Assembly: GCF_005503695.1 (NCBI RefSeq)
Contig: NZ_SCMU01000003.1
Location: 186,001 to 250,000, forward strand
Origin: Sphingopyxis sp. 2PD
GTDB lineage: Bacteria > Pseudomonadota > Alphaproteobacteria > Sphingomonadales > Sphingomonadaceae
Length of the DNA: 64,000 nucleotides
Direction of reading: 5' to 3'
In this document: positions 1 through 64,000 of the stretch, piece after piece
Layout of the letters: every line of letters begins with the position of its first letter
Position numbering within the stretch: position 1 is the first letter of the stretch
Notes under the pieces: model-generated
Told to the model about the DNA's origin: nothing
The model's input: the letters and a program-made list of their open reading frames with translations, nothing else
Database searches by the model: none
Position numbers and translations under genes: made by a program

Positions 1-590
1 TATTCGGTGATCGGCGTGTCGATGACGCGGCGCGCGCCAAATTCGTCGAGCAGCCCCTGCGTGACCTTGTACGCACCCTGATATTCGGCGACTTCCTCGC
101 CCATCACGAACACCCGGTCGTCGGCGCGCATTTCCTCGGCCATCGCATCGCGCAGCGCCTCGCGGACGGTCAGGCGGATCATCGCGGTGCCTTCGGGAAT
201 GGCGGGGTCAGCGACCGCGGCTTTCGCCTTCACGGCGAGTTGTTCGGTGCCGCTTTCGGCGTTCTTGGGCGTTTCTTCTTTGGGTGTATCGGCCTTCGGC
301 GCTTCGGCAGCGGGCGCAGGCGCGGGCGCCGGTGTCGCCGCTTCCTCCCCCTCACCCGTAATCGTCGCGATCACAGTGCCGACCTTCACATTGTCGGTGC
401 CCTCGGCAATCAGGATCTGGCCGATCGTGCCTTCGTCGATCGCTTCAAATTCCATCGTCGCCTTGTCGGTTTCGATCTCGGCCAGGATGTCGCCCGATTT
501 GACCGTGTCGCCTTCCTTGACGAGCCATTTGGCGAGCGTGCCTTCTTCCATCGTCGGCGACAGCGCCGGCATCTTCAATTCGATGGCCAT
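1..590 (-). CDS. pdhB: Pyruvate dehydrogenase E1 beta subunit with N-terminal lipoyl domain, partial
   Basis: The gene reads leftward and its 3' end lies outside the window, so only about 196 residues are visible. Residues 1-80 form a biotinyl-lipoyl domain with the swinging-arm lysine at about position 43 in [10 protein letters not shown]. An Ala/Pro-rich linker of about 50 residues follows, then the start of the E1-beta transketolase domain ([33 protein letters not shown]). A lipoyl domain fused to E1-beta is typical of alphaproteobacterial PdhB. With PdhA it decarboxylates pyruvate and acetylates lipoate in the cytoplasmic PDH complex. The ATG lies one base after the pdhA stop, so the pair is co-transcribed and probably translationally coupled. 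Confidence 0.95.
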
Positions 591-591
591 C

Positions 592-1662
592 TCAATATTG
601 CTCCACCAGCACGTCGCTATACAGGTCGGGAAGTTCGGGTTCGGGCGCGCTTTCGGCAAAGTCGGCCGATTCCGCCACGATCGCCCGGATTTCCTTGTCG
701 ATATCCTTGAACTTCTCTTCGGTGATGCCCGCGTCGAGCATGACTTTCTTCAGATGTTCGAGCGCGTCGGACTTGTCGCGCACCGCCTGTACTTCCTCGC
801 GGCTGCGATATTTGGCGGGGTCGGACATCGAATGGCCACGGTAGCGATAGGTTTTGAGCTCCATCAGCACCGGCCCCTTGCCCGCGCGCACCCATTCGAG
901 CGCGGCTTCGGCGGCGCCGCGCACCGCGAGCACGTCCATGCCGTCGACCTGCATGCCGGGGATGCGGAAGCTTTCGCCGCGGCGATAGAGCTGATCCTCG
1001 GCCGACGAGCGATTGACCGATGTACCCATCGCATATTGGTTATTCTCGATCACGAAGATGATCGGCAGCTTCCACAGCTCGGCCATGTTGAAGCTTTCGT
1101 ACACCTGCCCCTGGTTCGACGCGCCGTCGCCGAAATAGGACATCGCGACCCCGCCGTCGTCGCGGTACTTGTGCGCAAAGGCAAGGCCGGTGCCGAGCGA
1201 CACCTGCGCGCCGACGATGCCGTGGCCGCCATAAAATTTATGCTCGACGCTGAACATATGCATCGACCCGCCCTTGCCGCGCGAGATACCCGCGGCGCGG
1301 CCGGTGAGTTCGGCCATGATGACCTTGGGGTCGATGCCATAAGCGAGCATATGGCCATGGTCGCGGTACCCGGTGATCACGCTGTCCTTGTCGCCGTCGA
1401 GCGCCGACTGCAGGCCCACGGCAACGGCTTCCTGACCGATATACAGATGACAGAAACCGCCGATCAGCCCGAGCCCGTACAGCTGCCCCGCCTTTTCCTC
1501 GAAGCGCCGGATCAGCAGCATCTCGCGATAGAATTTCTCCAGTTCCGCCGGGGTGGCGTCATAGGGAACGGGATCACGCGGCCCTTCGCGATTGGTCACG
1601 GGCGACGGGGTCGAGGCAGTCTTTTTCGACGCGGCGGATGCGCGCGCGGGAGCTTTGGCCAA
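592..1662 (-). CDS. pdhA: Pyruvate dehydrogenase E1 alpha subunit
   Basis: The product is 356 residues, a normal E1-alpha length. The first 35 residues are an Ala/Lys-rich extension, followed by the dehydrogenase E1 domain. The thiamine diphosphate/Mg motif begins at GDG (residues 178-180) and ends near ENN (207). The [13 protein letters not shown] loop near residue 275 is the phosphorylation-loop equivalent. With PdhB it forms the heterotetrameric E1 that decarboxylates pyruvate. It is the first gene of a leftward pdhA-pdhB operon. Confidence 0.96.
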
Positions 1663-1776
1663 GGCGGGTTCCTTTGCAGTTAGCCGTTACGGCAAGGCTC
1701 CCTATAGGAGCGGCAAAGTGGGTTTGGCAACGCCCGGTTGGCGGCAAAGACGGTGCGATTACGAATGCAGCATTAT

Positions 1777-1810
1777 CCCGTCATTGCGCGCGCAGCGAAG
1801 CAATGACGGG
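1777..1810. repeat. Inverted repeat (cattgcg..gcaatg type)
   Basis: Eleven-base arms cccgtcattgc and gcaatgacggg enclose a 12-base GC-rich loop between pdhA and the ftsB-like gene. There is no T-run, so it is not an obvious intrinsic terminator. A related sequence recurs at 32,170-32,254, which marks it as a dispersed intergenic repeat. Confidence 0.7.
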
Positions 1811-1817
1811 CGGCGGC

Positions 1818-2141
1818 TTACTTCGCCGCAGGCTCCATCGGAATGATATATTCATCCTGATGATAGGCGCCCAGCTTTTCGCGCACATATTCCTCGGCCA
1901 GATCAGGATCGACGCTGCGCCGGTCAAGCAGATTGACCCGGTTCTGAAGCTCGCTTTCCTTCTTCGCGAGCTCGCTCAGCACAACGCGCTTCTTTTCGAC
2001 CGACTGGCTGTAGTCGCCCCAGGCGTAGAGCCCGGTTGGGCCGAAAATGATGTAGCCGATCATCGCCAGCACCGCGATCACCGCGACCGCGGGACCGACG
2101 GCCCGGTTCATCGATTTGCGGAGTTTGTGGCGCTGCGTCAT
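1818..2141 (-). CDS. ftsB: FtsB/DivIC-type septum formation initiator
   Basis: This 107-residue protein has a short basic cytoplasmic N-terminus, one membrane segment at about residues 14-36, a coiled coil at about 45-75 (SVEKKRVVLSELAKKESELQ) and a C-terminal EYVREKLGAYHQDEYI motif. That is the plan of FtsB/DivIC, a bitopic divisome protein that pairs with FtsL and FtsQ. It sits between eno and pdhA, a common alphaproteobacterial order. Assignment to the family is firm; the symbol ftsB is inferred from context. Confidence 0.85.
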   Translation of the reverse strand: MTQRHKLRKSMNRAVGPAVAVIAVLAMIGYIIFGPTGLYAWGDYSQSVEKKRVVLSELAKKESELQNRVNLLDRRSVDPDLAEEYVREKLGAYHQDEYIIPMEPAAK

Positions 2142-2198
2142 CGCCGTCCCTTGAATCAGAGTTGATTCATGGCGTCAAGGCGTCCGGTCACATATTAT

Positions 2199-2226
2199 CG
2201 TCATCCCGGCGAAGGCCGGGATGACG
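2199..2226. repeat. Inverted repeat (cgtcatcccggc type)
   Basis: A near-perfect palindrome with arms cgtcatcccggc and gccgggatgacg lies between the ftsB-like gene and the end of eno. The same arms recur around 20,479-20,557. It is a dispersed intergenic repeat of the kind common in sphingomonads, and a possible transcript-end structure for eno. Confidence 0.7.
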
Positions 2227-2245
2227 AATAAGGTGCAGTCTTGGC

Positions 2246-3577
<1,332 letters not shown>

Positions 3578-3723
3578 TTATCGGCGCGGCGCGGAAATCG
3601 CAATAATGCATAGGAATTTTGCGCGCCTATGGAACCATTCGGCGTGCCTTGCTATATATTCAGACAGGACCAAAGGGATGTTCGCCGTTGCGGCGCCCGA
3701 CATAAGAAGAAGAGGACAACGCC

Positions 3724-4269
3724 ATGGCCAAAGCCGCTACTCCCGCGACCAAGAAAGTTGCCGCTCCGCGTCCCAAAGCGCCTGCCAAGGCTGCCGCGAC
3801 CAAGGCTGCGCCGGCGCGCAAGCCCGCTGCCGCGAAGGCCGCAAAAGACCACCCGATCCGCGACCAGATCGCCGCAACCCGCGACACCATCAAGACCGAG
3901 GCATCGAAAAAGGCCGCATCGCTGAAGGATGAAGCCAACGCCCTGAAGAAGCAGGCGTCGGTGAAGGCGCGCGACGCCGCGACCAAGGGCAAGGACAAGG
4001 CCGCCGAAGCCGTTGGCAGCCTCGCCAAGCTGCTCGAAGACAGCGCCGGCACGGTCGACAGCAAGTTCGGCAAGCAATATGGCGATTATGCGCGCTCGGC
4101 GGCTTCGACCGTTGCCGGTCTTGCGACCTCGCTCGACAAGAAGGATCTTGACGAGCTGGCCGCGTCCACCCGCGACATGGTCAAGAAGAACCCGGCGATT
4201 GCGGTCGGTGCGGCCACCGTGATCGGCTTCGTGCTGGCCCGGATGCTCAAGGGCGGCTCGAACGATTGA
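3724..4269 (+). CDS. Ala/Lys-rich YqjD/ElaB-like membrane-anchored protein
   Basis: The product is 181 residues. The first 45 residues are a histone-H1-like Lys/Ala/Pro tail, residues 50-140 are long amphipathic helices, and the C-terminus (about 155-175, IAVGAATVIGFVLARML) is one membrane anchor. Tail-anchored helical proteins of this kind resemble E. coli YqjD/ElaB/YgaM, which tether ribosomes to the inner membrane. The basic tail could bind DNA or RNA, but that is inference. An AAGAGGA site precedes the ATG. It is first of four small same-strand genes reaching 5,484. Exact orthology to YqjD is uncertain because length and N-terminus differ. Confidence 0.75.
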   Translation: MAKAATPATKKVAAPRPKAPAKAAATKAAPARKPAAAKAAKDHPIRDQIAATRDTIKTEASKKAASLKDEANALKKQASVKARDAATKGKDKAAEAVGSLAKLLEDSAGTVDSKFGKQYGDYARSAASTVAGLATSLDKKDLDELAASTRDMVKKNPAIAVGAATVIGFVLARMLKGGSND

Positions 4270-4276
4270 TCGGCCG

Positions 4277-4741
4277 TTGCCATCCCCTGACCCGCACACC
4301 CCATCGACGCCCGACGCGCCCAGCTTTGACGGCATAAGCCACGGCTACGCGCCCAATGGCGCGCCGGTCGCGCCACCCCCGGTGCCGCTCGAACAGATTG
4401 TCGGGGACGTCGTCGACAATCTGTCGGCGACGGCGAAAGCCGAACTGGCGCTGATCGAGGCGCGGAGCGAGCTGGCGCTTTACGGCGCCAGCCGCGCGGC
4501 GATCTGGGGCGGCGTGGCCGCAACCGCGGCGGGCGTGGCGCTGCTGGCGCTGGCGTTCGGCGCGATATTGGTGTTGGCGCCGCGCGTCGGCCCGCTGCTG
4601 GCAACGCTGATCGTGGTCAGCGTGCTGCTGATCATCGCCGGCGGCGCGGCGTGGCGCGCGCACATCGGCTATGGCGACATCCGCACCGCGCTGCGGCGCG
4701 ACCTGACCGGCGAAGGATTTGACGATGCCGCGGACGCGTAA
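4277..4741 (+). CDS. Phage-holin-superfamily (YqjE-like) membrane protein
   Basis: This 154-residue protein has a Pro-rich N-terminus, a helical segment QIVGDVVDNLSATAKAELAL and two strong membrane segments at about residues 75-100 and 105-128. The arrangement matches the holin-X/YqjE family (PF07332 type), which in E. coli is encoded beside yqjD. The start is eight bases after the previous stop, so co-expression is likely. A direct role in lysis is not implied; family members are chromosomal and of unknown function. Confidence 0.75.
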   Translation: MPSPDPHTPSTPDAPSFDGISHGYAPNGAPVAPPPVPLEQIVGDVVDNLSATAKAELALIEARSELALYGASRAAIWGGVAATAAGVALLALAFGAILVLAPRVGPLLATLIVVSVLLIIAGGAAWRAHIGYGDIRTALRRDLTGEGFDDAADA

Positions 4742-5135
4742 CCGCCTGATCGCTGCCGCGCGCCGCTCGATGCTGCAACGCGCCGAACTCTATCGCCGGC
4801 TCGACGTCGCCAAAGCGGCGTTCAAGCCGGGCGCCTTGGTCGATCGCGGCAAATATCGGGTGAACGCGAAGATCGACGACGCCGCGCACGCGGTGCGGCA
4901 GGAATTTCGCAAAAACCGACTGCCCATCGCACTCGCCGCGGTGGCGGGCGTGGCGTGGCTGCTGCGCGAACCGATCAAGGAACATGCGCCGCGGCTGACC
5001 CAGAAGATTCAGGATATGGCGAATGCGGTCGCCGATCGACTGCGCCCCGCCGATGAAACCCCCGCCGATCAGGCCAGCGCCGACGACGGCGACCATGACG
5101 CACCAGTGGAGAATGACGATGAAGCCGTTCAGTGA
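4725..5135 (+). CDS. Hypothetical YqjK-like small membrane-associated protein
   Basis: The product is about 136 residues: a basic N-terminal helical half (RNRLIAAARRSMLQRAELYRR), one short hydrophobic stretch at about 66-77 (LPIALAAVAGVAWLL) and an acidic, disordered tail. The ATG at 4,725 follows GAAGGA at a suitable distance and overlaps the preceding gene by 17 bases; a TTG at 4,719 is the alternative. Its position corresponds to yqjK in the enterobacterial yqjDEK cluster, but sequence identity to YqjK cannot be asserted. Confidence 0.65.
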   Translation: MPRTRNRLIAAARRSMLQRAELYRRLDVAKAAFKPGALVDRGKYRVNAKIDDAAHAVRQEFRKNRLPIALAAVAGVAWLLREPIKEHAPRLTQKIQDMANAVADRLRPADETPADQASADDGDHDAPVENDDEAVQ

Positions 5136-5484
5136 AACCGCCAGCGACGCCCGCGCAAAAGCGAGTGAACTTGCGGAGAAAACCGCCGAAAATGCCCGAC
5201 TGACCGCCGAAGCGGCCAAGGCGCGGATCCAGGACAGCTATGGCCGCGCGCGCGCCGCGACCGGCGATTTCGCCGCCAAGGCGAGCGAGCAGGCTGGCGT
5301 CGCGCGCGAGGCCGCGAGCGAAGCCTATGAACGCGGCAAGGTGCAGGCCAAGCGTGCGAACAGCAAGCTCAAAGATGTCGCCGAAAAGCAGCCGCTGGCG
5401 CTCGTCGCCGGGGCGGTTGCGATCGGCGCGCTGCTCGGGTCGCTGCTCCCCAAGTCCGGCCCGTCGGATCGCAAGGACGATTGA
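5119..5484 (+). CDS. Alanine-rich coiled-coil protein with C-terminal membrane anchor (YtxH/YqjD-like)
   Basis: This 121-residue protein is almost wholly helical heptads rich in Ala, Glu and Lys up to residue 90. A C-terminal hydrophobic glycine-zipper segment PLALVAGAVAIGALLGSLLP and a short polar tail follow, a DUF883/YqjD-like layout. GGAGA at 5,107-5,112 is well spaced for the ATG at 5,119 and too close for the ATG at 5,113. It overlaps the preceding gene, so four genes form one transcription unit. It resembles the first gene of the cluster, suggesting an internal paralogous pair. Confidence 0.7.
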   Translation: MKPFSETASDARAKASELAEKTAENARLTAEAAKARIQDSYGRARAATGDFAAKASEQAGVAREAASEAYERGKVQAKRANSKLKDVAEKQPLALVAGAVAIGALLGSLLPKSGPSDRKDD

Positions 5485-5565
5485 CCGGCTTGCCGTAGCG
5501 GCGCCGCGCTGTTAGGGGCCGCGCCTTCTCCCCTTCCCCAGCGCCAGCCCGCAAGGAAAGCAGCC

Positions 5566-5781
5566 ATGAGCAAATTGCACCTCGTGTTCGGTGGACGCGT
5601 CAGCGATCCGCAGGGCACCGACTTCGTCGACCTCCACAACCTCGACGTCGTGGGCCTGTTCCCCGACTACAAGACCGCCGAAAAGGCGTGGCGCGCCGCG
5701 GCGCAGCGCACGGTCGACGATGCCGAAATGAAATATGTGGTGGTGCATCTGCACAAGTTGCTGCAGCCGGACAGCGAGTAA
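5566..5781 (+). CDS. DUF4170 family protein
   Basis: A 71-residue soluble protein that matches the small alphaproteobacterial DUF4170 family (LHLVFGGRVSDPQGTDFVDL at the N-terminus, DAEMKYVVVHLHKLLQP at the C-terminus). The family has no known function. The ATG follows AAGGAAAGC. It is separated from the upstream membrane cluster by about 80 bases and is probably its own unit. Confidence 0.8.
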   Translation: MSKLHLVFGGRVSDPQGTDFVDLHNLDVVGLFPDYKTAEKAWRAAAQRTVDDAEMKYVVVHLHKLLQPDSE

Positions 5782-5797
5782 GCGTTAAGGCACCAAT

Positions 5798-5895
5798 TAA
5801 ACCCCGTTCGCCCTGAGCTTGTCGAAGGGCCGTTCTTTCGTTGCAACGTCAAAATAAGAACGGTGCTTCGACAAGCTCAGCACGAACGGGGTTTG
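5798..5895. repeat. Long imperfect inverted repeat (ccccgttcg..cgaacgggg type)
   Basis: Arms of about 39 bases (5,799-5,837 and 5,857-5,895) pair with a few mismatches, enclosing about 19 bases. The outer parts are aaaccccgttcg and cgaacggggttt, with agcttgtcgaag and cttcgacaagct inside. It lies between convergent genes. This is a well-known dispersed sphingomonad intergenic element and could also end transcripts from both sides. Confidence 0.75.
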
Positions 5896-5909
5896 TTTCC
5901 CACGTCGGC

Positions 5910-6188
5910 TTACCGAAAATTATCCGCGTAAGCCTGGATCTTGAGCGTCCGCACCGGCGGCGCAACAACCTCCGCGTCGATGCCATTGCGGTCCGCATAG
6001 GCGACCGCCTCTTCGCGGCTCGCAAAGGTCAGCCGGATCTGGCGCTGCGTATCGCCGCTCCCGGCCCAGCCCATCAGCGGATCGGGCTTGCGCGCTTCGG
6101 CGGGCGCAAATTCCAGCATCCAGCGCTCCGTCCCGGCACGCCCCGACTGCATCGCATTTTTCGGTTTCTGGAAGATGCGCGCTTTCAT
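5910..6188 (-). CDS. NADH dehydrogenase accessory subunit, NDUFA4/NDUFS4-like (ETC complex I family)
   Basis: The product is 92 residues and begins MKARIFQKPKNAMQSG. The pattern W.LEF, DPLMGWAGSGDTQRQIRLTF and EEAVAYADRNG is typical of the alphaproteobacterial ETC_C1_NDUFA4 family related to the mitochondrial 18-kDa (AQDQ) subunit. It is expected to sit on the peripheral arm of complex I. It stands alone, convergent with the DUF4170 gene. Confidence 0.85.
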   Translation of the reverse strand: MKARIFQKPKNAMQSGRAGTERWMLEFAPAEARKPDPLMGWAGSGDTQRQIRLTFASREEAVAYADRNGIDAEVVAPPVRTLKIQAYADNFR

Positions 6189-6258
6189 CGGGACAGTCCT
6201 GCGTTGGTTGGGTTGCCCGTGCCTTAGCGGCTTGGCGGGCCGACGAAAAGAGCCAACC

Positions 6259-8721
6259 TTATGCGCCGCCGCGCCGCGCCTGCGCCGCCTTGGTCAGCAG
6301 GGTCGGACGCGCGTTCGCGGGATCTTCGGGCCAGCTGTGCTTGGGATAGCGCCCACGCATCTCGCGCGCGACATCGTGCCAGCTGCCGTCCCAGAAACTG
6401 ACCAGATCACGCGTCGTCTGGATCGGGCGGTGCGCGGGCGAGGTCAGGGCGAGGACCAGCGGCACCGGCGGATCGCCGATCGTCGGGTGCCGCGCCAGCC
6501 CGAACAATTCCTGCACCCGCACCGCGACCGTTGGCCCACCGTCGGCGCCATAATCAATCGAATGACGACTGCCGACCGGGGTAACATAATCGGCGGGCGC
6601 ATGTTTTTCGAGCAGCTGCCGCGCCGACCAGTCGAGCAGTCCCATCAGCGCGTCGGCCAGCTTGCGGTCGCCGATGTCGCGCAGCCCGCGGCACTCGGCA
6701 AGCAGCGGCGGCAACCAGATGTCGAGGCTGTCGGCGAGCGCGCCGGTCGATAGCGTATCGATGCCCGCGAACGAGGCACGCTGGCGCAGCGCCTGCGCCA
6801 GCGGTCCCCAGCCGATCAGCCCGAGTCCCTTGTCGCGCACCGCCGACAGCCGCAGCGCAATGTCATGATCGACATTGTCGCTGCGCCCCGCCTGCCCGCT
6901 GGTCAGCGCGATCGCACCGAGCCGCCGTTCGCGGCGATGATCGACGCGGTCGCTGGCGGCGTCGTAGCTGCTCGCCGCATGCGCAACGACGCGATCGGAA
7001 AAGATCGCCTCAACCTCCGCCTGGTCGATCGGCGCTGCGGCGAGGATGCGGACCCCGGCGGCATGACCCTGCGCATCGGCGATCGCGAGCCACTCGCTGC
7101 CCGCCAGCGGTTCGACCGGATCGATGCGATAGGCGCGGCCGCCGACGCTGAGATATTCGCCGCGCTGCCCGGCGCGTTGCCGCGCGACGCGGTCAGGCCA
7201 AGCCGTCGCGATCCAGCCGCCGATCGAGCGCGATGGCACCGGGTCGGTCCCCGCCGCCAACTTCTCGCCGATACCTGCCAGCCGCCGCGCCAGCCGCACC
7301 GCGCCCTCGCTGCGGTCGCCGCGCTGGCCGCGCCAGCGCCCGAGCCGCGCCTCGACATCCACGCCGCGCCCGCCCAGCCCCGGCTCGGTAAGCAGCACCG
7401 CGAGCCGCCCCGCCAACGCGCCCTCGCCCGCGCGCGCCGCGTCGAGCAACATATGCGCCAGCGGCACCGGCAGCGGGATCGCGGCGAGCGCCTTGCCATG
7501 CGCGGTGATGCGGCCGTCGTCGCCCAGCGCCCCGATCGCCTGCAGCCGCGTCTTGGCCTCGGCAATCGCTGCGGGTGACGGCGGGTCGAGCCAGCCGAGT
7601 TGGCGCGGATCGATGATGCCCCAACTGGCACAATCGAGTACCACCGGCATCAGGTCATTTTCATGGATTTCGGGCGGATCGAACGGCGGCATGCCGGCCG
7701 TCGCCGCGGCTTCCCACAGGCGGTAGGCGACCCCCGGCCCCTGCCGTGCGGCGCGCCCGGCGCGCTGCGTCGCCGACGCCTGGCTGGCGCGTTCAGTGAC
7801 CAGCCGCGCGATGCCCGCCGCCTTGTCGAAGCGCGGACGCCGCGACAGGCCCGCGTCGATGACGATCCGCACCCCGTCGATGGTCAAGCTGGTTTCGGCG
7901 ATACTGGTCGCAAGGACCAGCTTGCGCCCGCCATCAGGATCGCGAACGAGCGCTTTCCGTTGGAGCGCCGGATCGATCTGGCCGTGCAGGCGGTGGACGA
8001 CCAGCGGCAGGCCCGCCGTCTCGACCGCCACCGCGGCGCGTTCGATGTCGGCGGCGCCAGGCAGAAAGGCGAGCATATCGCCCTCCGCTTCGTCGGCCAT
8101 CGCCTGGCGTACCGCGACCAGCACGCTCGCCTCCAATCGGTCCTCGGCGCGGCGGCCGATGTGGCGCAGCTCGAGCGGGAAAATCTTGCCCTCGCTCTTC
8201 ACCACCGGCGCATTGCCGAGCAGCGCGCCGAACCGCGCGCCGTCGAGCGTCGCCGACATGGCGACCAGCCGCAAATCGTCACGCAGCCCCTGCTGCGCGT
8301 CGATCGCCAACGCGAGCGCAAAATCGCCGTCGAGGCTGCGCTCGTGGACTTCGTCGAACAGCACCGCCGACACGCCGGTCAGTTCGGGATCGGCAAGGAT
8401 GCGGTTACGGAACAACCCCGGCGTCATCACCAGCAATCGCGTCGCTGCCGACTGCTTGCTGTCGAGCCGCGTCGCATAGCCCACCGTGCCCCCCACCGGC
8501 TCCCCCATTTCATCGGCAACGCGTTCGGCCGCCGCACGCGCGGCGAGGCGGCGCGGCGACAGGAGCCAGACCGCGCCTTTGCACCAGGGCTGGTCGAGCA
8601 GCGCCGGGGCGACGCGCGTCGTCTTGCCCGCCCCCGGCGGCGCAACGACGACGGCATTGGGTTTCAGGATCAGCGCCGCGAGAATATCGGGCAACACCTG
8701 ATCGATCGGCAGCGCCTGCAT
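6259..8721 (-). CDS. hrpB: ATP-dependent RNA helicase HrpB
   Basis: The 820-residue product is a full-length DEAH/RHA helicase. Walker A is APPGAGKTTR (about 27-36), the DEVHER box is near 122-127, motif III is SATLDG, and motif VI is QRAGRAARQGPG. The C-terminal HrpB-specific domain follows (TDYVTPVGS-like segment ADYVTPVGSRHSIDYG). It is an ATPase with presumed RNA substrates, but its cellular role is poorly defined. Its ATG overlaps the stop of the upstream DUF1801-like gene by one base, indicating coupling. Confidence 0.93.
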   Translation of the reverse strand: MQALPIDQVLPDILAALILKPNAVVVAPPGAGKTTRVAPALLDQPWCKGAVWLLSPRRLAARAAAERVADEMGEPVGGTVGYATRLDSKQSAATRLLVMTPGLFRNRILADPELTGVSAVLFDEVHERSLDGDFALALAIDAQQGLRDDLRLVAMSATLDGARFGALLGNAPVVKSEGKIFPLELRHIGRRAEDRLEASVLVAVRQAMADEAEGDMLAFLPGAADIERAAVAVETAGLPLVVHRLHGQIDPALQRKALVRDPDGGRKLVLATSIAETSLTIDGVRIVIDAGLSRRPRFDKAAGIARLVTERASQASATQRAGRAARQGPGVAYRLWEAAATAGMPPFDPPEIHENDLMPVVLDCASWGIIDPRQLGWLDPPSPAAIAEAKTRLQAIGALGDDGRITAHGKALAAIPLPVPLAHMLLDAARAGEGALAGRLAVLLTEPGLGGRGVDVEARLGRWRGQRGDRSEGAVRLARRLAGIGEKLAAGTDPVPSRSIGGWIATAWPDRVARQRAGQRGEYLSVGGRAYRIDPVEPLAGSEWLAIADAQGHAAGVRILAAAPIDQAEVEAIFSDRVVAHAASSYDAASDRVDHRRERRLGAIALTSGQAGRSDNVDHDIALRLSAVRDKGLGLIGWGPLAQALRQRASFAGIDTLSTGALADSLDIWLPPLLAECRGLRDIGDRKLADALMGLLDWSARQLLEKHAPADYVTPVGSRHSIDYGADGGPTVAVRVQELFGLARHPTIGDPPVPLVLALTSPAHRPIQTTRDLVSFWDGSWHDVAREMRGRYPKHSWPEDPANARPTLLTKAAQARRGGA

Positions 8722-9107
8722 CAGGTCCGCGCCGCCGGGTTGCCGAGTTCGATATTGAGGCGGTGAGCCTCGGCGGCGAGCGTCGCAACCTGGTCCGCGG
8801 TGACCCCGGTCGCTTCGGTCAGCACCAGATTGCCGAGCTCATATTTGCCGCTCGCCTTGATCCGCGGCTCGATGTCGCGCAGCCGCTTGCCGCGCCAGAA
8901 ACCGAGCAGGACGCGGTGCTCCTCGGCGCGGATCAGGATGCACGGGCCGTTGGCCATGAACACCAGGTTGGTCCATTTGATCGTTTCTTCGAAGGACGCG
9001 GCGGAGCGGATCGCGGCGCGCATCATTTCGCAGCGTTCGCGCTGCCAGCCCGAGAGGGCGGCGATATAGGCATCGGGGGTTTCCGCTGCTGGACCCATCA
9101 TCGGCAT
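8721..9107 (-). CDS. DUF1801/YdhG-like protein
   Basis: With the start at 9,107 the product is 128 residues. It has the DUF1801 pattern: TPDAYIAALSGWQRERCEMMRAAIRS near the N-terminus, then IKWTNLVFMANG and EHRVLLGFWRGKRL. These proteins are small frataxin-like-fold proteins of unknown function. The start is chosen because GGGGGAA lies at the right distance and because the upstream in-frame sequence runs into a repeat. The stop overlaps the hrpB ATG. Confidence 0.8.
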   Translation of the reverse strand: MPMMGPAAETPDAYIAALSGWQRERCEMMRAAIRSAASFEETIKWTNLVFMANGPCILIRAEEHRVLLGFWRGKRLRDIEPRIKASGKYELGNLVLTEATGVTADQVATLAAEAHRLNIELGNPAART

Positions 9108-9126
9108 CGTCCGTTCCCCCGCAAAG

Positions 9127-9253
9127 CCCCTCCCCTTCAGGGGGGGGGGTTGGGGTGGGGGCCGTCGGCCTTGCGCAAGGCCGCTGGACCCCACCCGCTG
9201 CGACTAAGCCAGCAAGCTGGCAAGTCTCGCTGCCCTCCCCTGAAGGGGAGGGA
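9127..9253. repeat. Intergenic repeat with GC-rich inverted ends (cctccccttca / tgaaggggagg)
   Basis: The ends cctccccttca and tgaaggggagg form an inverted pair around about 105 bases. The interior, with ggggtggggg and gccttgcgcaaggc, resembles boilerplate intergenic repeats seen in many sphingomonad genomes. A tract of ten G bases at about 9,140-9,149 is a likely assembly or polymerase slippage site. Confidence 0.55.
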
Positions 9254-9264
9254 TTACCAAGAAT

Positions 9265-10278
9265 CTAATAAGCCCGCGCGACCGCAAAGGCGACCGCCTC
9301 GGTCAGCGCCGCCTTGGCGTGGCTGGCGCGGAAGCCGCCGATCGCGTCGACCGCGCGCTGGCCATAGTGGCGCGCGCGCGCCAGCGTGTCGTCGATCGTG
9401 CCATGCTGGCGCAGCAGGCGGGTGGCGTGGGCGAGATCGTCATCCGACGTCCGGTGACCGGTGATCGCCTGTTTCCAGAATTCGCGTTCGTCGGCGCTGC
9501 CGCGCGCATAGGCGAGGATAACGGGCAGCGTGACCTTGCCGTCGCGAAAGTCGTCGCCGACCCCCTTGCCCATCGTTTCGGCGTCCGAAACATAGTCGAT
9601 CGCGTCGTCAACGAGCTGGAACGCGATGCCGAGGTTGCGGCCATAGGCGTCGAGCGCGGCCTCGGTCGCTTCGTCGCGTTCGGCGACGACCGCGGCGATC
9701 TTGCACGCCGCGGCGAACAGTTCGGCGGTCTTGGCGTTGATGATCGCGAGATACTGGTCCTCGCTGGTTTCGATGCGGCGCTGGGCGGAGAGCTGGTTGA
9801 CCTCGCCCTCGGCAATCACCGCCGACGCGCGGCTCAAAATCTTGAGCACCTTCAGCGATCCGTCCTCGACCATCACCTCAAAGGCGCGGCTGAACAGGAA
9901 ATCGCCGACCAACACCGATGCGCTGTTGCCCCAGATGATGTTCGCGGTCTTGCGCCCGCGGCGGAGGTCCGATTTGTCGACGACATCGTCGTGGAGGAGC
10001 GTCGCGGTGTGGATGAATTCGACCGCGGCGGCCAGCTTGCAATGACGCCGCCCCGGATAATCGAGCAGCTTGCCGCACGCGAGCGTCAGCATCGGCCGCA
10101 TCCGCTTGCCGCCGCCCGCGATCAGGTGGCCCGCGAGTTCGGGGATCAGCGGCACTTCGGACTGCATGCGGTCGAGAATGACCGAATTCACCTCGTTCAT
10201 ATCGGCGGCGACAAGCGCCATCATCGGATCGAGCGAGGGGGGCCGGTCGCCGTGGAGCTGGTGGATTTCGGCAATCAT
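9265..10278 (-). CDS. ispB: Polyprenyl diphosphate synthase (octa/decaprenyl type)
   Basis: The 337-residue product is a trans-prenyltransferase. The first Asp-rich motif is LLHDDVVDKSDLRRG with the following RRG, and the second is QLVDDAIDY. The early GGGKRMRPML element is the IPP-binding region. It makes the long prenyl tail of ubiquinone at the membrane; sphingomonads carry Q-10, so decaprenyl is the likely product, which is inference. The ATG at 10,278 (MIAEIHQLHGD) is preferred over an upstream start at 10,368 because the extension is basic, unconserved-looking sequence. Confidence 0.92.
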   Translation of the reverse strand: MIAEIHQLHGDRPPSLDPMMALVAADMNEVNSVILDRMQSEVPLIPELAGHLIAGGGKRMRPMLTLACGKLLDYPGRRHCKLAAAVEFIHTATLLHDDVVDKSDLRRGRKTANIIWGNSASVLVGDFLFSRAFEVMVEDGSLKVLKILSRASAVIAEGEVNQLSAQRRIETSEDQYLAIINAKTAELFAAACKIAAVVAERDEATEAALDAYGRNLGIAFQLVDDAIDYVSDAETMGKGVGDDFRDGKVTLPVILAYARGSADEREFWKQAITGHRTSDDDLAHATRLLRQHGTIDDTLARARHYGQRAVDAIGGFRASHAKAALTEAVAFAVARAY

Positions 10279-10382
10279 GATGCGGCGAGCCTTGGCGGCG
10301 CGGCCGCGATTTTGCAACGACTTTCGGCTTGCATGACGCCCCTCCCCGGTGCCAAGCGTGCCGGGCATAAGAGGAGCCGCAT

Positions 10383-10670
10383 ATGGACGACCAACTGAGC
10401 CGCTACCGTCAGAGCATCGACAATATCGACGCGGCGCTGGTCTATATGCTGGCCGAGCGGTTCAAGGTCACCAAGGCGGTCGGCGAGCTGAAAGCACGCG
10501 AGGGCATGCCGCCCGCCGATCCAGGCCGCGAGGAGCGGCAGATCGAGCGGCTGCGGTCGCTGGCGCGCGACGCCGACCTCGATCCCGATTTCACCGAAAA
10601 ATTCCTGCGCTTCATCATCGAAGAAGTGATCCGCCATCACCAGCAGGCAAAGCGCGAGCAGGACGTCTGA
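10383..10670 (+). CDS. Chorismate mutase (AroQ class)
   Basis: The product is 95 residues and all helical. The AroQ pattern is visible: an early Arg (RQSIDNIDAALVYMLAERF), then VGELKARE with the catalytic-type Lys, then REERQIERL and the C-terminal FIIEEVIRHH. It converts chorismate to prephenate for Phe and Tyr synthesis. It ends two bases before the GTG of the glutathione S-transferase, so the two are probably co-transcribed. A second, divergent chorismate mutase lies at 27,187-27,501. Confidence 0.88.
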   Translation: MDDQLSRYRQSIDNIDAALVYMLAERFKVTKAVGELKAREGMPPADPGREERQIERLRSLARDADLDPDFTEKFLRFIIEEVIRHHQQAKREQDV

Positions 10671-10672
10671 CG

Positions 10673-11362
10673 GTGGACCATCCGATCTTTGCCAAATGGC
10701 CCGCGCAATATCCGGACCGGCTCCAGCTTTTCTCGGCCCCGACGCCGAACGGGGTCAAGGTCGGCATCATGCTCGAAGAAACCGGCCTCCCTTACGAGCC
10801 GCACCGCATCGATATCATGGCGAACGAAAGCCATGACCCGGCCTTTCTGGCGCTCAACCCGAACGGCAAGATTCCGGCGATCTACGACCCCGACGGCCCC
10901 GGCGGCAAGCCGCTGGCGCTGTGGGAATCGGGCGCGATCCTGATCTATCTGGCCGACAAGACGGGGCAGTTGATCTCGCCCGATTCCGGGGCGCGATACG
11001 AAACGATCCAGTGGGTGATGTGGCAGATGGGCGGGGTCGGGCCGATGTTCGGCCAGCTCGGCTTTTTCCATAAATTCGCGGGGCGCGAATATGAGGACAA
11101 GCGCCCGCGCGACCGTTATGCGGCGGAATCGGCGCGATTGCTCGGCGTCCTCGACGCGCGGCTGGCCGATCGGTCGTGGGTGATGGGCGACCATTACAGC
11201 ATCGCCGACATTTCGCTGCTCGGCTGGGTGCGTAATCTGATCGGCTTTTACGAGGCCGCCGAAATCGTCGGCTTCGACCGTTTTGCGCATGTCCAGCGCT
11301 GGCTGGATGCGGGGCTGGCGCGGCCGACGGTGCAGCGCGGGCTGGTGGTCACCGCAGCTTGA
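10673..11362 (+). CDS. Glutathione S-transferase (Nu-like, YghU/YfcG type)
   Basis: The 229-residue product starts at a GTG two bases after the chorismate mutase stop. The N-terminal thioredoxin-like domain has FSAPTPNGVKVGIMLEETGLPYEPH, then NPNGKIPAIYD and WESGAILIYLADKTG, which are glutathione-binding features of the YfcG/YghU (Nu) class. The C-terminal helical domain contains WVMWQMGGVGPMFGQ. These enzymes act as disulfide-bond reductases or peroxidases with glutathione in the cytoplasm. Confidence 0.9.
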   Translation: MDHPIFAKWPAQYPDRLQLFSAPTPNGVKVGIMLEETGLPYEPHRIDIMANESHDPAFLALNPNGKIPAIYDPDGPGGKPLALWESGAILIYLADKTGQLISPDSGARYETIQWVMWQMGGVGPMFGQLGFFHKFAGREYEDKRPRDRYAAESARLLGVLDARLADRSWVMGDHYSIADISLLGWVRNLIGFYEAAEIVGFDRFAHVQRWLDAGLARPTVQRGLVVTAA

Positions 11363-11414
11363 GCTTTTCGAAGCACGGCCGGGGACGGGTTCTACCCGCC
11401 CCCGGCGCGTTCGC

Positions 11415-12296
11415 TTACATCCCGTCCAGACCCTTGCTGACGAGAACATTCACCGCGACGCGGCGATTCATCGCCTTGCCTTCGGGGGTGCTGTTGTCCG
11501 CCGCGGGATCGGCTTCGGACATGCCGGTCGGGGTCAGCATGCGATAGGGCTTCCAGCCGCACGCCTGTTGCAGGTGATTGACGACGCGGCCCGCGCGCTT
11601 TTCGCTCAGCGCCTGGTTCAATTCCTCGCTGCCGGTGGAATCGGTGTAACCGACGACGAGCAGCAGTGCATTGTCCATCGCTTCGGCCTGGGTGGCGGTC
11701 GAGCAGAGGTCGGCCTTGGCCTGCGGCGACAGGATCGCCTTGCCGGTGTCGAAATTCACGTTGATCGTGCTTTTGACATTATATTGATCGATGTCGCCGA
11801 CGCGGCTGCGCAGCGCTTCGGTTGCCGCGGTCTGCTCGGCAAAGCGCTGGTCGGTGCCGGTACGGATCATCGACGCGGTACGCAGATCCTTGCTCTTGAG
11901 ATCGACCTCGCTCGCGACCAGTCCGCCGTCCCATTGCAGCGTATCGACGGTGACCGGCAGGCCGTTGAGCAGCGAGTCCGCCGCCAGCTTGTTGCTGCTC
12001 AGCCCCAGGAAGCCGCCCTTGGCCTTGATCTTGGTATAGTCGGCGATCGCGATCGTCGTGTCATTGCCATCGGCGGTGCGGATACGCATCCGGCCATCGC
12101 TGCGCGCCGAGATGATGCCTTCGACCTGCGGCCCCTTGGTCATCTGGTCGGGGGTCGGCAGGGTGCCATAAACGGTCGCCATGACGTCGCCGTCGGCGGG
12201 CGCTTCTTGGGATTGCGCGGCAAGGCCGACCGGCGTCGCAGCGGCCAGCGCGGTGATGAACAACAAAGTCTTTGGTCTTTTGGAAACGGTAAGCAT
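11415..12296 (-). CDS. OmpA-family outer-membrane/peptidoglycan-associated protein
   Basis: The product is 293 residues with a signal peptide at about 1-27 (LLFITALAAATPVGLAAQ). The middle holds a beta-rich domain, and the C-terminal OmpA domain (about 185-285) carries VNFDTGKAILSPQAKADL, VVGYTDSTGSEELNQALSEKRA and the terminal NRRVAVNV. The OmpA domain binds peptidoglycan in the periplasm. The gene stands alone, convergent with the glutathione S-transferase and downstream of a two-component system on the same strand. Confidence 0.88.
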   Translation of the reverse strand: MLTVSKRPKTLLFITALAAATPVGLAAQSQEAPADGDVMATVYGTLPTPDQMTKGPQVEGIISARSDGRMRIRTADGNDTTIAIADYTKIKAKGGFLGLSSNKLAADSLLNGLPVTVDTLQWDGGLVASEVDLKSKDLRTASMIRTGTDQRFAEQTAATEALRSRVGDIDQYNVKSTINVNFDTGKAILSPQAKADLCSTATQAEAMDNALLLVVGYTDSTGSEELNQALSEKRAGRVVNHLQQACGWKPYRMLTPTGMSEADPAADNSTPEGKAMNRRVAVNVLVSKGLDGM

Positions 12297-12457
12297 GACC
12301 CTACTCCTTCAGTGAGCCGCCCCCGCGAATTCCCGTCGCCCCTTCTTGCAACTCGGTTCGCCCGGCAAGACGGGACGTTCGATTGCGCAGACAATATGGG
12401 CGGATTGTGCGGTGAACCGATGCAAAGCGCCCCGCATCGCGGGAATTTTGGGGGCGT

Positions 12458-13864
12458 TTAGCCCGCCGGCAGCCGCAGCCGCACCAGCAGCCCGCCCAGA
12501 TCGTCGCTCTCTTCGAGCGCAATGCTGCCGCCATAGATTTCGGCGACGTCGCGCACGATCGCGAGGCCGAGCCCGGTACCGGGCTTGCCGCTGTCGAGGC
12601 GGACGCCGCGATCGAAAATGCGCGTGCGGTCGGCGGGCGAGATGCCCGGGCCGTCGTCCTCGACCAGTATCTCTGCCATCGACCCGTCGCGCCGGATGGT
12701 GACGAACACGCTCCCGCCGCCATATTTCGCGGCATTTTCGAGCAGATTGCCGACCAGTTCATCAAGGTCCTGGCGTTCGACGCGCGCCACCAGCTGCTTG
12801 TCGCCCGCCGCGTCGAGCCGGACCTTGGGATAGAGCAGCGCCACCGCGCGCGTCACGCTGTCGACGCTTTCGCGGACATTGGCGCGCGCCTGCGCCGCAC
12901 CCCGCCGCCCGACCGCGCGCGCCCGCGCCAGATGATGTTCGACCTGCCGCTGCATCGTCGCGGCCTCGCGCCGCACCGTGTCGGCGAGCGGCGAGGTCTG
13001 GCTGGTCGCGCTGTTGAGCAGGACGGTGAGCGGGGTCTTGAGCGCGTGCGCCAGATTGCCCGCGTGGAGCCGCGCCTCCTCGGCCTGTTTCTCGTTATGC
13101 GCGAGCAGCGCGTTGAGTTCGTCGACCATCGGCTGCACTTCCAGCGGCAGCGGCGCATCGACGCGGCGATTCTGCCCGCCGCGCATCGCGGCGATCGCGC
13201 GCCGGATATGCCGCAGCGGCCAGAGGCCGTAAAAGGTCTGAAGCGCGGCAAGGATGATGAGCCCTAGCCCGAGCAGCGCCAGGCTGGGGATCAGCGTCTG
13301 GCGCACCGCGCCGACCTGGGCGTCCAGCGCCTCGCGCGACTGGGCGATCTGGTATCGCCAGCTGACCTTGCTGCCCGGCAGGATGACATTGCGTTCGAGC
13401 ACGCGCAGCTCCTCGTCAGGGAACTGGGTGCTGTCATAGGTGTGGATCTGGTCGTCGATATGCGGTGTCGGCGCCTTCAGCGACCGTTCCCACAAGGACC
13501 GCGAGCGATAGGGTTCCTGATTGCCGCCGCTGATCTGCCAGTAGAGGCCGCTATACGGTTCCAGGAATCGCTGGTCCCCGAGCGGTTCGACCAGCCGCAC
13601 CTCGCCATCGGGGCCGATTTCGGACGAACGGATCATCGCGATCAGCACATATTCGAGGCTGGAATCGAAATTGCGCGTGATCGCGCCGGTGAGGACGCGA
13701 TCGAGCGCGAAACCGCCGCCGATCAGCAGCACCGAAATCCACAGCGCCGCGATAGCGATCATGCGCCGCGCCAGCGATCCGGTGATGCGGCTGGTCAGCG
13801 CGACGGGCTTTTCCACCGGTTCGCGGGCCGTGACGCCTGTCGTACTGGAGTCCATATCGGCCAT
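12458..13864 (-). CDS. Sensor histidine kinase (PhoQ-like)
   Basis: The 468-residue inner-membrane kinase has membrane segments at about residues 36-56 and 192-212, enclosing a periplasmic sensor domain of about 135 residues. Then come a HAMP-like linker, the H-box HAGNLAHALKTPLTVLLN (His near 280) and an ATPase domain with NLLENAAKYG, VEDDGPGI and GKPGTGLGLAIV. The layout resembles PhoQ-type kinases. It lies 11 bases after the response regulator gene, so the two form an operon. The signal is unknown. Confidence 0.9.
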   Translation of the reverse strand: MADMDSSTTGVTAREPVEKPVALTSRITGSLARRMIAIAALWISVLLIGGGFALDRVLTGAITRNFDSSLEYVLIAMIRSSEIGPDGEVRLVEPLGDQRFLEPYSGLYWQISGGNQEPYRSRSLWERSLKAPTPHIDDQIHTYDSTQFPDEELRVLERNVILPGSKVSWRYQIAQSREALDAQVGAVRQTLIPSLALLGLGLIILAALQTFYGLWPLRHIRRAIAAMRGGQNRRVDAPLPLEVQPMVDELNALLAHNEKQAEEARLHAGNLAHALKTPLTVLLNSATSQTSPLADTVRREAATMQRQVEHHLARARAVGRRGAAQARANVRESVDSVTRAVALLYPKVRLDAAGDKQLVARVERQDLDELVGNLLENAAKYGGGSVFVTIRRDGSMAEILVEDDGPGISPADRTRIFDRGVRLDSGKPGTGLGLAIVRDVAEIYGGSIALEESDDLGGLLVRLRLPAG

Positions 13865-13875
13865 GGCCGAACGGT

Positions 13876-14541
13876 TCAGCCCTGCGGATCGTCGAGCTGG
13901 TAACCCAGACCGCGGATCGTCGTGATGATGTCGGCGCCCAGCTTTTTGCGGATACGCGTGACGAACACTTCAATCGTGTTCGAATCGCGGTCGAAATCCT
14001 GATCGTAAATATGCTCGATCAGTTCGGTGCGCGACACCACCTTGCCCTTGTGGTGGAGCAGATAGGACAGCAGCTTATATTCCTGCGCGGTCAGCTTGAC
14101 CGCTTCGCCCGCTAGCGTGACGCGGCCCGAACGGGTGTCGAGCCGTACGTCGCCCGCGGTGAGTTCGCTCGACGCATTGCCGGCGGCGCGGCGAATGAGC
14201 GCGCGCAGGCGGGCGATCAGTTCTTCGGTCTGGAACGGCTTGGCCAGATAATCGTCGGCGCCGGCATCCAGCCCCGCGACCTTGTCCGACCAGCTGTCGC
14301 GCGCGGTCAGCACCAGCACCGGAAAATTGCGCTTTTCGCGGCGCCAGCGGTCGAGCACCGTCAGCCCGTCGATTTCGGGCAGGCCCAGATCGAGGATCGC
14401 GGCATCGTAATTTTCGGTCGAGCCGAGGAAATGGCCATCCTCGCCATCGGTCGCCAGATCGACGGCATAACCGGTCGCTTCCAGCGTCGCCTTTAACTGC
14501 GGGCCGAGGGTGGGTTCGTCTTCGACAATCAAGATCCGCAT
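13876..14541 (-). CDS. OmpR/PhoP-type response regulator
   Basis: The 221-residue product has a receiver domain (1-115) with the acidic pair EDE near residue 8, the phospho-acceptor Asp in DLGLPEIDG near 51 and KPF near 101. A winged-helix OmpR domain (about 125-218) follows, with LTAQEYKLLSYLLHHKGKV. The arrangement with the downstream kinase is that of PhoPQ-like systems. A PepSY gene follows upstream on the same strand, a frequent target or partner of such systems. Confidence 0.93.
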   Translation of the reverse strand: MRILIVEDEPTLGPQLKATLEATGYAVDLATDGEDGHFLGSTENYDAAILDLGLPEIDGLTVLDRWRREKRNFPVLVLTARDSWSDKVAGLDAGADDYLAKPFQTEELIARLRALIRRAAGNASSELTAGDVRLDTRSGRVTLAGEAVKLTAQEYKLLSYLLHHKGKVVSRTELIEHIYDQDFDRDSNTIEVFVTRIRKKLGADIITTIRGLGYQLDDPQG

Positions 14542-14656
14542 TCGGACGCCTTTCCTTGGCGGACCGGTGACCCCGGCCGCATGTTTCGACTGTGTATCAA
14601 GTCCGAACGATCATCGCAAAATGTCGTTGCGAAGCGCGTCGGCGATTTCGGAAGCT

Positions 14657-14965
14657 TCAGGGTTTGCGGCCGACGATCCGGCCGGTGCGGGCATCGACAT
14701 AGACGACGACGACCTGGCTGCCGTCCATGAACTTCAGCGCATAGATCATCCGGCCAGCGTCGAACTGCGGCCCGCCGAGATAGGTCATCTCGCTATAGGG
14801 CGCGCGCGAACGGACTTCGGCGATCAGCCGGTTGAGCGGAATGACCTGCCCCTGCGCCGCCGCATCGCGCAGATGGTCCTGATCGCGATTGCCGCGCGCG
14901 GCCGCGGGTGCGCCTGCGGACAGCAGCAGGGCCGAGATGAGCGAGAAGATCAGGGTACGGGTCAT
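14657..14965 (-). CDS. PepSY-domain periplasmic protein
   Basis: The product is 102 residues with a signal peptide (about 1-23, ending APAAARG). A single PepSY-like domain follows: IPLNRLIAEVRSRAP, AGRMIYALKFMDGSQVVVVYVDARTGRIVGRKP. PepSY domains often inhibit proteases or sense the envelope. Its position 115 bases upstream of the response regulator suggests membership in the same regulatory unit. Confidence 0.85.
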   Translation of the reverse strand: MTRTLIFSLISALLLSAGAPAAARGNRDQDHLRDAAAQGQVIPLNRLIAEVRSRAPYSEMTYLGGPQFDAGRMIYALKFMDGSQVVVVYVDARTGRIVGRKP

Positions 14966-15053
14966 GGCCGTCTCTCTAATGCAAAGGCATTGAATAGGCG
15001 ATGAATGGTCCGGTCAGCTGGCGTTTCGCTTGCGCGTCGGGTCGACCGGGCCA

Positions 15054-15128
15054 TGGTGGGCGCGGCAGGGATTGAACCTGCGACCCCACCCGTGTGAAGG
15101 GTGTGCTCTACCACTGAGCTACGCGCCC
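15054..15128 (-). tRNA. tRNA-Val (anticodon CAC)
   Basis: Read on the minus strand the 75 bases fold into a full cloverleaf. The acceptor is GGGCGCG/CGCGCCC, the D arm GCTC-AGTGGTA-GAGC, the anticodon stem CACCC/GGGTG with loop TTCACAC (anticodon CAC), and the T arm GCAGG-TTCAATC-CCTGC. Discriminator A and an encoded CCA follow. It decodes GUG. Confidence 0.95.
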
Positions 15129-15236
15129 GTCCGGGGATCGACCGAATGTTCGACGCCCGAAAGCCGGACGTCCATAGCCGCTGCGCCGATGATTGCAACG
15201 GCGATTTCGCCGAAACGGCCGTCCCGATGCAAATCA

Positions 15237-15259
15237 GGCCGCAGCTTGCGCCGCGGCCT
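15237..15259 (-). terminator. Possible terminator hairpin after hup
   Basis: Perfect arms aggccgc and gcggcct with a 9-base loop lie 30 bases past the HU stop. The trailing sequence on the minus strand is only weakly T-rich (gattt), so intrinsic termination is plausible but not certain. Confidence 0.4.
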
Positions 15260-15288
15260 GAAATATTCTCACCGAAAGGGCTGGCCAA

Positions 15289-15561
15289 TCAGTTGACCGC
15301 GTCCTTGAGCGCCTTGCCGGCCTTGAACTTGGGCTGGTTCGATGCCGCAATGGTCATCGTTTCGCCGGTGCGCGGATTGCGACCGGTCGATGCCTTGCGC
15401 TTGCTGACTGCGAACGTGCCGAAACCAACGAGACGAACTTCGCCACCCTTTTTCAGCGAACCCGTGATCGCTTCGAAAACGGCTTCGACCGCCTTGCTCG
15501 CGTCACCCTTGGTCAGGCCGCTCGAGTCAGCGACGGCGGCGATCAGGTCTTGTTTGTTCAT
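15289..15561 (-). CDS. hup: Nucleoid DNA-binding protein HU
   Basis: The 90-residue product has the full HU/IHF fold: MNKQDLIAAVADSSGLTKGDASKAVEA, VRLVGFGTFAVSKRKASTGRNPRTGE, and a C-terminal KPKFKAGKALKDAVN-like end. The GRNPRTGE arm is the minor-groove-binding beta ribbon. It compacts the nucleoid as a homodimer. It lies just downstream of lon on the same strand, a conserved order. Confidence 0.95.
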   Translation of the reverse strand: MNKQDLIAAVADSSGLTKGDASKAVEAVFEAITGSLKKGGEVRLVGFGTFAVSKRKASTGRNPRTGETMTIAASNQPKFKAGKALKDAVN

Positions 15562-15728
15562 GCCTAAGGAACCCCTGCTTATGGTTGATTGAATGAGTCA
15601 TGGTCATGCCATGGGGCGCCACTAACGCCGTTTCGCCCTGCCTTGTCAAAGCAAAAAAGGGCGAAAACGGCGGCTAAACGACGATTTTGCGACGAAAAGC
15701 AGGGCTGCGAGACGTCGATCCACCGCCG

Positions 15729-18125
15729 TCAGTGGCGAATCGTCGTCTCGGGGTCCGTTCCCGGCGCCAGCGGCGGCGAAGCGGCGAGTTCGTCGGCCTC
15801 GGTCCATTCGATCGGTACGACCGGGCTGACCAGCGCTTCCGCCAGCACCTGATCGACGTGGCTGACCGGAATAATCTTCAACCCGCTGGTGATATTCGCC
15901 GGGATTTCGACCAGATCCTTTTCATTTTCTTCGGGGATCAACACGGTCTTGATCCCGCCGCGGAGCGCCGCGAGCAGCTTTTCCTTGAGGCCGCCGATCG
16001 CCAGCACGCGGCCACGCAGCGTGACTTCGCCGGTCATCGCGACATCGCGGCGCACCGCAATCCCGGTCAGCGTCGAAATCATCGCGGTGACCATGCCGAC
16101 GCCCGCCGACGGCCCATCCTTGGGCACCGCGCCTTCGGGCAAGTGGATATGGATGTCCTTGCGCGCGAACAGGCTCGGCTTGATCCCGTAACTCGGCGCG
16201 CGCGCCTTGACGAACGACAGCGCCGCCTGGACGGATTCGGTCATCACTTCGCCGAGCTTGCCGGTGGTCCGCACCTGGCCCTTGCCCGACGCGGTCACCG
16301 CCTCGATCGTCAGCAATTCGCCGCCGACCTCGGTCCAGGCCAGGCCGGTGACGGCACCGATCTGATCCTCCAGATCGCCCATGCCGTGGCGATATTTGCG
16401 CACGCCCGAGAAGTCCGACAGATTGTCAGGCGTAATCGTGACGCTTTCCACCTTGCCTTCGAGAATGCGGCGGAGCGCCTTGCGCGCAAGCTTGGCGATC
16501 TCGCGCTCCAAGGTGCGAACCCCCGCTTCGCGCGTGTAATAGCGGATCAGGTCGCGCAGACCTTCCTCGGTCAGCTCGAATTCGCCGTTCTTCAGCCCGT
16601 GCGCCTCGATCTGCTTGGCGATCAGGTGACGCTTGGCGATCTCGACCTTCTCGTCCTCGGTATAGCCTTCGAGCCGGATGATTTCCATGCGGTCGAGGAG
16701 CGGCTGCGGCAGGTTCAGCGAGTTTGCGGTGGTCACGAACATCACGTCGCTGAGATCGACGTCGATTTCCAGATAATGGTCCTGGAACTTCGTATTCTGT
16801 TCGGGGTCGAGCACCTCAAGCAGCGCCGACGCGGGGTCGCCTCGGAAATCCTGGCCCAGCTTGTCGATCTCGTCGAGCAGGAACAGCGGGTTCATCGTCC
16901 CCGCCTTTTTCAGGTTGGTGACGATCTTGCCCGGCAGCGAGCCGATATAGGTGCGGCGGTGGCCGCGAATTTCAGCCTCGTCGCGCACGCCGCCCAGCGA
17001 CTGGCGGATGAATTCGCGACCGGTCGCTTTGGCGATCGACTTGCCGAGACTGGTCTTGCCGACGCCCGGCGGGCCGACGAGGCACAGGATCGGCCCTTTC
17101 AGCTTGTTGGTACGCGCCTGCACCGCCAGATATTCGACGATGCGGTCCTTGACCTTTTCGAGCGCATAATGGTCATCGTCGAGCACAGCCTGCGCCGCGG
17201 CGATATCTTTCTTCAGCTTCGACTTCTTGCCCCACGGCAGGCCGATCAGCGTGTCGAGATAGTTGCGGACAACCGTCGCCTCGGCCGACATCGGCGCCAT
17301 GGCGCGCAGCTTTTTCAGCTCGGCATTCGCCTTGGCCTTGGCTTCCTTCGACATTTTCATGCCGTCGATTTTCTGCTGCAACTCGGCCAGATCGTCGCCG
17401 CCTTCGCCATTGTCGTTGCCCAGCTCGCGCTGGATCGCCTTCAGCTGCTCGTTCAAATAATATTCGCGCTGGCTCTTTTCCATCTGGCGCTTGACGCGGC
17501 CACGGATCTTCTTTTCGACCTGCAGTACGCCCAGCTCGCCTTCCATGAACGCGAACACCATTTCGAGCCGCTTCGACGGCGTGTCTTCGACGAGCAGCGC
17601 CTGCTTGTCGGACACCTTGATGTTGAGATTGCCCGCCACCGAATCAGCGAGGCGCGACGCGTCGTCGATCTGCGACAGCTGCACCGCGGTTTCGGCGGGC
17701 ATCTTCTTGTTGAGCTTGGCGTAATTTTCAAACTGATCGACCACCGAACGCATCAACGCGGCGGTATCGACGCTGTCGTCCACGGTGTCGTCGATCGGCT
17801 TGACGCTCGCCATCACCGTCTTGTCGTCATTGGTCAACGCAACGAGCTTGGCGCGTTCCTTGCCCTCGACCAGCACGCGAACGGTGCCGTCGGGCAGCTT
17901 CAAAAGCTGGAGCACGGTGGCGATCACGCCGACATCGTACAGGTCTTCGCGCTGCGGATCGTCCTCGCCCGGATCGAGCTGGGCGACGAGGAAGATTTCC
18001 TTGTCGGATTCCATCGCGGTCTCGAGCGCGGCGACCGAGCGGTCGCGGCCGACGAACAGCGGCACGATCATGTGCGGGAAAACGACGATGTCGCGCAGCG
18101 GCAACAGGGGAAAAGATTGCGTCAT
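15729..18125 (-). CDS. lon: ATP-dependent protease Lon
   Basis: The 798-residue product is full length. It has an N-terminal substrate-binding domain (1-200, [22 protein letters not shown]), a coiled coil, an AAA+ module with Walker [12 protein letters not shown] near 355 and Walker [10 protein letters not shown], and a C-terminal protease domain with [11 protein letters not shown], which holds the catalytic Ser near 678, and a Lys about 43 residues later. It degrades damaged and regulatory proteins in the cytoplasm. The hup gene follows on the same strand. No convincing heat-shock promoter was recognised upstream. Confidence 0.97.
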
Positions 18126-18248
18126 TACGGCTCCTGGACAGGCGCCACGACCGGACGCTCCGCCCTTCTTATAGGGTGTTCATCGCTAATATGGCGTAAC
18201 TTCGCACGCATTCAATGCCGCTGCGGTGAACAGCGAGGGCAAAGCCGC

Positions 18249-18584
18249 TCAGAACGGCAGCTTGAAGCCCGGGGGCAGCGGCAGGCCGCTCGTCATCTTG
18301 CCCATTTCTTCGTTGCTGACCCGGTCGGCCTTTTCGCGCGCGTCGTTGAACGCGGCGGCGAGCAGGTCTTCGAGCATCTGTTTGTCCGAAGGAACGATCA
18401 GGCTGTCGTCGATATTGATCGACTTGATCCGGCCCTTGGCGCTGGCGAGAATCCGCACCAGCCCGCCGCCCGACACGCCCTCGACCTCGACGCTGTCGAG
18501 CTTCGCCTGCGCCTCCTGCATCTGCGCCTGCACGGTGGCGGCGGCTTCCTGCGCCGCCTTCATCATTTCTTCGATCGATTTCAT
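18249..18584 (-). CDS. ybaB: YbaB/EbfC nucleoid-associated protein
   Basis: The 111-residue product begins MKSIEEMMKAAQEAAATVQ and carries the family core VEGVSGGGLVRILASAKGRIKSINIDDSL plus the helical EDLLAAAFNDAREKA. YbaB proteins bind DNA as tweezer-like dimers. Its ATG overlaps the dnaX stop by four bases, the conserved dnaX-ybaB operon. Confidence 0.93.
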   Translation of the reverse strand: MKSIEEMMKAAQEAAATVQAQMQEAQAKLDSVEVEGVSGGGLVRILASAKGRIKSINIDDSLIVPSDKQMLEDLLAAAFNDAREKADRVSNEEMGKMTSGLPLPPGFKLPF

Positions 18585-20287
18585 GGGTTCGACTTATGGC
18601 GATTGTCGGCGGGGTCTTCAAGGCTGGCGTCGGGAAAAGCGGCCAGCGCGGCCTTGACCACCGGCAATTCGCGGATCCGCGCGTCATTGTCCGCAGCGGT
18701 CGCGGCGCGCACTTGACCCAGGCTGGGCCGCGCATCGCCCTCGCCCACGCGCACGTTCCAGCGGCTGCCCGTCGCGGCAAACAGCGCGTCGCCCAGATCG
18801 CGCGCGAAAGCTGCGGACAGCGCCGGGACGGCGGCAAAGATCAGCTGACCCGGTTCGAGTTCAATAACCCGCAGATGATCATGGACCTGCACCGCCAGCC
18901 GGTGATTGCCGCTGCTTTCGAGTAGCTGGTGAATCTGGGCGATCGTCAGCGAAGTTGCCGGAAGGTCGGCGACTGGTGCCGCCTCCGCGACCTGTACAGC
19001 CGCGGGGGTTTCCTGCCCTGCGGCTGCGGGAGGCGCTGTGAGCGGCATCGTCGGCAACCGTCCCGATTCCAGCAATTTCGCCAGCTCGCCGGGATCGGGC
19101 ATCGATGCGGCATAAATCACCCGCAGCAACAACATTTCCAGATGCTCGAGCGGATTGTTCGCCCGCAGTACCTCGTCATGCCCCTTGAGCAGCAGTTGCC
19201 AAAGCCGGTTGAGCGGCGCGAAGCCCAGTTTTTGCGCCCAGTCGCCGATGCGTTCACGGTCGGTTTCGGCCAGCGCCGGGTCGTCGTGGCGCGACACTTT
19301 GGCCAATGTCACCGCATGGGTCAGGTCCATCAACCCGCGCACCATCGCGACCGGCTCGATCCCCAGCGCATATTGCGCGCGCGCCAGATCGATCGCACCG
19401 CCGCTGTCGCCGTCCAGTATCGATGCCATCAACTGCGCAATCGACGTGCGGTCGGACAGCCCGAGCATCACGCGCACCTGCGCCGCGCCGATCATCCCGC
19501 CGCCGTCGAGGTCGGCATGCGCGATCGCCTGATCAAGGATCGACAGACCGTCGCGCACCGAACCTTCGGCGGCGTTGGCGATCAGCCAGATCGCCGGCGC
19601 CTCGGCCTCCACGCCTTCCTTTTGCAGGATCGCGCTGAAATGCGCGAACAGCATGTCGGGGGTGATGCGGCGCAGGTCGAAGCGCTGACAGCGCGACAGC
19701 ACCGTCACCGGCACCTTGTTGACCTCGGTCGTCGCGAACAGGAACTTGACGTGCGGCGGCGGCTCTTCGAGCGTTTTAAGCAGCGCATTGAAGGCGTTGC
19801 GCGACAACATGTGCACTTCGTCGATGATGTAGATCTTGTAGCGTGCCGACACCGCGGCATAGCGCACCGCCTCGATAATCTCGCGCACATCGTCGACGCC
19901 GGTGTTCGACGCGGCGTCCATCTCGATGACGTCGATATGGCGCCCTTCGGTGATCGCGCGGCACGGTTCGCAGACGCCGCACGGGTCGATCGTCGGCCCG
20001 CCCTGCCCGTCGGGACCGATGCAGTTCAATGCCTTGGCGATCAGGCGCGCGGTCGAGGTCTTGCCGACCCCGCGCACGCCCGTCATCAGAAACGCATGCG
20101 CGAGCCGGTCACGCGCAATCGCATTGCCCAGCGTGCGCACCATCGCATCCTGCCCGATCAGTTCGGCAAAGGTTTGCGGGCGGTATTTACGGGCGAGGAC
20201 GCGGTACGGGCCAGATGAGGCCTGCGGCTTCACCTCGGGCAGGTCCATTCCCAGCATCGCGGGTTCGTCGTCGGCGGAATCGCTCAT
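18581..20287 (-). CDS. dnaX: DNA polymerase III subunit gamma/tau
   Basis: The 568-residue product has an AAA+ clamp-loader core. Walker A is GVRGVGKTSTARL near residue 75. The zinc-binding cysteines include CGVCEPC, Walker B is IIDEVHMLS, and the SRC motif is TVLSRCQRFDLR. Domain III and a shorter tau-like C-terminus follow. It loads the beta clamp at the replisome. ybaB is coupled downstream and the SRP RNA gene lies directly upstream on the same strand. Confidence 0.95.
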   Translation of the reverse strand: MSDSADDEPAMLGMDLPEVKPQASSGPYRVLARKYRPQTFAELIGQDAMVRTLGNAIARDRLAHAFLMTGVRGVGKTSTARLIAKALNCIGPDGQGGPTIDPCGVCEPCRAITEGRHIDVIEMDAASNTGVDDVREIIEAVRYAAVSARYKIYIIDEVHMLSRNAFNALLKTLEEPPPHVKFLFATTEVNKVPVTVLSRCQRFDLRRITPDMLFAHFSAILQKEGVEAEAPAIWLIANAAEGSVRDGLSILDQAIAHADLDGGGMIGAAQVRVMLGLSDRTSIAQLMASILDGDSGGAIDLARAQYALGIEPVAMVRGLMDLTHAVTLAKVSRHDDPALAETDRERIGDWAQKLGFAPLNRLWQLLLKGHDEVLRANNPLEHLEMLLLRVIYAASMPDPGELAKLLESGRLPTMPLTAPPAAAGQETPAAVQVAEAAPVADLPATSLTIAQIHQLLESSGNHRLAVQVHDHLRVIELEPGQLIFAAVPALSAAFARDLGDALFAATGSRWNVRVGEGDARPSLGQVRAATAADNDARIRELPVVKAALAAFPDASLEDPADNRHKSNP

Positions 20288-20334
20288 GGCATCGTCTTAG
20301 GGACGGCGCGCGATCTTGTCGAAGGGGGAAATTG

Positions 20335-20430
20335 GGTGGGAGCCGGAACGACCCGCGGCGAATTCGTTGCGGCTGCTTCCTTCCGGACCTGACCGGGTTG
20401 GCGAAGACCACGTCCGCCCGACTCCCGCGG
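20335..20430 (-). ncRNA. ffs: Signal recognition particle RNA (4.5S, bacterial small type)
   Basis: On the minus strand the segment contains the invariant SRP domain IV core GGTCAGGTCCGGAAGGAAGC with its GGAA tetraloop and the internal loop AGCAGCC. Complementary ends GGGAGTCGG and CCGGCTCCC close a single long hairpin. The position directly upstream of dnaX-ybaB is the usual alphaproteobacterial one. It pairs with Ffh to target nascent membrane proteins. Ends are estimated to within a few bases. Confidence 0.93.
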
Positions 20431-20478
20431 CGCATATGGCGGCGGGTGAGCGGAAATGCAAGTTGTGTTGCCCTCAAT

Positions 20479-20557
20479 CGTCATCCCGGCGAAGGGCGGA
20501 GTCTCGACCTCGCGTCGTGACGCACCGGCGAGATCCCGGCCTTCGCCGGGATGACGA
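20479..20557. repeat. Inverted repeat (cgtcatcccggcgaag type)
   Basis: The outer arms cgtcatcccggcgaag and cttcgccgggatgacg pair around a 47-base centre. The arms match the element at 2,199-2,226. It lies between the SRP RNA and the ferredoxin gene. Confidence 0.7.
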
Positions 20558-20567
20558 CAAGATGGGT

Positions 20568-20906
20568 TCAGCGCGGCGCCTGCATGTTGCGGCTTTCGCC
20601 CGGGATGTGGACGGTCAGCCCGTCCAATGCCTCGGTCAGCACGATCTGGCACGCGAGGCGGCTCGTCCGGCGCACCCCGGCGGCAAGGTCTAGCATGTCC
20701 TCTTCCATTTCGGTCGCGGGTGGCAGGCGCTCGAAATCCTCTTTAGCAACAATGACATGGCAGGTCGAACAGGCCATCTGGCCCTCGCATGTCCCCTCCA
20801 GCGGCATCATATGCGCCTGCGCAACGTCGAGCAGGATGGAGCCGGGTTCGACCTCGGCATCGGTGCGGCCCTTGCCATCGGCGTGGATGAAGGTGACGCG
20901 CATCAA
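20568..20906 (-). CDS. [2Fe-2S] ferredoxin
   Basis: The 112-residue product is an adrenodoxin/putidaredoxin-like ferredoxin. The cluster cysteines are in the C-x5-C-x2-C run (GTCEGQMACSTCHVIV) and the distal RLACQIVL. In alphaproteobacteria this type serves iron-sulfur assembly or cytochrome P450 electron transfer. Its four-base overlap with the cysteine desulfurase gene argues for iron-sulfur assembly. Note that the first cluster Cys reads GTCEGQ, within normal variation. Confidence 0.88.
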   Translation of the reverse strand: MMRVTFIHADGKGRTDAEVEPGSILLDVAQAHMMPLEGTCEGQMACSTCHVIVAKEDFERLPPATEMEEDMLDLAAGVRRTSRLACQIVLTEALDGLTVHIPGESRNMQAPR

Positions 20907-22015
20907 TGGACTCCCTGCAATCGCGCGGCGTCCTTGATCGCGGTCAGCCCGTCGCGCAATTCCTGTTCGCTGGTGTAGCGACCCCAGCCGAGGCGGATCG
21001 ACGCGCGTGCGTCAGTTTCGCTGACCCCCATCGCGCGAAGCACATGGCTGACCTTGCCCGACCCGCTGCCGCAGGCGCTGCCCAGCGAAAAGCCGATATT
21101 ACGGGCGTCGGACATCAGGCGGAGGCCGTTCACGCCCTCGCGGCGAATGTTGAGATTGCCGTGGTAGCGCGCATCGACGGCGCCGTTGATCGTCCATTCG
21201 GGCAGCATCTCGCGCGCCAGCGACCATAGCCGTTCGATATGCGTGGCATCTTCGTCGAGCCGCTCGGCGGCCAGCGCCGCCGCGGCGCCGAACCCGGCGC
21301 ACAGCGCGGGCGAAACCGTGCCCGATCGCATCCCCTGTTCCTGCGCGCCGCCGAACATCAGCGGCGGCAGGTCGATGCCATCGCGGATCCACAGCGCGCC
21401 AATACCCTTCGGCCCGTGAATTTTGTGCGCCGAGATGGCGATCAGGTCGGCGCCCTCGGGAATCGCGACGCGGCCATAGCCCTGCACCGCGTCGCACAGC
21501 AGCAAGCTGTTCTTCGCATGCGCGGCGGCGGCATATTCGGCGACCGGCTGGACCGTGCCAACTTCGTTGTTCACCAGCATCGCCGCGACGATGCCATTTT
21601 CGGGGAGCAGCGCCGCGTCAGGCGGCAGAGCGACGCCGTCACTGTCGACAGGCAGAACGGTTGCGTGCAGGCGCTCCAGACATTGCAGCGACGCTGCATG
21701 TTCGATGCTCAGCCCCGCCACACCGCCGGGCATGAGTTCGGCGCCGCGCAGCAGCGCCCAGTTGAGCGCCTCGGTCGCGCCTGAGGTGAAAAAGACACGC
21801 CCGCCTTTGGGAAGCAGCGCCGCAACCTGATCACGCGCCACTTCTACCGCCGCCGCCGCCGCGCGGCCAGCCTTATGGGTGCTCGACGGGTTGGCGAAGC
21901 CCCCAAGGTCATTTGCGCCCTCACCCGGCCCTTCCAGCCAGCGCAGCATCGCCGCGCGCGCCTGGGGGGCGAGCGGCGTCGTGGCTTGATAATCGAGGTA
22001 AATCATGCGCGGCAT
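20903..22015 (-). CDS. Cysteine desulfurase (IscS/NifS-like)
   Basis: The 370-residue product is a class V aminotransferase-fold PLP enzyme. It opens with MIYLDYQATTPLAPQAR. The PLP lysine is in ISAHKIHGPKGIGALW near 207, and the persulfide-forming Cys is in GSACGSGSGKVSHVL near 325, in the longer-loop group I style. It supplies sulfur for iron-sulfur clusters and perhaps thio-tRNA. The ferredoxin gene follows with overlapping stop and start codons. Confidence 0.92.
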   Translation of the reverse strand: MPRMIYLDYQATTPLAPQARAAMLRWLEGPGEGANDLGGFANPSSTHKAGRAAAAAVEVARDQVAALLPKGGRVFFTSGATEALNWALLRGAELMPGGVAGLSIEHAASLQCLERLHATVLPVDSDGVALPPDAALLPENGIVAAMLVNNEVGTVQPVAEYAAAAHAKNSLLLCDAVQGYGRVAIPEGADLIAISAHKIHGPKGIGALWIRDGIDLPPLMFGGAQEQGMRSGTVSPALCAGFGAAAALAAERLDEDATHIERLWSLAREMLPEWTINGAVDARYHGNLNIRREGVNGLRLMSDARNIGFSLGSACGSGSGKVSHVLRAMGVSETDARASIRLGWGRYTSEQELRDGLTAIKDAARLQGVH

Positions 22016-22028
22016 CTGCCTCTAAATC

Positions 22029-22106
22029 CCGTTCGTGTCGAGCGAAGTCGAGACACGATGGGTCGCGCACGCCTTCGCGTGTCTTGACTTCGCTCGACAC
22101 GAACGG
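22029..22106. repeat. Inverted repeat (ccgttcgtgtcgagcg type)
   Basis: Arms beginning ccgttcgtgtcgagcgaagt and ending cgaacgg pair over about 30 bases with one mismatch. It separates the divergent cysteine desulfurase and alpha/beta hydrolase genes. It is a dispersed sphingomonad intergenic element, related in style to the one at 5,798-5,895. Confidence 0.7.
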
Positions 22107-22257
22107 AAGAACGGCGGTCGTTTGAACGCGTCTTATTGCGAGCGATTCGCAAAAGTTGCAAGTTGCAACGCTGTTTCTATATAGGCGCCATCTTCGCTCC
22201 GCCACCCTGCCACTCCGGCGATTCGGCGGTCAGCCGCAAAAGATAAGAGGTGCTCCC

Positions 22258-22914
22258 ATGCCCGACGTGATTTTCCCCGGCCCCGAGGGCCGTATCGAAG
22301 GCCGTTTTTCGCCCCCGCCGCGCCCGCGTGCGCCTGTTGCGATGATCCTGCACCCGCACCCGCAGGGCGGCGGTACGATGAACGACCGCATCACGCAGGC
22401 GATGTACAAGAGCTTCGTCGCGCGCGGGTTCGCGGTGCTGCGCTTCAACTTCCGCGGCGTCGGTCGCAGCCAGGGCACGTTCGACAACGGCATCGGCGAA
22501 CTCAGCGATGCGGCGTCGGCGCTCGATTGGGTCCAATCGATCCATCCCGAAGCGCAGACGACGTGGATCGCGGGCTTCAGCTTCGGTGCGTGGATCGGCA
22601 TGCAATTGCTCATGCGCCGTCCCGAAATCCGCGGCTTCCTGTCGGTCGCACCGCCGGCGAACATGTATGACTTCAGCTTCCTCGCGCCCTGCCCCTCTTC
22701 GGGCATCATCGTCGCGGGCGGGCAGGACGAGATCGTGCCGCCGTCCGCGGTGCAGAAGCTGGTCGACAAGTTGCGCACGCAGAAGGGCATCACGATCCAT
22801 CACGACGAGATCCCGCGTGCGAACCATTTCTTCGAGCATGAGCTCGACCAGCTGATGAAGTCGCTCGATAACTATCTGGATATGCGGCTCGCGCCGGATT
22901 CGCCGATTCGGTAA
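22258..22914 (+). CDS. Alpha/beta hydrolase
   Basis: The 218-residue product is a compact alpha/beta hydrolase of the small YqiA/DUF-like group often annotated as dienelactone hydrolase or CocE-like. The oxyanion region is LHPHPQGGGTMND, FRGVGRSQG follows, and the nucleophile is the Ser in GFSFGAWIGM near 105. The acid and His lie in GGQDEIVPP and RANHFFEHE. The substrate is unknown. The ATG at 22,258 follows AAGAGG. Confidence 0.88.
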   Translation: MPDVIFPGPEGRIEGRFSPPPRPRAPVAMILHPHPQGGGTMNDRITQAMYKSFVARGFAVLRFNFRGVGRSQGTFDNGIGELSDAASALDWVQSIHPEAQTTWIAGFSFGAWIGMQLLMRRPEIRGFLSVAPPANMYDFSFLAPCPSSGIIVAGGQDEIVPPSAVQKLVDKLRTQKGITIHHDEIPRANHFFEHELDQLMKSLDNYLDMRLAPDSPIR

Positions 22915-22920
22915 CTTTTG

Positions 22921-23055
22921 TTCCTCCCCACTCGTGGGGAGGTGGCAGCGCGAAGCGCTGACGAAGGGGGTGCGAGGCCTTTAGCGTCGCTCAAGGTCGA
23001 TAGCCCCCTCCACCACTCGCTCCGCGAGCGGTCCCCCTCCCCGTTCCGGGAAGGA
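22921..23055. repeat. Intergenic repeat, cctccccactcgtggggagg type
   Basis: This 135-base stretch holds tcctccccactcgtggggagg, a hairpin, and a second half with ctcgctccgcgagcg and ccccctcc. It is boilerplate sequence that recurs between genes in many sphingomonad genomes. It separates the hydrolase from the small membrane gene on the opposite strand. Confidence 0.5.
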
Positions 23056-23057
23056 TA

Positions 23058-23222
23058 TTATCTCACCGGCACCAGCCACACCGCGACATTGGCGAACATC
23101 ACCAGCGCCGCGACCAGCATCAGCAGTGCGCGGCGCTTGTCGCCCTGGCGGAAAACATAGGCCGCCCCGCCGGTCAGCGCGACCCCGGTGAGCATCAGCA
23201 CGGATATGACGGTATCGGACAT
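23058..23222 (-). CDS. Small two-segment membrane protein (54 residues)
   Basis: A short reading frame encodes 54 residues starting MSDTVISVLMLTGVALTGGA. It has two hydrophobic helices (about 4-24 and 33-51) separated by the basic loop FRQGDKRRA. The even codon use and clear two-helix hairpin topology support a real gene. No function can be assigned. It faces away from rpiB. Confidence 0.65.
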   Translation of the reverse strand: MSDTVISVLMLTGVALTGGAAYVFRQGDKRRALLMLVAALVMFANVAVWLVPVR

Positions 23223-23335
23223 GGCGGAGCTTTATCGGTCGCGTCACAAATTTGCCACCTCACTTATGGCCAAATCGGACGGCGTCGCCTAAAGGGCCGA
23301 CATCGATTCCCTTGATCCCAGCGGGAGCCGCGCCG

Positions 23336-23788
23336 ATGCGCATCGCCATTGCCTCTGACCATGCCGCTTACGAGCTGAAAGCGCTGCTCGCCGACTGGCT
23401 GCGCACCGAAGGCCATGATGTCGAGGATTTGGGCACAAACGGCCCCGACAGCGTCGATTACCCCGATTTTGGTTACGCGCTGGGCGAGGCGATCGCCGAG
23501 GGCCGTGCGGAGCGCGGCGTGGCGCTGTGCGGCTCGGGGATCGGCATTTCGATCTCGGTCAATCGCAATCCCGCGGCCCGCTGCGCCTTGGTGTCCGAAC
23601 CGCTGTCGGCGAAGCTGTCCCGCGAACATAATGACGCGAATGTCATCGCTATGGGTGCGCGCCTGACCGGCATCGACATGGCCAAGGCGTGCCTCACCGC
23701 CTTCCTCACCACCTACTTTGCCGGCGATCGCCATGCGCGCCGCGTCGACAAACTTTCAAACCCGCCGCAACTGGAGACCAGCCGATGA
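23336..23788 (+). CDS. rpiB: Ribose 5-phosphate isomerase B
   Basis: The 150-residue product begins [15 protein letters not shown]. The active-site Cys is in [15 protein letters not shown] and the base-type His/Arg region in [14 protein letters not shown]. It interconverts ribose 5-phosphate and ribulose 5-phosphate in the pentose pathway. Its stop overlaps the glyA start (ATGA), a conserved rpiB-glyA pairing that joins pentose and one-carbon metabolism. Confidence 0.95.
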
Positions 23789-25092
23789 CGACCGACACGC
23801 TTAACAAGCCCATCAAATCGGCCGGCTATTTCACTGACGGTGTCGGCACCGTCGACCCCGCGGTCGCCGCGGCGATGAAGCATGAGCTCGAACGCGAACA
23901 ATATCAGATCGAACTGATCGCGAGCGAAAACATCGTTTCGAAAGCGGTGCTCGAGGCGCAGGGATCGGTCTTCACCAACAAATATGCCGAGGGTTATCCC
24001 GGCCGTCGCTATTATCAGGGCTGCGCGCCGTCGGACGAGGTCGAAACGCTCGCCATCGACCGCGCCAAGCAGCTGTTCGACTGCGGCTATGTCAATGTCC
24101 AGCCGCATTCGGGGGCGCAGGCCAACGGCGCGGTGATGCTGGCGCTGACCAAGCCCGGCGCGACGATCCTCGGCATGAGCCTCGACGCCGGCGGTCACCT
24201 GACCCATGGTGCGCCGCCCGCGATGTCGGGCAAATGGTTCAACGCCGTGCAATATGGCGTGCGCGCCGACGACCATCTCGTTGATTTCGATCAGGTCGAA
24301 GCGCTGGCGAAAGAACATCGTCCGGCGCTGATCATCGCAGGTGGCTCGGCCTATCCCCGCACTCTCGACTTTGCCCGCTTCCGCAAGATCGCCGATGACG
24401 TCGGCGCGTTGCTGATGGTCGATATGGCGCATTTCGCCGGACTCGTAGCGGGCGGCGTTCATCCTTCACCGCTGCCGCACGCGCATGTCGTCACCACGAC
24501 GACACACAAGACGCTGCGCGGCCCGCGCGGCGGCATGATCCTGACCAATGACGAAGCGATCGCCAAGCGGATCAATTCGGCGGTGTTCCCCGGCCTGCAG
24601 GGCGGCCCGTTGATGCACGTCATCGCTGCCAAGGCCGTGGCCTTCGGCGAAGCGCTGCGCCCCGAGTTCAAGGATTATGCGAAGGCCACCGTCGCCAATG
24701 CGCAGGCGCTCGCCGGTCGACTCAAGGCCCGCGGCGCCGATGTCGTGGCGGGCGGCACCGACACGCATCTCGCGCTGATCGACCTGCGTCCGCTCGGCGT
24801 CACCGGCCGCGACGCCGACGAGGCGCTCGAACGCAGCGCGATCACCTGCAACAAGAACGGCATTCCCTTTGACCCGCTGCCGCCGATCAAGACCAGCGGC
24901 ATCCGCGTCGGGTCGCCCGCGGGCACGACGCGCGGCTTCGGCATCGCCGAGTTCGAGGAAATCGGCGACATGGTCGCCGACGTGCTCGAAGCACTGCGCG
25001 ACAAGGGCGAGCATGGCGATGCCGATGTCGAAGCCAATGTGCGCGGCCGCGTTCGCGCCCTGTGCGAACGCTTTCCCATCTATCAGGGCTGA
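23785..25092 (+). CDS. glyA: Serine hydroxymethyltransferase
   Basis: The 435-residue product has the PLP-lysine segment [16 protein letters not shown], the YYGG-type [12 protein letters not shown] region and the LIASENIVS opening. It converts serine and tetrahydrofolate to glycine and methylene-tetrahydrofolate. It is second in rpiB-glyA-(72-residue protein)-nrdR-methyltransferase, all with minimal spacing. Its supply of one-carbon units for thymidylate fits the downstream NrdR regulator of ribonucleotide reductase. Confidence 0.97.
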
Positions 25093-25097
25093 AACCG

Positions 25098-25316
25098 TTG
25101 GCGCGCCAACATCCTGAAGAGCCGACACTGGCCGAGCTGACGATCGAAGAGGTCAAGGCGATGGGCAAGCAAGGGCTGGCGCATCCGTCAACCAAGCCAG
25201 TCCTCACCGGCGGCGTAATTGGAGCGGTCGCAGGCGCGGTCCTGCCGGTGGTGAGCTGGCCCGTCGGGCTGTTCGCGGGCGCTGCGATCGCGCTTTATTC
25301 GCGGGTGAAACGCTAG
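25098..25316 (+). CDS. Small hypothetical membrane protein
   Basis: From a TTG five bases past the glyA stop the product is 72 residues. It has a helical N-terminal half (LAELTIEEVKAMGKQGLAHPS) and a Gly/Ala-rich hydrophobic segment at about 38-66 (GVIGAVAGAVLPVVSWPVGLFAGAAIAL split by Pro). It has no recognised family. It is tightly embedded between glyA and nrdR, which supports expression. Confidence 0.6.
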   Translation: MARQHPEEPTLAELTIEEVKAMGKQGLAHPSTKPVLTGGVIGAVAGAVLPVVSWPVGLFAGAAIALYSRVKR

Positions 25317-25319
25317 ACC

Positions 25320-25784
25320 ATGCGCTGTCCCTATTGCGGCCATGAAGACAGCCAGGTGAAGGACAGCCGTCCGACCGAGGACGGCGCGGCCATTCGTCGG
25401 CGCCGCCAGTGCGAAGATTGCGGCGCGCGCTTTACGACATTCGAGCGCATCCAGCTGCGCGAAGTATCGGTGCTCAAGGCCGGCGGCGGGCGCGAACCCT
25501 TCGACCGCGAGAAACTGATGCGCAGCATCCAGATCGCGTGCCGCAAGCGCCCGATCGACGGCGCGCGCATCGAACGGCTAGTGTCGGGTATCCAGCGCCA
25601 GCTCGAAACATCGGGTGAGAATGAAGTGCAGGCCGCGCAAATCGGCGCGATGGTGATGGAAGCGCTGAAAGGTTTCGACAGCGTCGCCTATATCCGCTTC
25701 GCCAGCGTCTATCGCGAGTTCACCGAGGCCAAGGATTTCGAGGAATTCGCCTCGTCGGTGACCGAGGCGGCGCATAAAAATTGA
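25320..25784 (+). CDS. nrdR: Transcriptional repressor NrdR
   Basis: The 154-residue product has the N-terminal zinc ribbon ([17 protein letters not shown], then [13 protein letters not shown]) and an ATP-cone (about 48-138, [19 protein letters not shown]). It represses ribonucleotide reductase genes in response to dATP/ATP. Its position after glyA is widely conserved. Confidence 0.96.
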
Positions 25785-26536
25785 CCTTGGCCGTAGCCCC
25801 ACCGCCCGTCATCATCCTCGTCCGTCCGCAGCTTGGCGAAAATATCGGCAAGGCGGCGCGGGCGATGCTCAATTTCGGGCTGACCGAATTGCGACTCGTC
25901 GCCCCGCGCGATGGCTGGCCTAATCCCGATGCGGGACCGGCGGCCGCGGGCGCCGACATTGTGCTGGCCGAGGCGCGGGTGTTTGATAGCCTGGCCGACG
26001 CCGTCGCCGATTGCACCACCATCTATGCCACGACTGTGCGGAAGCGGGGGGTGATGAAGCCGGTGCTGACCCCGGAAGCCGCGGCGCGCGCCGTGCATGC
26101 CGAGGCCGGACGTTCAGCCTATGTTTTCGGCGCCGAGCGTTCGGGCCTCGAAACCGACGATGTTGCCCTCGCCCACGCGATCGTGACCGTTCCGATCAAC
26201 CCCGACTTCGCATCGCTGAACCTGGCGCAGGCGGTGATCCTGCTCGCCTATGAATGGTCGAAGCATGCGCCGAGCGAAGCCGAAGGCGGCGTCGCGCTCG
26301 CCAGCCCGCCGACCGTGGCGCTCGATCCCGTCGCGCCGCATGGCGAGCTGGAGGAATTGATCCAGCACCTGATCCGCGACCTCGACGCCAGCGGCTATTT
26401 CAATCCGCCCGAACGAACCGAGGCGACGCTGCGCACATTGCGTACCGCGCTGACCAAGACCGGCTGGTCGCACAATGATATCAGGATGATGCACGGGGTC
26501 ATAACCAGTCTTGGCAGGACGCCCCGCGCGCGATAA
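25781..26536 (+). CDS. TrmJ/LasT-like RNA 2'-O-methyltransferase (SpoU/SPOUT)
   Basis: The product is 251 residues from a TTG that overlaps the nrdR stop (TTGA). SPOUT knot motifs are [19 protein letters not shown] (motif 1), [13 protein letters not shown] (motif 2) and [18 protein letters not shown]-like (motif 3). It probably methylates position 32 of tRNAs using S-adenosylmethionine. A later ATG would remove motif 1, so the TTG is accepted. Confidence 0.88.
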
Positions 26537-26569
26537 CAGACGCCTCCCCTCCTTGGAGTTCGATCGTTC

Positions 26570-26797
26570 ATGTTGACCTTGATAATGTCGCTGGCGCTTG
26601 CCGCTGCGACCACCGAAACCCCGCCCGCATCGCCGACGACCGAGACGGCGGCCAAGCCCGAGAAGGTTAAGCCGAAGCTGATCTGCCGCCGGATCGCCAA
26701 CACCGGTAGCCGCCTGCCCGAGCGCGAATGCCGTACGCAGGAAAGCTGGGATCGTCAGGCCGACACGACCAGCCAGCAGCTGAAGGGCGCCAAGTGA
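26570..26797 (+). CDS. Small secreted protein, paralog A (two-Cys TG motif)
   Basis: The 75-residue product has a signal-like hydrophobic start (MLTLIMSLALAAATTE), a Thr/Pro/Lys linker and the core KLICRRIANTGSRLPERECRT, then ESWDRQ. Two cysteines 15 residues apart could form one disulfide. The same core (C-x6-TG-x3-P-x-R-x-C) occurs in the next gene, so the two look like tandem paralogs. The family function is unknown to me. Periplasmic location is inferred. Confidence 0.7.
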   Translation: MLTLIMSLALAAATTETPPASPTTETAAKPEKVKPKLICRRIANTGSRLPERECRTQESWDRQADTTSQQLKGAK

Positions 26798-26931
26798 TGG
26801 CGGCGGGTGCCTGACCCGGCGCCCGTCACCCCTCACCCCCTTGCCAGTCACTATCAAGCCGTGGTGCACCGGTACCTTGGCCGTTGAGCGAAGCGAATTT
26901 AGGCCTTGATCCGATCAAAGAGTTTGATTCG

Positions 26932-27180
26932 ATGCTGACGCTTTTCCTCTCCCTCGCCCTGTCGTCCGCCGCGCCCGATGCGGCAACGGCAGCCCCGCCT
27001 GCGACCCCCGACGCAGCAGGTTCGACAAAGCCCGCTAAGCCCAAGAAGATTTGCCAAAAGGTCGAAACGACCGGCAGAACGGTACCAAAGCGCGTCTGCC
27101 GCATCGTCGCCGAACCGGCGCAGCCTGCCCCCGACGCGGCGCGCGCCGAAACAGCGGCGCCTACCGGGGGGCGCCGCTAA
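26932..27180 (+). CDS. Small secreted protein, paralog B (two-Cys TG motif)
   Basis: From the ATG at 26,932 the product is 82 residues: a signal-like start (MLTLFLSLALSSAAPDAA), a Pro/Ala/Thr linker, the core KKICQKVETTGRTVPKRVCRI and a Pro/Ala-rich tail. It shares the leader, linker style and cysteine spacing with the gene at 26,570, but lacks the ESWDRQ end. An upstream in-frame ATG at 26,884 would hide the signal peptide and is rejected. Confidence 0.68.
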   Translation: MLTLFLSLALSSAAPDAATAAPPATPDAAGSTKPAKPKKICQKVETTGRTVPKRVCRIVAEPAQPAPDAARAETAAPTGGRR

Positions 27181-27186
27181 CCAGGA

Positions 27187-27501
27187 TCAGTGATCGGCGC
27201 GAATGCGGCGCCACTCGGTGGCTTCATAGGCGATCGATTGCTCGACGAGCACGTCCCATATCGCGCGGAAATGCTCGGGTGGCAGCCCGGCCAGCTCGGC
27301 CTCGCGCGCCACATTGTCCAGCACCTGCGCCTTGCGTGCTTCGTTGCGCACGGCGCCATGATCGGTCTTGATCCGCGCCGCGGCGTCCATATAGCCAAAG
27401 CGCCGCGCCAGCAGCGCGACAAGTTCGCGGTCCATCTGATCGACGCCGGCGCGCACGTCGATCATCGTCTCGCACTGTTCGGGAAGTTTGATGTCAGTCA
27501 T
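27187..27501 (-). CDS. Chorismate mutase (PchB-like AroQ class)
   Basis: The 104-residue product is helical, with IDVRAGVDQMDRELVALLARRFGYMDAAARIK, then NEARKAQVLDNVAREA and PPEHFRAIWDVLVEQSIAYE. These resemble PchB/AroQ-type chorismate mutases with the catalytic Arg and Lys positions in place. It is a second chorismate mutase besides 10,383-10,670. Whether it serves Phe/Tyr synthesis or a salicylate-type isochorismate lyase reaction cannot be told. Confidence 0.85.
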   Translation of the reverse strand: MTDIKLPEQCETMIDVRAGVDQMDRELVALLARRFGYMDAAARIKTDHGAVRNEARKAQVLDNVAREAELAGLPPEHFRAIWDVLVEQSIAYEATEWRRIRADH

Positions 27502-27634
27502 GTGCCGAGCGTTTAGCGGAATTTATTCGGCTGTCGAGGCACCAGTACGGACACAGCGCCGCACGCTTGACTTTGCCCCGCCCCCCGGTTAACCGCGCGC
27601 CTTCGCAATGGACCCCGCACCCCGGTGAAGCGGC

Positions 27635-27691
27635 GGTCGCATAGGACACAGCTCCTATGGTGCGACCCGGGACCCGCCGAAATTCTTCGGC
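27635..27691 (+). promoter_or_regulatory. Structured 5' leader of rpsD
   Basis: Two strong hairpins precede the ribosome-binding site. The first has outer arms ggtcgca and tgcgacc and an inner stem tagga/tccta (27,635-27,667). The second is gccgaa-attc-ttcggc (27,676-27,691). Ribosomal protein S4 is an autoregulator in several bacteria, so this leader may bind S4. That function is inference from structure and context. Confidence 0.5.
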
Positions 27692-27713
27692 ACACAGCAA
27701 ATTGGAGACGACA

Positions 27714-28325
27714 ATGTCGAAGCGCCAGAGCGCCAAGTATAAACTCGACCGCCGCATGGGCGAGAACATCTGGGGTCGCCCGAAGAGCCCGGTCAACCGC
27801 CGCGAATATGGCCCCGGCCAGCACGGCCAGCGCCGCAAGGGCAAGGTGTCGGACTTCGGCATCCAGCTCCGCGCGAAGCAGAAGCTGAAGGGCTATTACG
27901 GCGACATCACCGAAAAGCAGTTCAAGAAGAACTATTTCGAAGCCAGCCGCATGAAGGGCGACACCGGCCAGAACCTGATCGGCCTGCTCGAACGCCGCCT
28001 CGACGCCGTCGTCTATCGGTCGAAATTCACCCCGACGATCTTCTCGGCGCGCCAGCTCGTCAGCCACGGCCACGTCTATGTGAACGGCGTGAAGTGCAAC
28101 GTCGCCAGCCGTCTGGTGAAGCCCGGTGACGAAATCACCCTGGGCAAGAAGGCGCAGGAAATGGCGCTGGTCGCCGAAGCGCAGAGCCTGCCCGAGCGCG
28201 ACCTGCCCGAATATCTGGCGGTCGACGGCACCAAGACGACCTATGTCCGCGTGCCCACGCTCGACGAAGTGCCCTATCCGGTGAAGATGGAACCCAATCT
28301 GGTCGTCGAATTCTATTCGCGCTGA
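27714..28325 (+). CDS. rpsD: 30S ribosomal protein S4
   Basis: The 203-residue product begins [21 protein letters not shown]. It contains the S4 N-terminal domain and the C-terminal S4 RNA-binding domain ([32 protein letters not shown]). It is a primary 16S rRNA binder. The gene stands alone with a structured leader and a strong terminator, as is common for alphaproteobacterial rpsD. The start at 27,714 follows TTGGAG. Confidence 0.97.
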
Positions 28326-28350
28326 TCGGTTCCCACCGGAAGAATTCAAA

Positions 28351-28380
28351 AGGGCGGCCCGCAAGGACCGCCCTTTTTTT
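28351..28380 (+). terminator. Intrinsic terminator of rpsD
   Basis: The stem agggcggcc/ggaccgccct-type hairpin (gggcgg-ccgc..-ccgccc) is followed by seven T bases. It lies 25 bases after the rpsD stop. Confidence 0.9.
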
Positions 28381-28389
28381 GTTGCCTTT

Positions 28390-30312
28390 TCACTTCGGTA
28401 AAAAAGCCTCGATCCGTTTGAGCATGTCGATGCGCGCCGACGACGATCCGAGGTCATGGGCCAAACCGGGATATTCGACCAGTTCTACGGCGCGTCCTGC
28501 TTTTAGCAGTTCGCGGACCATGGTCTTTGACTGCGTCGGCTCGACATTCTGATCAATCGTCCCGTGGAATAGCAATACGGGCGCCTTGAATTGCGCGGCG
28601 TTTTGCGCAGGCGAACCTTCGCGCAGATGCGGACCGGTCCCGATAAAGTCGCGCTGGATCCGCGCCGTCGTGTAACGACTTTCCTCTTGTCGCAGCTGGG
28701 CAAGGTCAGTGACTGGCGCGATCGCCACGATCGACTTGAACAGGTCGGGGGCAATTACACCGGACTGCAAGGCCGCATAACCGCCGTACGACCAGCCGAC
28801 GATCGAGAGCTTGGCCGCTGGCGCACCTTGGCTGAGCAGCCAACGCCCAGCATCGCTCACGTCTCCAACCGATGTCCGCCACGATTGAAAACCGTTGCGC
28901 TGGTACCATTCGTCCCCGTAACCGGTCGAACCTCTGAAATTCGGCTGGAGTACCGCGAAACCGCGCTGAGCGATGAATTGCGCCAGCCAATCGAAGCCCC
29001 ATTCATCGCGAGCAGATGGCCCGCCGTGCGGCATAACCACTGCTGGCAGGCCGGTGGCACTGACTTTGCCGGGCGGAAGCGTGAGATATGCAGGAATTTC
29101 AGTGCCGTCCGCCGCGGGATATTTAATCGGGCGTACCTCGGACAGCTTCGCGCCTTCAAGCATCGGCCGGTCCGCCAGCAACGGCCGCAAGCTTTTGAGT
29201 GCGGTGTCGAACAGGTAATAATGCCCGGGATCGGTGTCCGAACCCGCCCAAACAAGAAATGTCTTTTCGTCGCGCGTTGCGTCGATAAGCCGCACCGTGC
29301 GGGCACCCAAGGCTTTTTCAAGTTGTGCTGCCAGCGCTTTGATACGCGGGTCGAAATAATGGGCATGTGGTCGATCGGTCGAATAGGCAACCCCAACTAC
29401 CCGCCCCGATTGCCCGATCCGCAGAGTGCCCGACACGTCGACCTCGGGATGCGAAAAGATCGTCTCGGCATCAACTGCCCCTTGCAGTTCCATCCGCTGC
29501 AATGCGACGCGACCATTCACTCGGCCAAAACCGAACACGCGGTCGGCGCCGTGTTCGATCGCCACCGGGCGAAAACCGTCGCGCGCTGAGATGTCATATA
29601 CTGATAGATTTCGCCAGCTTCCGCCAGAAGCAGGCCTCGAAAAATAGCGGTTCTTCCCATCGATCATCCCGCTCTCGCTGGATGCATTGCTGACCAGAAC
29701 GCGCAGTTTTCCGGTTTCGTCGGACAAATAATTGACGGCATATGTGCGCGGCGCTTCGACGGTCTTTTCATCCTCGTTGCGCGTCGAAATCGTGACCACG
29801 CGGTTGCTGGGATGCCAAAGCATGATCCGATCGTCTTCGGCGGGCAGCCAGTCGATCAAATGGCTGCCTGCAAACGCATATTTTCCTTCAGGGCCGACGA
29901 CGTTCAGGTTCTTACCGTCGGGGTCGAGCGCCATCAATCGCCGGAAAGAATTGACGTCGCGTCCCTGTCCTTTTTCGCGACCAGCGATTTCGCAAAGCAA
30001 GCGCTTTGCATTTTCCCACCCGCACCACGAGAAAAACTCGGGATCACCGCTCGCGCGCATGATCCGTTGGGGGACGGCGCCTTCGGCGGTACCAACAACA
30101 AACAGATCATTTCCGCCAGTCGGCGACGGCGAGATAAAGGCGATCGCAGTACCATCAGGCGAGAGACTGATATCATCGACCGAGCCTACCGAGCCGAACA
30201 GGGCCGCCGAATCAGAGACGGTCGTTTGCGCTTGCCCCAATCCGGCTGAAAATAGGAGTAAGGCCGCCGCAAAAGCCGAAGATGTCGAACGCAAACCCTC
30301 AAATCGAGCCAT
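28390..30312 (-). CDS. S9 family prolyl-oligopeptidase-like peptidase, exported
   Basis: The 640-residue product starts at the ATG at 30,312 with a signal peptide (about 1-28, AAALLLFSAGLGQAQ) and GGGGAG nine bases upstream. A beta-propeller-like region (to about 380) precedes the peptidase domain. The catalytic Ser is in GWSYGGYAALQSGV, the Asp region is HGTIDQNVEP, and the His is in YPGLAHDLG near the C-terminus. S9 enzymes cleave short peptides or act as acylaminoacyl peptidases, here probably in the periplasm. It is divergent from the M28 peptidase gene, so the two exported peptidases flank a shared promoter region. Confidence 0.88.
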   Translation of the reverse strand: MARFEGLRSTSSAFAAALLLFSAGLGQAQTTVSDSAALFGSVGSVDDISLSPDGTAIAFISPSPTGGNDLFVVGTAEGAVPQRIMRASGDPEFFSWCGWENAKRLLCEIAGREKGQGRDVNSFRRLMALDPDGKNLNVVGPEGKYAFAGSHLIDWLPAEDDRIMLWHPSNRVVTISTRNEDEKTVEAPRTYAVNYLSDETGKLRVLVSNASSESGMIDGKNRYFSRPASGGSWRNLSVYDISARDGFRPVAIEHGADRVFGFGRVNGRVALQRMELQGAVDAETIFSHPEVDVSGTLRIGQSGRVVGVAYSTDRPHAHYFDPRIKALAAQLEKALGARTVRLIDATRDEKTFLVWAGSDTDPGHYYLFDTALKSLRPLLADRPMLEGAKLSEVRPIKYPAADGTEIPAYLTLPPGKVSATGLPAVVMPHGGPSARDEWGFDWLAQFIAQRGFAVLQPNFRGSTGYGDEWYQRNGFQSWRTSVGDVSDAGRWLLSQGAPAAKLSIVGWSYGGYAALQSGVIAPDLFKSIVAIAPVTDLAQLRQEESRYTTARIQRDFIGTGPHLREGSPAQNAAQFKAPVLLFHGTIDQNVEPTQSKTMVRELLKAGRAVELVEYPGLAHDLGSSSARIDMLKRIEAFLPK

Positions 30313-30473
30313 TAAAATCTGCTCCCCTCTACTCATACTGTCACGCCCCGCGCGATCATTTCCACGTTCTTTCCGCGATTTGACCTTATGCGCAAGCCCC
30401 ACCGCTTGCACCCGCGCCGACGGGCTGGCACAAGCCCGTCCAACCGCAAACGAAACCTTCCAAGGACATTCCC

Positions 30474-32159
30474 ATGCTTCGTTTCCCCCGATCTGCCGCG
30501 GCTTTCGCGGTTCTTCTGACCGTCGCCGCGTGCAACGCGTCCGACAAGGCGGCGACCACCGCCACCGCCATTCCCGATGTCGAAATCCCCGAGCTGTCGC
30601 TGGCGACGTTGCAGGAAGTGACGAAGGAATTGTCGCTCGACGCCTATGAAGGCCGCGCGCCCGGCACGCCCGGCGAGGAAAAGACCGTTGCCTATCTGAT
30701 CAAGAAATATCAGGAAGCGGGGCTGCAGCCCGGTAACAACGGCAGCTGGACGCAGGATGTGCCGCTGGTCGAAATCACCGCGAAAAATGCGACCCCGCTG
30801 ACGTTTACCGGCGGCAAGACGCCGGTCACCGCACAATATGCGAAGGACTATGTTGCGTTCAGCTATCGCGTCCAACCGAAGACCGCGGTCAAGGACAGCG
30901 ACGTCGTGTTTGTCGGCTATGGCATTGTCGCCCCCGAAAAGGGCTGGAACGACTATGCGGGCCTTGATGTGAAAGGTAAGACCGTCGTCGTCCTCGTCAA
31001 CGATCCCGACTGGCAGACCGCTGAAACCAAGGGCGAATTCAACGGCCGCGCGATGACCTATTATGGCCGCTGGTCGTACAAATATGAAGAAGCGGCGCGG
31101 CAGGGCGCCGCGGCGGTGCTGATCGTCCACGACACCGAGCCCGCCGCTTACGGGTGGAATGTCGTCGAATCGAGCAACACCGGCACGCAATATCTGGCCG
31201 AAAGCAAGGACGGCGGCGCCAGCCAGACCGTCGCCAACGGCTGGATCCAGCTGCCCAAGGCGAAGGAATTGTTCGCCAGCGCCGGACAGGATTTCGACGC
31301 GCTGCGCGACGCGGCGAAGAAGAAGGGCTTCAAGCCCGTCGCGCTGACCGGCGTGAAGGCCAACTTCAGCTTTGACAATGACATCGCCAAGAAAATGTCG
31401 CGCAACGTCATCGGCATCTTGCCGGGCGCCAAGCGTCCGCAAGAATATGTGCTCTACACCGGCCACTGGGACCATCTGGGCCGCTGCACGCCGGTCGCGG
31501 GCGACGACATCTGCAACGGCGCGGTCGACAATGCCACCGGCATCGCGGGCCTGGTCACGCTCGCGCAGGCGTTCAATAAGGCCGGTGCGCCCGACCGCAG
31601 CATCGTGTTCCTGGCGGTGACCGCCGAGGAATCGGGGCTGCTCGGGTCGAAATATTATGCCGAGAACCCGGTGTTTCCGCTGTCGCAGACCGTCGGCGGG
31701 GTCAATATGGACGCGCTCAACTCGGTCGGCCCGGCCAAGGACATCGTGGTCGTTGGCGGCGGTAAGTCCGAACTCGACGCCTATGTCGAAAAGCTCGCCC
31801 AGATGGAGGGCCGCACGGTCAAGGCCGAACCGACCCCCGAAAAGGGTTTCTATTACCGGTCGGATCACTTCAGCTTTGCCAAGCTCGGCGTGCCGATGTT
31901 CAACTTCGGCAGCGGCGACGATCTGGTCGAGGGCGGCGTCGAAGCGGGCCAGAAGGCGTCTGAAGATTATGAAAAGAACCGCTATCACGCGCCGGGCGAC
32001 GAATATGAGGCGATCACCAATTGGAGCGGCATGATGGCCGACCTGCGCCTCTACTATGCCGCGGGCCGGATGCTGGCGATGACTGAGGCATGGCCGAACT
32101 GGGTCGAGGGCGACGAATTCCGCGCCGCCCGTGATAAGTCGCGCAGCGCCGCGAAATAG
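30474..32159 (+). CDS. M28 family metallopeptidase, lipoprotein
   Basis: The 561-residue product has a lipobox (LLTVAAC, Cys near 20), so it is a predicted lipoprotein. A PA-like insert (AAAVLIVHDTEPAAYG) is followed by the zinc-peptidase core: TGHWDHLG, GAVDNATGIAGL, TAEESGLLGSKYYAE and YYRSDHFSFAKLGVPM hold the metal and catalytic residues. It is expected to degrade peptides from the N-terminus at the envelope. Confidence 0.9.
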   Translation: MLRFPRSAAAFAVLLTVAACNASDKAATTATAIPDVEIPELSLATLQEVTKELSLDAYEGRAPGTPGEEKTVAYLIKKYQEAGLQPGNNGSWTQDVPLVEITAKNATPLTFTGGKTPVTAQYAKDYVAFSYRVQPKTAVKDSDVVFVGYGIVAPEKGWNDYAGLDVKGKTVVVLVNDPDWQTAETKGEFNGRAMTYYGRWSYKYEEAARQGAAAVLIVHDTEPAAYGWNVVESSNTGTQYLAESKDGGASQTVANGWIQLPKAKELFASAGQDFDALRDAAKKKGFKPVALTGVKANFSFDNDIAKKMSRNVIGILPGAKRPQEYVLYTGHWDHLGRCTPVAGDDICNGAVDNATGIAGLVTLAQAFNKAGAPDRSIVFLAVTAEESGLLGSKYYAENPVFPLSQTVGGVNMDALNSVGPAKDIVVVGGGKSELDAYVEKLAQMEGRTVKAEPTPEKGFYYRSDHFSFAKLGVPMFNFGSGDDLVEGGVEAGQKASEDYEKNRYHAPGDEYEAITNWSGMMADLRLYYAAGRMLAMTEAWPNWVEGDEFRAARDKSRSAAK

Positions 32160-32169
32160 ATCCTGCGCT

Positions 32170-32254
32170 CGTCATTGCGAGGAACGAAACGACGCGGCAA
32201 TCCAGAGTGGGCGGTAACCGCTCTGGATTGCTTCGCTTCGCGCGCAATGACGAA
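32170..32254. repeat. Inverted repeat (cgtcattgcg type)
   Basis: Outer arms cgtcattgcg and cgcaatgacg and inner arms aatccagag and ctctggatt form a long hairpin-like element between the M28 peptidase and agmatine deiminase genes. The outer arms match those at 1,777-1,810, so it belongs to a dispersed family. Confidence 0.7.
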
Positions 32255-32280
32255 ACTGGGAAATTGAGGATTTCGACGCG

Positions 32281-33264
32281 ATGACCTTATGTATGCCCGC
32301 CGAATGGGCGCCGCACGAAGCGGTTTGGATCGGCTTTCCGCATCTCGCCGACGAATGGTCGGGACAGATCGACGCCGCGCGGCGCGATGTGGCCGCCTTT
32401 GCCAATGCCGTCCATGATGAAGGGCGCGGCGAGACGGTACATCTGCTCGTGCGCGATCACGACAATGCCGATATTGCCGAGGCGCTCGTCGATCGGGGCG
32501 TGCAGTTGTTCGTTGTCCCCTTCGGCGATATCTGGCTACGCGACACCGGGCCGATCATCGTCGGCACCGGTAGCCATCGCGAGGCGCGCAATTTTGACTT
32601 CAATTGGTGGGGCAACAAGTTCGTGATGCCCGGCGACCGCGAGATCGGGGCAATCCTGGCCGCGCACGCGGACCTGCCAACGCAGCACCTCGACTGGGTG
32701 CTCGAAGGCGGCGGGATCGACGTCGACGGCACCGGCCTGTGCGTCACCACCGAGGAGTGCCTGCTCAACCCCAATCGCAACCCGACGCTGACGCGCGAAG
32801 ACATAGCGGTGCGGCTCCACCAGTCGCTCGGCATCGACCGTCTGCTCTGGCTCGGCAACGGGCTGGTCGGCGACCACACCGACGGCCATGTCGACAATCT
32901 GGCGCGCTTTGTCGGTGAAGGGCGGCTGGCGCTGCCCGTCGCCGACGGCGATGACGATCCCAACGCGCACATCTACGCCGACGCCCGCGCGCGCGCAGCG
33001 GCGTTTGGCGGGATCGAGATCGTCGATCTCCCCTCCCCCGGCCGGATCGAGATTGACGGCGAAATCGCGGCGGCGAGCTATATGAACTTCTACATCGGCA
33101 ACAGCGTCGTGGTCGTGCCGACCTATGGCGCCCCGAACGATCAGGCCGCGGTCGATGCGCTCGCCGCCCTCTTCCCCGACCGCCGCGCTGTAGGCCTCCC
33201 CGCCCTCGGCATCATCGCCGGCGGCGGCAGCTTCCATTGCTCGAGCCAGCAGCTTCCGGCATAG
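32281..33264 (+). CDS. aguA: Agmatine deiminase
   Basis: The 327-residue product is a peptidyl-arginine-deiminase-fold enzyme. Key elements are MPAEWAPHEAVWIGFPH, IWLRDTGPIIV, NFDFNWWGNKF, GDHTDGHVDN and the C-terminal catalytic Cys in IIAGGGSFHCSSQQLP. It converts agmatine to N-carbamoylputrescine. The next gene, seven bases on, encodes the following step. Confidence 0.93.
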   Translation: MTLCMPAEWAPHEAVWIGFPHLADEWSGQIDAARRDVAAFANAVHDEGRGETVHLLVRDHDNADIAEALVDRGVQLFVVPFGDIWLRDTGPIIVGTGSHREARNFDFNWWGNKFVMPGDREIGAILAAHADLPTQHLDWVLEGGGIDVDGTGLCVTTEECLLNPNRNPTLTREDIAVRLHQSLGIDRLLWLGNGLVGDHTDGHVDNLARFVGEGRLALPVADGDDDPNAHIYADARARAAAFGGIEIVDLPSPGRIEIDGEIAAASYMNFYIGNSVVVVPTYGAPNDQAAVDALAALFPDRRAVGLPALGIIAGGGSFHCSSQQLPA

Positions 33265-33271
33265 CGCACCC

Positions 33272-34123
<852 letters not shown>

Positions 34124-34138
34124 CACCGCAAAGCGCCG

Positions 34139-34768
34139 TCAGCTTTCAAATCGGCGGATGCTTTCGAGGTCAGCCCGATCGAGCGGTTGGGTCAGCCACA
34201 ACCCGCCGCGCCCGGCGCGCGACCAACGCACGATCGCGCGGCGCTTGACCCCGCCAGCCAGGATCAGGTCAAGCTCCTTGCCCACCTCGAAATGCCCGTC
34301 GTGCAAAAACCCCGCGCCATGCTGCGACAGATCGACGAGTTCGATATTGCCCGTCCCTTCATCGGTGACCGCCTGCGCGCGGCTATGCACCGGCAGGCGC
34401 GGCTGGCGGTAGCCGGTGGCGCGCTGTTCGGCGGCCAATTGTTTGAGCACATCGGCGACGTCGACCTCCTGGTCGAACGCAACGCCGCAGCGCCCACCCT
34501 CGGACCACACCACCTTGCCGCGCAGCTGCACCGTATCGGACAGGGCGATTTCAAGCTGTTCGCCGACGCTGATCGGCACATCGGCGGCAAGCATCATGCC
34601 CCGGTCGGATATATTGCGTACGCGCCATAGTCCCGCGTCGCCGTTGCGAATGATTTTCGCGATGCGCCACACGGTGCGGTAACGATCCGCCCCTCGGCGA
34701 TCGCTGGCGGCAGCGGCGGCGGCAAATTCCTGCTCGGCGTTGGGGCGAGGTTGGTTCATGGCGTCCAC
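34139..34768 (-). CDS. Protein with two PilZ-like domains
   Basis: The 209-residue product begins MDAMNQPRPNAEQE. The first PilZ-like domain has DRRGADRYRTVWRIAK and RNISDRGMML; the second has VELVDLSQHGAGFLHDGHFEVGKELDLIL. PilZ domains bind cyclic di-GMP through RxxxR and D/NxSxxG; here RNISDRG and VDLSQHGAG are the second-motif equivalents, and the R-rich RRGADRYR could serve as the first. It is a candidate cyclic di-GMP effector in the cytoplasm. Confidence 0.8.
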   Translation of the reverse strand: MDAMNQPRPNAEQEFAAAAAASDRRGADRYRTVWRIAKIIRNGDAGLWRVRNISDRGMMLAADVPISVGEQLEIALSDTVQLRGKVVWSEGGRCGVAFDQEVDVADVLKQLAAEQRATGYRQPRLPVHSRAQAVTDEGTGNIELVDLSQHGAGFLHDGHFEVGKELDLILAGGVKRRAIVRWSRAGRGGLWLTQPLDRADLESIRRFES

Positions 34769-35030
34769 CTTGTCGGCACAAAGTCAGATCGGGTCGGCAA
34801 ACGGCGATAAAAGCTGCAAAATTCGCAAATATGATCCAGCTCAAATATCGTATTTTTCATTATTTTTCAATGTCCATGCAGACGAAGTTGACATGAATTA
34901 GGTTAACGCCACAAAATCCTTAGCCATGTTTGATTGCTAACGATGAATAAATTTCGTTATTTTCATGCTTTAACGGTGCCATAGCGGCGGCATTAAGCGC
35001 CAAAATGGCAACATTGGCGCGGCAACCATG
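34769..35030. other. AT-rich intergenic region between the PilZ gene and anti-sigma gene
   Basis: No gene is seen in this 262-base stretch. Its middle (34,800-34,980) is markedly AT-richer than its surroundings and probably carries the PilZ promoter on the minus strand. At 34,997-35,020 perfect arms gcgccaa and ttggcgc form a hairpin 11 bases past the anti-sigma stop, a possible transcript end without a strong T-run. Confidence 0.5.
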
Positions 35031-35741
35031 TTATCGCGCCCGCCACCCGGCATCGCGCGCGACACGCTCGGCGTCCGCGTCGAGCGGATCGCCTGCCATC
35101 ATCGTCGCCACCATCGCGGCGAGTTCGCCCGAGCCCGCCTGACGATAGTCGGTGGGCGCCCGTCCGCGCTGTGTCCGTTCCAGTTGCCAGCGGCCACCCT
35201 CGCGGCAACCGATCCCGTCGACCGTGGCGCTTTCGAAACTGCGGCAGTAACGCCCCTCACCGTCGCGAAAGCTGAGCCCGATCCGGACCGCAGCGTCTGC
35301 GGGCTGGTTCGACGCCAGCCGGGTATCGAGCGCGTCGGCCAGCGAACCCGATGCCACGAGCACGCCCTTGTCGCTCGCGACATCGGCGGCAGGCAGCCAG
35401 GGCCGCAATCCGATTGTCAGCCCGAGCACCAGCGACGCGGCGAGCGCGCCCCAGTGCATGGGTTCAAAGCGCGCCCGCTTCGCCGCGCGACGATCCGCCA
35501 AACTGGTATCGACCCCGTCCGCGTTGTCCGCCCCGACGAGCAAAGCGCGCAGCCGTTCGGGTACCGCCTCCTCGACAACCGGCGCATAATGCGCGGTCAG
35601 CTGCGCCTTCAGCGCGCGGTGGCGCGCGATTTCTGCCGCCAGCGCGGGATCCCGAACCGCTTCGCGTTCGATGCGCCGCGCGGTCAGATCGTCGAGTTCG
35701 CCGTCGACAAAGGCCGCAACAATGTCCCGATCCACGCTCAT
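35031..35741 (-). CDS. Anti-sigma factor, membrane-bound
   Basis: The 236-residue product has an N-terminal cytoplasmic anti-sigma helical part (DIVAAFVDGELDDLTARRIEREA), one membrane segment at about 107-127 (WGALAASLVLGLTIGL) and a periplasmic C-terminal domain with SFRDGEGRYCRSFESA and two cysteines. There is no HxxxCxxC zinc motif in the N-terminal part. It overlaps the sigma gene by four bases, the standard sigma/anti-sigma operon. Confidence 0.82.
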   Translation of the reverse strand: MSVDRDIVAAFVDGELDDLTARRIEREAVRDPALAAEIARHRALKAQLTAHYAPVVEEAVPERLRALLVGADNADGVDTSLADRRAAKRARFEPMHWGALAASLVLGLTIGLRPWLPAADVASDKGVLVASGSLADALDTRLASNQPADAAVRIGLSFRDGEGRYCRSFESATVDGIGCREGGRWQLERTQRGRAPTDYRQAGSGELAAMVATMMAGDPLDADAERVARDAGWRAR

Positions 35742-36226
35742 GCCGCCTCTCCCAGATAATGCATCAGCGTCTCGCGCCCACGCGCCAGCCGCGACGTGAC
35801 GGTGCCGATTGGCACGTCCAAAATGTCGGCCGCCTCGCGATAGGCATAGCCTTCGACGAGAACGAGCATCACGACCTCGCGCTGGTCGTCGGGCAGCCGC
35901 GCCATTGCGCCGTCGACATCGCCGCGCAGCGCGCCCGCCTCGACCTCGGCAGCGCCGTCGCCGACAACCTGCGTTGCGGCATCGTCGATCGCACTATGGA
36001 CACCGCGGCGGCCCGCAGCGCGGCGCTCGTCGATCCAAATATTTCGGGTGATGCGATACATCCAGCTATCCAGTCTTGTTCCCTCTTGCCACTGATCGCG
36101 CGACTTCAGCGCGCGTTCGATGGCGGCCTGGCATAAATCGTCGGCGTCGCTCGGGTGGCGCGCCAGACCGCGCGCGAACCGGCGCAAGCGCGGTAATAAT
36201 GCCACCAGTTCCTCTTCGAAGCGCAT
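35738..36226 (-). CDS. ECF RNA polymerase sigma factor
   Basis: The 162-residue product has the sigma-70 region 2 (LARHPSDADDLCQAAIERAL, SWMYRITRNIWIDERRA) and region 4 (LPDDQREVVMLVLVEGYAYREAADILDVPIGTVTSRLARGRE). Its own upstream region carries GGAAG-N17-CGTT on the minus strand, so autoregulation is likely. The same motif precedes the two neighbouring secreted-protein genes. The length and form are those of a typical ECF sigma without extra domains. Confidence 0.92.
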   Translation of the reverse strand: MRFEEELVALLPRLRRFARGLARHPSDADDLCQAAIERALKSRDQWQEGTRLDSWMYRITRNIWIDERRAAGRRGVHSAIDDAATQVVGDGAAEVEAGALRGDVDGAMARLPDDQREVVMLVLVEGYAYREAADILDVPIGTVTSRLARGRETLMHYLGEAA

Positions 36227-36249
36227 AATCGCCTTTTCGTTGTGCCTGG

Positions 36250-36281
36250 GGAAGAAACGACGCCACCCTATCGTTTCTTCC
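36250..36281. promoter_or_regulatory. Overlapping divergent ECF-type promoters (GGAAG-N17-CGTT on both strands)
   Basis: A perfect inverted repeat ggaagaaacga / tcgtttcttcc places GGAAG-N17-CGTT on each strand. Plus strand: GGAAG at 36,250 and CGTT at 36,272, reading into the protease gene 75 bases on. Minus strand: GGAAG at 36,281 and CGTT ending at 36,256, reading into the sigma gene 30 bases on. The form resembles known ECF promoters (GGAAC-N16/17-CGTT in EcfG). Confidence 0.7.
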
Positions 36282-36349
36282 GCGACATGCTAAATTTTTC
36301 GAAGCCACCCCAGGCTCGTCTTCGCGCCCGGGATGAACAAGGAAGCACC

Positions 36350-37615
36350 GTGCGACATTCGACAGCCCTGATCCTGAGCCTGATGTTGGCGATGAGCGGT
36401 CCGCACGCCCGCGCGCAGATCGCGGTGCCGTCGGTACAAATCCCCGACGCGGCGCGGACATTGCCGTCGCTGCCGGGAATTGGCACCGAGCCACTGATTG
36501 CGGTCAGGGATACGCTGGCGCAGGCGCGCATCGAACGGATTGCCGACCTGCTGCGTGATCGCCGCGACCGGATCGAGCCCGATCGCAATGGCCAACCCGC
36601 AGTGCGCGGGGTGCTGATCGCCACGGGCATCGACGACGCCATGGTCGCCCGCGCCCGCGACGGCGGCTTCGCGCTGATCGACCGCGAGCGGATTGCCGGG
36701 CTCGATCTCGACATCGCGCGCTTTGCGGTTCCCGAAGGGCAAAGCCTGACGCGCGCGCAAAAGCGGCTTGCCAAACGCCTGCCCGCTGCGGCGATCGACG
36801 TCGACCATCTCTATTTCACGAGCGGCCCGGGCGGCGCGCTGCCCGTCGCCGCGCTAGCGACCGCCAGCGCTTCGTCATCGGGCGCCCCGCTCGGGCTGAT
36901 CGACGGCGGCGTCGCCGCGCACCCGTCGGTCGCTGGGCGCGTCGAACAGCGCGGGTTTGCGCGCGGCGCGCCCGTACCAAGCCGCCACGGCACCGCGGTT
37001 GCCTCGCTGCTCATCGGGACCGGCACGGTGCGCGGCGCCGCGCCGGGGCGGCGGCTCGCTGCGGCCGATGTCTATGGCGGCGACCCGGCGGGCGGCAATG
37101 CCAGCGCCATCGCCCGCGCGCTGGGCTGGCTTGCCGAGCGCGGTGTCGGAGTCACGACGATCAGCCTTGTCGGTCCCGACAACAAGCTGCTCGCGATTGC
37201 GGTATCGCGCGCGCAGCAGCGCGGGATGCTGATCGTGGCGGCGGTGGGCAACGACGGCCCCGCCGCGCCGCCCGCCTATCCGGCCTCGTACAAGGGCGTC
37301 TTCGCGGTGACCGGCGTCGACGCCCGCTACCGCGCGCTGCCCGAGGCAGGCCGCGCGCTGCACGTCGATTTCGCCGCCCCCGGCGCCGATGTCCACGCCG
37401 CCACCGGCGCCGCCACCAGCGATCGGCTGCGCGGAACATCCTTCGCCGCACCGCTGGTCGCCGGGCGACTGGCGCAGCATTATGCCGCGCCCGCGACGGA
37501 CCGGATCGCCGCCGCGGTGACCGCGCTGGTGCTCGAAGCGCGCGATCTGGGCAAGAAGGGCCGCGACAAAATCTATGGCCACGGCCTGATCTGCAGCAGC
37601 TGCGGCGGCCGCTGA
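36350..37615 (+). CDS. S8 (subtilisin-like) serine protease, exported
   Basis: The 421-residue product starts at a GTG at 36,350 preceded by AAGGAA, with a signal peptide (about 1-24, LILSLMLAMSGPHARAQ). The triad is visible: Asp in LGLIDGGVAAHPSV, His in SRHGTAVASLLIG and Ser in LRGTSFAAPLVAG, with the oxyanion Asn in AAVGNDGPAAPPAYP. A propeptide-like region precedes the catalytic domain. It is divergent from the ECF sigma operon and shares its promoter motif, so it is probably a regulon member. Its C-terminal end contains CSSCGGR. Confidence 0.88.
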   Translation: MRHSTALILSLMLAMSGPHARAQIAVPSVQIPDAARTLPSLPGIGTEPLIAVRDTLAQARIERIADLLRDRRDRIEPDRNGQPAVRGVLIATGIDDAMVARARDGGFALIDRERIAGLDLDIARFAVPEGQSLTRAQKRLAKRLPAAAIDVDHLYFTSGPGGALPVAALATASASSSGAPLGLIDGGVAAHPSVAGRVEQRGFARGAPVPSRHGTAVASLLIGTGTVRGAAPGRRLAAADVYGGDPAGGNASAIARALGWLAERGVGVTTISLVGPDNKLLAIAVSRAQQRGMLIVAAVGNDGPAAPPAYPASYKGVFAVTGVDARYRALPEAGRALHVDFAAPGADVHAATGAATSDRLRGTSFAAPLVAGRLAQHYAAPATDRIAAAVTALVLEARDLGKKGRDKIYGHGLICSSCGGR

Positions 37616-37634
37616 CCCCGACCCGAAATTTTTC

Positions 37635-37660
37635 GGAAGAAATTCGCAAGCGCCATCGTT
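37635..37660 (+). promoter_or_regulatory. ECF-type promoter (GGAAG-N17-CGTT)
   Basis: GGAAG at 37,635 and CGTT at 37,657 are separated by exactly 17 bases and continue the GGAAGAAA-N13-TCGTT pattern of the motif pair at 36,250-36,281. It lies 49 bases upstream of the Gly/Ser-rich secreted-protein gene. Confidence 0.65.
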
Positions 37661-37708
37661 CTCTTGTCAGGCCCATCCCCTTCGGGCCGCAAATTCAGGA
37701 GAAGAGCA

Positions 37709-38569
37709 ATGGCAAAACATATCTTCGTCTCGGCCCTCGCAATCGCTGCGTCGGCCATGACCCTTTCGGTCCCGGCGTCGGCGCAGCTGCTTGGCGGCAG
37801 CGGCGGGCTGAGCGGCGGCTTGGGCGGCACGCTGAGCGGGACGCTTGGCAATCCGACGGGCCCGATCGGCGGCACGCTGGGCTCGGCGGGCGAGCTCGCC
37901 GGTTCGGGCCGCGGCGATGCGCAGGTCGATCGCCGTTCGGGCCGCGTACAGGGCAAGGGCAGCGCCGACGCGAACGGTCGGGGTTCGGCGGGCGGCAATG
38001 GCGACCTGCTGGGCAACAGCATCGGCGGCAATGCTAATGGGTCGGGCAGCGCCGCGGGTAGCGGCAGCGTCGATGCGCAGGCCGTGGGAACCGATTTTGT
38101 GGGGCAGACTGCGCGCGGCGCCGTCGGCACTGCCCGGGGCACGGCTTCGACCGTAACCGGCACCGCGCAGGGTGCGGTCGGGACTGTCCGCGATCGAACC
38201 GGCGGCGCGTTGTCGAACGTCTCAGGCAGCGCCAGCGGCGCCGGATCGGCCGCGGGCAGCTTCCAGGGCAGCCTCGGCCAACTCGCCGCCGCGGGCAGCG
38301 GCGCGGCGAGCGGCAACGGCATGTTCGCGGTGGAGCCGGGAATGCCCGTGACCGACGCGCGCGGCAAGGTGATCGGCCATGTCCAGGAGCTGCGCCAGAC
38401 GGGTCGCGGCGTGGTCGAAGCGGTGACTGTCGAAGTCGGCAACCGCGTTGCGACGCTGCCCGCCGCGAGCTTTGCCGGATCGGGCGACGTGCTGGTCACG
38501 GGAATGACCAAGGGCCGGCTGAAAAAGACCGCCGAACAGCAGCGTAGCGGGCAGCAACCGGCCGAATAA
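37709..38569 (+). CDS. Gly/Ser-rich secreted protein with PRC-barrel-like C-terminus
   Basis: From the ATG at 37,709 the product is 286 residues: a signal peptide (about 1-25, ending VPASA), then about 175 residues rich in Gly, Ser, Ala and Thr with short near-repeats (GGSGGLSGGLGG, GSGSAAGSGS). The C-terminal 75-residue domain (MPVTDARGKVIGHVQELR, RVATLPAASFAGSGDVLVTG) resembles a PRC barrel. It could be a cell-surface or envelope protein. An ECF-type promoter and a strong terminator frame it as a single-gene unit. Confidence 0.78.
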   Translation: MAKHIFVSALAIAASAMTLSVPASAQLLGGSGGLSGGLGGTLSGTLGNPTGPIGGTLGSAGELAGSGRGDAQVDRRSGRVQGKGSADANGRGSAGGNGDLLGNSIGGNANGSGSAAGSGSVDAQAVGTDFVGQTARGAVGTARGTASTVTGTAQGAVGTVRDRTGGALSNVSGSASGAGSAAGSFQGSLGQLAAAGSGAASGNGMFAVEPGMPVTDARGKVIGHVQELRQTGRGVVEAVTVEVGNRVATLPAASFAGSGDVLVTGMTKGRLKKTAEQQRSGQQPAE

Positions 38570-38620
38570 GCAATCGAACGGGGCGACCGGCGATGACCCC
38601 AAGCACGCCGGTCGAAACCT

Positions 38621-38652
38621 TGGCGGGCCGCCATGCGGTCCGCCATTTTTTT
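38621..38652 (+). terminator. Intrinsic terminator of the secreted-protein gene
   Basis: An 11-base stem tggcgggccgc/gcggtccgcca with a CAT loop is followed by seven T bases. It lies 52 bases past the stop and directly before the tRNA-Leu fragment. Confidence 0.9.
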
Positions 38653-38675
38653 CGCGAAGGCGGCCGAAAAGATGA

Positions 38676-38730
38676 TGGTGCCCCTGGCCGGACTCGAACC
38701 AGCACTCCTTGCGGAACCGCATTTTGAGTG
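38676..38730 (-). other. 3' half of tRNA-Leu(CAA): attachment site of the integrated element
   Basis: On the minus strand the segment reads as the 3' part of a tRNA-Leu. It has anticodon loop CTCAAAA (anticodon CAA), stem strand TGCGG, long variable arm TTCCGCAAGGAGT, T arm GCTGG-TTCGAGT-CCGGC, acceptor strand CAGGGGC, discriminator A and CCA. The 5' strand of the anticodon stem, the D arm and the 5' acceptor strand are absent to the right. Site-specific recombination into tRNA 3' ends leaves exactly this remnant at one end of an element, with the intact tRNA at the other. Confidence 0.8.
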
Positions 38731-38954
38731 GGACGAGGCTTCCGTATGGCATTGATAAACGGTTATATTTTGTCAGGCAAGTGAAAACTGTGTAAGACTT
38801 TGTGTAAGTTTTAGGCCAAATGCACCCATGCTAGGGGGCGCCAAAAGGAAGTGCGAGACGGTGACGATCTGCTGATGCCTGAGTAGGCTGATCGCTCGCC
38901 ATCCCGTTTCTGTCTTTCCGGTTTTGAAATGGCCACCCTACGATCCGTCCGTCG
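38731..38954. other. Left end of the element, non-coding
   Basis: No gene is seen between the attachment site and the first element gene. The stretch is AT-richer than its flanks. It contains the direct repeat TGTGTAAG at 38,789-38,796 and 38,801-38,808, which might be integrase or excisionase arm sites. Confidence 0.5.
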
Positions 38955-39956
38955 TCAAACGCTGTCCGAACGAGCGATGATCGACACAACAGCCGTCGTT
39001 GATGCGGTTGCTTCAACGCAGAGTGCAGCCAGTAGTCGAGTAGCGGTTCGGCGATGTTGGAGGTTCAGCGCCAACGCCAGCGATGCTCGATGGTGCGCCC
39101 GCACTTCCTTGTTGCTCGCGCCGGGAAAGACGTGCCCGATATAGGCTTCAAGCATTCGGTTCGCGTCTGTGTCGCTTGGCCGCACGCCATCTAACGATTC
39201 GTGGATAGTGGGATCATAAACTGCCTGCGCCAGCGATATGATGACCTCGCGGCAAAGTAGCCCGATGGCTTGGCAATCTTCTTCGGCGGAAGCCGATTCA
39301 AGTTGCGTTCGCGCCTTTGACAAGGCGCGGTCAACTCGCTCCCATCCCGTCACCTCGCGAGGCTCAGATGGCAATGACGATCGTTTTGAAAGGGTTTCGA
39401 TCGCGTGACTGAATAGCTGGCGAACGTAAAAGCGCCGATCCTTGTATTGAGGCAGTTCCGCTCCCCAATGGCGATACCATGCCCACAAATCGACGTGCGG
39501 GTTCTCGTATGTGACGCCTTCCGGGATTGCTTCTCGGATTCGGACTTCCCGCGCCCTGTAGTAGTCGTCAACGTCCTGTATGCGTGCGCCTCCGGTCGCA
39601 ACGTCGATCATCATCCCGCGATGGATCAGCAATTCCGAAAGCAGCGCAACTGTGCCGGATGCGTGAGCACCGTCCAGCGTTTCGACGCGAATATCATCGT
39701 GTTGTTTGCTGACCTGCTGACCGCTCGAAACAGCTTCGGCAATCCGCTTGCGATCCTGTTGCGGAAGTGAGCGCAACGCATCCGCTATCGGCACTGGCGC
39801 GCGCACGATGATTGCTTCGTCTTCTAAGTCAGAAAACCAATCCAGTGCAGTTTCGAGCTGTTCAACCGACGCCTGGCAATGTCGTAGCAGCATCGACAAA
39901 TCGAATCGCTGAAGGCTTTCCAGAAACTTGCGCGCACTATCCATTGCGTTCGACAT
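38955..39956 (-). CDS. Uncharacterised 333-residue cytoplasmic protein
   Basis: The product is soluble, with no signal peptide or membrane segment. The N-terminal part is helical (RKFLESLQRFDLSMLL). A central block VDLWAWYRHWGAELPQYKDRRFYVRQLF follows, and the C-terminal helical domain has LLCREVIISLAQAVYDP, GVRPSDTDANRMLEAYIGHVFPG and LNLQHRRTATRLLAALCVEATAST. I do not recognise a named family with confidence. Its place beside the attachment site and its composition, less GC-rich than core genes, suggest accessory cargo; abortive-infection-like defence is one possibility but only a guess. Confidence 0.7.
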   Translation of the reverse strand: MSNAMDSARKFLESLQRFDLSMLLRHCQASVEQLETALDWFSDLEDEAIIVRAPVPIADALRSLPQQDRKRIAEAVSSGQQVSKQHDDIRVETLDGAHASGTVALLSELLIHRGMMIDVATGGARIQDVDDYYRAREVRIREAIPEGVTYENPHVDLWAWYRHWGAELPQYKDRRFYVRQLFSHAIETLSKRSSLPSEPREVTGWERVDRALSKARTQLESASAEEDCQAIGLLCREVIISLAQAVYDPTIHESLDGVRPSDTDANRMLEAYIGHVFPGASNKEVRAHHRASLALALNLQHRRTATRLLAALCVEATASTTAVVSIIARSDSV

Positions 39957-40090
39957 ACAAGGCTAATCAGCGTTGCGATACTTTCAAAGGATCGCGTTCA
40001 AATCAGCCACGGCATTGGTTCAGCACGGCCCAGTGGCCACTGACAAGCATCCGCCATACGGGATCAAGGCCGTTGCCCAAGTGAGATCTC

Positions 40091-40552
40091 CTAGATTTTG
40101 GGAAGGCGTGGAACGACCGTTGACGATAGAATGATGGACGTATCTGCCGATGCAAATGGCTGAAAACGATCAATCACAGTCTCAAGCTCCTGCACATCGC
40201 TAACCATGACCTTCGCCAGAAAACAATCTTCCCCTGTTACGCGATCCGCTTCGACGACCTCAGGCGTGTCGATCAGCATCTGTGCAACCCGTTTCACTTC
40301 ACCGGGCATGGCGCGCAGTCGGACGTGAGCGGCGATGCCAAGGCCGAAGACTTTGGAATCGACCAAAACCGTATATCCCCGGATAGCGCCCGCATCTTCC
40401 AGCTTGTGAATGCGCTCGGTTACGCTGGGGCTGGACAAGCCGATCTGTTCCGCAAGCTCCCGAACGGTCATGCGGCCATTCCCGGTCAACGCGGTGATAA
40501 TCGCTCGATCAGTCCCATCGAGTGGCCGAGTTACATAACGGCTTCGGTTCAT
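40091..40552 (-). CDS. Lrp/AsnC family transcriptional regulator
   Basis: The 153-residue product has an N-terminal winged helix (LDGTDRAIITALTGNGRMTVRELAEQIGLSSPSVTERIHKLEDAGAI) and a C-terminal RAM ligand-binding domain (VVEADRVTGEDCFLAKVMVSDVQELE). It likely responds to an amino acid. It is divergent from the type IV secretion operon with about 270 bases between, so it may control that operon or itself; this is inference from position. Confidence 0.92.
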   Translation of the reverse strand: MNRSRYVTRPLDGTDRAIITALTGNGRMTVRELAEQIGLSSPSVTERIHKLEDAGAIRGYTVLVDSKVFGLGIAAHVRLRAMPGEVKRVAQMLIDTPEVVEADRVTGEDCFLAKVMVSDVQELETVIDRFQPFASADTSIILSSTVVPRLPKI

Positions 40553-40824
40553 AGTTCGCCTCTAGCTGGTTGACACCGGCGAGGCCTTGGGATTGCAAAG
40601 GCAAATGTTCGATTTCGCCTTACTTATTCAAACTCAGATCAAGAATCGGCATGACTGCGAACCCACCCAGCGATGAACACATAGTCCGCAGGATCAAGAT
40701 TGAAGGTCAAAGGCTGCCACAGGGTTCGATAGATAAGTCGAAAAGCCCGTTGAGCCTTTTTCAATCTATAGCTGACTGATCAGCCCGCCCGCTATCAATA
40801 GTCCCACAGTCAGGCAGAGTATTC
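40553..40824. promoter_or_regulatory. Divergent intergenic region between lrp-like and virB1
   Basis: The 272 bases separate two divergent transcription units and must hold their promoters. The stretch is locally AT-rich (40,610-40,780). No clear operator could be assigned. A 69-residue reading frame inside it has no supporting features. Confidence 0.45.
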
Positions 40825-41583
40825 ATGCCTGACAGAGAAAGTTGGGAGGAACGGCGCAGTGAGCAGCCAAGCGCACCTGAGATCAATTGGGGATATGGTC
40901 TGATGGCCTACTCTGCGGCTGCCATACTTGCATTGGCGTCGCAATGCGCACCAACAGTCGCACCCGAAACGGTGTTAGCCATCGTTCAGACCGAAAGCAG
41001 CGGCGAGCAATTCGCCCTCAATGTAAACGGTGGGAGGCAACCCGCCCGCCAAACCAGCGCCGCCGATGCAGCAGCAACAGCTCGGCGGTATGTAGCAGCC
41101 GGATATTCTGTCGATCTCGGACTTGGCCAAATCAACTCGCGCAACATGCGCTGGCTTGGCCTGACCTGGGAGACCATATTCGACCCCTGCACCAATGTCG
41201 CGGCTCTCGGCCGCGTACTCACCACGAACTACAATGCGGCGAAAGCCGGACGCGATCCACAAGCTGCCCTTCGGGTCGCACTCTCGATGTATAACACGGG
41301 AAGCCAGACGCGCGGTTTTCGGAATGGCTATGTTGCCAAGGTCATTGGCAACGCTGGCGTCGCGGACACTGGCATATCATTCGCTCAGGCCTTGCCGCCA
41401 GTTGCCGTTGCCCCACCGGCAAACGGCGATCTGCGCGGACTGCTGACCTCAGAAAACACAGTGCCACAGGCACTAGAAGCACAGCCCCGCCCGGCTCCGC
41501 CACCCAAGTGGAACGTCTTTGAGCGTGCTGCTTACGACCGCGAAACTCAAATTCTCGCCGGAAACGAGAGGAGCAGCATATGA
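40825..41583 (+). CDS. virB1: VirB1-like lytic transglycosylase
   Basis: The 252-residue product has an SLT/lysozyme-like domain with the catalytic Glu in VLAIVQTESSGEQFALNVNGG, then SVDLGLGQINSRNM and YNTGSQTRGFRNGYVAKV. It opens peptidoglycan for assembly of the secretion channel. It is first in the virB operon. The ATG of virB2 overlaps its stop by four bases. Confidence 0.9.
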   Translation: MPDRESWEERRSEQPSAPEINWGYGLMAYSAAAILALASQCAPTVAPETVLAIVQTESSGEQFALNVNGGRQPARQTSAADAAATARRYVAAGYSVDLGLGQINSRNMRWLGLTWETIFDPCTNVAALGRVLTTNYNAAKAGRDPQAALRVALSMYNTGSQTRGFRNGYVAKVIGNAGVADTGISFAQALPPVAVAPPANGDLRGLLTSENTVPQALEAQPRPAPPPKWNVFERAAYDRETQILAGNERSSI

Positions 41584-41945
41584 ATATAATCCTGAAAGTT
41601 GGGCGTGGTGTCGGAAACTGGCGGGCAAGCATTGCAGCCAGATTCAATGCCATGCCCAAATCGCGACAAAGCGCCATAGTGTGGGGCGCGGCATTAACTG
41701 CGGCGACCATTATATCGTTTGCAAACCCCGATCCTGCCTATGCGCAGAATCTGGAGAGTTTCGCGAGCAAGGTGCGCGGCCTGCTCTCATCGACGCTGCT
41801 GCGAACGCTCGCGGTGATCGCCGTCATCGTCACGGGCTTGCTCTGGTTTACGGGTCGCGCTTCGACAGCGGTGCTGGTGACGGTGATTATCGGGATTGCG
41901 ATTGTCTTCTCGGCGGACTCAATCGTCGGCATCATCGCGGGATAA
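41580..41945 (+). CDS. virB2: VirB2-like pilin
   Basis: The 121-residue product has a basic leader, a first hydrophobic segment ending in a signal-peptidase-like AYAQ, and two further membrane segments (LRTLAVIAVIVTGLLWFTG and VLVTVIIGIAIVFSADSIVGI). This is the TrbC/VirB2 layout. The mature protein would be the major pilus subunit. Confidence 0.9.
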   Translation: MNIILKVGRGVGNWRASIAARFNAMPKSRQSAIVWGAALTAATIISFANPDPAYAQNLESFASKVRGLLSSTLLRTLAVIAVIVTGLLWFTGRASTAVLVTVIIGIAIVFSADSIVGIIAG

Positions 41946-41949
41946 TGCG

Positions 41950-42294
41950 ATGTCGGACGAAACCGAAATCCTGACCAAGAACGAGCTGTTTCTTGCGGTG
42001 ACGCGCCCCGCACTTTGGGCGGGCATCCCGATCGAGGCGGCGGTGCTATTGCTGATCTCAAGCGCGTCGGTGCTGATATGGAGCAACAGCCCCGTTTATG
42101 CCGCGCTGGTTGTCGCTTTCGGATATTCGATCTCGCGGTTGATCGTGCGGCACGACGTCAACGCATTCCGCCTGCTGTTCCTGTGGGGGCGGACAAAGCT
42201 CGGCAATCGCAATCGGGCGTTCTGGGGCGGTAGCAGCTATTCGCCGCTTCCACTGGCCGGACTTCGCCGGAAGGGCTTTGGCCGTCATGGCTAA
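41950..42294 (+). CDS. virB3: VirB3-like inner-membrane protein
   Basis: The 114-residue product begins MSDETEILTKNELFLAVTRPALWAGI. Two membrane segments (about 25-45 and 48-68) are followed by RHDVNAFRLLFLWGRTK, typical of VirB3. It lies between virB2 and virB4, overlapping the latter by eight bases. Confidence 0.9.
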   Translation: MSDETEILTKNELFLAVTRPALWAGIPIEAAVLLLISSASVLIWSNSPVYAALVVAFGYSISRLIVRHDVNAFRLLFLWGRTKLGNRNRAFWGGSSYSPLPLAGLRRKGFGRHG

Positions 42295-44680
42295 GCTGCT
42301 CCCCTCGACAAATGCAGTGCCACTCAAGGTGGCGCAGCGCGAGGCCGACCCAGCCAAATTCCTGCCTTATGCCCGGCATTTGAACGAAGACATGGTGGCG
42401 CTGGATTCCGGCGACATCATGCTGACATTCGAGCTGCAAGGCCGTGCGTTCGAGACCGCCGACGTCCGCGACCTCAACGACTGGCATACCAAGCTCAACG
42501 GGCTGTTCCGCAACCTCCATGACGAGCGGCTGTCAATCTGGACACATCTGATCAGGATGCGGGTCGATCAATATCCAGGCGGCACGTTCAAATCCGGTTT
42601 TGCCGCCGATCTCGACCGCGCCTATTTCGGGCGGATCAACCGGGAGCGGATGTTCATCAACCGCTTCTTCGTCACGTTGGTAATCCGTCCAGGTGCCACG
42701 GGCGGCGACAAGATTATCCAGTTGTTCAAACGTCGCGTTTCCAAAGAGGTGCGGCAAGGACCGATGATCGACGAGGCGCTTGTCGAACTGCTTGACGACA
42801 AAGCGCGCGATTTCGAGAAATTGATGGCGCGCTGCGAACCGCGCCGCTGCTCGATCTACGAGCATCGCGGCTTGATGTTTTCGGAAACGATGGAAGTGGC
42901 CGACATGGTGATGACCGGTCGCCATCGCCGCGTCCCCGTTGTGCGCGGGCATCTCGGCGGTGCGCTCTACCGCTCGCGCACCATCTTTGGCGCAGAAACA
43001 ATCGAAGTGCGAGATGCCGATGCTTCGGCATTCGGCGGGATCTTCGGTATCCGCGAATATCCCGCCCAAACCACGCCGCGCCAATTCGAGGCGCTGCTAT
43101 CGGTCGATTTCGGGTTCGTGCTGACGCAGAGTTTCACTTTCCTCGGGCGGGCTGCTGCGACCGAAAAATTCCGGCTGCGCATGACCCAGATGGAAAATGC
43201 AGGCGACAGGGCCGTGAGCCAAGCTGATGCGCTGATCGACGCGGGCGATGATCTGATGTCGAACCGCTTTGTGCTGGGCGATCACCACTTCACGCTCGCG
43301 GTTTATGCCGACAGCGTGAAGGGTTTGCGGGATCATATGTCGGTCGCACGGGCGGCGCTGGCCGACACTGGCATGGTGGCAGCGCGCGAAGGGGCGGCTC
43401 TTGAAGCAGCCTATTGGTCGCAGCTCGTCGGCAATTTCGCATGGCGCGCCCGGCCCGCACCGATCACCTCGCTAAATTTCGCGGCCTTTTCGCCGTTCCA
43501 TACTTTTCCGGCAGGAAGTGCCAGTGGCAATCATTGGGGCGATGCGATTGCCTTGCTGAAAACCAATGCCCGCAGCCCCTATTTCTTCAATTTCCACAAG
43601 GGCGATCTCGGTCATACCCTCATCATTGGGCCATCGGGCGGCGGCAAGACAGTGTTGCTCAACTTCCTGATGGCGCAGACAGAAAAGACCGGCGCACGGC
43701 AGATATTCATCGACAAGGATCGCGGCGCGCAAATTTTCGTGCAGGCCAGCGGCGGCACCTATCTCGCGCTCCATAACGGCGTCCCGACCGGCTTCTCCCC
43801 GCTCAAGGCGCTCGCCAATCGCGCAGAGGACAAGAGTTTCCTATCGCTGTTCATCCGCCAGCTCGTCCGCGCGGACGGCAAACCGATTTCAGTTCAGGAA
43901 GAACGACTGATCGAGGACGGCATCAATGCCGTGATGAAGCTCGACGTTGCTGATCGTTCGCTTAGCGCGCTGCGCTCGATGCTTGGCATGAAGGATTCCA
44001 GCGGCGTCGGTGCACGGCTTGAGAAATGGACGTCTGAAGGATCCCTTGGCTGGGTGTTCGACAATCCGGCGGATTCAATGACGCTCAATGCCCGGTTCAT
44101 CGGCTTCGACATGACCGACTTTCTCGACAATGCCGACATTCGCACGCCGGTCATGTTGTATCTGTTCCACCGCATCGACCAGCTTCTGACTGGCGAGCGG
44201 ATGGTGATCTGCATCGACGAATTCTGGAAAGCGCTTGGCGACGAGGCGTTCCGCCGCTTCGCCCAGGACGGCCTCAAAACCTACCGCAAGCGTAACGCCG
44301 TGCTGGTGTTCGCCACGCAGTCACCTGCCGACGCGCTCAAGAGCGACATCAGCCATTCGATTCTCGAACAGGTCGCGACCAAGATCATGTTGCCCAACCC
44401 GTTCGGGGCGCGGCGCGATTATGTCGAAGGGTTCGCACTGTCCGAAGCCGAATTCAAACTGGTGCGCGAAGAACTTGCGCCCGAAAGCCACAAGTTTCTG
44501 GTCAAGCAAGGCCATGACAGCGTGGTGGTCGAACTCGATCTGGCCGGGCTGGATGACGAACTGGCGGTCCTGTCGGGCCGCGCGGAAACCACCGCCGTTG
44601 CTGACGAGATTATTGCCGAGGTGGGGAACGATCCCGCTGTCTGGCTGCCCCTCTTCCACCGTCGGAGGCGTCCTAGCTGA
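42287..44680 (+). CDS. virB4: VirB4-family ATPase
   Basis: The 797-residue product has the CagE/TrbE/VirB N-terminal domain and a C-terminal ATPase with Walker A IGPSGGGKTVLLNF near residue 447 and Walker B VICIDEFWKAL. It powers assembly and substrate transfer through the channel at the inner membrane. The ATG at 42,287 is chosen over the in-frame TTG at 42,278. Confidence 0.95.
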   Translation: MAKLLPSTNAVPLKVAQREADPAKFLPYARHLNEDMVALDSGDIMLTFELQGRAFETADVRDLNDWHTKLNGLFRNLHDERLSIWTHLIRMRVDQYPGGTFKSGFAADLDRAYFGRINRERMFINRFFVTLVIRPGATGGDKIIQLFKRRVSKEVRQGPMIDEALVELLDDKARDFEKLMARCEPRRCSIYEHRGLMFSETMEVADMVMTGRHRRVPVVRGHLGGALYRSRTIFGAETIEVRDADASAFGGIFGIREYPAQTTPRQFEALLSVDFGFVLTQSFTFLGRAAATEKFRLRMTQMENAGDRAVSQADALIDAGDDLMSNRFVLGDHHFTLAVYADSVKGLRDHMSVARAALADTGMVAAREGAALEAAYWSQLVGNFAWRARPAPITSLNFAAFSPFHTFPAGSASGNHWGDAIALLKTNARSPYFFNFHKGDLGHTLIIGPSGGGKTVLLNFLMAQTEKTGARQIFIDKDRGAQIFVQASGGTYLALHNGVPTGFSPLKALANRAEDKSFLSLFIRQLVRADGKPISVQEERLIEDGINAVMKLDVADRSLSALRSMLGMKDSSGVGARLEKWTSEGSLGWVFDNPADSMTLNARFIGFDMTDFLDNADIRTPVMLYLFHRIDQLLTGERMVICIDEFWKALGDEAFRRFAQDGLKTYRKRNAVLVFATQSPADALKSDISHSILEQVATKIMLPNPFGARRDYVEGFALSEAEFKLVREELAPESHKFLVKQGHDSVVVELDLAGLDDELAVLSGRAETTAVADEIIAEVGNDPAVWLPLFHRRRRPS

Positions 44681-44700
44681 ACTGAAAGAAAGGTAAGTCG

Positions 44701-45405
44701 ATGAAGAATTTGACCAAAGCACTGAGCGCAACATTGCTGTTCGCGGCCCCATTGCCAGCATTCGCACAGGGGATGCCTGTCCATGACAGTGCCAGCCTGA
44801 TCCAGCAGATCAACGCCGTCCGACAGGCGCTCCAGGTCGTGGCCCAAGGCAAGCAACAAATTGCCGAGGCGCAGAAGCTCTATCAGGATTTGAACAAGCT
44901 CACAGACATTCCGGGGCTGGCACAGCAGCTCAAGTCTGATGCCCTGCGCGAACTCGACATTTCGGGCGGCTCGCTCGAAGGCTTTGGCAACGGTAATCTC
45001 GATGTTGTCGGCGCGGGCCGCGCCAAGGCCGATGCGGTGTATCGCGATCTGCTTGGGCAGCTGGGTCTTGCCGGCTCCGAACAATCCCGCGCGACTTATG
45101 ATCTCAATGCTCGCAACATCGGCATCAACGCCGGTCTCGCCGAGAATATGGGCGCTGCCGTCACGTCGCGGGCGCAAGGGCTGGATCAATTGCGCAGCCG
45201 GTTGGCAACCGCAGGAACGGCGAAGGAAGTGGCTGACCTGACGGCGCGGCTACAACTTGAATCCGCTGCGATGCAGAACGACCAGCTCCGCTTGCAGGCC
45301 ATTGGCTTGCAGCAAGAGGCGCAGGAGCGCCAGCGCGCAGCCGAAGGGCAAGCGGCCCTCGCCCAAAAGCTCGATGCAGCAAGCCGCTACTATCGCGGGC
45401 AATGA
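44701..45405 (+). CDS. virB5: VirB5-like pilus-tip protein
   Basis: The 234-residue product has a signal peptide (about 1-23, PLPAFAQG). Long helices follow: LIQQINAVRQALQVVAQGKQQIAEAQKLYQDLNK and a coiled C-terminal half. That is the VirB5/TrbJ layout; the protein caps the pilus and aids host contact. The ATGA overlap at its end couples it to the lipoprotein gene. Confidence 0.88.
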   Translation: MKNLTKALSATLLFAAPLPAFAQGMPVHDSASLIQQINAVRQALQVVAQGKQQIAEAQKLYQDLNKLTDIPGLAQQLKSDALRELDISGGSLEGFGNGNLDVVGAGRAKADAVYRDLLGQLGLAGSEQSRATYDLNARNIGINAGLAENMGAAVTSRAQGLDQLRSRLATAGTAKEVADLTARLQLESAAMQNDQLRLQAIGLQQEAQERQRAAEGQAALAQKLDAASRYYRGQ

Positions 45406-45653
45406 CGATGCGATCTGCGATCATCTGCACGGGGCTACTGTTGGCGGGGTGTGGCAGGTCCACACCCCAAGCCGACATGCCAGCGCGGGATTGGCGATAC
45501 TATGTCGCCAATCCGGGCGAGATCGAACCGATGCAGAAGATTTGCCGCGAATGGGCGGGATCGGCTGCCCCCAAGGACACCGAACCCGCCGTCGTCACGA
45601 CAAATTGCCGTGCGGCAGCTTTCGCCAAGTCGCAGCTTCAAATCAGCAACTGA
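45402..45653 (+). CDS. Small lipoprotein, EexN-like (entry exclusion) or VirB7-position protein
   Basis: The 83-residue product has a lipobox LLLAGC (Cys near 17). The mature part has WRYYVANPGEIEPMQKICREW, then a second Cys in VTTNCRAAAFAKSQ. The W-Y-x2-NP..C..NC..A pattern resembles EexN entry-exclusion lipoproteins found between virB5 and virB6 in some conjugative elements. Exclusion of like elements is inferred from the pattern and position; VirB7 function is the alternative. Confidence 0.6.
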   Translation: MTMRSAIICTGLLLAGCGRSTPQADMPARDWRYYVANPGEIEPMQKICREWAGSAAPKDTEPAVVTTNCRAAAFAKSQLQISN

Positions 45654-45687
45654 CCCAAATGCTCAAGGCCAGATGCACAAGGAATGA

Positions 45688-46692
45688 GTGCCGGATATGG
45701 ATTTCAGCGATCATGTTTTCACGACGATGTTCGAGGCGCTTAACAATGCGCTTGCGGGCATCGTGGGGAAATACGCGGCCGTGATCGGCATCGTTTCCCC
45801 CGCACTGCGCATCGGGATCGTGATCTACATCTCGCTGCTCGGCTATGCGATCATGCGCGGCGCGGTCCAATATCCATTCCGTGAATATGCCTATCGCGGT
45901 TGCCAGCTCGCTTTTCTCTATTTTGCCGTGACCTCGCTCTACGGAAGCCAAATTGGCATGTTTGCCCTGGGCGGCCTCCCCGGCCAGTTCGCTAGCGCGC
46001 TCGGCGCATCGGACGTCGGCGGACTCGGCGGATATTATGACAAGCTCGCGGGCACCGGCTTCGAGACCGCGAACACCATGCGGAAGATCGCAGCCGACTA
46101 CCAGCAAACCCAGGGAACGCTTCCCGACATCGGCTATGCGGTCTTTGCCGGTTTCCTCGTGGTGATGGTGATTGTTGCCACTTTGCTCTGTGCTGCTATC
46201 GGCTTTGTGATCAGCGCGTTCGGGCTGTTTGCGCTTGCCCTGCTTTCGGTGGTCGGGCCGCTGTTCGTGGCGGCTTTGCTGTTCGAGTCCACGCGCGGTT
46301 ATTTCTTCGCCTGGCTGGGGGCCTGCATCAACTATCTGATGCTGATCGTGTTTGCGCTCGTGCTGACCTTGTTCCTGACGCAAACCGGCGATGCGATCAT
46401 CGCCACGATTTCCGAGAATGACGAGATTGGCATGGCCGCGATCAAGGCGCTGGCCTTCTACGCGCTCGGCTTCTTTTTCTTCCTGCAAATTCCGATGCTG
46501 GCCGCCTCGCTTGGCGGGGGCGGGCCTGCGCTCGCCAATCAATTTGCATCGGCGATCGCAGCGGCGGGCGGCTTTGTCGCCGGACGCGGCGCGACGGCTA
46601 CGCAGGCAACCAGCCGCGCCATCGAACGCGGCTTTGCGCGGGGCATCGCCCGGATGCGGACGTCAGGCTCGGTCAGCCGGGGAACACCATAA
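45688..46692 (+). CDS. virB6: VirB6/TrbL-like polytopic channel protein
   Basis: The product is 334 residues from GTG at 45,688 (AAGGA just upstream); ATG at 45,697 is the alternative. There are about six membrane segments (near 30-50, 70-90, 150-175, 180-205, 208-235 and 245-268) and a Gly/Ala-rich polar C-terminus. This is the VirB6/TrbL plan, the inner-membrane part of the DNA path. Confidence 0.88.
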   Translation: MPDMDFSDHVFTTMFEALNNALAGIVGKYAAVIGIVSPALRIGIVIYISLLGYAIMRGAVQYPFREYAYRGCQLAFLYFAVTSLYGSQIGMFALGGLPGQFASALGASDVGGLGGYYDKLAGTGFETANTMRKIAADYQQTQGTLPDIGYAVFAGFLVVMVIVATLLCAAIGFVISAFGLFALALLSVVGPLFVAALLFESTRGYFFAWLGACINYLMLIVFALVLTLFLTQTGDAIIATISENDEIGMAAIKALAFYALGFFFFLQIPMLAASLGGGGPALANQFASAIAAAGGFVAGRGATATQATSRAIERGFARGIARMRTSGSVSRGTP

Positions 46693-46704
46693 AGGGATAG
46701 GGTC

Positions 46705-47046
46705 ATGGGAAAGCGTATAATAAGTATCTTGGCGGCATTGGCGCTGATTGCGCCGGTCGGCATTGCCGAAGCAGGCGCAAAGTCGCCAAACCTGGCCAAA
46801 TGCAATGGCAAGCAGCGCCGCCCGGCCAATCCCTATGGTTCGATTCTACCAACCGTCGATCCGGTCAGCGGCACGTCCACTCCCGCAGGCCAAGCGCCTA
46901 GCCAAGGACCAGAACGCAGGGGTGTCGAGGTGTTCCCCGAGAAAAACCCGGCTTCGCCGAAGTCCGCAATTCCAGATGGCAGGCCAGAACGCCAAGTGCC
47001 GCCAATCAGCACCCTGTCTCCGCAAACCTCTCACCGGAGCTGTTGA
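46705..47046 (+). CDS. Small exported Pro-rich protein of the secretion operon
   Basis: The 113-residue product has a signal peptide (about 1-23, ALIAPVGIAEAG) and a Pro/Ser-rich, disordered mature region with one early Cys (NLAKCNGKQRRPANPYGSIL) and a C-terminal HRSC. I know no named family. Its place between virB6 and virB8 is where virB7 sits in classical operons, but it lacks a lipobox. Confidence 0.7.
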   Translation: MGKRIISILAALALIAPVGIAEAGAKSPNLAKCNGKQRRPANPYGSILPTVDPVSGTSTPAGQAPSQGPERRGVEVFPEKNPASPKSAIPDGRPERQVPPISTLSPQTSHRSC

Positions 47047-47051
47047 GCGTC

Positions 47052-47738
47052 ATGGCGGGAGGCATCACTGGCCGGGAGGATCTCAAAGCCTATTTTGCGG
47101 AAGCCGCAAGCTGGGATCACGACCGGCTGATCGCGGCCAATCGCTCGAAGCGGCTGGCGTGGATGGTCGCCGGGGTGGCGAGCGGACTGGCGATCACCGG
47201 GGTTGCAGCGATAGCGATGCTGACGCCGCTCAAGACCGTCGCGCCCTATGTCATTACCGTGGACAAGGCGACTGGCGCGAGCGAGATCACCTCGCCGATG
47301 TCGGGCGACCGGCAAATCACCTATAACGAGGCCGTCGCCAAATATTTCCTCGCCGATTATGTCCGCAACCGCGAAGGCTGGATACCGCAGGCGCGCAAGG
47401 AATTTTTCGAGGGCGTGTTAGCAATGTCCTCGCGCGACGAGCAGGCGCGGTGGACGGCCTTCTACGGCAAAGACAATCCCAAGTCGCCGCAATCGGTTTT
47501 CACCGATCTTGATACGGTGTTCATCGCGGTCAAATCCGTCACCTTCGTTTCCGCGAAGGTCGCCCAGATACGCTTCACCAAGACGCTCCAGCGCGGTTCG
47601 ACTGTCACGGACACCCCCGCCATTGCGACCGTGACTTACGACACCACCGACACGCCGACCACCGAACAGCAGCGGTTCAAAAACCCTCTCGGCCTGGAAG
47701 TGCAGACCTATCGTGCCGACCTGGAGGTGACGCAATGA
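47052..47738 (+). CDS. virB8: VirB8-like bitopic inner-membrane protein
   Basis: The 228-residue product has a cytoplasmic N-terminus, one membrane segment at about 37-57 (WMVAGVASGLAITGVAAIAML) and a periplasmic NTF2-like domain with TPLKTVAPYVITVDKATG, EAVAKYFLADYVRNREGW and KNPLGLEVQTYRADLEV. It nucleates assembly of the core complex. Its stop overlaps the virB9 ATG. Confidence 0.93.
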   Translation: MAGGITGREDLKAYFAEAASWDHDRLIAANRSKRLAWMVAGVASGLAITGVAAIAMLTPLKTVAPYVITVDKATGASEITSPMSGDRQITYNEAVAKYFLADYVRNREGWIPQARKEFFEGVLAMSSRDEQARWTAFYGKDNPKSPQSVFTDLDTVFIAVKSVTFVSAKVAQIRFTKTLQRGSTVTDTPAIATVTYDTTDTPTTEQQRFKNPLGLEVQTYRADLEVTQ

Positions 47739-48604
47739 AGCGAATTATCGGCCTGACGGCAATTGCGTTCCTGCTCAGCAGTGAACCGGCAATGCCAAGC
47801 GAAACGCCCCGCTCAATGCCTCAAGATAATCGCATCCGCGAAGTGATCTACAGCGACACGCAAGTTTTCCGTATTGTCGGCGTTTTCCGCTCGGCAACGC
47901 AGATCGTGTTTTCGCCCAGCGAGCGGGTCGAGCATGTCGCGCTCGGCGATACGGTATCGTGGGAAGTCGCCCCGGCCGAAAATTCGCTGTTTATCAAACC
48001 CCGTGAGCTGGCTGGATCGACCAATCTAATCGTCATCACCCGATCCGGCACGGGCAATCGCACCTATACATTCGAGCTGTCGGCACGGCGTGGGGCCATC
48101 GGCCCGCGTTCGGCTGACACATTCTTCAAGGTCGTGTTCCGCTATCCGCGCGAAGAAGCCGCCGCTGCACAAGCGGCGGCGACGCAGGCCGCCTACACTC
48201 AAGCCGTCGCGTTGCAAGCAGGCGCGATCCGCTCGGCGCTTGATCTCGCTGTCCTCGAAGGCAAGCGGAACTTGAGCTACTCGGTGCAAGGCTCGTCGGC
48301 GATCCAGCCCTCCGAAATCACCGATAACGGTCAGTTCACTGCGCTACGATTCCCCAACCAGCGTGAACTCCCGGCATTCTTCGCGGTCAATCCCGATGGC
48401 AGCGAGAGCATAGTTCCCTTCGATGTCCGTGACGAATTTGTCGTGATCCACGGCGTCTTTGCGCAGCTCCGCTTGCGTCGCGGCAGGGAGGTTTTGTGCG
48501 TCTTCAATGAGGCTCGGGATTTCTATGGCCGTGACCCTAAGACGGGAACAGCATCCAGCATCGTCGAACGAACGCCAAGTCAGGGTAATGGGGAGCCAAA
48601 GTGA
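47735..48604 (+). CDS. virB9: VirB9-like outer core protein
   Basis: The 289-residue product has a signal peptide (about 1-21) and VirB9 elements: DNRIREVIYSDTQVFRIVG, GDTVSWEVAPAENSLFIKP and a C-terminal FAQLRLRRGREVLCVFNEARDFYGRDP. It forms the outer-membrane ring with VirB10 and VirB7. The stop overlaps the virB10 start by one base. Confidence 0.93.
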   Translation: MKRIIGLTAIAFLLSSEPAMPSETPRSMPQDNRIREVIYSDTQVFRIVGVFRSATQIVFSPSERVEHVALGDTVSWEVAPAENSLFIKPRELAGSTNLIVITRSGTGNRTYTFELSARRGAIGPRSADTFFKVVFRYPREEAAAAQAAATQAAYTQAVALQAGAIRSALDLAVLEGKRNLSYSVQGSSAIQPSEITDNGQFTALRFPNQRELPAFFAVNPDGSESIVPFDVRDEFVVIHGVFAQLRLRRGREVLCVFNEARDFYGRDPKTGTASSIVERTPSQGNGEPK

Positions 48605-49782
48605 TGGCCGAAATGTCAAAAGGCGAACGCGCTACCGTCGATCAAACCCCTGACCCTGACGATATTGACCGCGCACCGGCCACCGAGCGTGCCAGCAAAA
48701 TGCCGTCGATGCCCGGCACGGCAATGGACCCGAAGAAGATGATCGGTTTTGCCGCTGCCGCTGGTGCCATCATGTTTACGGTGTTGGCGCTGGGAACGGG
48801 GCTGACCGGGAACTCTACCCTTCCCCCGGTCAAACCCAAACCGGCGCTCGAACCTGCGCAATATGATCCGGCAACCGTGATCGCACCCACGCTTGCGGGT
48901 GCAGCGACTGATCCAAATGCACCAATCGCCTTAGGAGAACCGATTGTTCCCGCGATTGGTGCCGGGCCTGCGCCGACACAGATTCCTCCATCCGCTGCAC
49001 AGCAAGCCCGCCAGCCATCACAAGCCGAGGCGCTTCGCGAAGCCGCGCGGCGGTCTTCGCTGATTGCCTATGGCGGCGAACGTGACAGTGGCAGCGCGGG
49101 CGTTCGCTCCAGCGACTACGGCGGCGCGGCGAATGCCGGACGCCAGCCATCGCCTCCGGCCACCAATCTCGACACGCTCCGCCAGGCATCGGCGATCGGG
49201 CAGGCGCAGGCCCGGCCACTTCCTGATCGCAATTTCCTAATCACAGCGGGCAGTTTCATTCCCTGCGTTCTTCAATCCGCGATGGACTCAAGCCAACCCG
49301 GATATGTGAGCTGCATCGTCCCGCGAAACATCTACTCCGACAATGGCCGTGTCGTGCTGATGGAGAAAGGCACGAAAATCCTCGGCGAATATCAGGGTGG
49401 ACTCAATCGCGGCCAATACCGGCTGTTCGTTTTGTGGACGCGGGCCGTTACCACGCGAGGCATCGCAATAGATGTCGCTTCACCGGCAACCGACGCGCTT
49501 GGGCGCGGCGGCGTGGATGGGCGGGTCAACAACTTCTTCTGGCAGCGTTTCGGCACGGCCCTGCTCTTCAGCTTGGTTGAAGACGCGGCCACCGTGGGCG
49601 CGGAAGCTGTCGGCAATAGCGCCTCCAATACCACCCGTGTTCCTTCCGACGCAGCTTCAACGATCTTGCAACAGAACGGCCAGATCAAACCGGTGCTGCG
49701 CAAAAATCAGGGTGACGATGTCGGCATTACCGTCGCCCAGGATTTCGATTTCTCGACCGTTTACGGCCTCGCGCTCAAATAA
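48604..49782 (+). CDS. virB10: VirB10-like core complex protein
   Basis: The 392-residue product has a cytoplasmic tail, one membrane segment at about 48-68, a Pro/Ala-rich periplasmic linker and the C-terminal VirB10/TrbI barrel (FLITAGSFIPCVLQSAMDSSQPGYVSCIVPRNIYSD, then RVVLMEKGTKILGEYQGG). It spans both membranes and gates the channel. GTG at 48,601 is an alternative start. Its stop overlaps the virB11 ATG by one base. Confidence 0.94.
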   Translation: MAEMSKGERATVDQTPDPDDIDRAPATERASKMPSMPGTAMDPKKMIGFAAAAGAIMFTVLALGTGLTGNSTLPPVKPKPALEPAQYDPATVIAPTLAGAATDPNAPIALGEPIVPAIGAGPAPTQIPPSAAQQARQPSQAEALREAARRSSLIAYGGERDSGSAGVRSSDYGGAANAGRQPSPPATNLDTLRQASAIGQAQARPLPDRNFLITAGSFIPCVLQSAMDSSQPGYVSCIVPRNIYSDNGRVVLMEKGTKILGEYQGGLNRGQYRLFVLWTRAVTTRGIAIDVASPATDALGRGGVDGRVNNFFWQRFGTALLFSLVEDAATVGAEAVGNSASNTTRVPSDAASTILQQNGQIKPVLRKNQGDDVGITVAQDFDFSTVYGLALK

Positions 49783-50792
49783 TGGCGGCTCCGGGCAAAA
49801 ATACCGCTGTCCTCGACAGCGTGACTGCGCCCTTACGCAAATATCTCGATGACGAGCGTGTGACCGAACTCGTCATCAACCGACCCGGCGAAGTCGGCAT
49901 TGAACGCCGTGGAGGCTGGACATGGGAAAGCGAACCAAGTCTTGATTTCAAGAATCTGATGGCGTTGGCGACGGCTGCGGCGGCGTTCACTTCGCAGGAC
50001 GTTACCCGCGAAAATCCCATTGTATCGACGATCTTCCCAACCGGCGAACGGGTGCAAATCATCGTGCCGCCCGTCGTCCCAGATGAAACCGTGTCGATCA
50101 CAGTGCGCAAACCTTCCACAGTCACGATGACGCTGGCGGATTTTGAAGCGGCGGGTTTGTTCAAGGACACGCGCATCGCTGAAAAGCAGGTGTCATCTCA
50201 GGAACTGGACTTGCTCGCGCTGCTCAAAGCCGGCCGCCATGTTGAATTCTTCGACGGCGCAGTGAAGGCGCGGCTCAACATCCTGATCTCCGGCGCGACC
50301 GGATCGGGAAAGACCACATTGTCCAAGGGCTTGATCCAGCTCATCCCGCCAGAGGAACGGTTGCTGACGATCGAGGACACGCGCGAACTAATCGTCCCGC
50401 ACAAAAATGTGGTCCACATGCTCTATGCCAAGGACGGCCAGGGCACGGCCAATGTCACGGCAAAGCATTTGCTCGAAAGCGCGCTGCGGATGCGCCCCGA
50501 CCGTATTTTGCTCCAGGAATTGCGTGACGGGACCGCGTTCTTTTACCTGCGTAACGTGAACTCCGGCCATCCCGGCTCGATCACGACCATCCATGCCGAT
50601 TCCGCCGAACTGGCGTTCGAGCAACTGACTTTGCTGGTCAAGGAAAGCGAAGGCGGCTCCGATCTGGCACGCGGCGACATTCGCGCGCTGCTCAAAATGC
50701 TCGTCGATGTCGTCGTCCAGACCAAGAAAACCGATGGCGAATTTCGGGTGACGGAGATCTATTATGACCCAGAAAGCAGGCACCTCGCCTGA
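49782..50792 (+). CDS. virB11: VirB11-family hexameric ATPase
   Basis: The 336-residue product has the N-terminal VirB11 domain (DDERVTELVINRPGEVGIERRGGW) and a RecA-like ATPase with Walker A ISGATGSGKTTLSKG near 171, Asp box LLTIEDTRELIVP, and the His box GHPGSITTIHADSAELAFEQL. It works with VirB4 and VirD4. It overlaps virD4 by 29 bases. Confidence 0.95.
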   Translation: MAAPGKNTAVLDSVTAPLRKYLDDERVTELVINRPGEVGIERRGGWTWESEPSLDFKNLMALATAAAAFTSQDVTRENPIVSTIFPTGERVQIIVPPVVPDETVSITVRKPSTVTMTLADFEAAGLFKDTRIAEKQVSSQELDLLALLKAGRHVEFFDGAVKARLNILISGATGSGKTTLSKGLIQLIPPEERLLTIEDTRELIVPHKNVVHMLYAKDGQGTANVTAKHLLESALRMRPDRILLQELRDGTAFFYLRNVNSGHPGSITTIHADSAELAFEQLTLLVKESEGGSDLARGDIRALLKMLVDVVVQTKKTDGEFRVTEIYYDPESRHLA

Positions 50793-52599
50793 CGGCGGGG
50801 CGGCACGATATTTGATCGCCATCCCGCTCGGGGCATTGATCGCGCTCGCCATCGCCAGCATGATTGGTTGGGTAATTCTGGGTCTTCCTGTGGCAGCTTA
50901 TGACCCGCTCAAGATACCGCAGTTTTTCTGGTATTATCGCGGCGATCCCCACGTCGTGAAGGCTATGGCAGGCGGTCTGGTGGGCGGCGTCACGCTGCTT
51001 GCCGGGCTGGTCTTTGCCCTTTGGTCGCGCGGCGCACCACTTCACGGGGCCGCTCGTTTTGCTAATGAGCGTGAACTCAAGCGGCATGGTTTCCGCTCGG
51101 CCTTGGGCATTGTCGTCGGACGCAAAGGCGGGCGCTTCCTGACTTTTGGCGGGAGTGAGCATGTCCTTGTCGAAGCGCCAACCCGTTCGGGCAAGGGCAT
51201 CGGCATTGTCATTCCCAATTTGCTGACATGGGCTGGCTCCGTCGTCGTTCTCGACGTTAAACGCGAAAATTACGATGCGAGTGCGGGGTTCCGCGCGCAC
51301 TATGGCCAGCAGGTCTTTCTATTCAACCCGACCGACCGGCAGGGACGTACCGCGCGCTATAACCCGCTCGCCTATATCGACCGCAGCGACCCCGACGACG
51401 TGATCATCGAGCTGCAAAAGATTGCAACGATGCTGTTTACCACGCCCGAACGCGGCGAAGCCTTTTGGGCCAATGGTGCGCGCACCGGCTTTGCTGGTGT
51501 CGGAGCCTGGCTTGCGGAAACGAGCGACGAACCGCTGACGATGGGCACAATCTATCGCCATTTGTCTGAAGGCGATGCGCGTAGTTTCTTCAAAAAGGAA
51601 CTGGCCGATCCCAAGCTAAACCTTTCCACAGGATGCCGAACGGCGCTGGCCGATTTTGCCGGTGGTTCCGACAACAGCTTTGCCGACATCAAAAAAACCA
51701 TCACCAACGTCCTTGGGCTATGGCTCAACCCACTGGTCGATGCGGCAACGTCCGCGAGCGATTTTGACCTGCGGAACTTACGAAAGCGTCACATTTCAAT
51801 CTATCTCGGTGTTTCACCTGACGAACTCGACCGCATCGCGCCGCTCTACAATTTGCTTTTTCAGCAGCTCATTGACCTGAATGTCCGGGAATTGCCGAGC
51901 GAAGCGACGCCAGTTCCCGTGCTGGTCATCCTCGACGAATTTGCCCGGCTTGGCCGCGCATCGGTGCTCGCCAGCGCCTTTTCTTACGTCGCGGGCTACG
52001 GCATCCGTCTGCTCCCGGTGATCCAGTCTCGCTCGCAATTGCGCGGTGTTTATGGCGAGCATTTGGCCGATGAAATCGTCGCCAACTGCGGGGTTGAAGT
52101 CGCTTTCACACCTAAGGAACTTCGTGTTGCAAACGAGCTGTCGGATCGCATCGGTTATGTCGGGCAGGAGAGTGTCACCCGGTCCCTCACTATAAACGGC
52201 CTGCTAGCCAACCGATCAAAATCAATTTCCGATCAGCGCCGCGCCTTGCTGCTGCCCCAGGAGCTGATGCAATTTCCGACGGACAGACTGCTACTGCTAC
52301 GGGGCGGTATCCCGCCGATCATCGGCACCAAGATTTTCTACTACAAGAGCCGCTTCTTCAAGAATCGGGCATTTCCGCCGCCTGTGGTGTCGGCGCTCGA
52401 AAAACAAACTCTCGTGGCACTTGCTCCCACACCGTTCCGCGACATGACCGATGAAGAGGCAGAGGGAAACCCCGCCTATCCGCTGACGCCGGACGACATC
52501 CGCACCGAAGACTATCCGAGTTTCTGTGCCGATCTCCTGACTTTGGATCGTCACGGCAACGCAAGCATCATCATAGAGGAAGGCGATGAAAATGGCTGA
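50764..52599 (+). CDS. virD4: VirD4-like type IV coupling protein
   Basis: The 611-residue product has two N-terminal membrane segments (about 14-38 and 67-90) and a TraG/VirD4 ATPase: Walker A APTRSGKGIGIVIPN near 137, VVVLDVKRENYD and Walker B LVILDEFARLGRAS. It recruits the relaxase-DNA complex to the channel. The overlap with virB11 and the LPD7 gene after it mark it as the link between channel and DNA processing. Confidence 0.95.
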   Translation: MTQKAGTSPDGGAARYLIAIPLGALIALAIASMIGWVILGLPVAAYDPLKIPQFFWYYRGDPHVVKAMAGGLVGGVTLLAGLVFALWSRGAPLHGAARFANERELKRHGFRSALGIVVGRKGGRFLTFGGSEHVLVEAPTRSGKGIGIVIPNLLTWAGSVVVLDVKRENYDASAGFRAHYGQQVFLFNPTDRQGRTARYNPLAYIDRSDPDDVIIELQKIATMLFTTPERGEAFWANGARTGFAGVGAWLAETSDEPLTMGTIYRHLSEGDARSFFKKELADPKLNLSTGCRTALADFAGGSDNSFADIKKTITNVLGLWLNPLVDAATSASDFDLRNLRKRHISIYLGVSPDELDRIAPLYNLLFQQLIDLNVRELPSEATPVPVLVILDEFARLGRASVLASAFSYVAGYGIRLLPVIQSRSQLRGVYGEHLADEIVANCGVEVAFTPKELRVANELSDRIGYVGQESVTRSLTINGLLANRSKSISDQRRALLLPQELMQFPTDRLLLLRGGIPPIIGTKIFYYKSRFFKNRAFPPPVVSALEKQTLVALAPTPFRDMTDEEAEGNPAYPLTPDDIRTEDYPSFCADLLTLDRHGNASIIIEEGDENG

Positions 52600-53392
52600 T
52601 GAACTTGAAGGAAGCGTGCCTTCGGGGCGCAGCCGGCCAACTGAGTCGAAGCAGGCCAAGCCCAAGCAGGTCACGGCGAAGGCTGCCCCGGAAAAACCAA
52701 AGCGCAAGTCCGAGCCGCCCACAATCACCGACGACCTGACCGGCAAATTTTTGCGCGTCGGTAACAAGCTCTATCGCACCTCCGACGACAAGACCCCGAT
52801 CGTGCGGATCGCGGGCGACCGGCTCAAGACCAGCAATATCGACGCCCTTCCCGACATTATACGGATTGCCAAGGCGAACGGCTGGACGTCGATCAAGGTA
52901 GGTGGCGGCGACACGTTCAAGAAGGCGGCATACCTCGCCGCCGCCTCGCAAGGGCTGGCGGTCGAGAATTATAGTCCATCAAAAATAGTCCAGGCCGAAG
53001 CTGACCGTCTCCGCGAAAGGATAGCCGAACGGGAAAAACGTCGCGAGGGTAAGAAGGCTGGCACAAAACCGCCGCAGACCGAAGACGAACTGAGCAAGCT
53101 CAAAGCCCTCTCCGATAGGTTTTTGAGCCAGTCCCACGGAGAGAATGCGCGTGACCCAGACCTGCGCCGCGCGCAAAGTCTGGTTGCCCAGACCATTTCG
53201 ATTGCCCGCACGAAATACCCTGACGATCCGGTCAAGGCCTCAAAAGAGGTAGAGTCCAGACGTCAGGAGGTTGCGCTTCGCATTGCCAAGGGCGACAAGA
53301 TCGCCGTCATTCAGGTGCGGAACCAGCAGGCCCAGCGTGTTCGTGAGGTTACGCAGGAGCAGGTATTGCAGCGCGATGGGCGATCACGGTAA
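52586..53392 (+). CDS. Free-standing LPD7-like protein of the conjugation operon
   Basis: The 268-residue product has a Lys/Pro-rich N-terminus, then an LPD7-like domain (about 50-135: LRVGNKLYRTSDDKTPIVRI, IRIAKANGWTSIKVGGGDTFKKAAYLAAASQGLAVENYSP), then a charged coiled coil (about 135-160, RLRERIAEREKRREGKK) and a helical C-terminus. LPD7 domains normally sit at the C-terminus of large relaxases. Here the relaxase (57,805-58,860) is short, so the domain appears to be a separate gene coupled to virD4. A role in the relaxosome is inferred. Confidence 0.7.
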   Translation: MKMADELEGSVPSGRSRPTESKQAKPKQVTAKAAPEKPKRKSEPPTITDDLTGKFLRVGNKLYRTSDDKTPIVRIAGDRLKTSNIDALPDIIRIAKANGWTSIKVGGGDTFKKAAYLAAASQGLAVENYSPSKIVQAEADRLRERIAEREKRREGKKAGTKPPQTEDELSKLKALSDRFLSQSHGENARDPDLRRAQSLVAQTISIARTKYPDDPVKASKEVESRRQEVALRIAKGDKIAVIQVRNQQAQRVREVTQEQVLQRDGRSR

Positions 53393-54112
53393 TTAAATAG
53401 CCGTTGCCCTTGCAAAGTTGCTGTCTGGGACAGTCCAGTTGACTGTCCCCATAAAGGCATCGACATAGGCAGCGGCCTTTGCGCCATAGTCGATAGCGTA
53501 GGCATGTTCATACATATCGAGCGCCAAGATCGGTGTGCCGCCTGCCAAGGTCACACTGTGATCGGCTGCCCATTGATTGACGAGGCGCTTGTCACGGTGG
53601 CTGTAGGTGAGCAGAACCCAGCCAGAGCCGCCGCCAAGCGCCTTGCCCATAGCGACAAATTCGGAACGCCAGCGCGCTTCGCTACCGAAGTCCCGCTCAA
53701 TCGCGGTGGCCAGTGCTTTTCCCGGACTTGTGGGCGCACCAAGCCCTGCAAAATAGATTTCATGCAGGATCATCGAGTTCCACGCGATCAACTCCTCGCG
53801 CTTCAGGCCATTGAGAGCAAAACCGGGCGCGGTTGTCGGATCGAGTGCGGATAGCTGGCTGTTAATCGCGCCCAGACGCTTGACCGCCCCGACGTAATTA
53901 TTGTCGTGATGGCTGACGAGCAGCTTTTCAGACAGGCCCGCGATCATCTTGGGATCAAACGGTAACGGCAAGGGTTGAGGCGTGTAACCCGTTGCCCCCA
54001 CCGCCGCCGTCGATTCTGAGGCTAGTGCCGATGACGTGCCAAGCGCAGTAGCGCCTGCCAACATTGCTCCCGCCGTCAGAAGACCGCGCCTGCCGATTGG
54101 GTGGTCAGTCAT
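53393..54112 (-). CDS. chrC: Tat-exported Fe/Mn superoxide dismutase (ChrC-like)
   Basis: The 239-residue product begins with a twin-arginine signal (GRRGLLTAGAMLAGATALG), with AAGGAG upstream of the ATG at 54,112. Metal ligands are seen in LVSHHDNNYVG, MILHEIYFAG and ALDMYEHAYAIDYG. SodB-like proteins named ChrC accompany chrBA in transposon-borne chromate resistance and detoxify superoxide from chromate reduction. Here the order from the promoter is chrB-like, chrA, sod. It ends convergent with the LPD7 gene with no spacer. Confidence 0.85.
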   Translation of the reverse strand: MTDHPIGRRGLLTAGAMLAGATALGTSSALASESTAAVGATGYTPQPLPLPFDPKMIAGLSEKLLVSHHDNNYVGAVKRLGAINSQLSALDPTTAPGFALNGLKREELIAWNSMILHEIYFAGLGAPTSPGKALATAIERDFGSEARWRSEFVAMGKALGGGSGWVLLTYSHRDKRLVNQWAADHSVTLAGGTPILALDMYEHAYAIDYGAKAAAYVDAFMGTVNWTVPDSNFARATAI

Positions 54113-54153
54113 AATGCTCTCCTTTGGGTGGAAATTGGGGGCTGTTTTGTTGC

Positions 54154-55560
54154 TCATGCGAGCAGGCCTGCAAAATATAAGGCAATGCCAGCAGCCGATG
54201 CACCGCCCAACGTCATGAATATACCAACTTTCAACCGGAAGATGGCGATGATTGCGCCCACTGAAATTGCCAGCGCCCACAGATCGACGCTGGACATTAC
54301 GGGCATCTCAAAATTGAGCGGGCCAAGCGTGAACGGTCTGACTTCGCGGAAGATGGTATGGATCGCAAACCAGATCGCCAGATTAAGCACGACGCCAACG
54401 ACGGCGGCGGTAATTGCCGACATCGCGCCCGCCAACGCCTTGTTGCCCCGCATCCGCTCGATGAACGGCGCGCCCAGGAATATCCAGAGGAAGCACGGTA
54501 TGAACGTCACCCATGTGGCGAGTAGGCCTCCCAGCGTCCCGGCCAGTAACGGCGACAGCATTCCGGGATTGCGATACGCGCCCATGAAACCGACAAATTG
54601 CAGCACCATGATCAGCGGCCCCGGCGTCGTTTCGGCCATGCCCAGTCCGTCCAGCATTTCGCGCGCAGTGAGCCAATGGTAATTTTCGACTGCCTGTTGC
54701 GCGACATAGGCCAGCACCGCATAGGCTCCGCCAAATGTCACGACTGACATCTTGGAAAAGAAGGTGGCAATCTGGGTAAAGACGCTTGTTTCGCCCATCA
54801 TCAGCAACAATGCCGCGACAGGTGCGAGCCACAGCACCAGCCAGACAATCGCCTGTTTGAGCGACTGTCCGATTGTTGGGCTGGCATGTGCCGGAAGCTC
54901 CTCGCCAAGCAGCGTATCGGCATCGGCGACAATATCGCCCGTTGCAGCGCCGTGGCCACCGCCCACCTGAAACGCGGGAATGCCTGCCCGGCCCCCGAAA
55001 TAGCCAATGACGCCTGCGCCCAGCACAATCATCGGAAACGGAACATTGAGGAAGAAGATCAATATGAATGCTGCCGCTGCAAGGCTGCGCATGACGATAT
55101 TCTTGAGCGAACGACTGCCGATCCTGACAACGGCTTGCAAGACCACAGCCAGCACGGCGGCTTTGAGGCCAAAGAACAGCGCCGAGACAATCCCGACACG
55201 GCCATAGAGTGCATAGATCCAGCTTAACGCCATTATCGAGATCGCACCGGGTAGGACGAACAGCGCGCCAGCAATGATGCCGCCGCGCGTCTTGTGCAGT
55301 AGCCAGCCGATATAGGTGGCAAGCTGCTGCGCCTCTGGGCCAGGTAGCAACATGCAATAGTTCAGCGCGTGCAAAAACCGGTGTTCGCCGATCCAGCGTT
55401 TCTCATCGACAAGAATGCGGTGCATCACTGCAATTTGTCCGGCAGGACCGCCGAAAGACAATGCAGCAATCCTGAGCCACACCCAGAATGCTTCGCGCAG
55501 TGATACCGGCGCTATCGGACCGCTTGATGGCTGGGTCGTAGCAATTGTTGCGGCGCTCAT
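54154..55560 (-). CDS. chrA: Chromate transporter ChrA (two-domain type)
   Basis: The 468-residue product is a CHR-family transporter of the long, duplicated form, with about ten membrane segments. The first repeat holds FWVWLRIAALSFGGPAGQIAVMH and MLLPGPEAQQLATYIGW; the second holds VVTFGGAYAVLAYVAQQ and TTPGPLIMVLQFVGF. A polar loop (about 200-225) joins the halves. It exports chromate from the cytoplasm. Its start overlaps the stop of the rhodanese-ChrB gene by four bases. Confidence 0.93.
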   Translation of the reverse strand: MSAATIATTQPSSGPIAPVSLREAFWVWLRIAALSFGGPAGQIAVMHRILVDEKRWIGEHRFLHALNYCMLLPGPEAQQLATYIGWLLHKTRGGIIAGALFVLPGAISIMALSWIYALYGRVGIVSALFFGLKAAVLAVVLQAVVRIGSRSLKNIVMRSLAAAAFILIFFLNVPFPMIVLGAGVIGYFGGRAGIPAFQVGGGHGAATGDIVADADTLLGEELPAHASPTIGQSLKQAIVWLVLWLAPVAALLLMMGETSVFTQIATFFSKMSVVTFGGAYAVLAYVAQQAVENYHWLTAREMLDGLGMAETTPGPLIMVLQFVGFMGAYRNPGMLSPLLAGTLGGLLATWVTFIPCFLWIFLGAPFIERMRGNKALAGAMSAITAAVVGVVLNLAIWFAIHTIFREVRPFTLGPLNFEMPVMSSVDLWALAISVGAIIAIFRLKVGIFMTLGGASAAGIALYFAGLLA

Positions 55561-56408
55561 GGCGTCACCTCCTTGGCGCGCGCGCCTCTGGGTTGATGAG
55601 AGACCCAGTCATGCGTCTCGCCAGTAGCATCGCGGCACCAGCGATAAAGGGCATCATATATCAACATGCCCGCATCGAGCTGTTCCAGATCATCGGCGAA
55701 CATGCGCGACAGGCCGAGCGATAGTGCCACCAGCCCGGCCGCTTCGGGCGCAATATCAGGCCGCGCCGTATCAGCGCCGCGCACAATCAGCGCGAGATGG
55801 GTAAGCGCGGCAAGTCCAGACAGACCAAACCCGTCAACCATCACATCAAAGGTGCAGCGTTCGCCATCATGACTCCAGACAACGCCGTCACCTTCGACAT
55901 CGAACGGGGTAGCTCCAAAGCGTTCGGCTACACCTGCCACTTCGGCAGGAGCAACGAACAGGAACAATGCGTTGGGATCGACAAAGCGCCGGATAAGCCA
56001 AGGGCAGGCGATGCGATCAACCTTTGGCCGCGCCCGCGTAACCCAGACCGTCCGGCCTTGGGCATCGCGCGGCGGCAGTGCGCTTTCGGGAACGACCGGA
56101 TGTCCGACTTTGCCCCAAGCGGCAATGCCGCCATCCAGCGCTTCCGCATCCGCACCGGACTGCCTCAGCCAAGCCGCAGCGCCCTGACTGAGTTTATGGC
56201 CTTCGCGGCAAATCACGACGACGTTTTGTCCAGAGAAGGAAGGTGCCCAGACAGCCACATCATCCACCGACCTGCGAACAGCGCCGGGAATCAATACCGG
56301 GTTGGCAGCGAAATCCTCTGGTGTGCGAACGTCGATGAGTATTGGCCCCTTTGCGGTGCCAACGAGACGGACAAGTTTATCAATTGGAATCGTGTTTAGT
56401 GCAGACAT
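55557..56408 (-). CDS. Rhodanese-ChrB fusion (chromate resistance protein)
   Basis: The 283-residue product joins two domains. Residues 1-110 are a rhodanese fold with the active-site Cys in VVVICREGHKLSQG and ALDGGIAAWGKVGHP. Residues 118-275 are the ChrB C-terminal domain: WVTRARPKVDRIACPWLIRRFVDPNA, FDVEGDGVVWSHDGERCTFD, and DAGMLIYDALYRWC. ChrB regulates the chr operon in Ochrobactrum and Cupriavidus. This form lacks the usual ChrB N-terminal domain, so its role (regulator or sulfur-linked chromate handling) is open. It leads the chr operon. Confidence 0.85.
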   Translation of the reverse strand: MSALNTIPIDKLVRLVGTAKGPILIDVRTPEDFAANPVLIPGAVRRSVDDVAVWAPSFSGQNVVVICREGHKLSQGAAAWLRQSGADAEALDGGIAAWGKVGHPVVPESALPPRDAQGRTVWVTRARPKVDRIACPWLIRRFVDPNALFLFVAPAEVAGVAERFGATPFDVEGDGVVWSHDGERCTFDVMVDGFGLSGLAALTHLALIVRGADTARPDIAPEAAGLVALSLGLSRMFADDLEQLDAGMLIYDALYRWCRDATGETHDWVSHQPRGARAKEVTP

Positions 56409-56456
56409 ACGGCGCCCTTATGAAAAAGTAGGACGCGATACTTCAGCATGTCGCCT

Positions 56457-56480
56457 CATGGGGTGATCGCGCTCCCCATG
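56457..56480. promoter_or_regulatory. Inverted repeat upstream of the chr operon (candidate operator)
   Basis: Perfect arms catgggg and ccccatg are separated by ten bases and lie 49-72 bases upstream of the chr operon start. Position and symmetry fit an operator for the chromate-responsive genes. No direct evidence of a binding protein is available. Confidence 0.45.
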
Positions 56481-56612
56481 CCTTCACCCAATGGCTTCTT
56501 CTTCGCCATTGTCAAGAATTGTTGCGTTGCGATGGCTGATTGCTCAAACGCAATCGCGCTGCAAAAATATCGCAACATCCTTGCAAATCAAAATCAATGG
56601 TTTTAATCTGCA

Positions 56613-57788
56613 ATGATGATTGAGCGATACATTATTCCCCGCCTGAACCAAGCTCTTGGCCGTCAGGCATCGGTGGCCTTGATCGGGCCGCGCCAAGCTG
56701 GAAAAACCACGCTGGCCCGTGCGATTGGTGACAGTCGGCCATCGGTCTATCTCGACCTTGAAGCAGAGCGGGATCGCGCACGGCTGGCTGATCCTGATGA
56801 CTTTCTCAATCGCCATGCGGATGAGCTTGTCATTCTCGACGAAATCCACCGGATGCCCGCGTTGTTTGAAGAGTTGCGGGGGATCATCGACGAAGGCAGG
56901 CGCGCGGGCAAACGAACCGGGCGATTCCTCATGCTCGGGTCAGCGGCCATCGACCTGCTCCGCCAGTCGAGCGAGAGCCTTGCGGGCCGGATCGAATATG
57001 TTGAACTCGCCCCCCTTACTGCCATCGAATGTGCCGACGACTTAGGTGTCATGTCGCTGTGGTTGCGCGGTGGGTTTCCTGACAGCCTGCTTGCCGCCAG
57101 CGACTCCGACAGTCTCGCTATTCGCCTGAGCTTCATTCGCACCCATCTTGAGCGCGATGTGCCGATGTTCGGCCCGCGCATCCCGGCCGAAATGCTCGAA
57201 CGATTCTGGAAGATGCTCGCCCATGTGCAGGGCAGCTTGCTCAATGCGTCGCGTCTGGCGTCGAGCATGGCAATTTCTGCGCCTACGGTGACGAGCTATC
57301 TCGGGCTGCTGGTCGATCTGCTGCTCGTCCGCCGTCTGCCGCCCTATCATGTCAATGTGGGCAAGCGGCTGGTCAAGTCGCCCAAGACCTATATCCGCGA
57401 TAGTGGCCTGACCCATGCCCTGCTAGGCATTGAAACGCTGGACGATCTGCTTGGCCATCCCGTTGCGGGGCCAAGCTGGGAAGGCTTTGTCATCGAAAGC
57501 CTGCTTGCCGTCGCCCCCATTGGCACCCGTGCGAGCTTCTACCGCACGTCTGCGGGGGCGGAGATCGACCTGATCCTTGAAATGGGCGCGCGTCACGGCA
57601 CCTGGGCCATTGAGATCAAACGAACCCGCGCACCACAGGTCGAAAAGGGGTTCAGGATCGCCCTTGATGACATCAAACCAGACCGTGCCTTCGTCGTCTA
57701 TGGCGGCGAAGATGGGTTCCCGATGGGTAACGGTGTCGAGGCGGTCAGTTTGCGTGGGCTTGCGACGACCCTTGCGGCACTTTCGTAA
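56613..57788 (+). CDS. AAA-family ATPase with C-terminal DUF4143
   Basis: The 391-residue product has an AAA_14 ATPase domain (Walker A ALIGPRQAGKTTLARAI at 23-39, Walker B ELVILDEIHRMP near 70-80) and a DUF4143 domain at the C-terminus (GPSWEGFVIESLLAV, FYRTSAGAEIDLILEMGARHGTWAIEIKR) that resembles a restriction-endonuclease-like fold with E..D..E-x-K. This large family is frequent on mobile DNA; biological roles are unknown. It is divergent from the chr operon and stands alone. Confidence 0.88.
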   Translation: MMIERYIIPRLNQALGRQASVALIGPRQAGKTTLARAIGDSRPSVYLDLEAERDRARLADPDDFLNRHADELVILDEIHRMPALFEELRGIIDEGRRAGKRTGRFLMLGSAAIDLLRQSSESLAGRIEYVELAPLTAIECADDLGVMSLWLRGGFPDSLLAASDSDSLAIRLSFIRTHLERDVPMFGPRIPAEMLERFWKMLAHVQGSLLNASRLASSMAISAPTVTSYLGLLVDLLLVRRLPPYHVNVGKRLVKSPKTYIRDSGLTHALLGIETLDDLLGHPVAGPSWEGFVIESLLAVAPIGTRASFYRTSAGAEIDLILEMGARHGTWAIEIKRTRAPQVEKGFRIALDDIKPDRAFVVYGGEDGFPMGNGVEAVSLRGLATTLAALS

Positions 57789-57804
57789 AGCGGACCTTAC
57801 CTTC

Positions 57805-58860
57805 TCATCGCCCTCGCCCGTGGTCTTTGGGCGGTCGATCAGGTGCAGGCAAAGCCGCCTTGCTTTGGTCAGCCGCGATTATCCGGGCATGGTGTGCCGC
57901 AAAAACTTCAGGCGTGGCATTCATACCCTGATGCTTGTCGAGGAACGTGCGAACATCCTTGGCAAGCTCCCGGTCGTCAGCTTGCCCGGTAGCGTCCAGC
58001 GCGTCGGCGGTTTGTTCATAGGCACGCCGTATCTCTTGCCAGCGGAATGTGCCGGCTGCGATGAACGGCGGCAATTGATCCTGGCCCCGTGCCACGGCGA
58101 TGGCCTGCTCGTGCGTGCGGCGGTCGGATTGGGTAATCTGGCGACTCCCTTCGGTTCGCAGCCGCGCCCGCAATTTGACCAGCGCCATGCTCGATCCGGC
58201 TATCCCCTGTCCGCGCGCCCGTCTCGGCGTCGCTTCGGCGGCCACACCCCGCGCGCGCAACTCACGGGCAAAGCGTTCTCGGAAACGATTGAGCTGAACC
58301 GGACGGGGATTGAACCGTGTGCGATCCAGCCCTTCGGCCTGCACCGTCAGATGAACATGAGGGCGCGGCGTATCGGTATGGAGGGCCAGAACGTAATCGT
58401 GATTGTCGCTCAGCTCGGCATGAGCCAGCGCGCGGACGGCTCCCAGCACTTTATCGGGATCAGTGTCTTCGGGCATCGAGAAGATCAGTGACACCGACGA
58501 CACCGTAGGCCGCGACCGCCATTGGAGCGTGTCGCTCCACTCTGCCGCGCGCTCGGCAACGTCTTCCTTGGTTGTCAGGATTTCGCCGTCGCGGGTTTCG
58601 ATGTCCACTTCGCCCTTGCGCCCTATATAGTCGAGATGGGCTTTGACATGGCTACCGCCCCGCTGGCGACCCGTGACCTTGACGACGACCTCAGGTGCCT
58701 TGCGAACAATCCGCGCCAGCTTGGCCCGCGCTGTCGGGCCAGTGGCAAAGCCGTAACTGGCATAGAGCGGGACACGCGGCGTGCTGGTGGGGTCATGGAT
58801 ATAACGCACCCGAAACGCCGGACGGGTTGCTTCCCACAAGGCGGATTCCAAACCCATCAA
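57805..58860 (-). CDS. MobP-type relaxase (mobilisation nuclease)
   Basis: The 351-residue product has the relaxase core. The probable catalytic Tyr is at about 78 in HVKAHLDYIGRKG, and motif III with three histidines is HTDTPRPHVHLTVQ (161-174). A basic middle (RRARGQGIAGSSMALVKLRARLR) and an acidic-helical C-terminus follow. It nicks the transfer origin and pilots the strand. It overlaps the MobC gene by four bases. It is short because LPD-type domains are absent; a free-standing LPD7 gene lies at 52,586-53,392. Confidence 0.88.
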   Translation of the reverse strand: MMGLESALWEATRPAFRVRYIHDPTSTPRVPLYASYGFATGPTARAKLARIVRKAPEVVVKVTGRQRGGSHVKAHLDYIGRKGEVDIETRDGEILTTKEDVAERAAEWSDTLQWRSRPTVSSVSLIFSMPEDTDPDKVLGAVRALAHAELSDNHDYVLALHTDTPRPHVHLTVQAEGLDRTRFNPRPVQLNRFRERFARELRARGVAAEATPRRARGQGIAGSSMALVKLRARLRTEGSRQITQSDRRTHEQAIAVARGQDQLPPFIAAGTFRWQEIRRAYEQTADALDATGQADDRELAKDVRTFLDKHQGMNATPEVFAAHHARIIAADQSKAALPAPDRPPKDHGRGR

Positions 58861-59414
58861 TCCGCTACCGTCCAGTAGCTCGCATCGCCGCGCATGGCCT
58901 CGCCAACCGCTGTCACCTGCTCGGAGATTTCCATCCGCATGTCGGCGATCCGTTGCAGCTCCGGTTCGATCTGTTTGTCGCCGGTTTCGAGCATCGACGC
59001 ATTGGCGGCTTTCATCGCCTGATTGAGATTGCGGCCAATACGCAGCAACTGCATTCTGATCGGCGCAAGTTCGGCAAGCAGCCCGTCATCGACCCGCGAT
59101 TTCAGCGCGAGGTGGCGGCGCACCAAGGCCTTGATCCAACCGGCGCGATCGGTCGAACGCTGCGCCGCCCGAACCTCGATCACGGCGATCTCGACATCGG
59201 TAAATCGCAGCGAAACACGATTGCGCGCGACTCCATCGGGACGGTCAATGAAGGGACGATCTGCGATCTCCTGCACCGTCTGTTGGATCACCTGTCGCAA
59301 CAATGCGCTGCGTCCACCACGGCCAACCGCGAACCTATCGAACGCCGCGAGCGCATCGGCGTCGAGCCGAATGGTGAGTGTCGCGGTGTTCGATAGTGGA
59401 TTTGTCGCCATCAA
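58857..59414 (-). CDS. mobC: MobC-like relaxosome protein with ribbon-helix-helix features
   Basis: The 185-residue product has an N-terminal part TATLTIRLDADALAAFDRFAVGRGGRSALLRQVI, typical of a ribbon-helix-helix DNA-binding domain. The MobC domain follows (RVSLRFTDVEIAVIEVRAAQRSTDRAGWIKALVRRHL, IRMQLLRIGRNLNQAMKAANAS). It would bind the origin and unwind it for the relaxase. The gene starts 52 bases from a TATCCTGC nic-like sequence, and the putative oriT lies directly upstream. Confidence 0.88.
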   Translation of the reverse strand: MMATNPLSNTATLTIRLDADALAAFDRFAVGRGGRSALLRQVIQQTVQEIADRPFIDRPDGVARNRVSLRFTDVEIAVIEVRAAQRSTDRAGWIKALVRRHLALKSRVDDGLLAELAPIRMQLLRIGRNLNQAMKAANASMLETGDKQIEPELQRIADMRMEISEQVTAVGEAMRGDASYWTVAD

Positions 59415-59465
59415 TCATGCCCGTGTGAAACAGGGGCAATGTAAGACAACACGCGCCGCTAGGCA

Positions 59466-59567
59466 TATCCTGCATTAAAGACAAATCAGACAAACCCCCT
59501 AAGACAAGCGCACCCAAAGCGGCTTTCTACTTCTGACAATAAGGAGCTTTGGGTGCGCTTGGGGTTT
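59466..59567. other. Candidate origin of transfer (oriT)
   Basis: A TATCCTGC at 59,466-59,473 matches the nic consensus of IncP/VirD2-type relaxases. A perfect inverted repeat of 15-base arms aagcgcacccaaagc (59,506-59,520) and gctttgggtgcgctt (59,546-59,560), extended by aaacccc and ggggttt outside, lies 33 bases away. The stretch is non-coding and directly upstream of mobC-relaxase. The assignment is inference from context and consensus. Confidence 0.6.
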
Positions 59568-59573
59568 GAGGCT

Positions 59574-59780
59574 TCAGGCTTGATGTGAAGCGCTGCTTCC
59601 CATGCGGGACGAAGATCGCCGGACTATTTCATGCTGACGGCTGGCGGTCGCGCTCCCCCATTCGGCGATCTCGCCAAGTGTGCGACCGCAGCCGGTGCAG
59701 ACGCTGGCGCTACGATCCAGCGTGCAAATCGCTTTGCAAGGGGATGGCGGGCGCTGCCGTTGGGTTCTGTTCCGAGGCAA
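59574..59780 (-). CDS. DUF1289-family cysteine-rich small protein
   Basis: The product is 68 residues from a TTG at 59,780; an ATG at 59,870 gives 98 residues but overlaps the upstream gene. The four-cysteine core PSPCKAICTLDRSASVCTGCGRTLGEIAEW matches the DUF1289 family in length and spacing. It may bind zinc or an iron-sulfur cluster. Genes of this family occur near mobile DNA and in core genomes alike. Confidence 0.6.
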   Translation of the reverse strand: MPRNRTQRQRPPSPCKAICTLDRSASVCTGCGRTLGEIAEWGSATASRQHEIVRRSSSRMGSSASHQA

Positions 59781-59793
59781 AATTGGGAGGTCG

Positions 59794-60330
59794 CTAACCG
59801 TTGCTGGCCATTTGTGCTGCCATTGCTTTGAACTTGTCACGGCGATCCAGGACGAACAATTGCTGGGCATTCAAGGGGCAGATTTTCTTGTCACAGTTGA
59901 GCGGCGGTTCCCAACGCCTAATCAACTCGCGCTCAGGTTCGCCTGGGTTATCGTTGAGTTGAAATGCGACACTGAGGCTGTTTTCCATCCATTGGTCGAG
60001 TAGCTGCTCCGATGCCTTGTCGAGTTTGAAGGTCGTGGCCCCGGATGGTTTGCGGATGAAGATCGGTCGCAAACCCAGTTGTTCCGCTAGCAATGCCGAA
60101 AGGCTACGACGGGGCGAATGACCAGCAGTCTTGCCTTTGAAGTGGCACCGAGCCGCCAGTCCTCGTGCGCCTTGTCCCAATCCGACGTAAACCAATCCGA
60201 GCTCGCCCGGTCGCACATTTGGTATGGTCGCATCTTCGTGAAGGAACAGCGCATAAACGCCAGCCGAATTCGGATATATCGTCTGCTTGTTGGCAACTCG
60301 GGGCCAAGCAGCAAGGTTCAAGTCAATCAT
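59794..60330 (-). CDS. GIY-YIG nuclease-like protein
   Basis: From the ATG at 60,330 the product is about 178 residues. It has SAGVYALFLHED, then LGLVYVGLGQGARGLAARC, a GIY-YIG-like pair (GVY, VYVG) with a downstream Arg, then basic HFKGKTAGHSPRRSLSALLAEQLG and an ELIRRWEPPLNCDKKICPLN end. The Glu in GEPERELIRRW may complete the active site. Upstream ATGs would extend it with unlikely sequence. DNA or RNA cleavage is possible but not shown. Confidence 0.6.
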   Translation of the reverse strand: MIDLNLAAWPRVANKQTIYPNSAGVYALFLHEDATIPNVRPGELGLVYVGLGQGARGLAARCHFKGKTAGHSPRRSLSALLAEQLGLRPIFIRKPSGATTFKLDKASEQLLDQWMENSLSVAFQLNDNPGEPERELIRRWEPPLNCDKKICPLNAQQLFVLDRRDKFKAMAAQMASNG

Positions 60331-60461
60331 GCACGCCAACATCGCAGGTGATATGGTCGCAATCAAGGTAAGCTCGCGATACCTTCGAGGCACGCGAAAT
60401 TCCGCACAAGGCCAAAGCATGTGGGTTCGCTCAAGCTGAAGAACGAGACGAAAAAACCACA

Positions 60462-60492
60462 AAGCCCCGCCCGGCGGAACCGGGCGGGGCTT
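60462..60492 (-). terminator. Terminator of the DUF736 gene
   Basis: A 13-base perfect stem aagccccgcccgg/ccgggcggggctt with a 5-base loop is followed on the minus strand by TGTGGTTTTTT. It lies 12 bases past the DUF736 stop. A closely related hairpin in opposite orientation lies at 61,425-61,455. Confidence 0.8.
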
Positions 60493-60503
60493 GGGTGGTG
60501 TGG

Positions 60504-60830
60504 TCAGTGGCTGTTGGAAGTGCGGGCGCGTGACCAGATCAAATTGAAGGTCTTGCCATCTTCATCGGCGAACAGGCTGGCGAAGATCGGGGCGGTGAAG
60601 CTGGGATCGTCGAGCTTGATCGAGAGATAATCGCGGCCTTCCTTGGAGGTCTTCTGCCAGCAGGCACCGATCTCGGCCTTGGCCACGAACACCCGGTGCG
60701 AGGGGGCGTTTTCATTTTCGCTCGCTTCCTCGGCGATGATGGTGACGTTCTTCTTCTGCAAGCTCATCGTGACGATTTCGCCGGTGTAGTTGGTGTCGCC
60801 GGACTTCTTGAATGTGCCGATATTTGCCAT
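60504..60830 (-). CDS. DUF736 family protein
   Basis: The 108-residue product begins MANIGTFKKSGDTNYTGEIVTM and contains NENAPSHRVFVAKAEIGACWQKT and PIFASLFADEDG, typical of DUF736. The family is common on alphaproteobacterial plasmids and integrative elements and is of unknown function, possibly DNA-related. It is preceded by a 680-base non-coding stretch. Confidence 0.9.
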   Translation of the reverse strand: MANIGTFKKSGDTNYTGEIVTMSLQKKNVTIIAEEASENENAPSHRVFVAKAEIGACWQKTSKEGRDYLSIKLDDPSFTAPIFASLFADEDGKTFNLIWSRARTSNSH

Positions 60831-61424
60831 GATACAGTTCCTTCGAGTTGGTCGAACCCCGCGCTCATTCGCGGCCTCGATGGCTGGTTAAAGGCAGGGG
60901 CTTGCGCCGCTGCACCCGCAGGGCCGCAACGCAGTGGAGGACGGGGTAGACCGGGGTTTCTTGTCCCGCGAGGAATGGGCGCAGCCCAGGGGAAGAAACT
61001 TTGGGCTGCACCGTTGCAGCAAGGGGCAAGAGGCGCAGCCGTCCGCTGCCAACCAAAGCCATTGACGAGGCCGTGGGTGAGCGCGGTTCTGGCCATCGGA
61101 CGCAAGGATGTTTGGCAAGGATTGGTTGGCGCGTTCGATGTCTGGCTGACGGAACTTTGCCGCACGAAGTCACAGGGTGGGATTGTCGAGCCACGTCGCG
61201 GCATCCTGCCGACAGGGCAGGGAATGGAATCGCTCCGTCGCGCCGGGTTCTGTGGCTGCTGGTGACAGGGCTGCTGGTGCAGGCTGTAGGAAGGCGGCGA
61301 CGGACTCGGTCAGCGTTGCATTCCGCCCCGCCCCGATCCGCCCGCCTGTTCACGCGCAGAGATTGGAATCCACATCATCAGGTCAGGTTCGTGCCCAGCC
61401 GCAATCCAAAATGACAAGGCACTC

Positions 61425-61455
61425 AAGCCCCGTCCGGCCCTGCCGGACGGGGCTT
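61425..61455 (+). terminator. Hairpin homologous to the DUF736 terminator, opposite orientation
   Basis: A 13-base perfect stem aagccccgtccgg/ccggacggggctt is followed on the plus strand by TGTGGCG. Stem, loop type and the trailing TGTGG match the reverse of the 60,462-60,492 hairpin. It may end a plus-strand transcript from the non-coding stretch, or be one half of an inverted repeat flanking it. Confidence 0.5.
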
Positions 61456-61478
61456 TGTGGCGCGCGTGACGCGGACAA

Positions 61479-61505
61479 GAGCGGGCGGCACATTGCCGCC
61501 CGCTC
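61479..61505 (-). terminator. Possible terminator of the ParB-like gene
   Basis: An 11-base perfect stem gagcgggcggc/gccgcccgctc with a 5-base loop lies five bases past the stop of the ParB-like gene. The following minus-strand sequence begins ttgtcc, a poor T-tract. Confidence 0.45.
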
Positions 61506-61510
61506 CCCGC

Positions 61511-63343
61511 TCACGCCGCAAGGCGTTGCTCGTCGATCTCCTCCAGCGCATCGGCGCTTTCGGTATCGCCGCCCTCCACCTCGTCCGCCGCATCTGCGGC
61601 GGCGGGGTCGGGATCGAGCGGCCCTTCGGGTTCGGCCAGCCATACCGCGCGGTTGGCGGCGGCAACCGTCGCCACCCCGCCGCGCTGGGTGTAGGCCGAT
61701 GGCGGAAACGCCATCCAGCGCGGCACCCAATTTTCAACCTTGGCGCGATCATTGCCGCCGGTCAGATAGTCGCCAATGACGCCCTTGATCGTCTTGCCCT
61801 TCTCGGCGGCATGGGCCTCGGCAACCGTATCGCCGCCGACCTCGCGCAACACTTCGGTCAAAACCTCGCGGTCGCGGACAAGCGCATAAAAGGCATCATC
61901 CGCCACCCAATAGTCGGCCATCTTGACGCCAAGGTGAAGGCCAATGGTTTCGATGAGTCCGGTTCCGCTTGCCAGTGTCTCGGCCATGACCACACCCAAC
62001 ACCTCCATGACCACCGCGTCGGGCAGTTCCAGCAACCGCTGGAACAATCCGCTGACGCCGTTCCTCGGTTCGTGGCCCAAGGTAATGCTGGCTTCGTCGG
62101 GGTCGAAGTTCAGCACGGCAAGCACCGCGCGCCGCCGCTCGTCGAAGCGGGCTTCGGCAATGCTGGCCTCAACGCTCTCGGTGATCGCTTCGTTACGGCT
62201 GCGCTGATCCTGCACCCTCACCCCCCACAGGGGCGAACCGCAAATCGCATGGGCAACCATGACGCGCAACGCCACGCCGCTATTCGCGGCAAGCGCTGAC
62301 CGCACCGCCGCATGGCGGTGCAGGTCAACATAGCTGGTCATGGCTGCGGTGATTTCCGGCCGTGCGGCTGCGGGCTGCTTGCCCGCATCACCGCCGCCCT
62401 CACCCTGCCGACGCGCCTCCTTGTGGGTCAAATAGCCCTCGTGGAACACCACCTCGCCCTTGCCGTTGACGTCGATATAGACCCGCCCGCCTTTGCGCTT
62501 GGCGGTCTTTTCATGCTCCCATGTCTGGAAATAGACACCGGCGGGGACGATCTCGACCGCGCTCCACCCGTCTTCGAGATAGGCGGCCTTGCGCCGCTCG
62601 ATCTCCGCGCTCTGCGCGGCCCAGAACTGATCGGCATCGGCGAAATAGCCTTCATCGCCGAATAGGTCTTTGACGATCTGGCCATCGAAAGCGGCAAGGT
62701 CGAAAAGCGCCGCGCCGGTCGCAATCGACGTGCCGCCGAACAGCCACGCCTTCAACTGCTGCCCGCGCGGCGCATAGCCGTCCGAATCCTCGAACAGCGC
62801 CAGCCACGCCTTTTGCTGTGCCTTGGTCGCCAAGGTCAGGTGCTTGACCGTGGGCGCGTCGATTTCCTCGGCGCGGAATGCCTCGCGGATGCGTGGTAAC
62901 AGATTGCCCAGCGCAAGAATGCGCTTCACCTGCAACTCGGTCAGCGCGAAGGTCGCGGCAATGTCCTCGACGCTGCGGCCTTCCTTGACCAGCCGCGTGT
63001 AGCTTTCCCACTGCGTCACCTGATCGGGATTCTGCCTAAGCATATTCTCGATCATCGAGATTTCCAGCGCCTCGGCGTCGTCGCCCTCGCAAAGCGTGAT
63101 GCAGGGCAGCGTCACGCCGTCCTGGCCCTGCCGCGCGGCCTCAAGGCTGGCATAGTAGCGGCGCTTGCCCGCAACGATCTCGAAATGGCCGGGGGTGCAA
63201 TTGGGTCGAACGAACAGCGGCGAAATCACGCCGCGCTTGATGATCGACGGCAAAATGTCCGCAATTTCGGGCGGCTTCTTGCCCGCCCGCATATTGGCCT
63301 TGGAAACCGAAAGATGGTCGAGCGGGATTTGGTCGATGTGCAT
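61511..63343 (-). CDS. ParB/RepB-like protein (ParB nuclease domain)
   Basis: The 610-residue product has a ParB/Srx N-terminal domain (IPLDHLSVSKANMR, IVAGKRRYYASLEAARQG, ALEISMIENMLRQNP) and a helix-turn-helix segment (SVEDIAATFALTELQVKRILALGNLLPRI). A long alpha-helical C-terminal part has no named domain. Large ParB-like proteins of this kind accompany DUF736 and DUF2958 genes on conjugative elements. It could act in element maintenance or regulation; no parA lies in the window. The start follows a GGAGTAACC-type site. Confidence 0.88.
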   Translation of the reverse strand: MHIDQIPLDHLSVSKANMRAGKKPPEIADILPSIIKRGVISPLFVRPNCTPGHFEIVAGKRRYYASLEAARQGQDGVTLPCITLCEGDDAEALEISMIENMLRQNPDQVTQWESYTRLVKEGRSVEDIAATFALTELQVKRILALGNLLPRIREAFRAEEIDAPTVKHLTLATKAQQKAWLALFEDSDGYAPRGQQLKAWLFGGTSIATGAALFDLAAFDGQIVKDLFGDEGYFADADQFWAAQSAEIERRKAAYLEDGWSAVEIVPAGVYFQTWEHEKTAKRKGGRVYIDVNGKGEVVFHEGYLTHKEARRQGEGGGDAGKQPAAARPEITAAMTSYVDLHRHAAVRSALAANSGVALRVMVAHAICGSPLWGVRVQDQRSRNEAITESVEASIAEARFDERRRAVLAVLNFDPDEASITLGHEPRNGVSGLFQRLLELPDAVVMEVLGVVMAETLASGTGLIETIGLHLGVKMADYWVADDAFYALVRDREVLTEVLREVGGDTVAEAHAAEKGKTIKGVIGDYLTGGNDRAKVENWVPRWMAFPPSAYTQRGGVATVAAANRAVWLAEPEGPLDPDPAAADAADEVEGGDTESADALEEIDEQRLAA

Positions 63344-63463
63344 GGTAGGTTACTCCTTCGCTTGGGGGTGGCCCCATCCTCGGGGCATCTTGGGGGGCAG
63401 TGAGGATGGGGCCGGTTGTCCGCGCGGGACGATCCCGCGCAGGGTCTGCCGCCGCCTTGGGGG

Positions 63464-63856
63464 TCAAGGCTGCGGAAGCTCTGAATTTTCGTTGGCGATG
63501 GCGATGGCTGCGGCCTCAAGCCGCACTTCGTCCTCGGTAATGCCGCCGCAAAGACGGGCGGCATCGGCATAAATGGTCAGCGGGAAGCGCCCTTCAAAAC
63601 AAAGATCGCGCTCAATGGTGAGGCCGAACGGCAACGTCACCGCCGCAATTTCGGCAAGGCTGACCGACCCCATTTCGGGGCAACCAAAGCCAAGATCGCA
63701 AAGCCCGAACAAAATGTCGCCGTCTTCGTCCAGTTCGGAAAACAGCCAAGTGCCCGACCCTACGGGATTGAAGAATTTGACGACTGGCACATGATCGCCA
63801 CGGCTTTTGCCGTTGGTGATGAGGCGCGCGCGCAAGTCTTGGGTAAGTAGCAGCAT
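63464..63856 (-). CDS. DUF2958 family protein
   Basis: The 130-residue product begins MLLLTQDLRARLITNGK with AAAGGA upstream. It contains VVKFFNPVGSGTWLFSELDEDGDILFGLCDLGFGCPEMGSVSLAEI, a DUF2958 pattern (TWLFSELDEDGD.LFGL), then LPFGLTIERDLCFEG. The family is common on mobile elements and is of unknown function. It lies between the ParB-like gene and an upstream gene cut by the window edge. Confidence 0.85.
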   Translation of the reverse strand: MLLLTQDLRARLITNGKSRGDHVPVVKFFNPVGSGTWLFSELDEDGDILFGLCDLGFGCPEMGSVSLAEIAAVTLPFGLTIERDLCFEGRFPLTIYADAARLCGGITEDEVRLEAAAIAIANENSELPQP

Positions 63857-63869
63857 GGCGAAAATCCTT

Positions 63870-64000
63870 TCAAAACATCTCGATCTGATTGCGGGCGTTG
63901 GTGTCGAACAAGCCATGATCGGCGGGGCGCTGCGTCTTGCGCGGCTCCAGCGGCGCATTGGCGCGCATGGCGAGACGGTCGCGGGGCGTGATCGGCGCAA
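63870..64000 (-). CDS. 3' end of an unidentified gene, cut by the window edge
   Basis: On the minus strand an open frame enters from the right edge and ends at 63,870-63,872. The visible 42 residues include ITPRDRLAMRANAPLEPRK and end GLFDTNARNQIEMF. The stop lies 13 bases before the DUF2958 ATG, so the genes are probably co-transcribed. Too little is visible to name a family. Confidence 0.6.
   Translation of the reverse strand, partial: APITPRDRLAMRANAPLEPRKTQRPADHGLFDTNARNQIEMF

What the first reader, a model, noticed from the sequence alone, without database searches (positions are those of the whole stretch)
36250..37660. Three identical ECF-type promoter motifs define a candidate sigma regulon
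Seen directly: GGAAGAAA-N13-TCGTT (that is, GGAAG-N17-CGTT) occurs three times. It lies on the minus strand upstream of the ECF sigma gene, on the plus strand upstream of the S8 protease, and on the plus strand upstream of the Gly/Ser-rich secreted-protein gene. The first two overlap perfectly as an inverted repeat. Known: ECF promoters of the EcfG type are GGAAC-N16/17-CGTT and ECF sigmas are usually autoregulated. Inferred: this sigma controls itself, its anti-sigma, an exported subtilisin-like protease and a secreted repeat protein, which might form a small envelope-stress or surface-processing system, with the protease as a candidate for processing the secreted protein.
Basis: partly seen in the sequence, partly recalled or inferred. 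Interest (0 to 1): 0.75.

Follow-up and report, generated by a model that had tools for sequence, protein, structure and literature searches.

The report
Two-way sigma-factor switch with secreted protease
A bacterial stress-type sigma factor and a secreted protease gene sit back to back on one perfectly mirrored 32-base promoter, and the same code word marks two further exported-protein genes; this small circuit has been kept across dozens of sphingomonad genera, which makes it a ready test case for how one promoter fires in two directions.

Summary
The window's genome (a Sphingopyxis) has only one more exact copy, 47 bp upstream of a 112-aa exported helical protein (P5): a fourth predicted target. 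In the 24 congeners with the sigma the promoters recur in place. In the 11 without it, protease and Gly-rich gene are absent, and the -35 of the surviving P5 promoter is decayed in three of four near-complete genomes. The dyad recurs in 70 of 76 loci sampled across the family. All promoters of the module switch together from GGAA to GGAT outside Sphingopyxis, alongside recognition-helix changes in the sigma. I conclude that this sigma reads these promoters. The layout sigma-anti-sigma/divergent S8 protease is known: Sinorhizobium RpoE6 (group ECF26), where the protease is a mapped target. It is not EcfG. New are the reciprocal dyad promoter (each -35 nested in the other's -10, so one polymerase must choose a direction), the added targets and the specificity switch. 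'Protease processes the Gly-rich protein' is not supported beyond co-regulation. Nothing has been tested by transcript mapping.

The parts
36250..36281 (.). 32-bp perfect dyad, reciprocal divergent ECF promoter (11-bp arms, 10-bp centre)
   Evidence: both halves found in 38 Sphingopyxis loci (one of them with a mismatch) and in 70/76 family loci
36250..36275 (+). promoter of the S8 protease: -35 GGAAGAAA, -10 TCGTT; 74 nt to the GTG; start predicted near 36284
   Evidence: start position by analogy with SMa0142 (PMC6180224)
36256..36281 (-). promoter of the sigma/anti-sigma operon; 29 nt to the ATG; start predicted near 36247
37635..37660 (+). single-direction promoter of the Gly/Ser-rich protein gene; 48 nt to the ATG
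35738..36226 (-). ECF sigma factor, 162 aa, 49% identical to Sinorhizobium RpoE6
35031..35741 (-). membrane anti-sigma factor, 236 aa, overlapping the sigma gene; invariant periplasmic Cys166 and Cys179
36350..37615 (+). exported S8 (subtilisin-like) protease, 421 aa, triad D185/H213/S364 by motif, conserved C-terminal CxxC
37709..38569 (+). exported Gly/Ser-rich protein, 286 aa, with a weak C-terminal PRC-barrel match

Best explanation
This is an ECF26/RpoE6-like sigma-anti-sigma module of sphingomonads. Shown by sequence: one sigma-specific code (GGAAGAAA-N13-TCGTT in Sphingopyxis, GGAT[GT]AAA-N14-CGTT elsewhere in the family) marks the sigma/anti-sigma operon, the divergent S8 protease, a Gly/Ser-rich exported protein and, in many genomes, a 112-aa exported helical protein. 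The first two share a 32-bp dyad in which each -35 is nested in the other's -10. Inferred: at rest the single-pass anti-sigma holds the sigma at the membrane. An envelope signal acting on its periplasmic domain, perhaps through the invariant Cys pair, frees it. Sigma-polymerase then binds the dyad in either orientation, one at a time. One orientation gives positive feedback plus more anti-sigma, the other gives the protease, and the single sites switch on the exported proteins. The protease's substrate is unknown.
For: Exact motifs and dyad, 0 expected. Same promoters in all 24 congeners with the sigma, with many different spacers. Protease and Gly-rich gene absent in all 11 congeners without the sigma. 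Motif-only genome scans led to P5 and, in S. bauzanensis, to a second Gly-rich paralogue with the motif 46 bp upstream. P5 promoters: -35 GG lost in 3 of 4 near-complete sigma-less genomes versus 1 of 23 with sigma (Fisher about 0.005 by my arithmetic). -35 base 4 is A at nearly every Sphingopyxis site and T at all four promoters of 10 outgroup loci, tracking sigma residue 148, equivalent to sigma-E F175 that contacts the -35 element (PMC6713349). Dyad in 70/76 family loci. Sinorhizobium RpoE6 drives the homologous protease from a mapped GGAATA...CGTT promoter (PMC6180224).
Against: No transcript starts or sigma-mutant data exist for this locus in what I could read. Sigma-less G007 (99% complete) keeps a perfect P5 promoter, so another sigma may read that site or the loss is recent. 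Only 30 of 75 family loci have the exact motif after the protease gene. The GGAA/GGAT change amounts to few evolutionary events, and other sigma residues co-vary as strongly. Signal, release mechanism and protease substrate are inferred.
Confidence: 0.88

Rival explanations
1. The 32-bp palindrome is an operator for a dimeric DNA-binding regulator, not a pair of sigma promoters.
For: It is a perfect inverted repeat between divergent genes, the classic look of an operator.
Against: The Gly-rich and P5 sites hold only one directed half with fixed 13-nt spacing and no inverted partner. The word matches ECF -35/-10 logic and the mapped RpoE6 promoters (PMC6180224). The arms track changes in the sigma's recognition helix.
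Confidence: 0.04
2. The general stress sigma EcfG, not this sigma, is the main reader of the motif.
For: EcfG reads GGAAC-N16-CGTT in Sphingopyxis granuli (PMC7083833), close in form. RpoE2 and RpoE6 regulons overlap in Sinorhizobium (PMC6180224). P5 with an intact motif persists in sigma-less G007.
Against: The fifth -35 base and the spacing differ. Presence and decay of the motif follow this sigma, although second-rank sigma hits of the EcfG/PhyR kind are present in sigma-less genomes too. The whole set switches to GGAT with this sigma.
Confidence: 0.07
3. The S8 protease cleaves the anti-sigma factor, so the divergent pair is a self-amplifying release switch rather than an output.
For: The protease is the most constant partner of sigma/anti-sigma, even in Sinorhizobium and other ECF26-like loci without the Gly-rich protein. 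Both are predicted to reach the periplasm.
Against: No cleavage evidence. The site-1 proteases of anti-sigmas that I know of (DegS, PrsW, signal peptidase) are not S8 enzymes (my knowledge; DegS in PMC8103513). Microarrays failed to define a role for RpoE6 (PMC6180224).
Confidence: 0.25
4. The S8 protease matures or degrades the Gly/Ser-rich protein.
For: Adjacent, co-regulated and co-lost in Sphingopyxis; Gly-rich homologues follow the protease in most family loci.
Against: The protease is kept next to the sigma where no Gly-rich homologue is found; no cleavage site was sought or identified.
Confidence: 0.2

Closest known systems
Sinorhizobium meliloti RpoE6-EcfR6 with S8 protease SMa0142 (ECF group 26; PMC6180224)
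   Same: Sigma 49%, anti-sigma 28%, protease 37% identical; divergent protease gene; protease is a sigma target with a mapped start; anti-sigma with the same two periplasmic cysteines
   Different: No dyad: the rpoE6 promoter there has no ECF motif (PMC6180224). -35 is GGAATA. No Gly-rich gene or P5 homologue found at the locus.
Bidirectional promoters of E. coli/Salmonella (Warman, Grainger; PMC12825309, PMC10268837)
   Same: Pseudo-symmetric DNA that can bind polymerase in two mutually exclusive orientations
   Different: Those rest on the near-symmetric sigma-70 -10 element with starts usually 18 bp apart. Here -35 and -10 are reciprocally nested, starts are predicted about 37 bp apart, and a dedicated ECF sigma is used.
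EcfG/NepR/PhyR general stress response (Sphingopyxis granuli, PMC7083833)
   Same: Alphaproteobacterial ECF, GGAA...CGTT-type promoter, autoregulated
   Different: Cytoplasmic NepR partner switch, GGAAC-N16, large regulon; that system sits elsewhere in this genome

Membership tests
ECF26 (RpoE6 type) | ECF sigma with regions 2 and 4 only, closest to RpoE6 | tested here: met
   Pfam r2 and r4; 49% to RpoE6 over 155 aa versus about 34% to the genome's own EcfG-type hits; the formal ECF-group HMMs were not available
ECF26 (RpoE6 type) | Single-pass anti-sigma with N-terminal anti-sigma domain and periplasmic C-terminal domain, encoded just downstream | tested here: met
   Genes overlap; helical N-terminus, TM-like helix 97-112 and a C-terminal alpha/beta domain in the model (pLDDT 87); weak zf-HC2/RseA_N/NepR hits among members
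ECF26 (RpoE6 type) | Divergent serine protease gene under sigma control | tested here: met
   Synteny and promoter in all Sphingopyxis loci; identity of the Sinorhizobium locus shown by a 39/39 match to the published SMa0142 promoter. Control itself inferred from the promoter
ECF26 (RpoE6 type) | Promoter consensus -35 GGAATA / -10 GT | tested here: inconclusive
   Core GGAA..A and CGT shared; fifth base G in most sites, T in some; GGAT in related genera. Distant ECF26-like loci have GGAATAA upstream of sigma
EcfG (ECF15) | Adjacent NepR/PhyR | tested here: not met
   PhyR, NepR and two EcfG-like genes lie together on contig C5; the window sigma has a membrane anti-sigma
EcfG (ECF15) | -35 GGAAC with N16 | tested here: not met
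   GGAAG-N17-CGTT here
Bidirectional promoter | Transcripts start in both directions from one shared, mutually exclusive site | not testable with these tools
   Sequence geometry only; needs transcript mapping
Bidirectional promoter (sigma-70 type) | Symmetry of the -10 element with starts 7-25 bp apart | tested here: not met
   -35 nested in the opposing -10; predicted starts about 37 bp apart (sequence)

The most novel reading that the evidence does not exclude
A dedicated, purpose-kept bidirectional ECF promoter: a single sigma-polymerase chooses between two mutually exclusive orientations on a 32-bp dyad, hard-wiring the ratio of sigma/anti-sigma to protease, and selection has maintained this exact geometry across some 40 sphingomonad genera while the recognition code and the sigma's DNA-reading helix changed together.
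Probability: 0.6. Interest if true: 0.65.

Novelty: new variant of a known kind. Interest (0 to 1): 0.5.

Why it matters
[quoted passage not shown] Here evolution offers dozens of natural versions of one, driven by a single accessory sigma factor with about four target promoters. That makes polymerase competition, feedback and promoter-sigma co-evolution directly testable. It also gives a first defined candidate regulon to a sigma-anti-sigma-protease system that is widespread in sphingomonads and for which I found no study.

Tried and rejected
The short motif alone (GGAAG-N17-CGTT with 1 mismatch; GGAAC-N16-CGTT for EcfG) is not above chance or control, so genome-wide regulon prediction with it was dropped. 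One-mismatch hits of the long motif in the own genome (L005-L007) lie in coding sequence or give no clear gene start, so they were rejected as targets. Homology of P5 to the convergent gene beside Sinorhizobium EcfR6 was tested and not found. P5 fold: a helical hairpin, no significant PDB match. Anti-sigma fold search: no significant match. The papers read on Sphingopyxis, Sphingomonas and Novosphingobium showed no passage on this locus.

Full report
Observation. The three sites are exactly as stated, and none is expected by chance. Two of them form one perfect 32-bp dyad, GGAAGAAACGA-N10-TCGTTTCTTCC (36250-36281), unique in the window. The shorter form of the motif is not informative by itself. 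The spacing to genes fits promoters: 29 nt from the -10 to the sigma ATG, 74 nt to the protease GTG and 48 nt to the Gly-rich ATG (sequence).

Genome-wide. The window lies in a 3.58-Mb Sphingopyxis genome (nearest named relative S. microcysteis, sigma 96% identical). The genome holds only one further exact motif. It is 47 bp upstream of a 112-aa protein with a signal-peptide-like start, P5. Orthologues of P5 in congeners carry the motif 36-49 bp upstream of the ATG. In several Sphingopyxis and in Sphingorhabdus/Parasphingorhabdus, P5 sits next to the anti-sigma gene, tying it physically to the module. In S. bauzanensis the motif alone led to a second copy of the Gly-rich protein elsewhere in the genome.

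Co-occurrence. Among 35 congeners, 24 have the sigma (81% identity or more), and all of these have the divergent protease, the Gly-rich gene and the motifs in place. Of the 11 without it, none has protease or Gly-rich orthologues. Six keep P5. In three of the four near-complete ones the -35 has lost its first G (CGAAGACA, CGAAGAAA, CGGACATA) while the -10 remains. In 22 of 23 sigma-bearing genomes with a scorable P5 promoter the GG is intact. G007 is an unexplained exception with an intact site.

Wider family. 77 of 250 family genomes, in 41 of 91 genera, have the sigma at E <= 1e-40. At 76 loci fetched from outside Sphingopyxis, 70 have both halves of the dyad in the same 32-bp register. A search for inverted repeats without a sequence model finds it at most of them, though a 9-11 of 11 match is only slightly above the best of ten shuffles per locus; the shared words and register carry the weight. 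Of 177 exact motif hits in 538 kb, about 140 are dyad halves and 30 lie just after the protease gene. The six without a dyad are among the most distant homologues. Still more distant loci have GGAATAA...CGT upstream of sigma, the published ECF26 word (PMC6180224).

Concerted change. In 38 Sphingopyxis loci, base 4 of the -35 is A on the sigma side in all, on the protease side in all but three, and at every Gly-rich and P5 site. In ten outgroup loci it is T at all the promoters found. Within the sigma's recognition helix the two fixed differences between the groups are at 143 (V/L) and 148 (A/V). Over 129 loci, residue 148 is V in most GGAT loci and A or S in nearly all GGAA loci. Position 148 corresponds to sigma-E F175, which contacts T'-33 (PMC6713349; the correspondence is my own alignment). 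Caveat: few independent events, and linker residues co-vary as well. In the sigma tree the GGAA and GGAT groups each need one change.

What it is. Sigma, anti-sigma and protease are homologous to the RpoE6-EcfR6-SMa0142 system of Sinorhizobium meliloti, group ECF26. Its published protease promoter is found letter for letter in the plasmid locus that I compared. That paper states that divergence of the sigma gene from a serine protease is widely conserved in ECF26, so the basic layout is known. It also gives the expected distance from CGTT to the start (9 nt). The genome's EcfG system is separate.

Mechanism. The dyad nests each -35 in the other's -10, so two polymerases cannot bind at once (inference from geometry). 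Predicted starts lie about 37 bp apart. This differs from the sigma-70 bidirectional promoters described by Warman and colleagues (PMC12825309, PMC10268837). The Gly-rich and P5 sites have only one half, which argues against a dimeric operator. An A/T tract (AAAAATTTAGCAT) lies upstream of the sigma-side -35 in all 37 Sphingopyxis loci scored and could bias orientation (inference). The anti-sigma model has C166 and C179 on neighbouring strands of a hairpin in the domain after the TM-like helix. Both are invariant down to EcfR6, so a disulfide-linked or redox-sensitive sensor is possible (inference). The Gly-rich protein has a weak PRC-barrel C-terminus. P5 is a helical hairpin of unknown function.

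Verdict. The regulon is well supported by comparative evidence and untested by experiment.

Noticed in passing
window 38690-44680: Just after the Gly-rich gene there is a tRNA-like 3' fragment (not called as a tRNA by ARAGORN), followed by conjugation-type genes (lytic transglycosylase-like 40825-41583, VirB4-like ATPase 42278-44680, by eye). This looks like an integrative element next to the module.
   Followed up: partly
L050/L167 (Sphingopyxis sp. H053): About 262 bp inserted between the sigma gene and the dyad; the dyad keeps its distance to the protease gene, so the sigma leader would be about 290 nt.
   Followed up: no
L185 (Sphingopyxis sp. JAI108): Second copy of the sigma (79%) and anti-sigma (52%) with altered -10 and -35 in the dyad and no protease found in the stretch held: a duplicated, apparently decaying module.
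   Followed up: no
G007, locus L130: Complete-looking genome without the sigma keeps P5 with a perfect promoter motif; unexplained.
   Followed up: partly
L146 (G029): The stretch matching the Gly-rich protein contains an internal TAA in this close relative according to the search output.
   Followed up: no
window 36282-36305: Conserved A/T tract upstream of the sigma-side -35 in all 37 Sphingopyxis loci scored, UP-element-like.
   Followed up: partly
window 36350-37615: The S8 protease ends in an invariant C-x2-C pair (C415, C418), unusual for a subtilase; possible disulfide or metal site.
   Followed up: no
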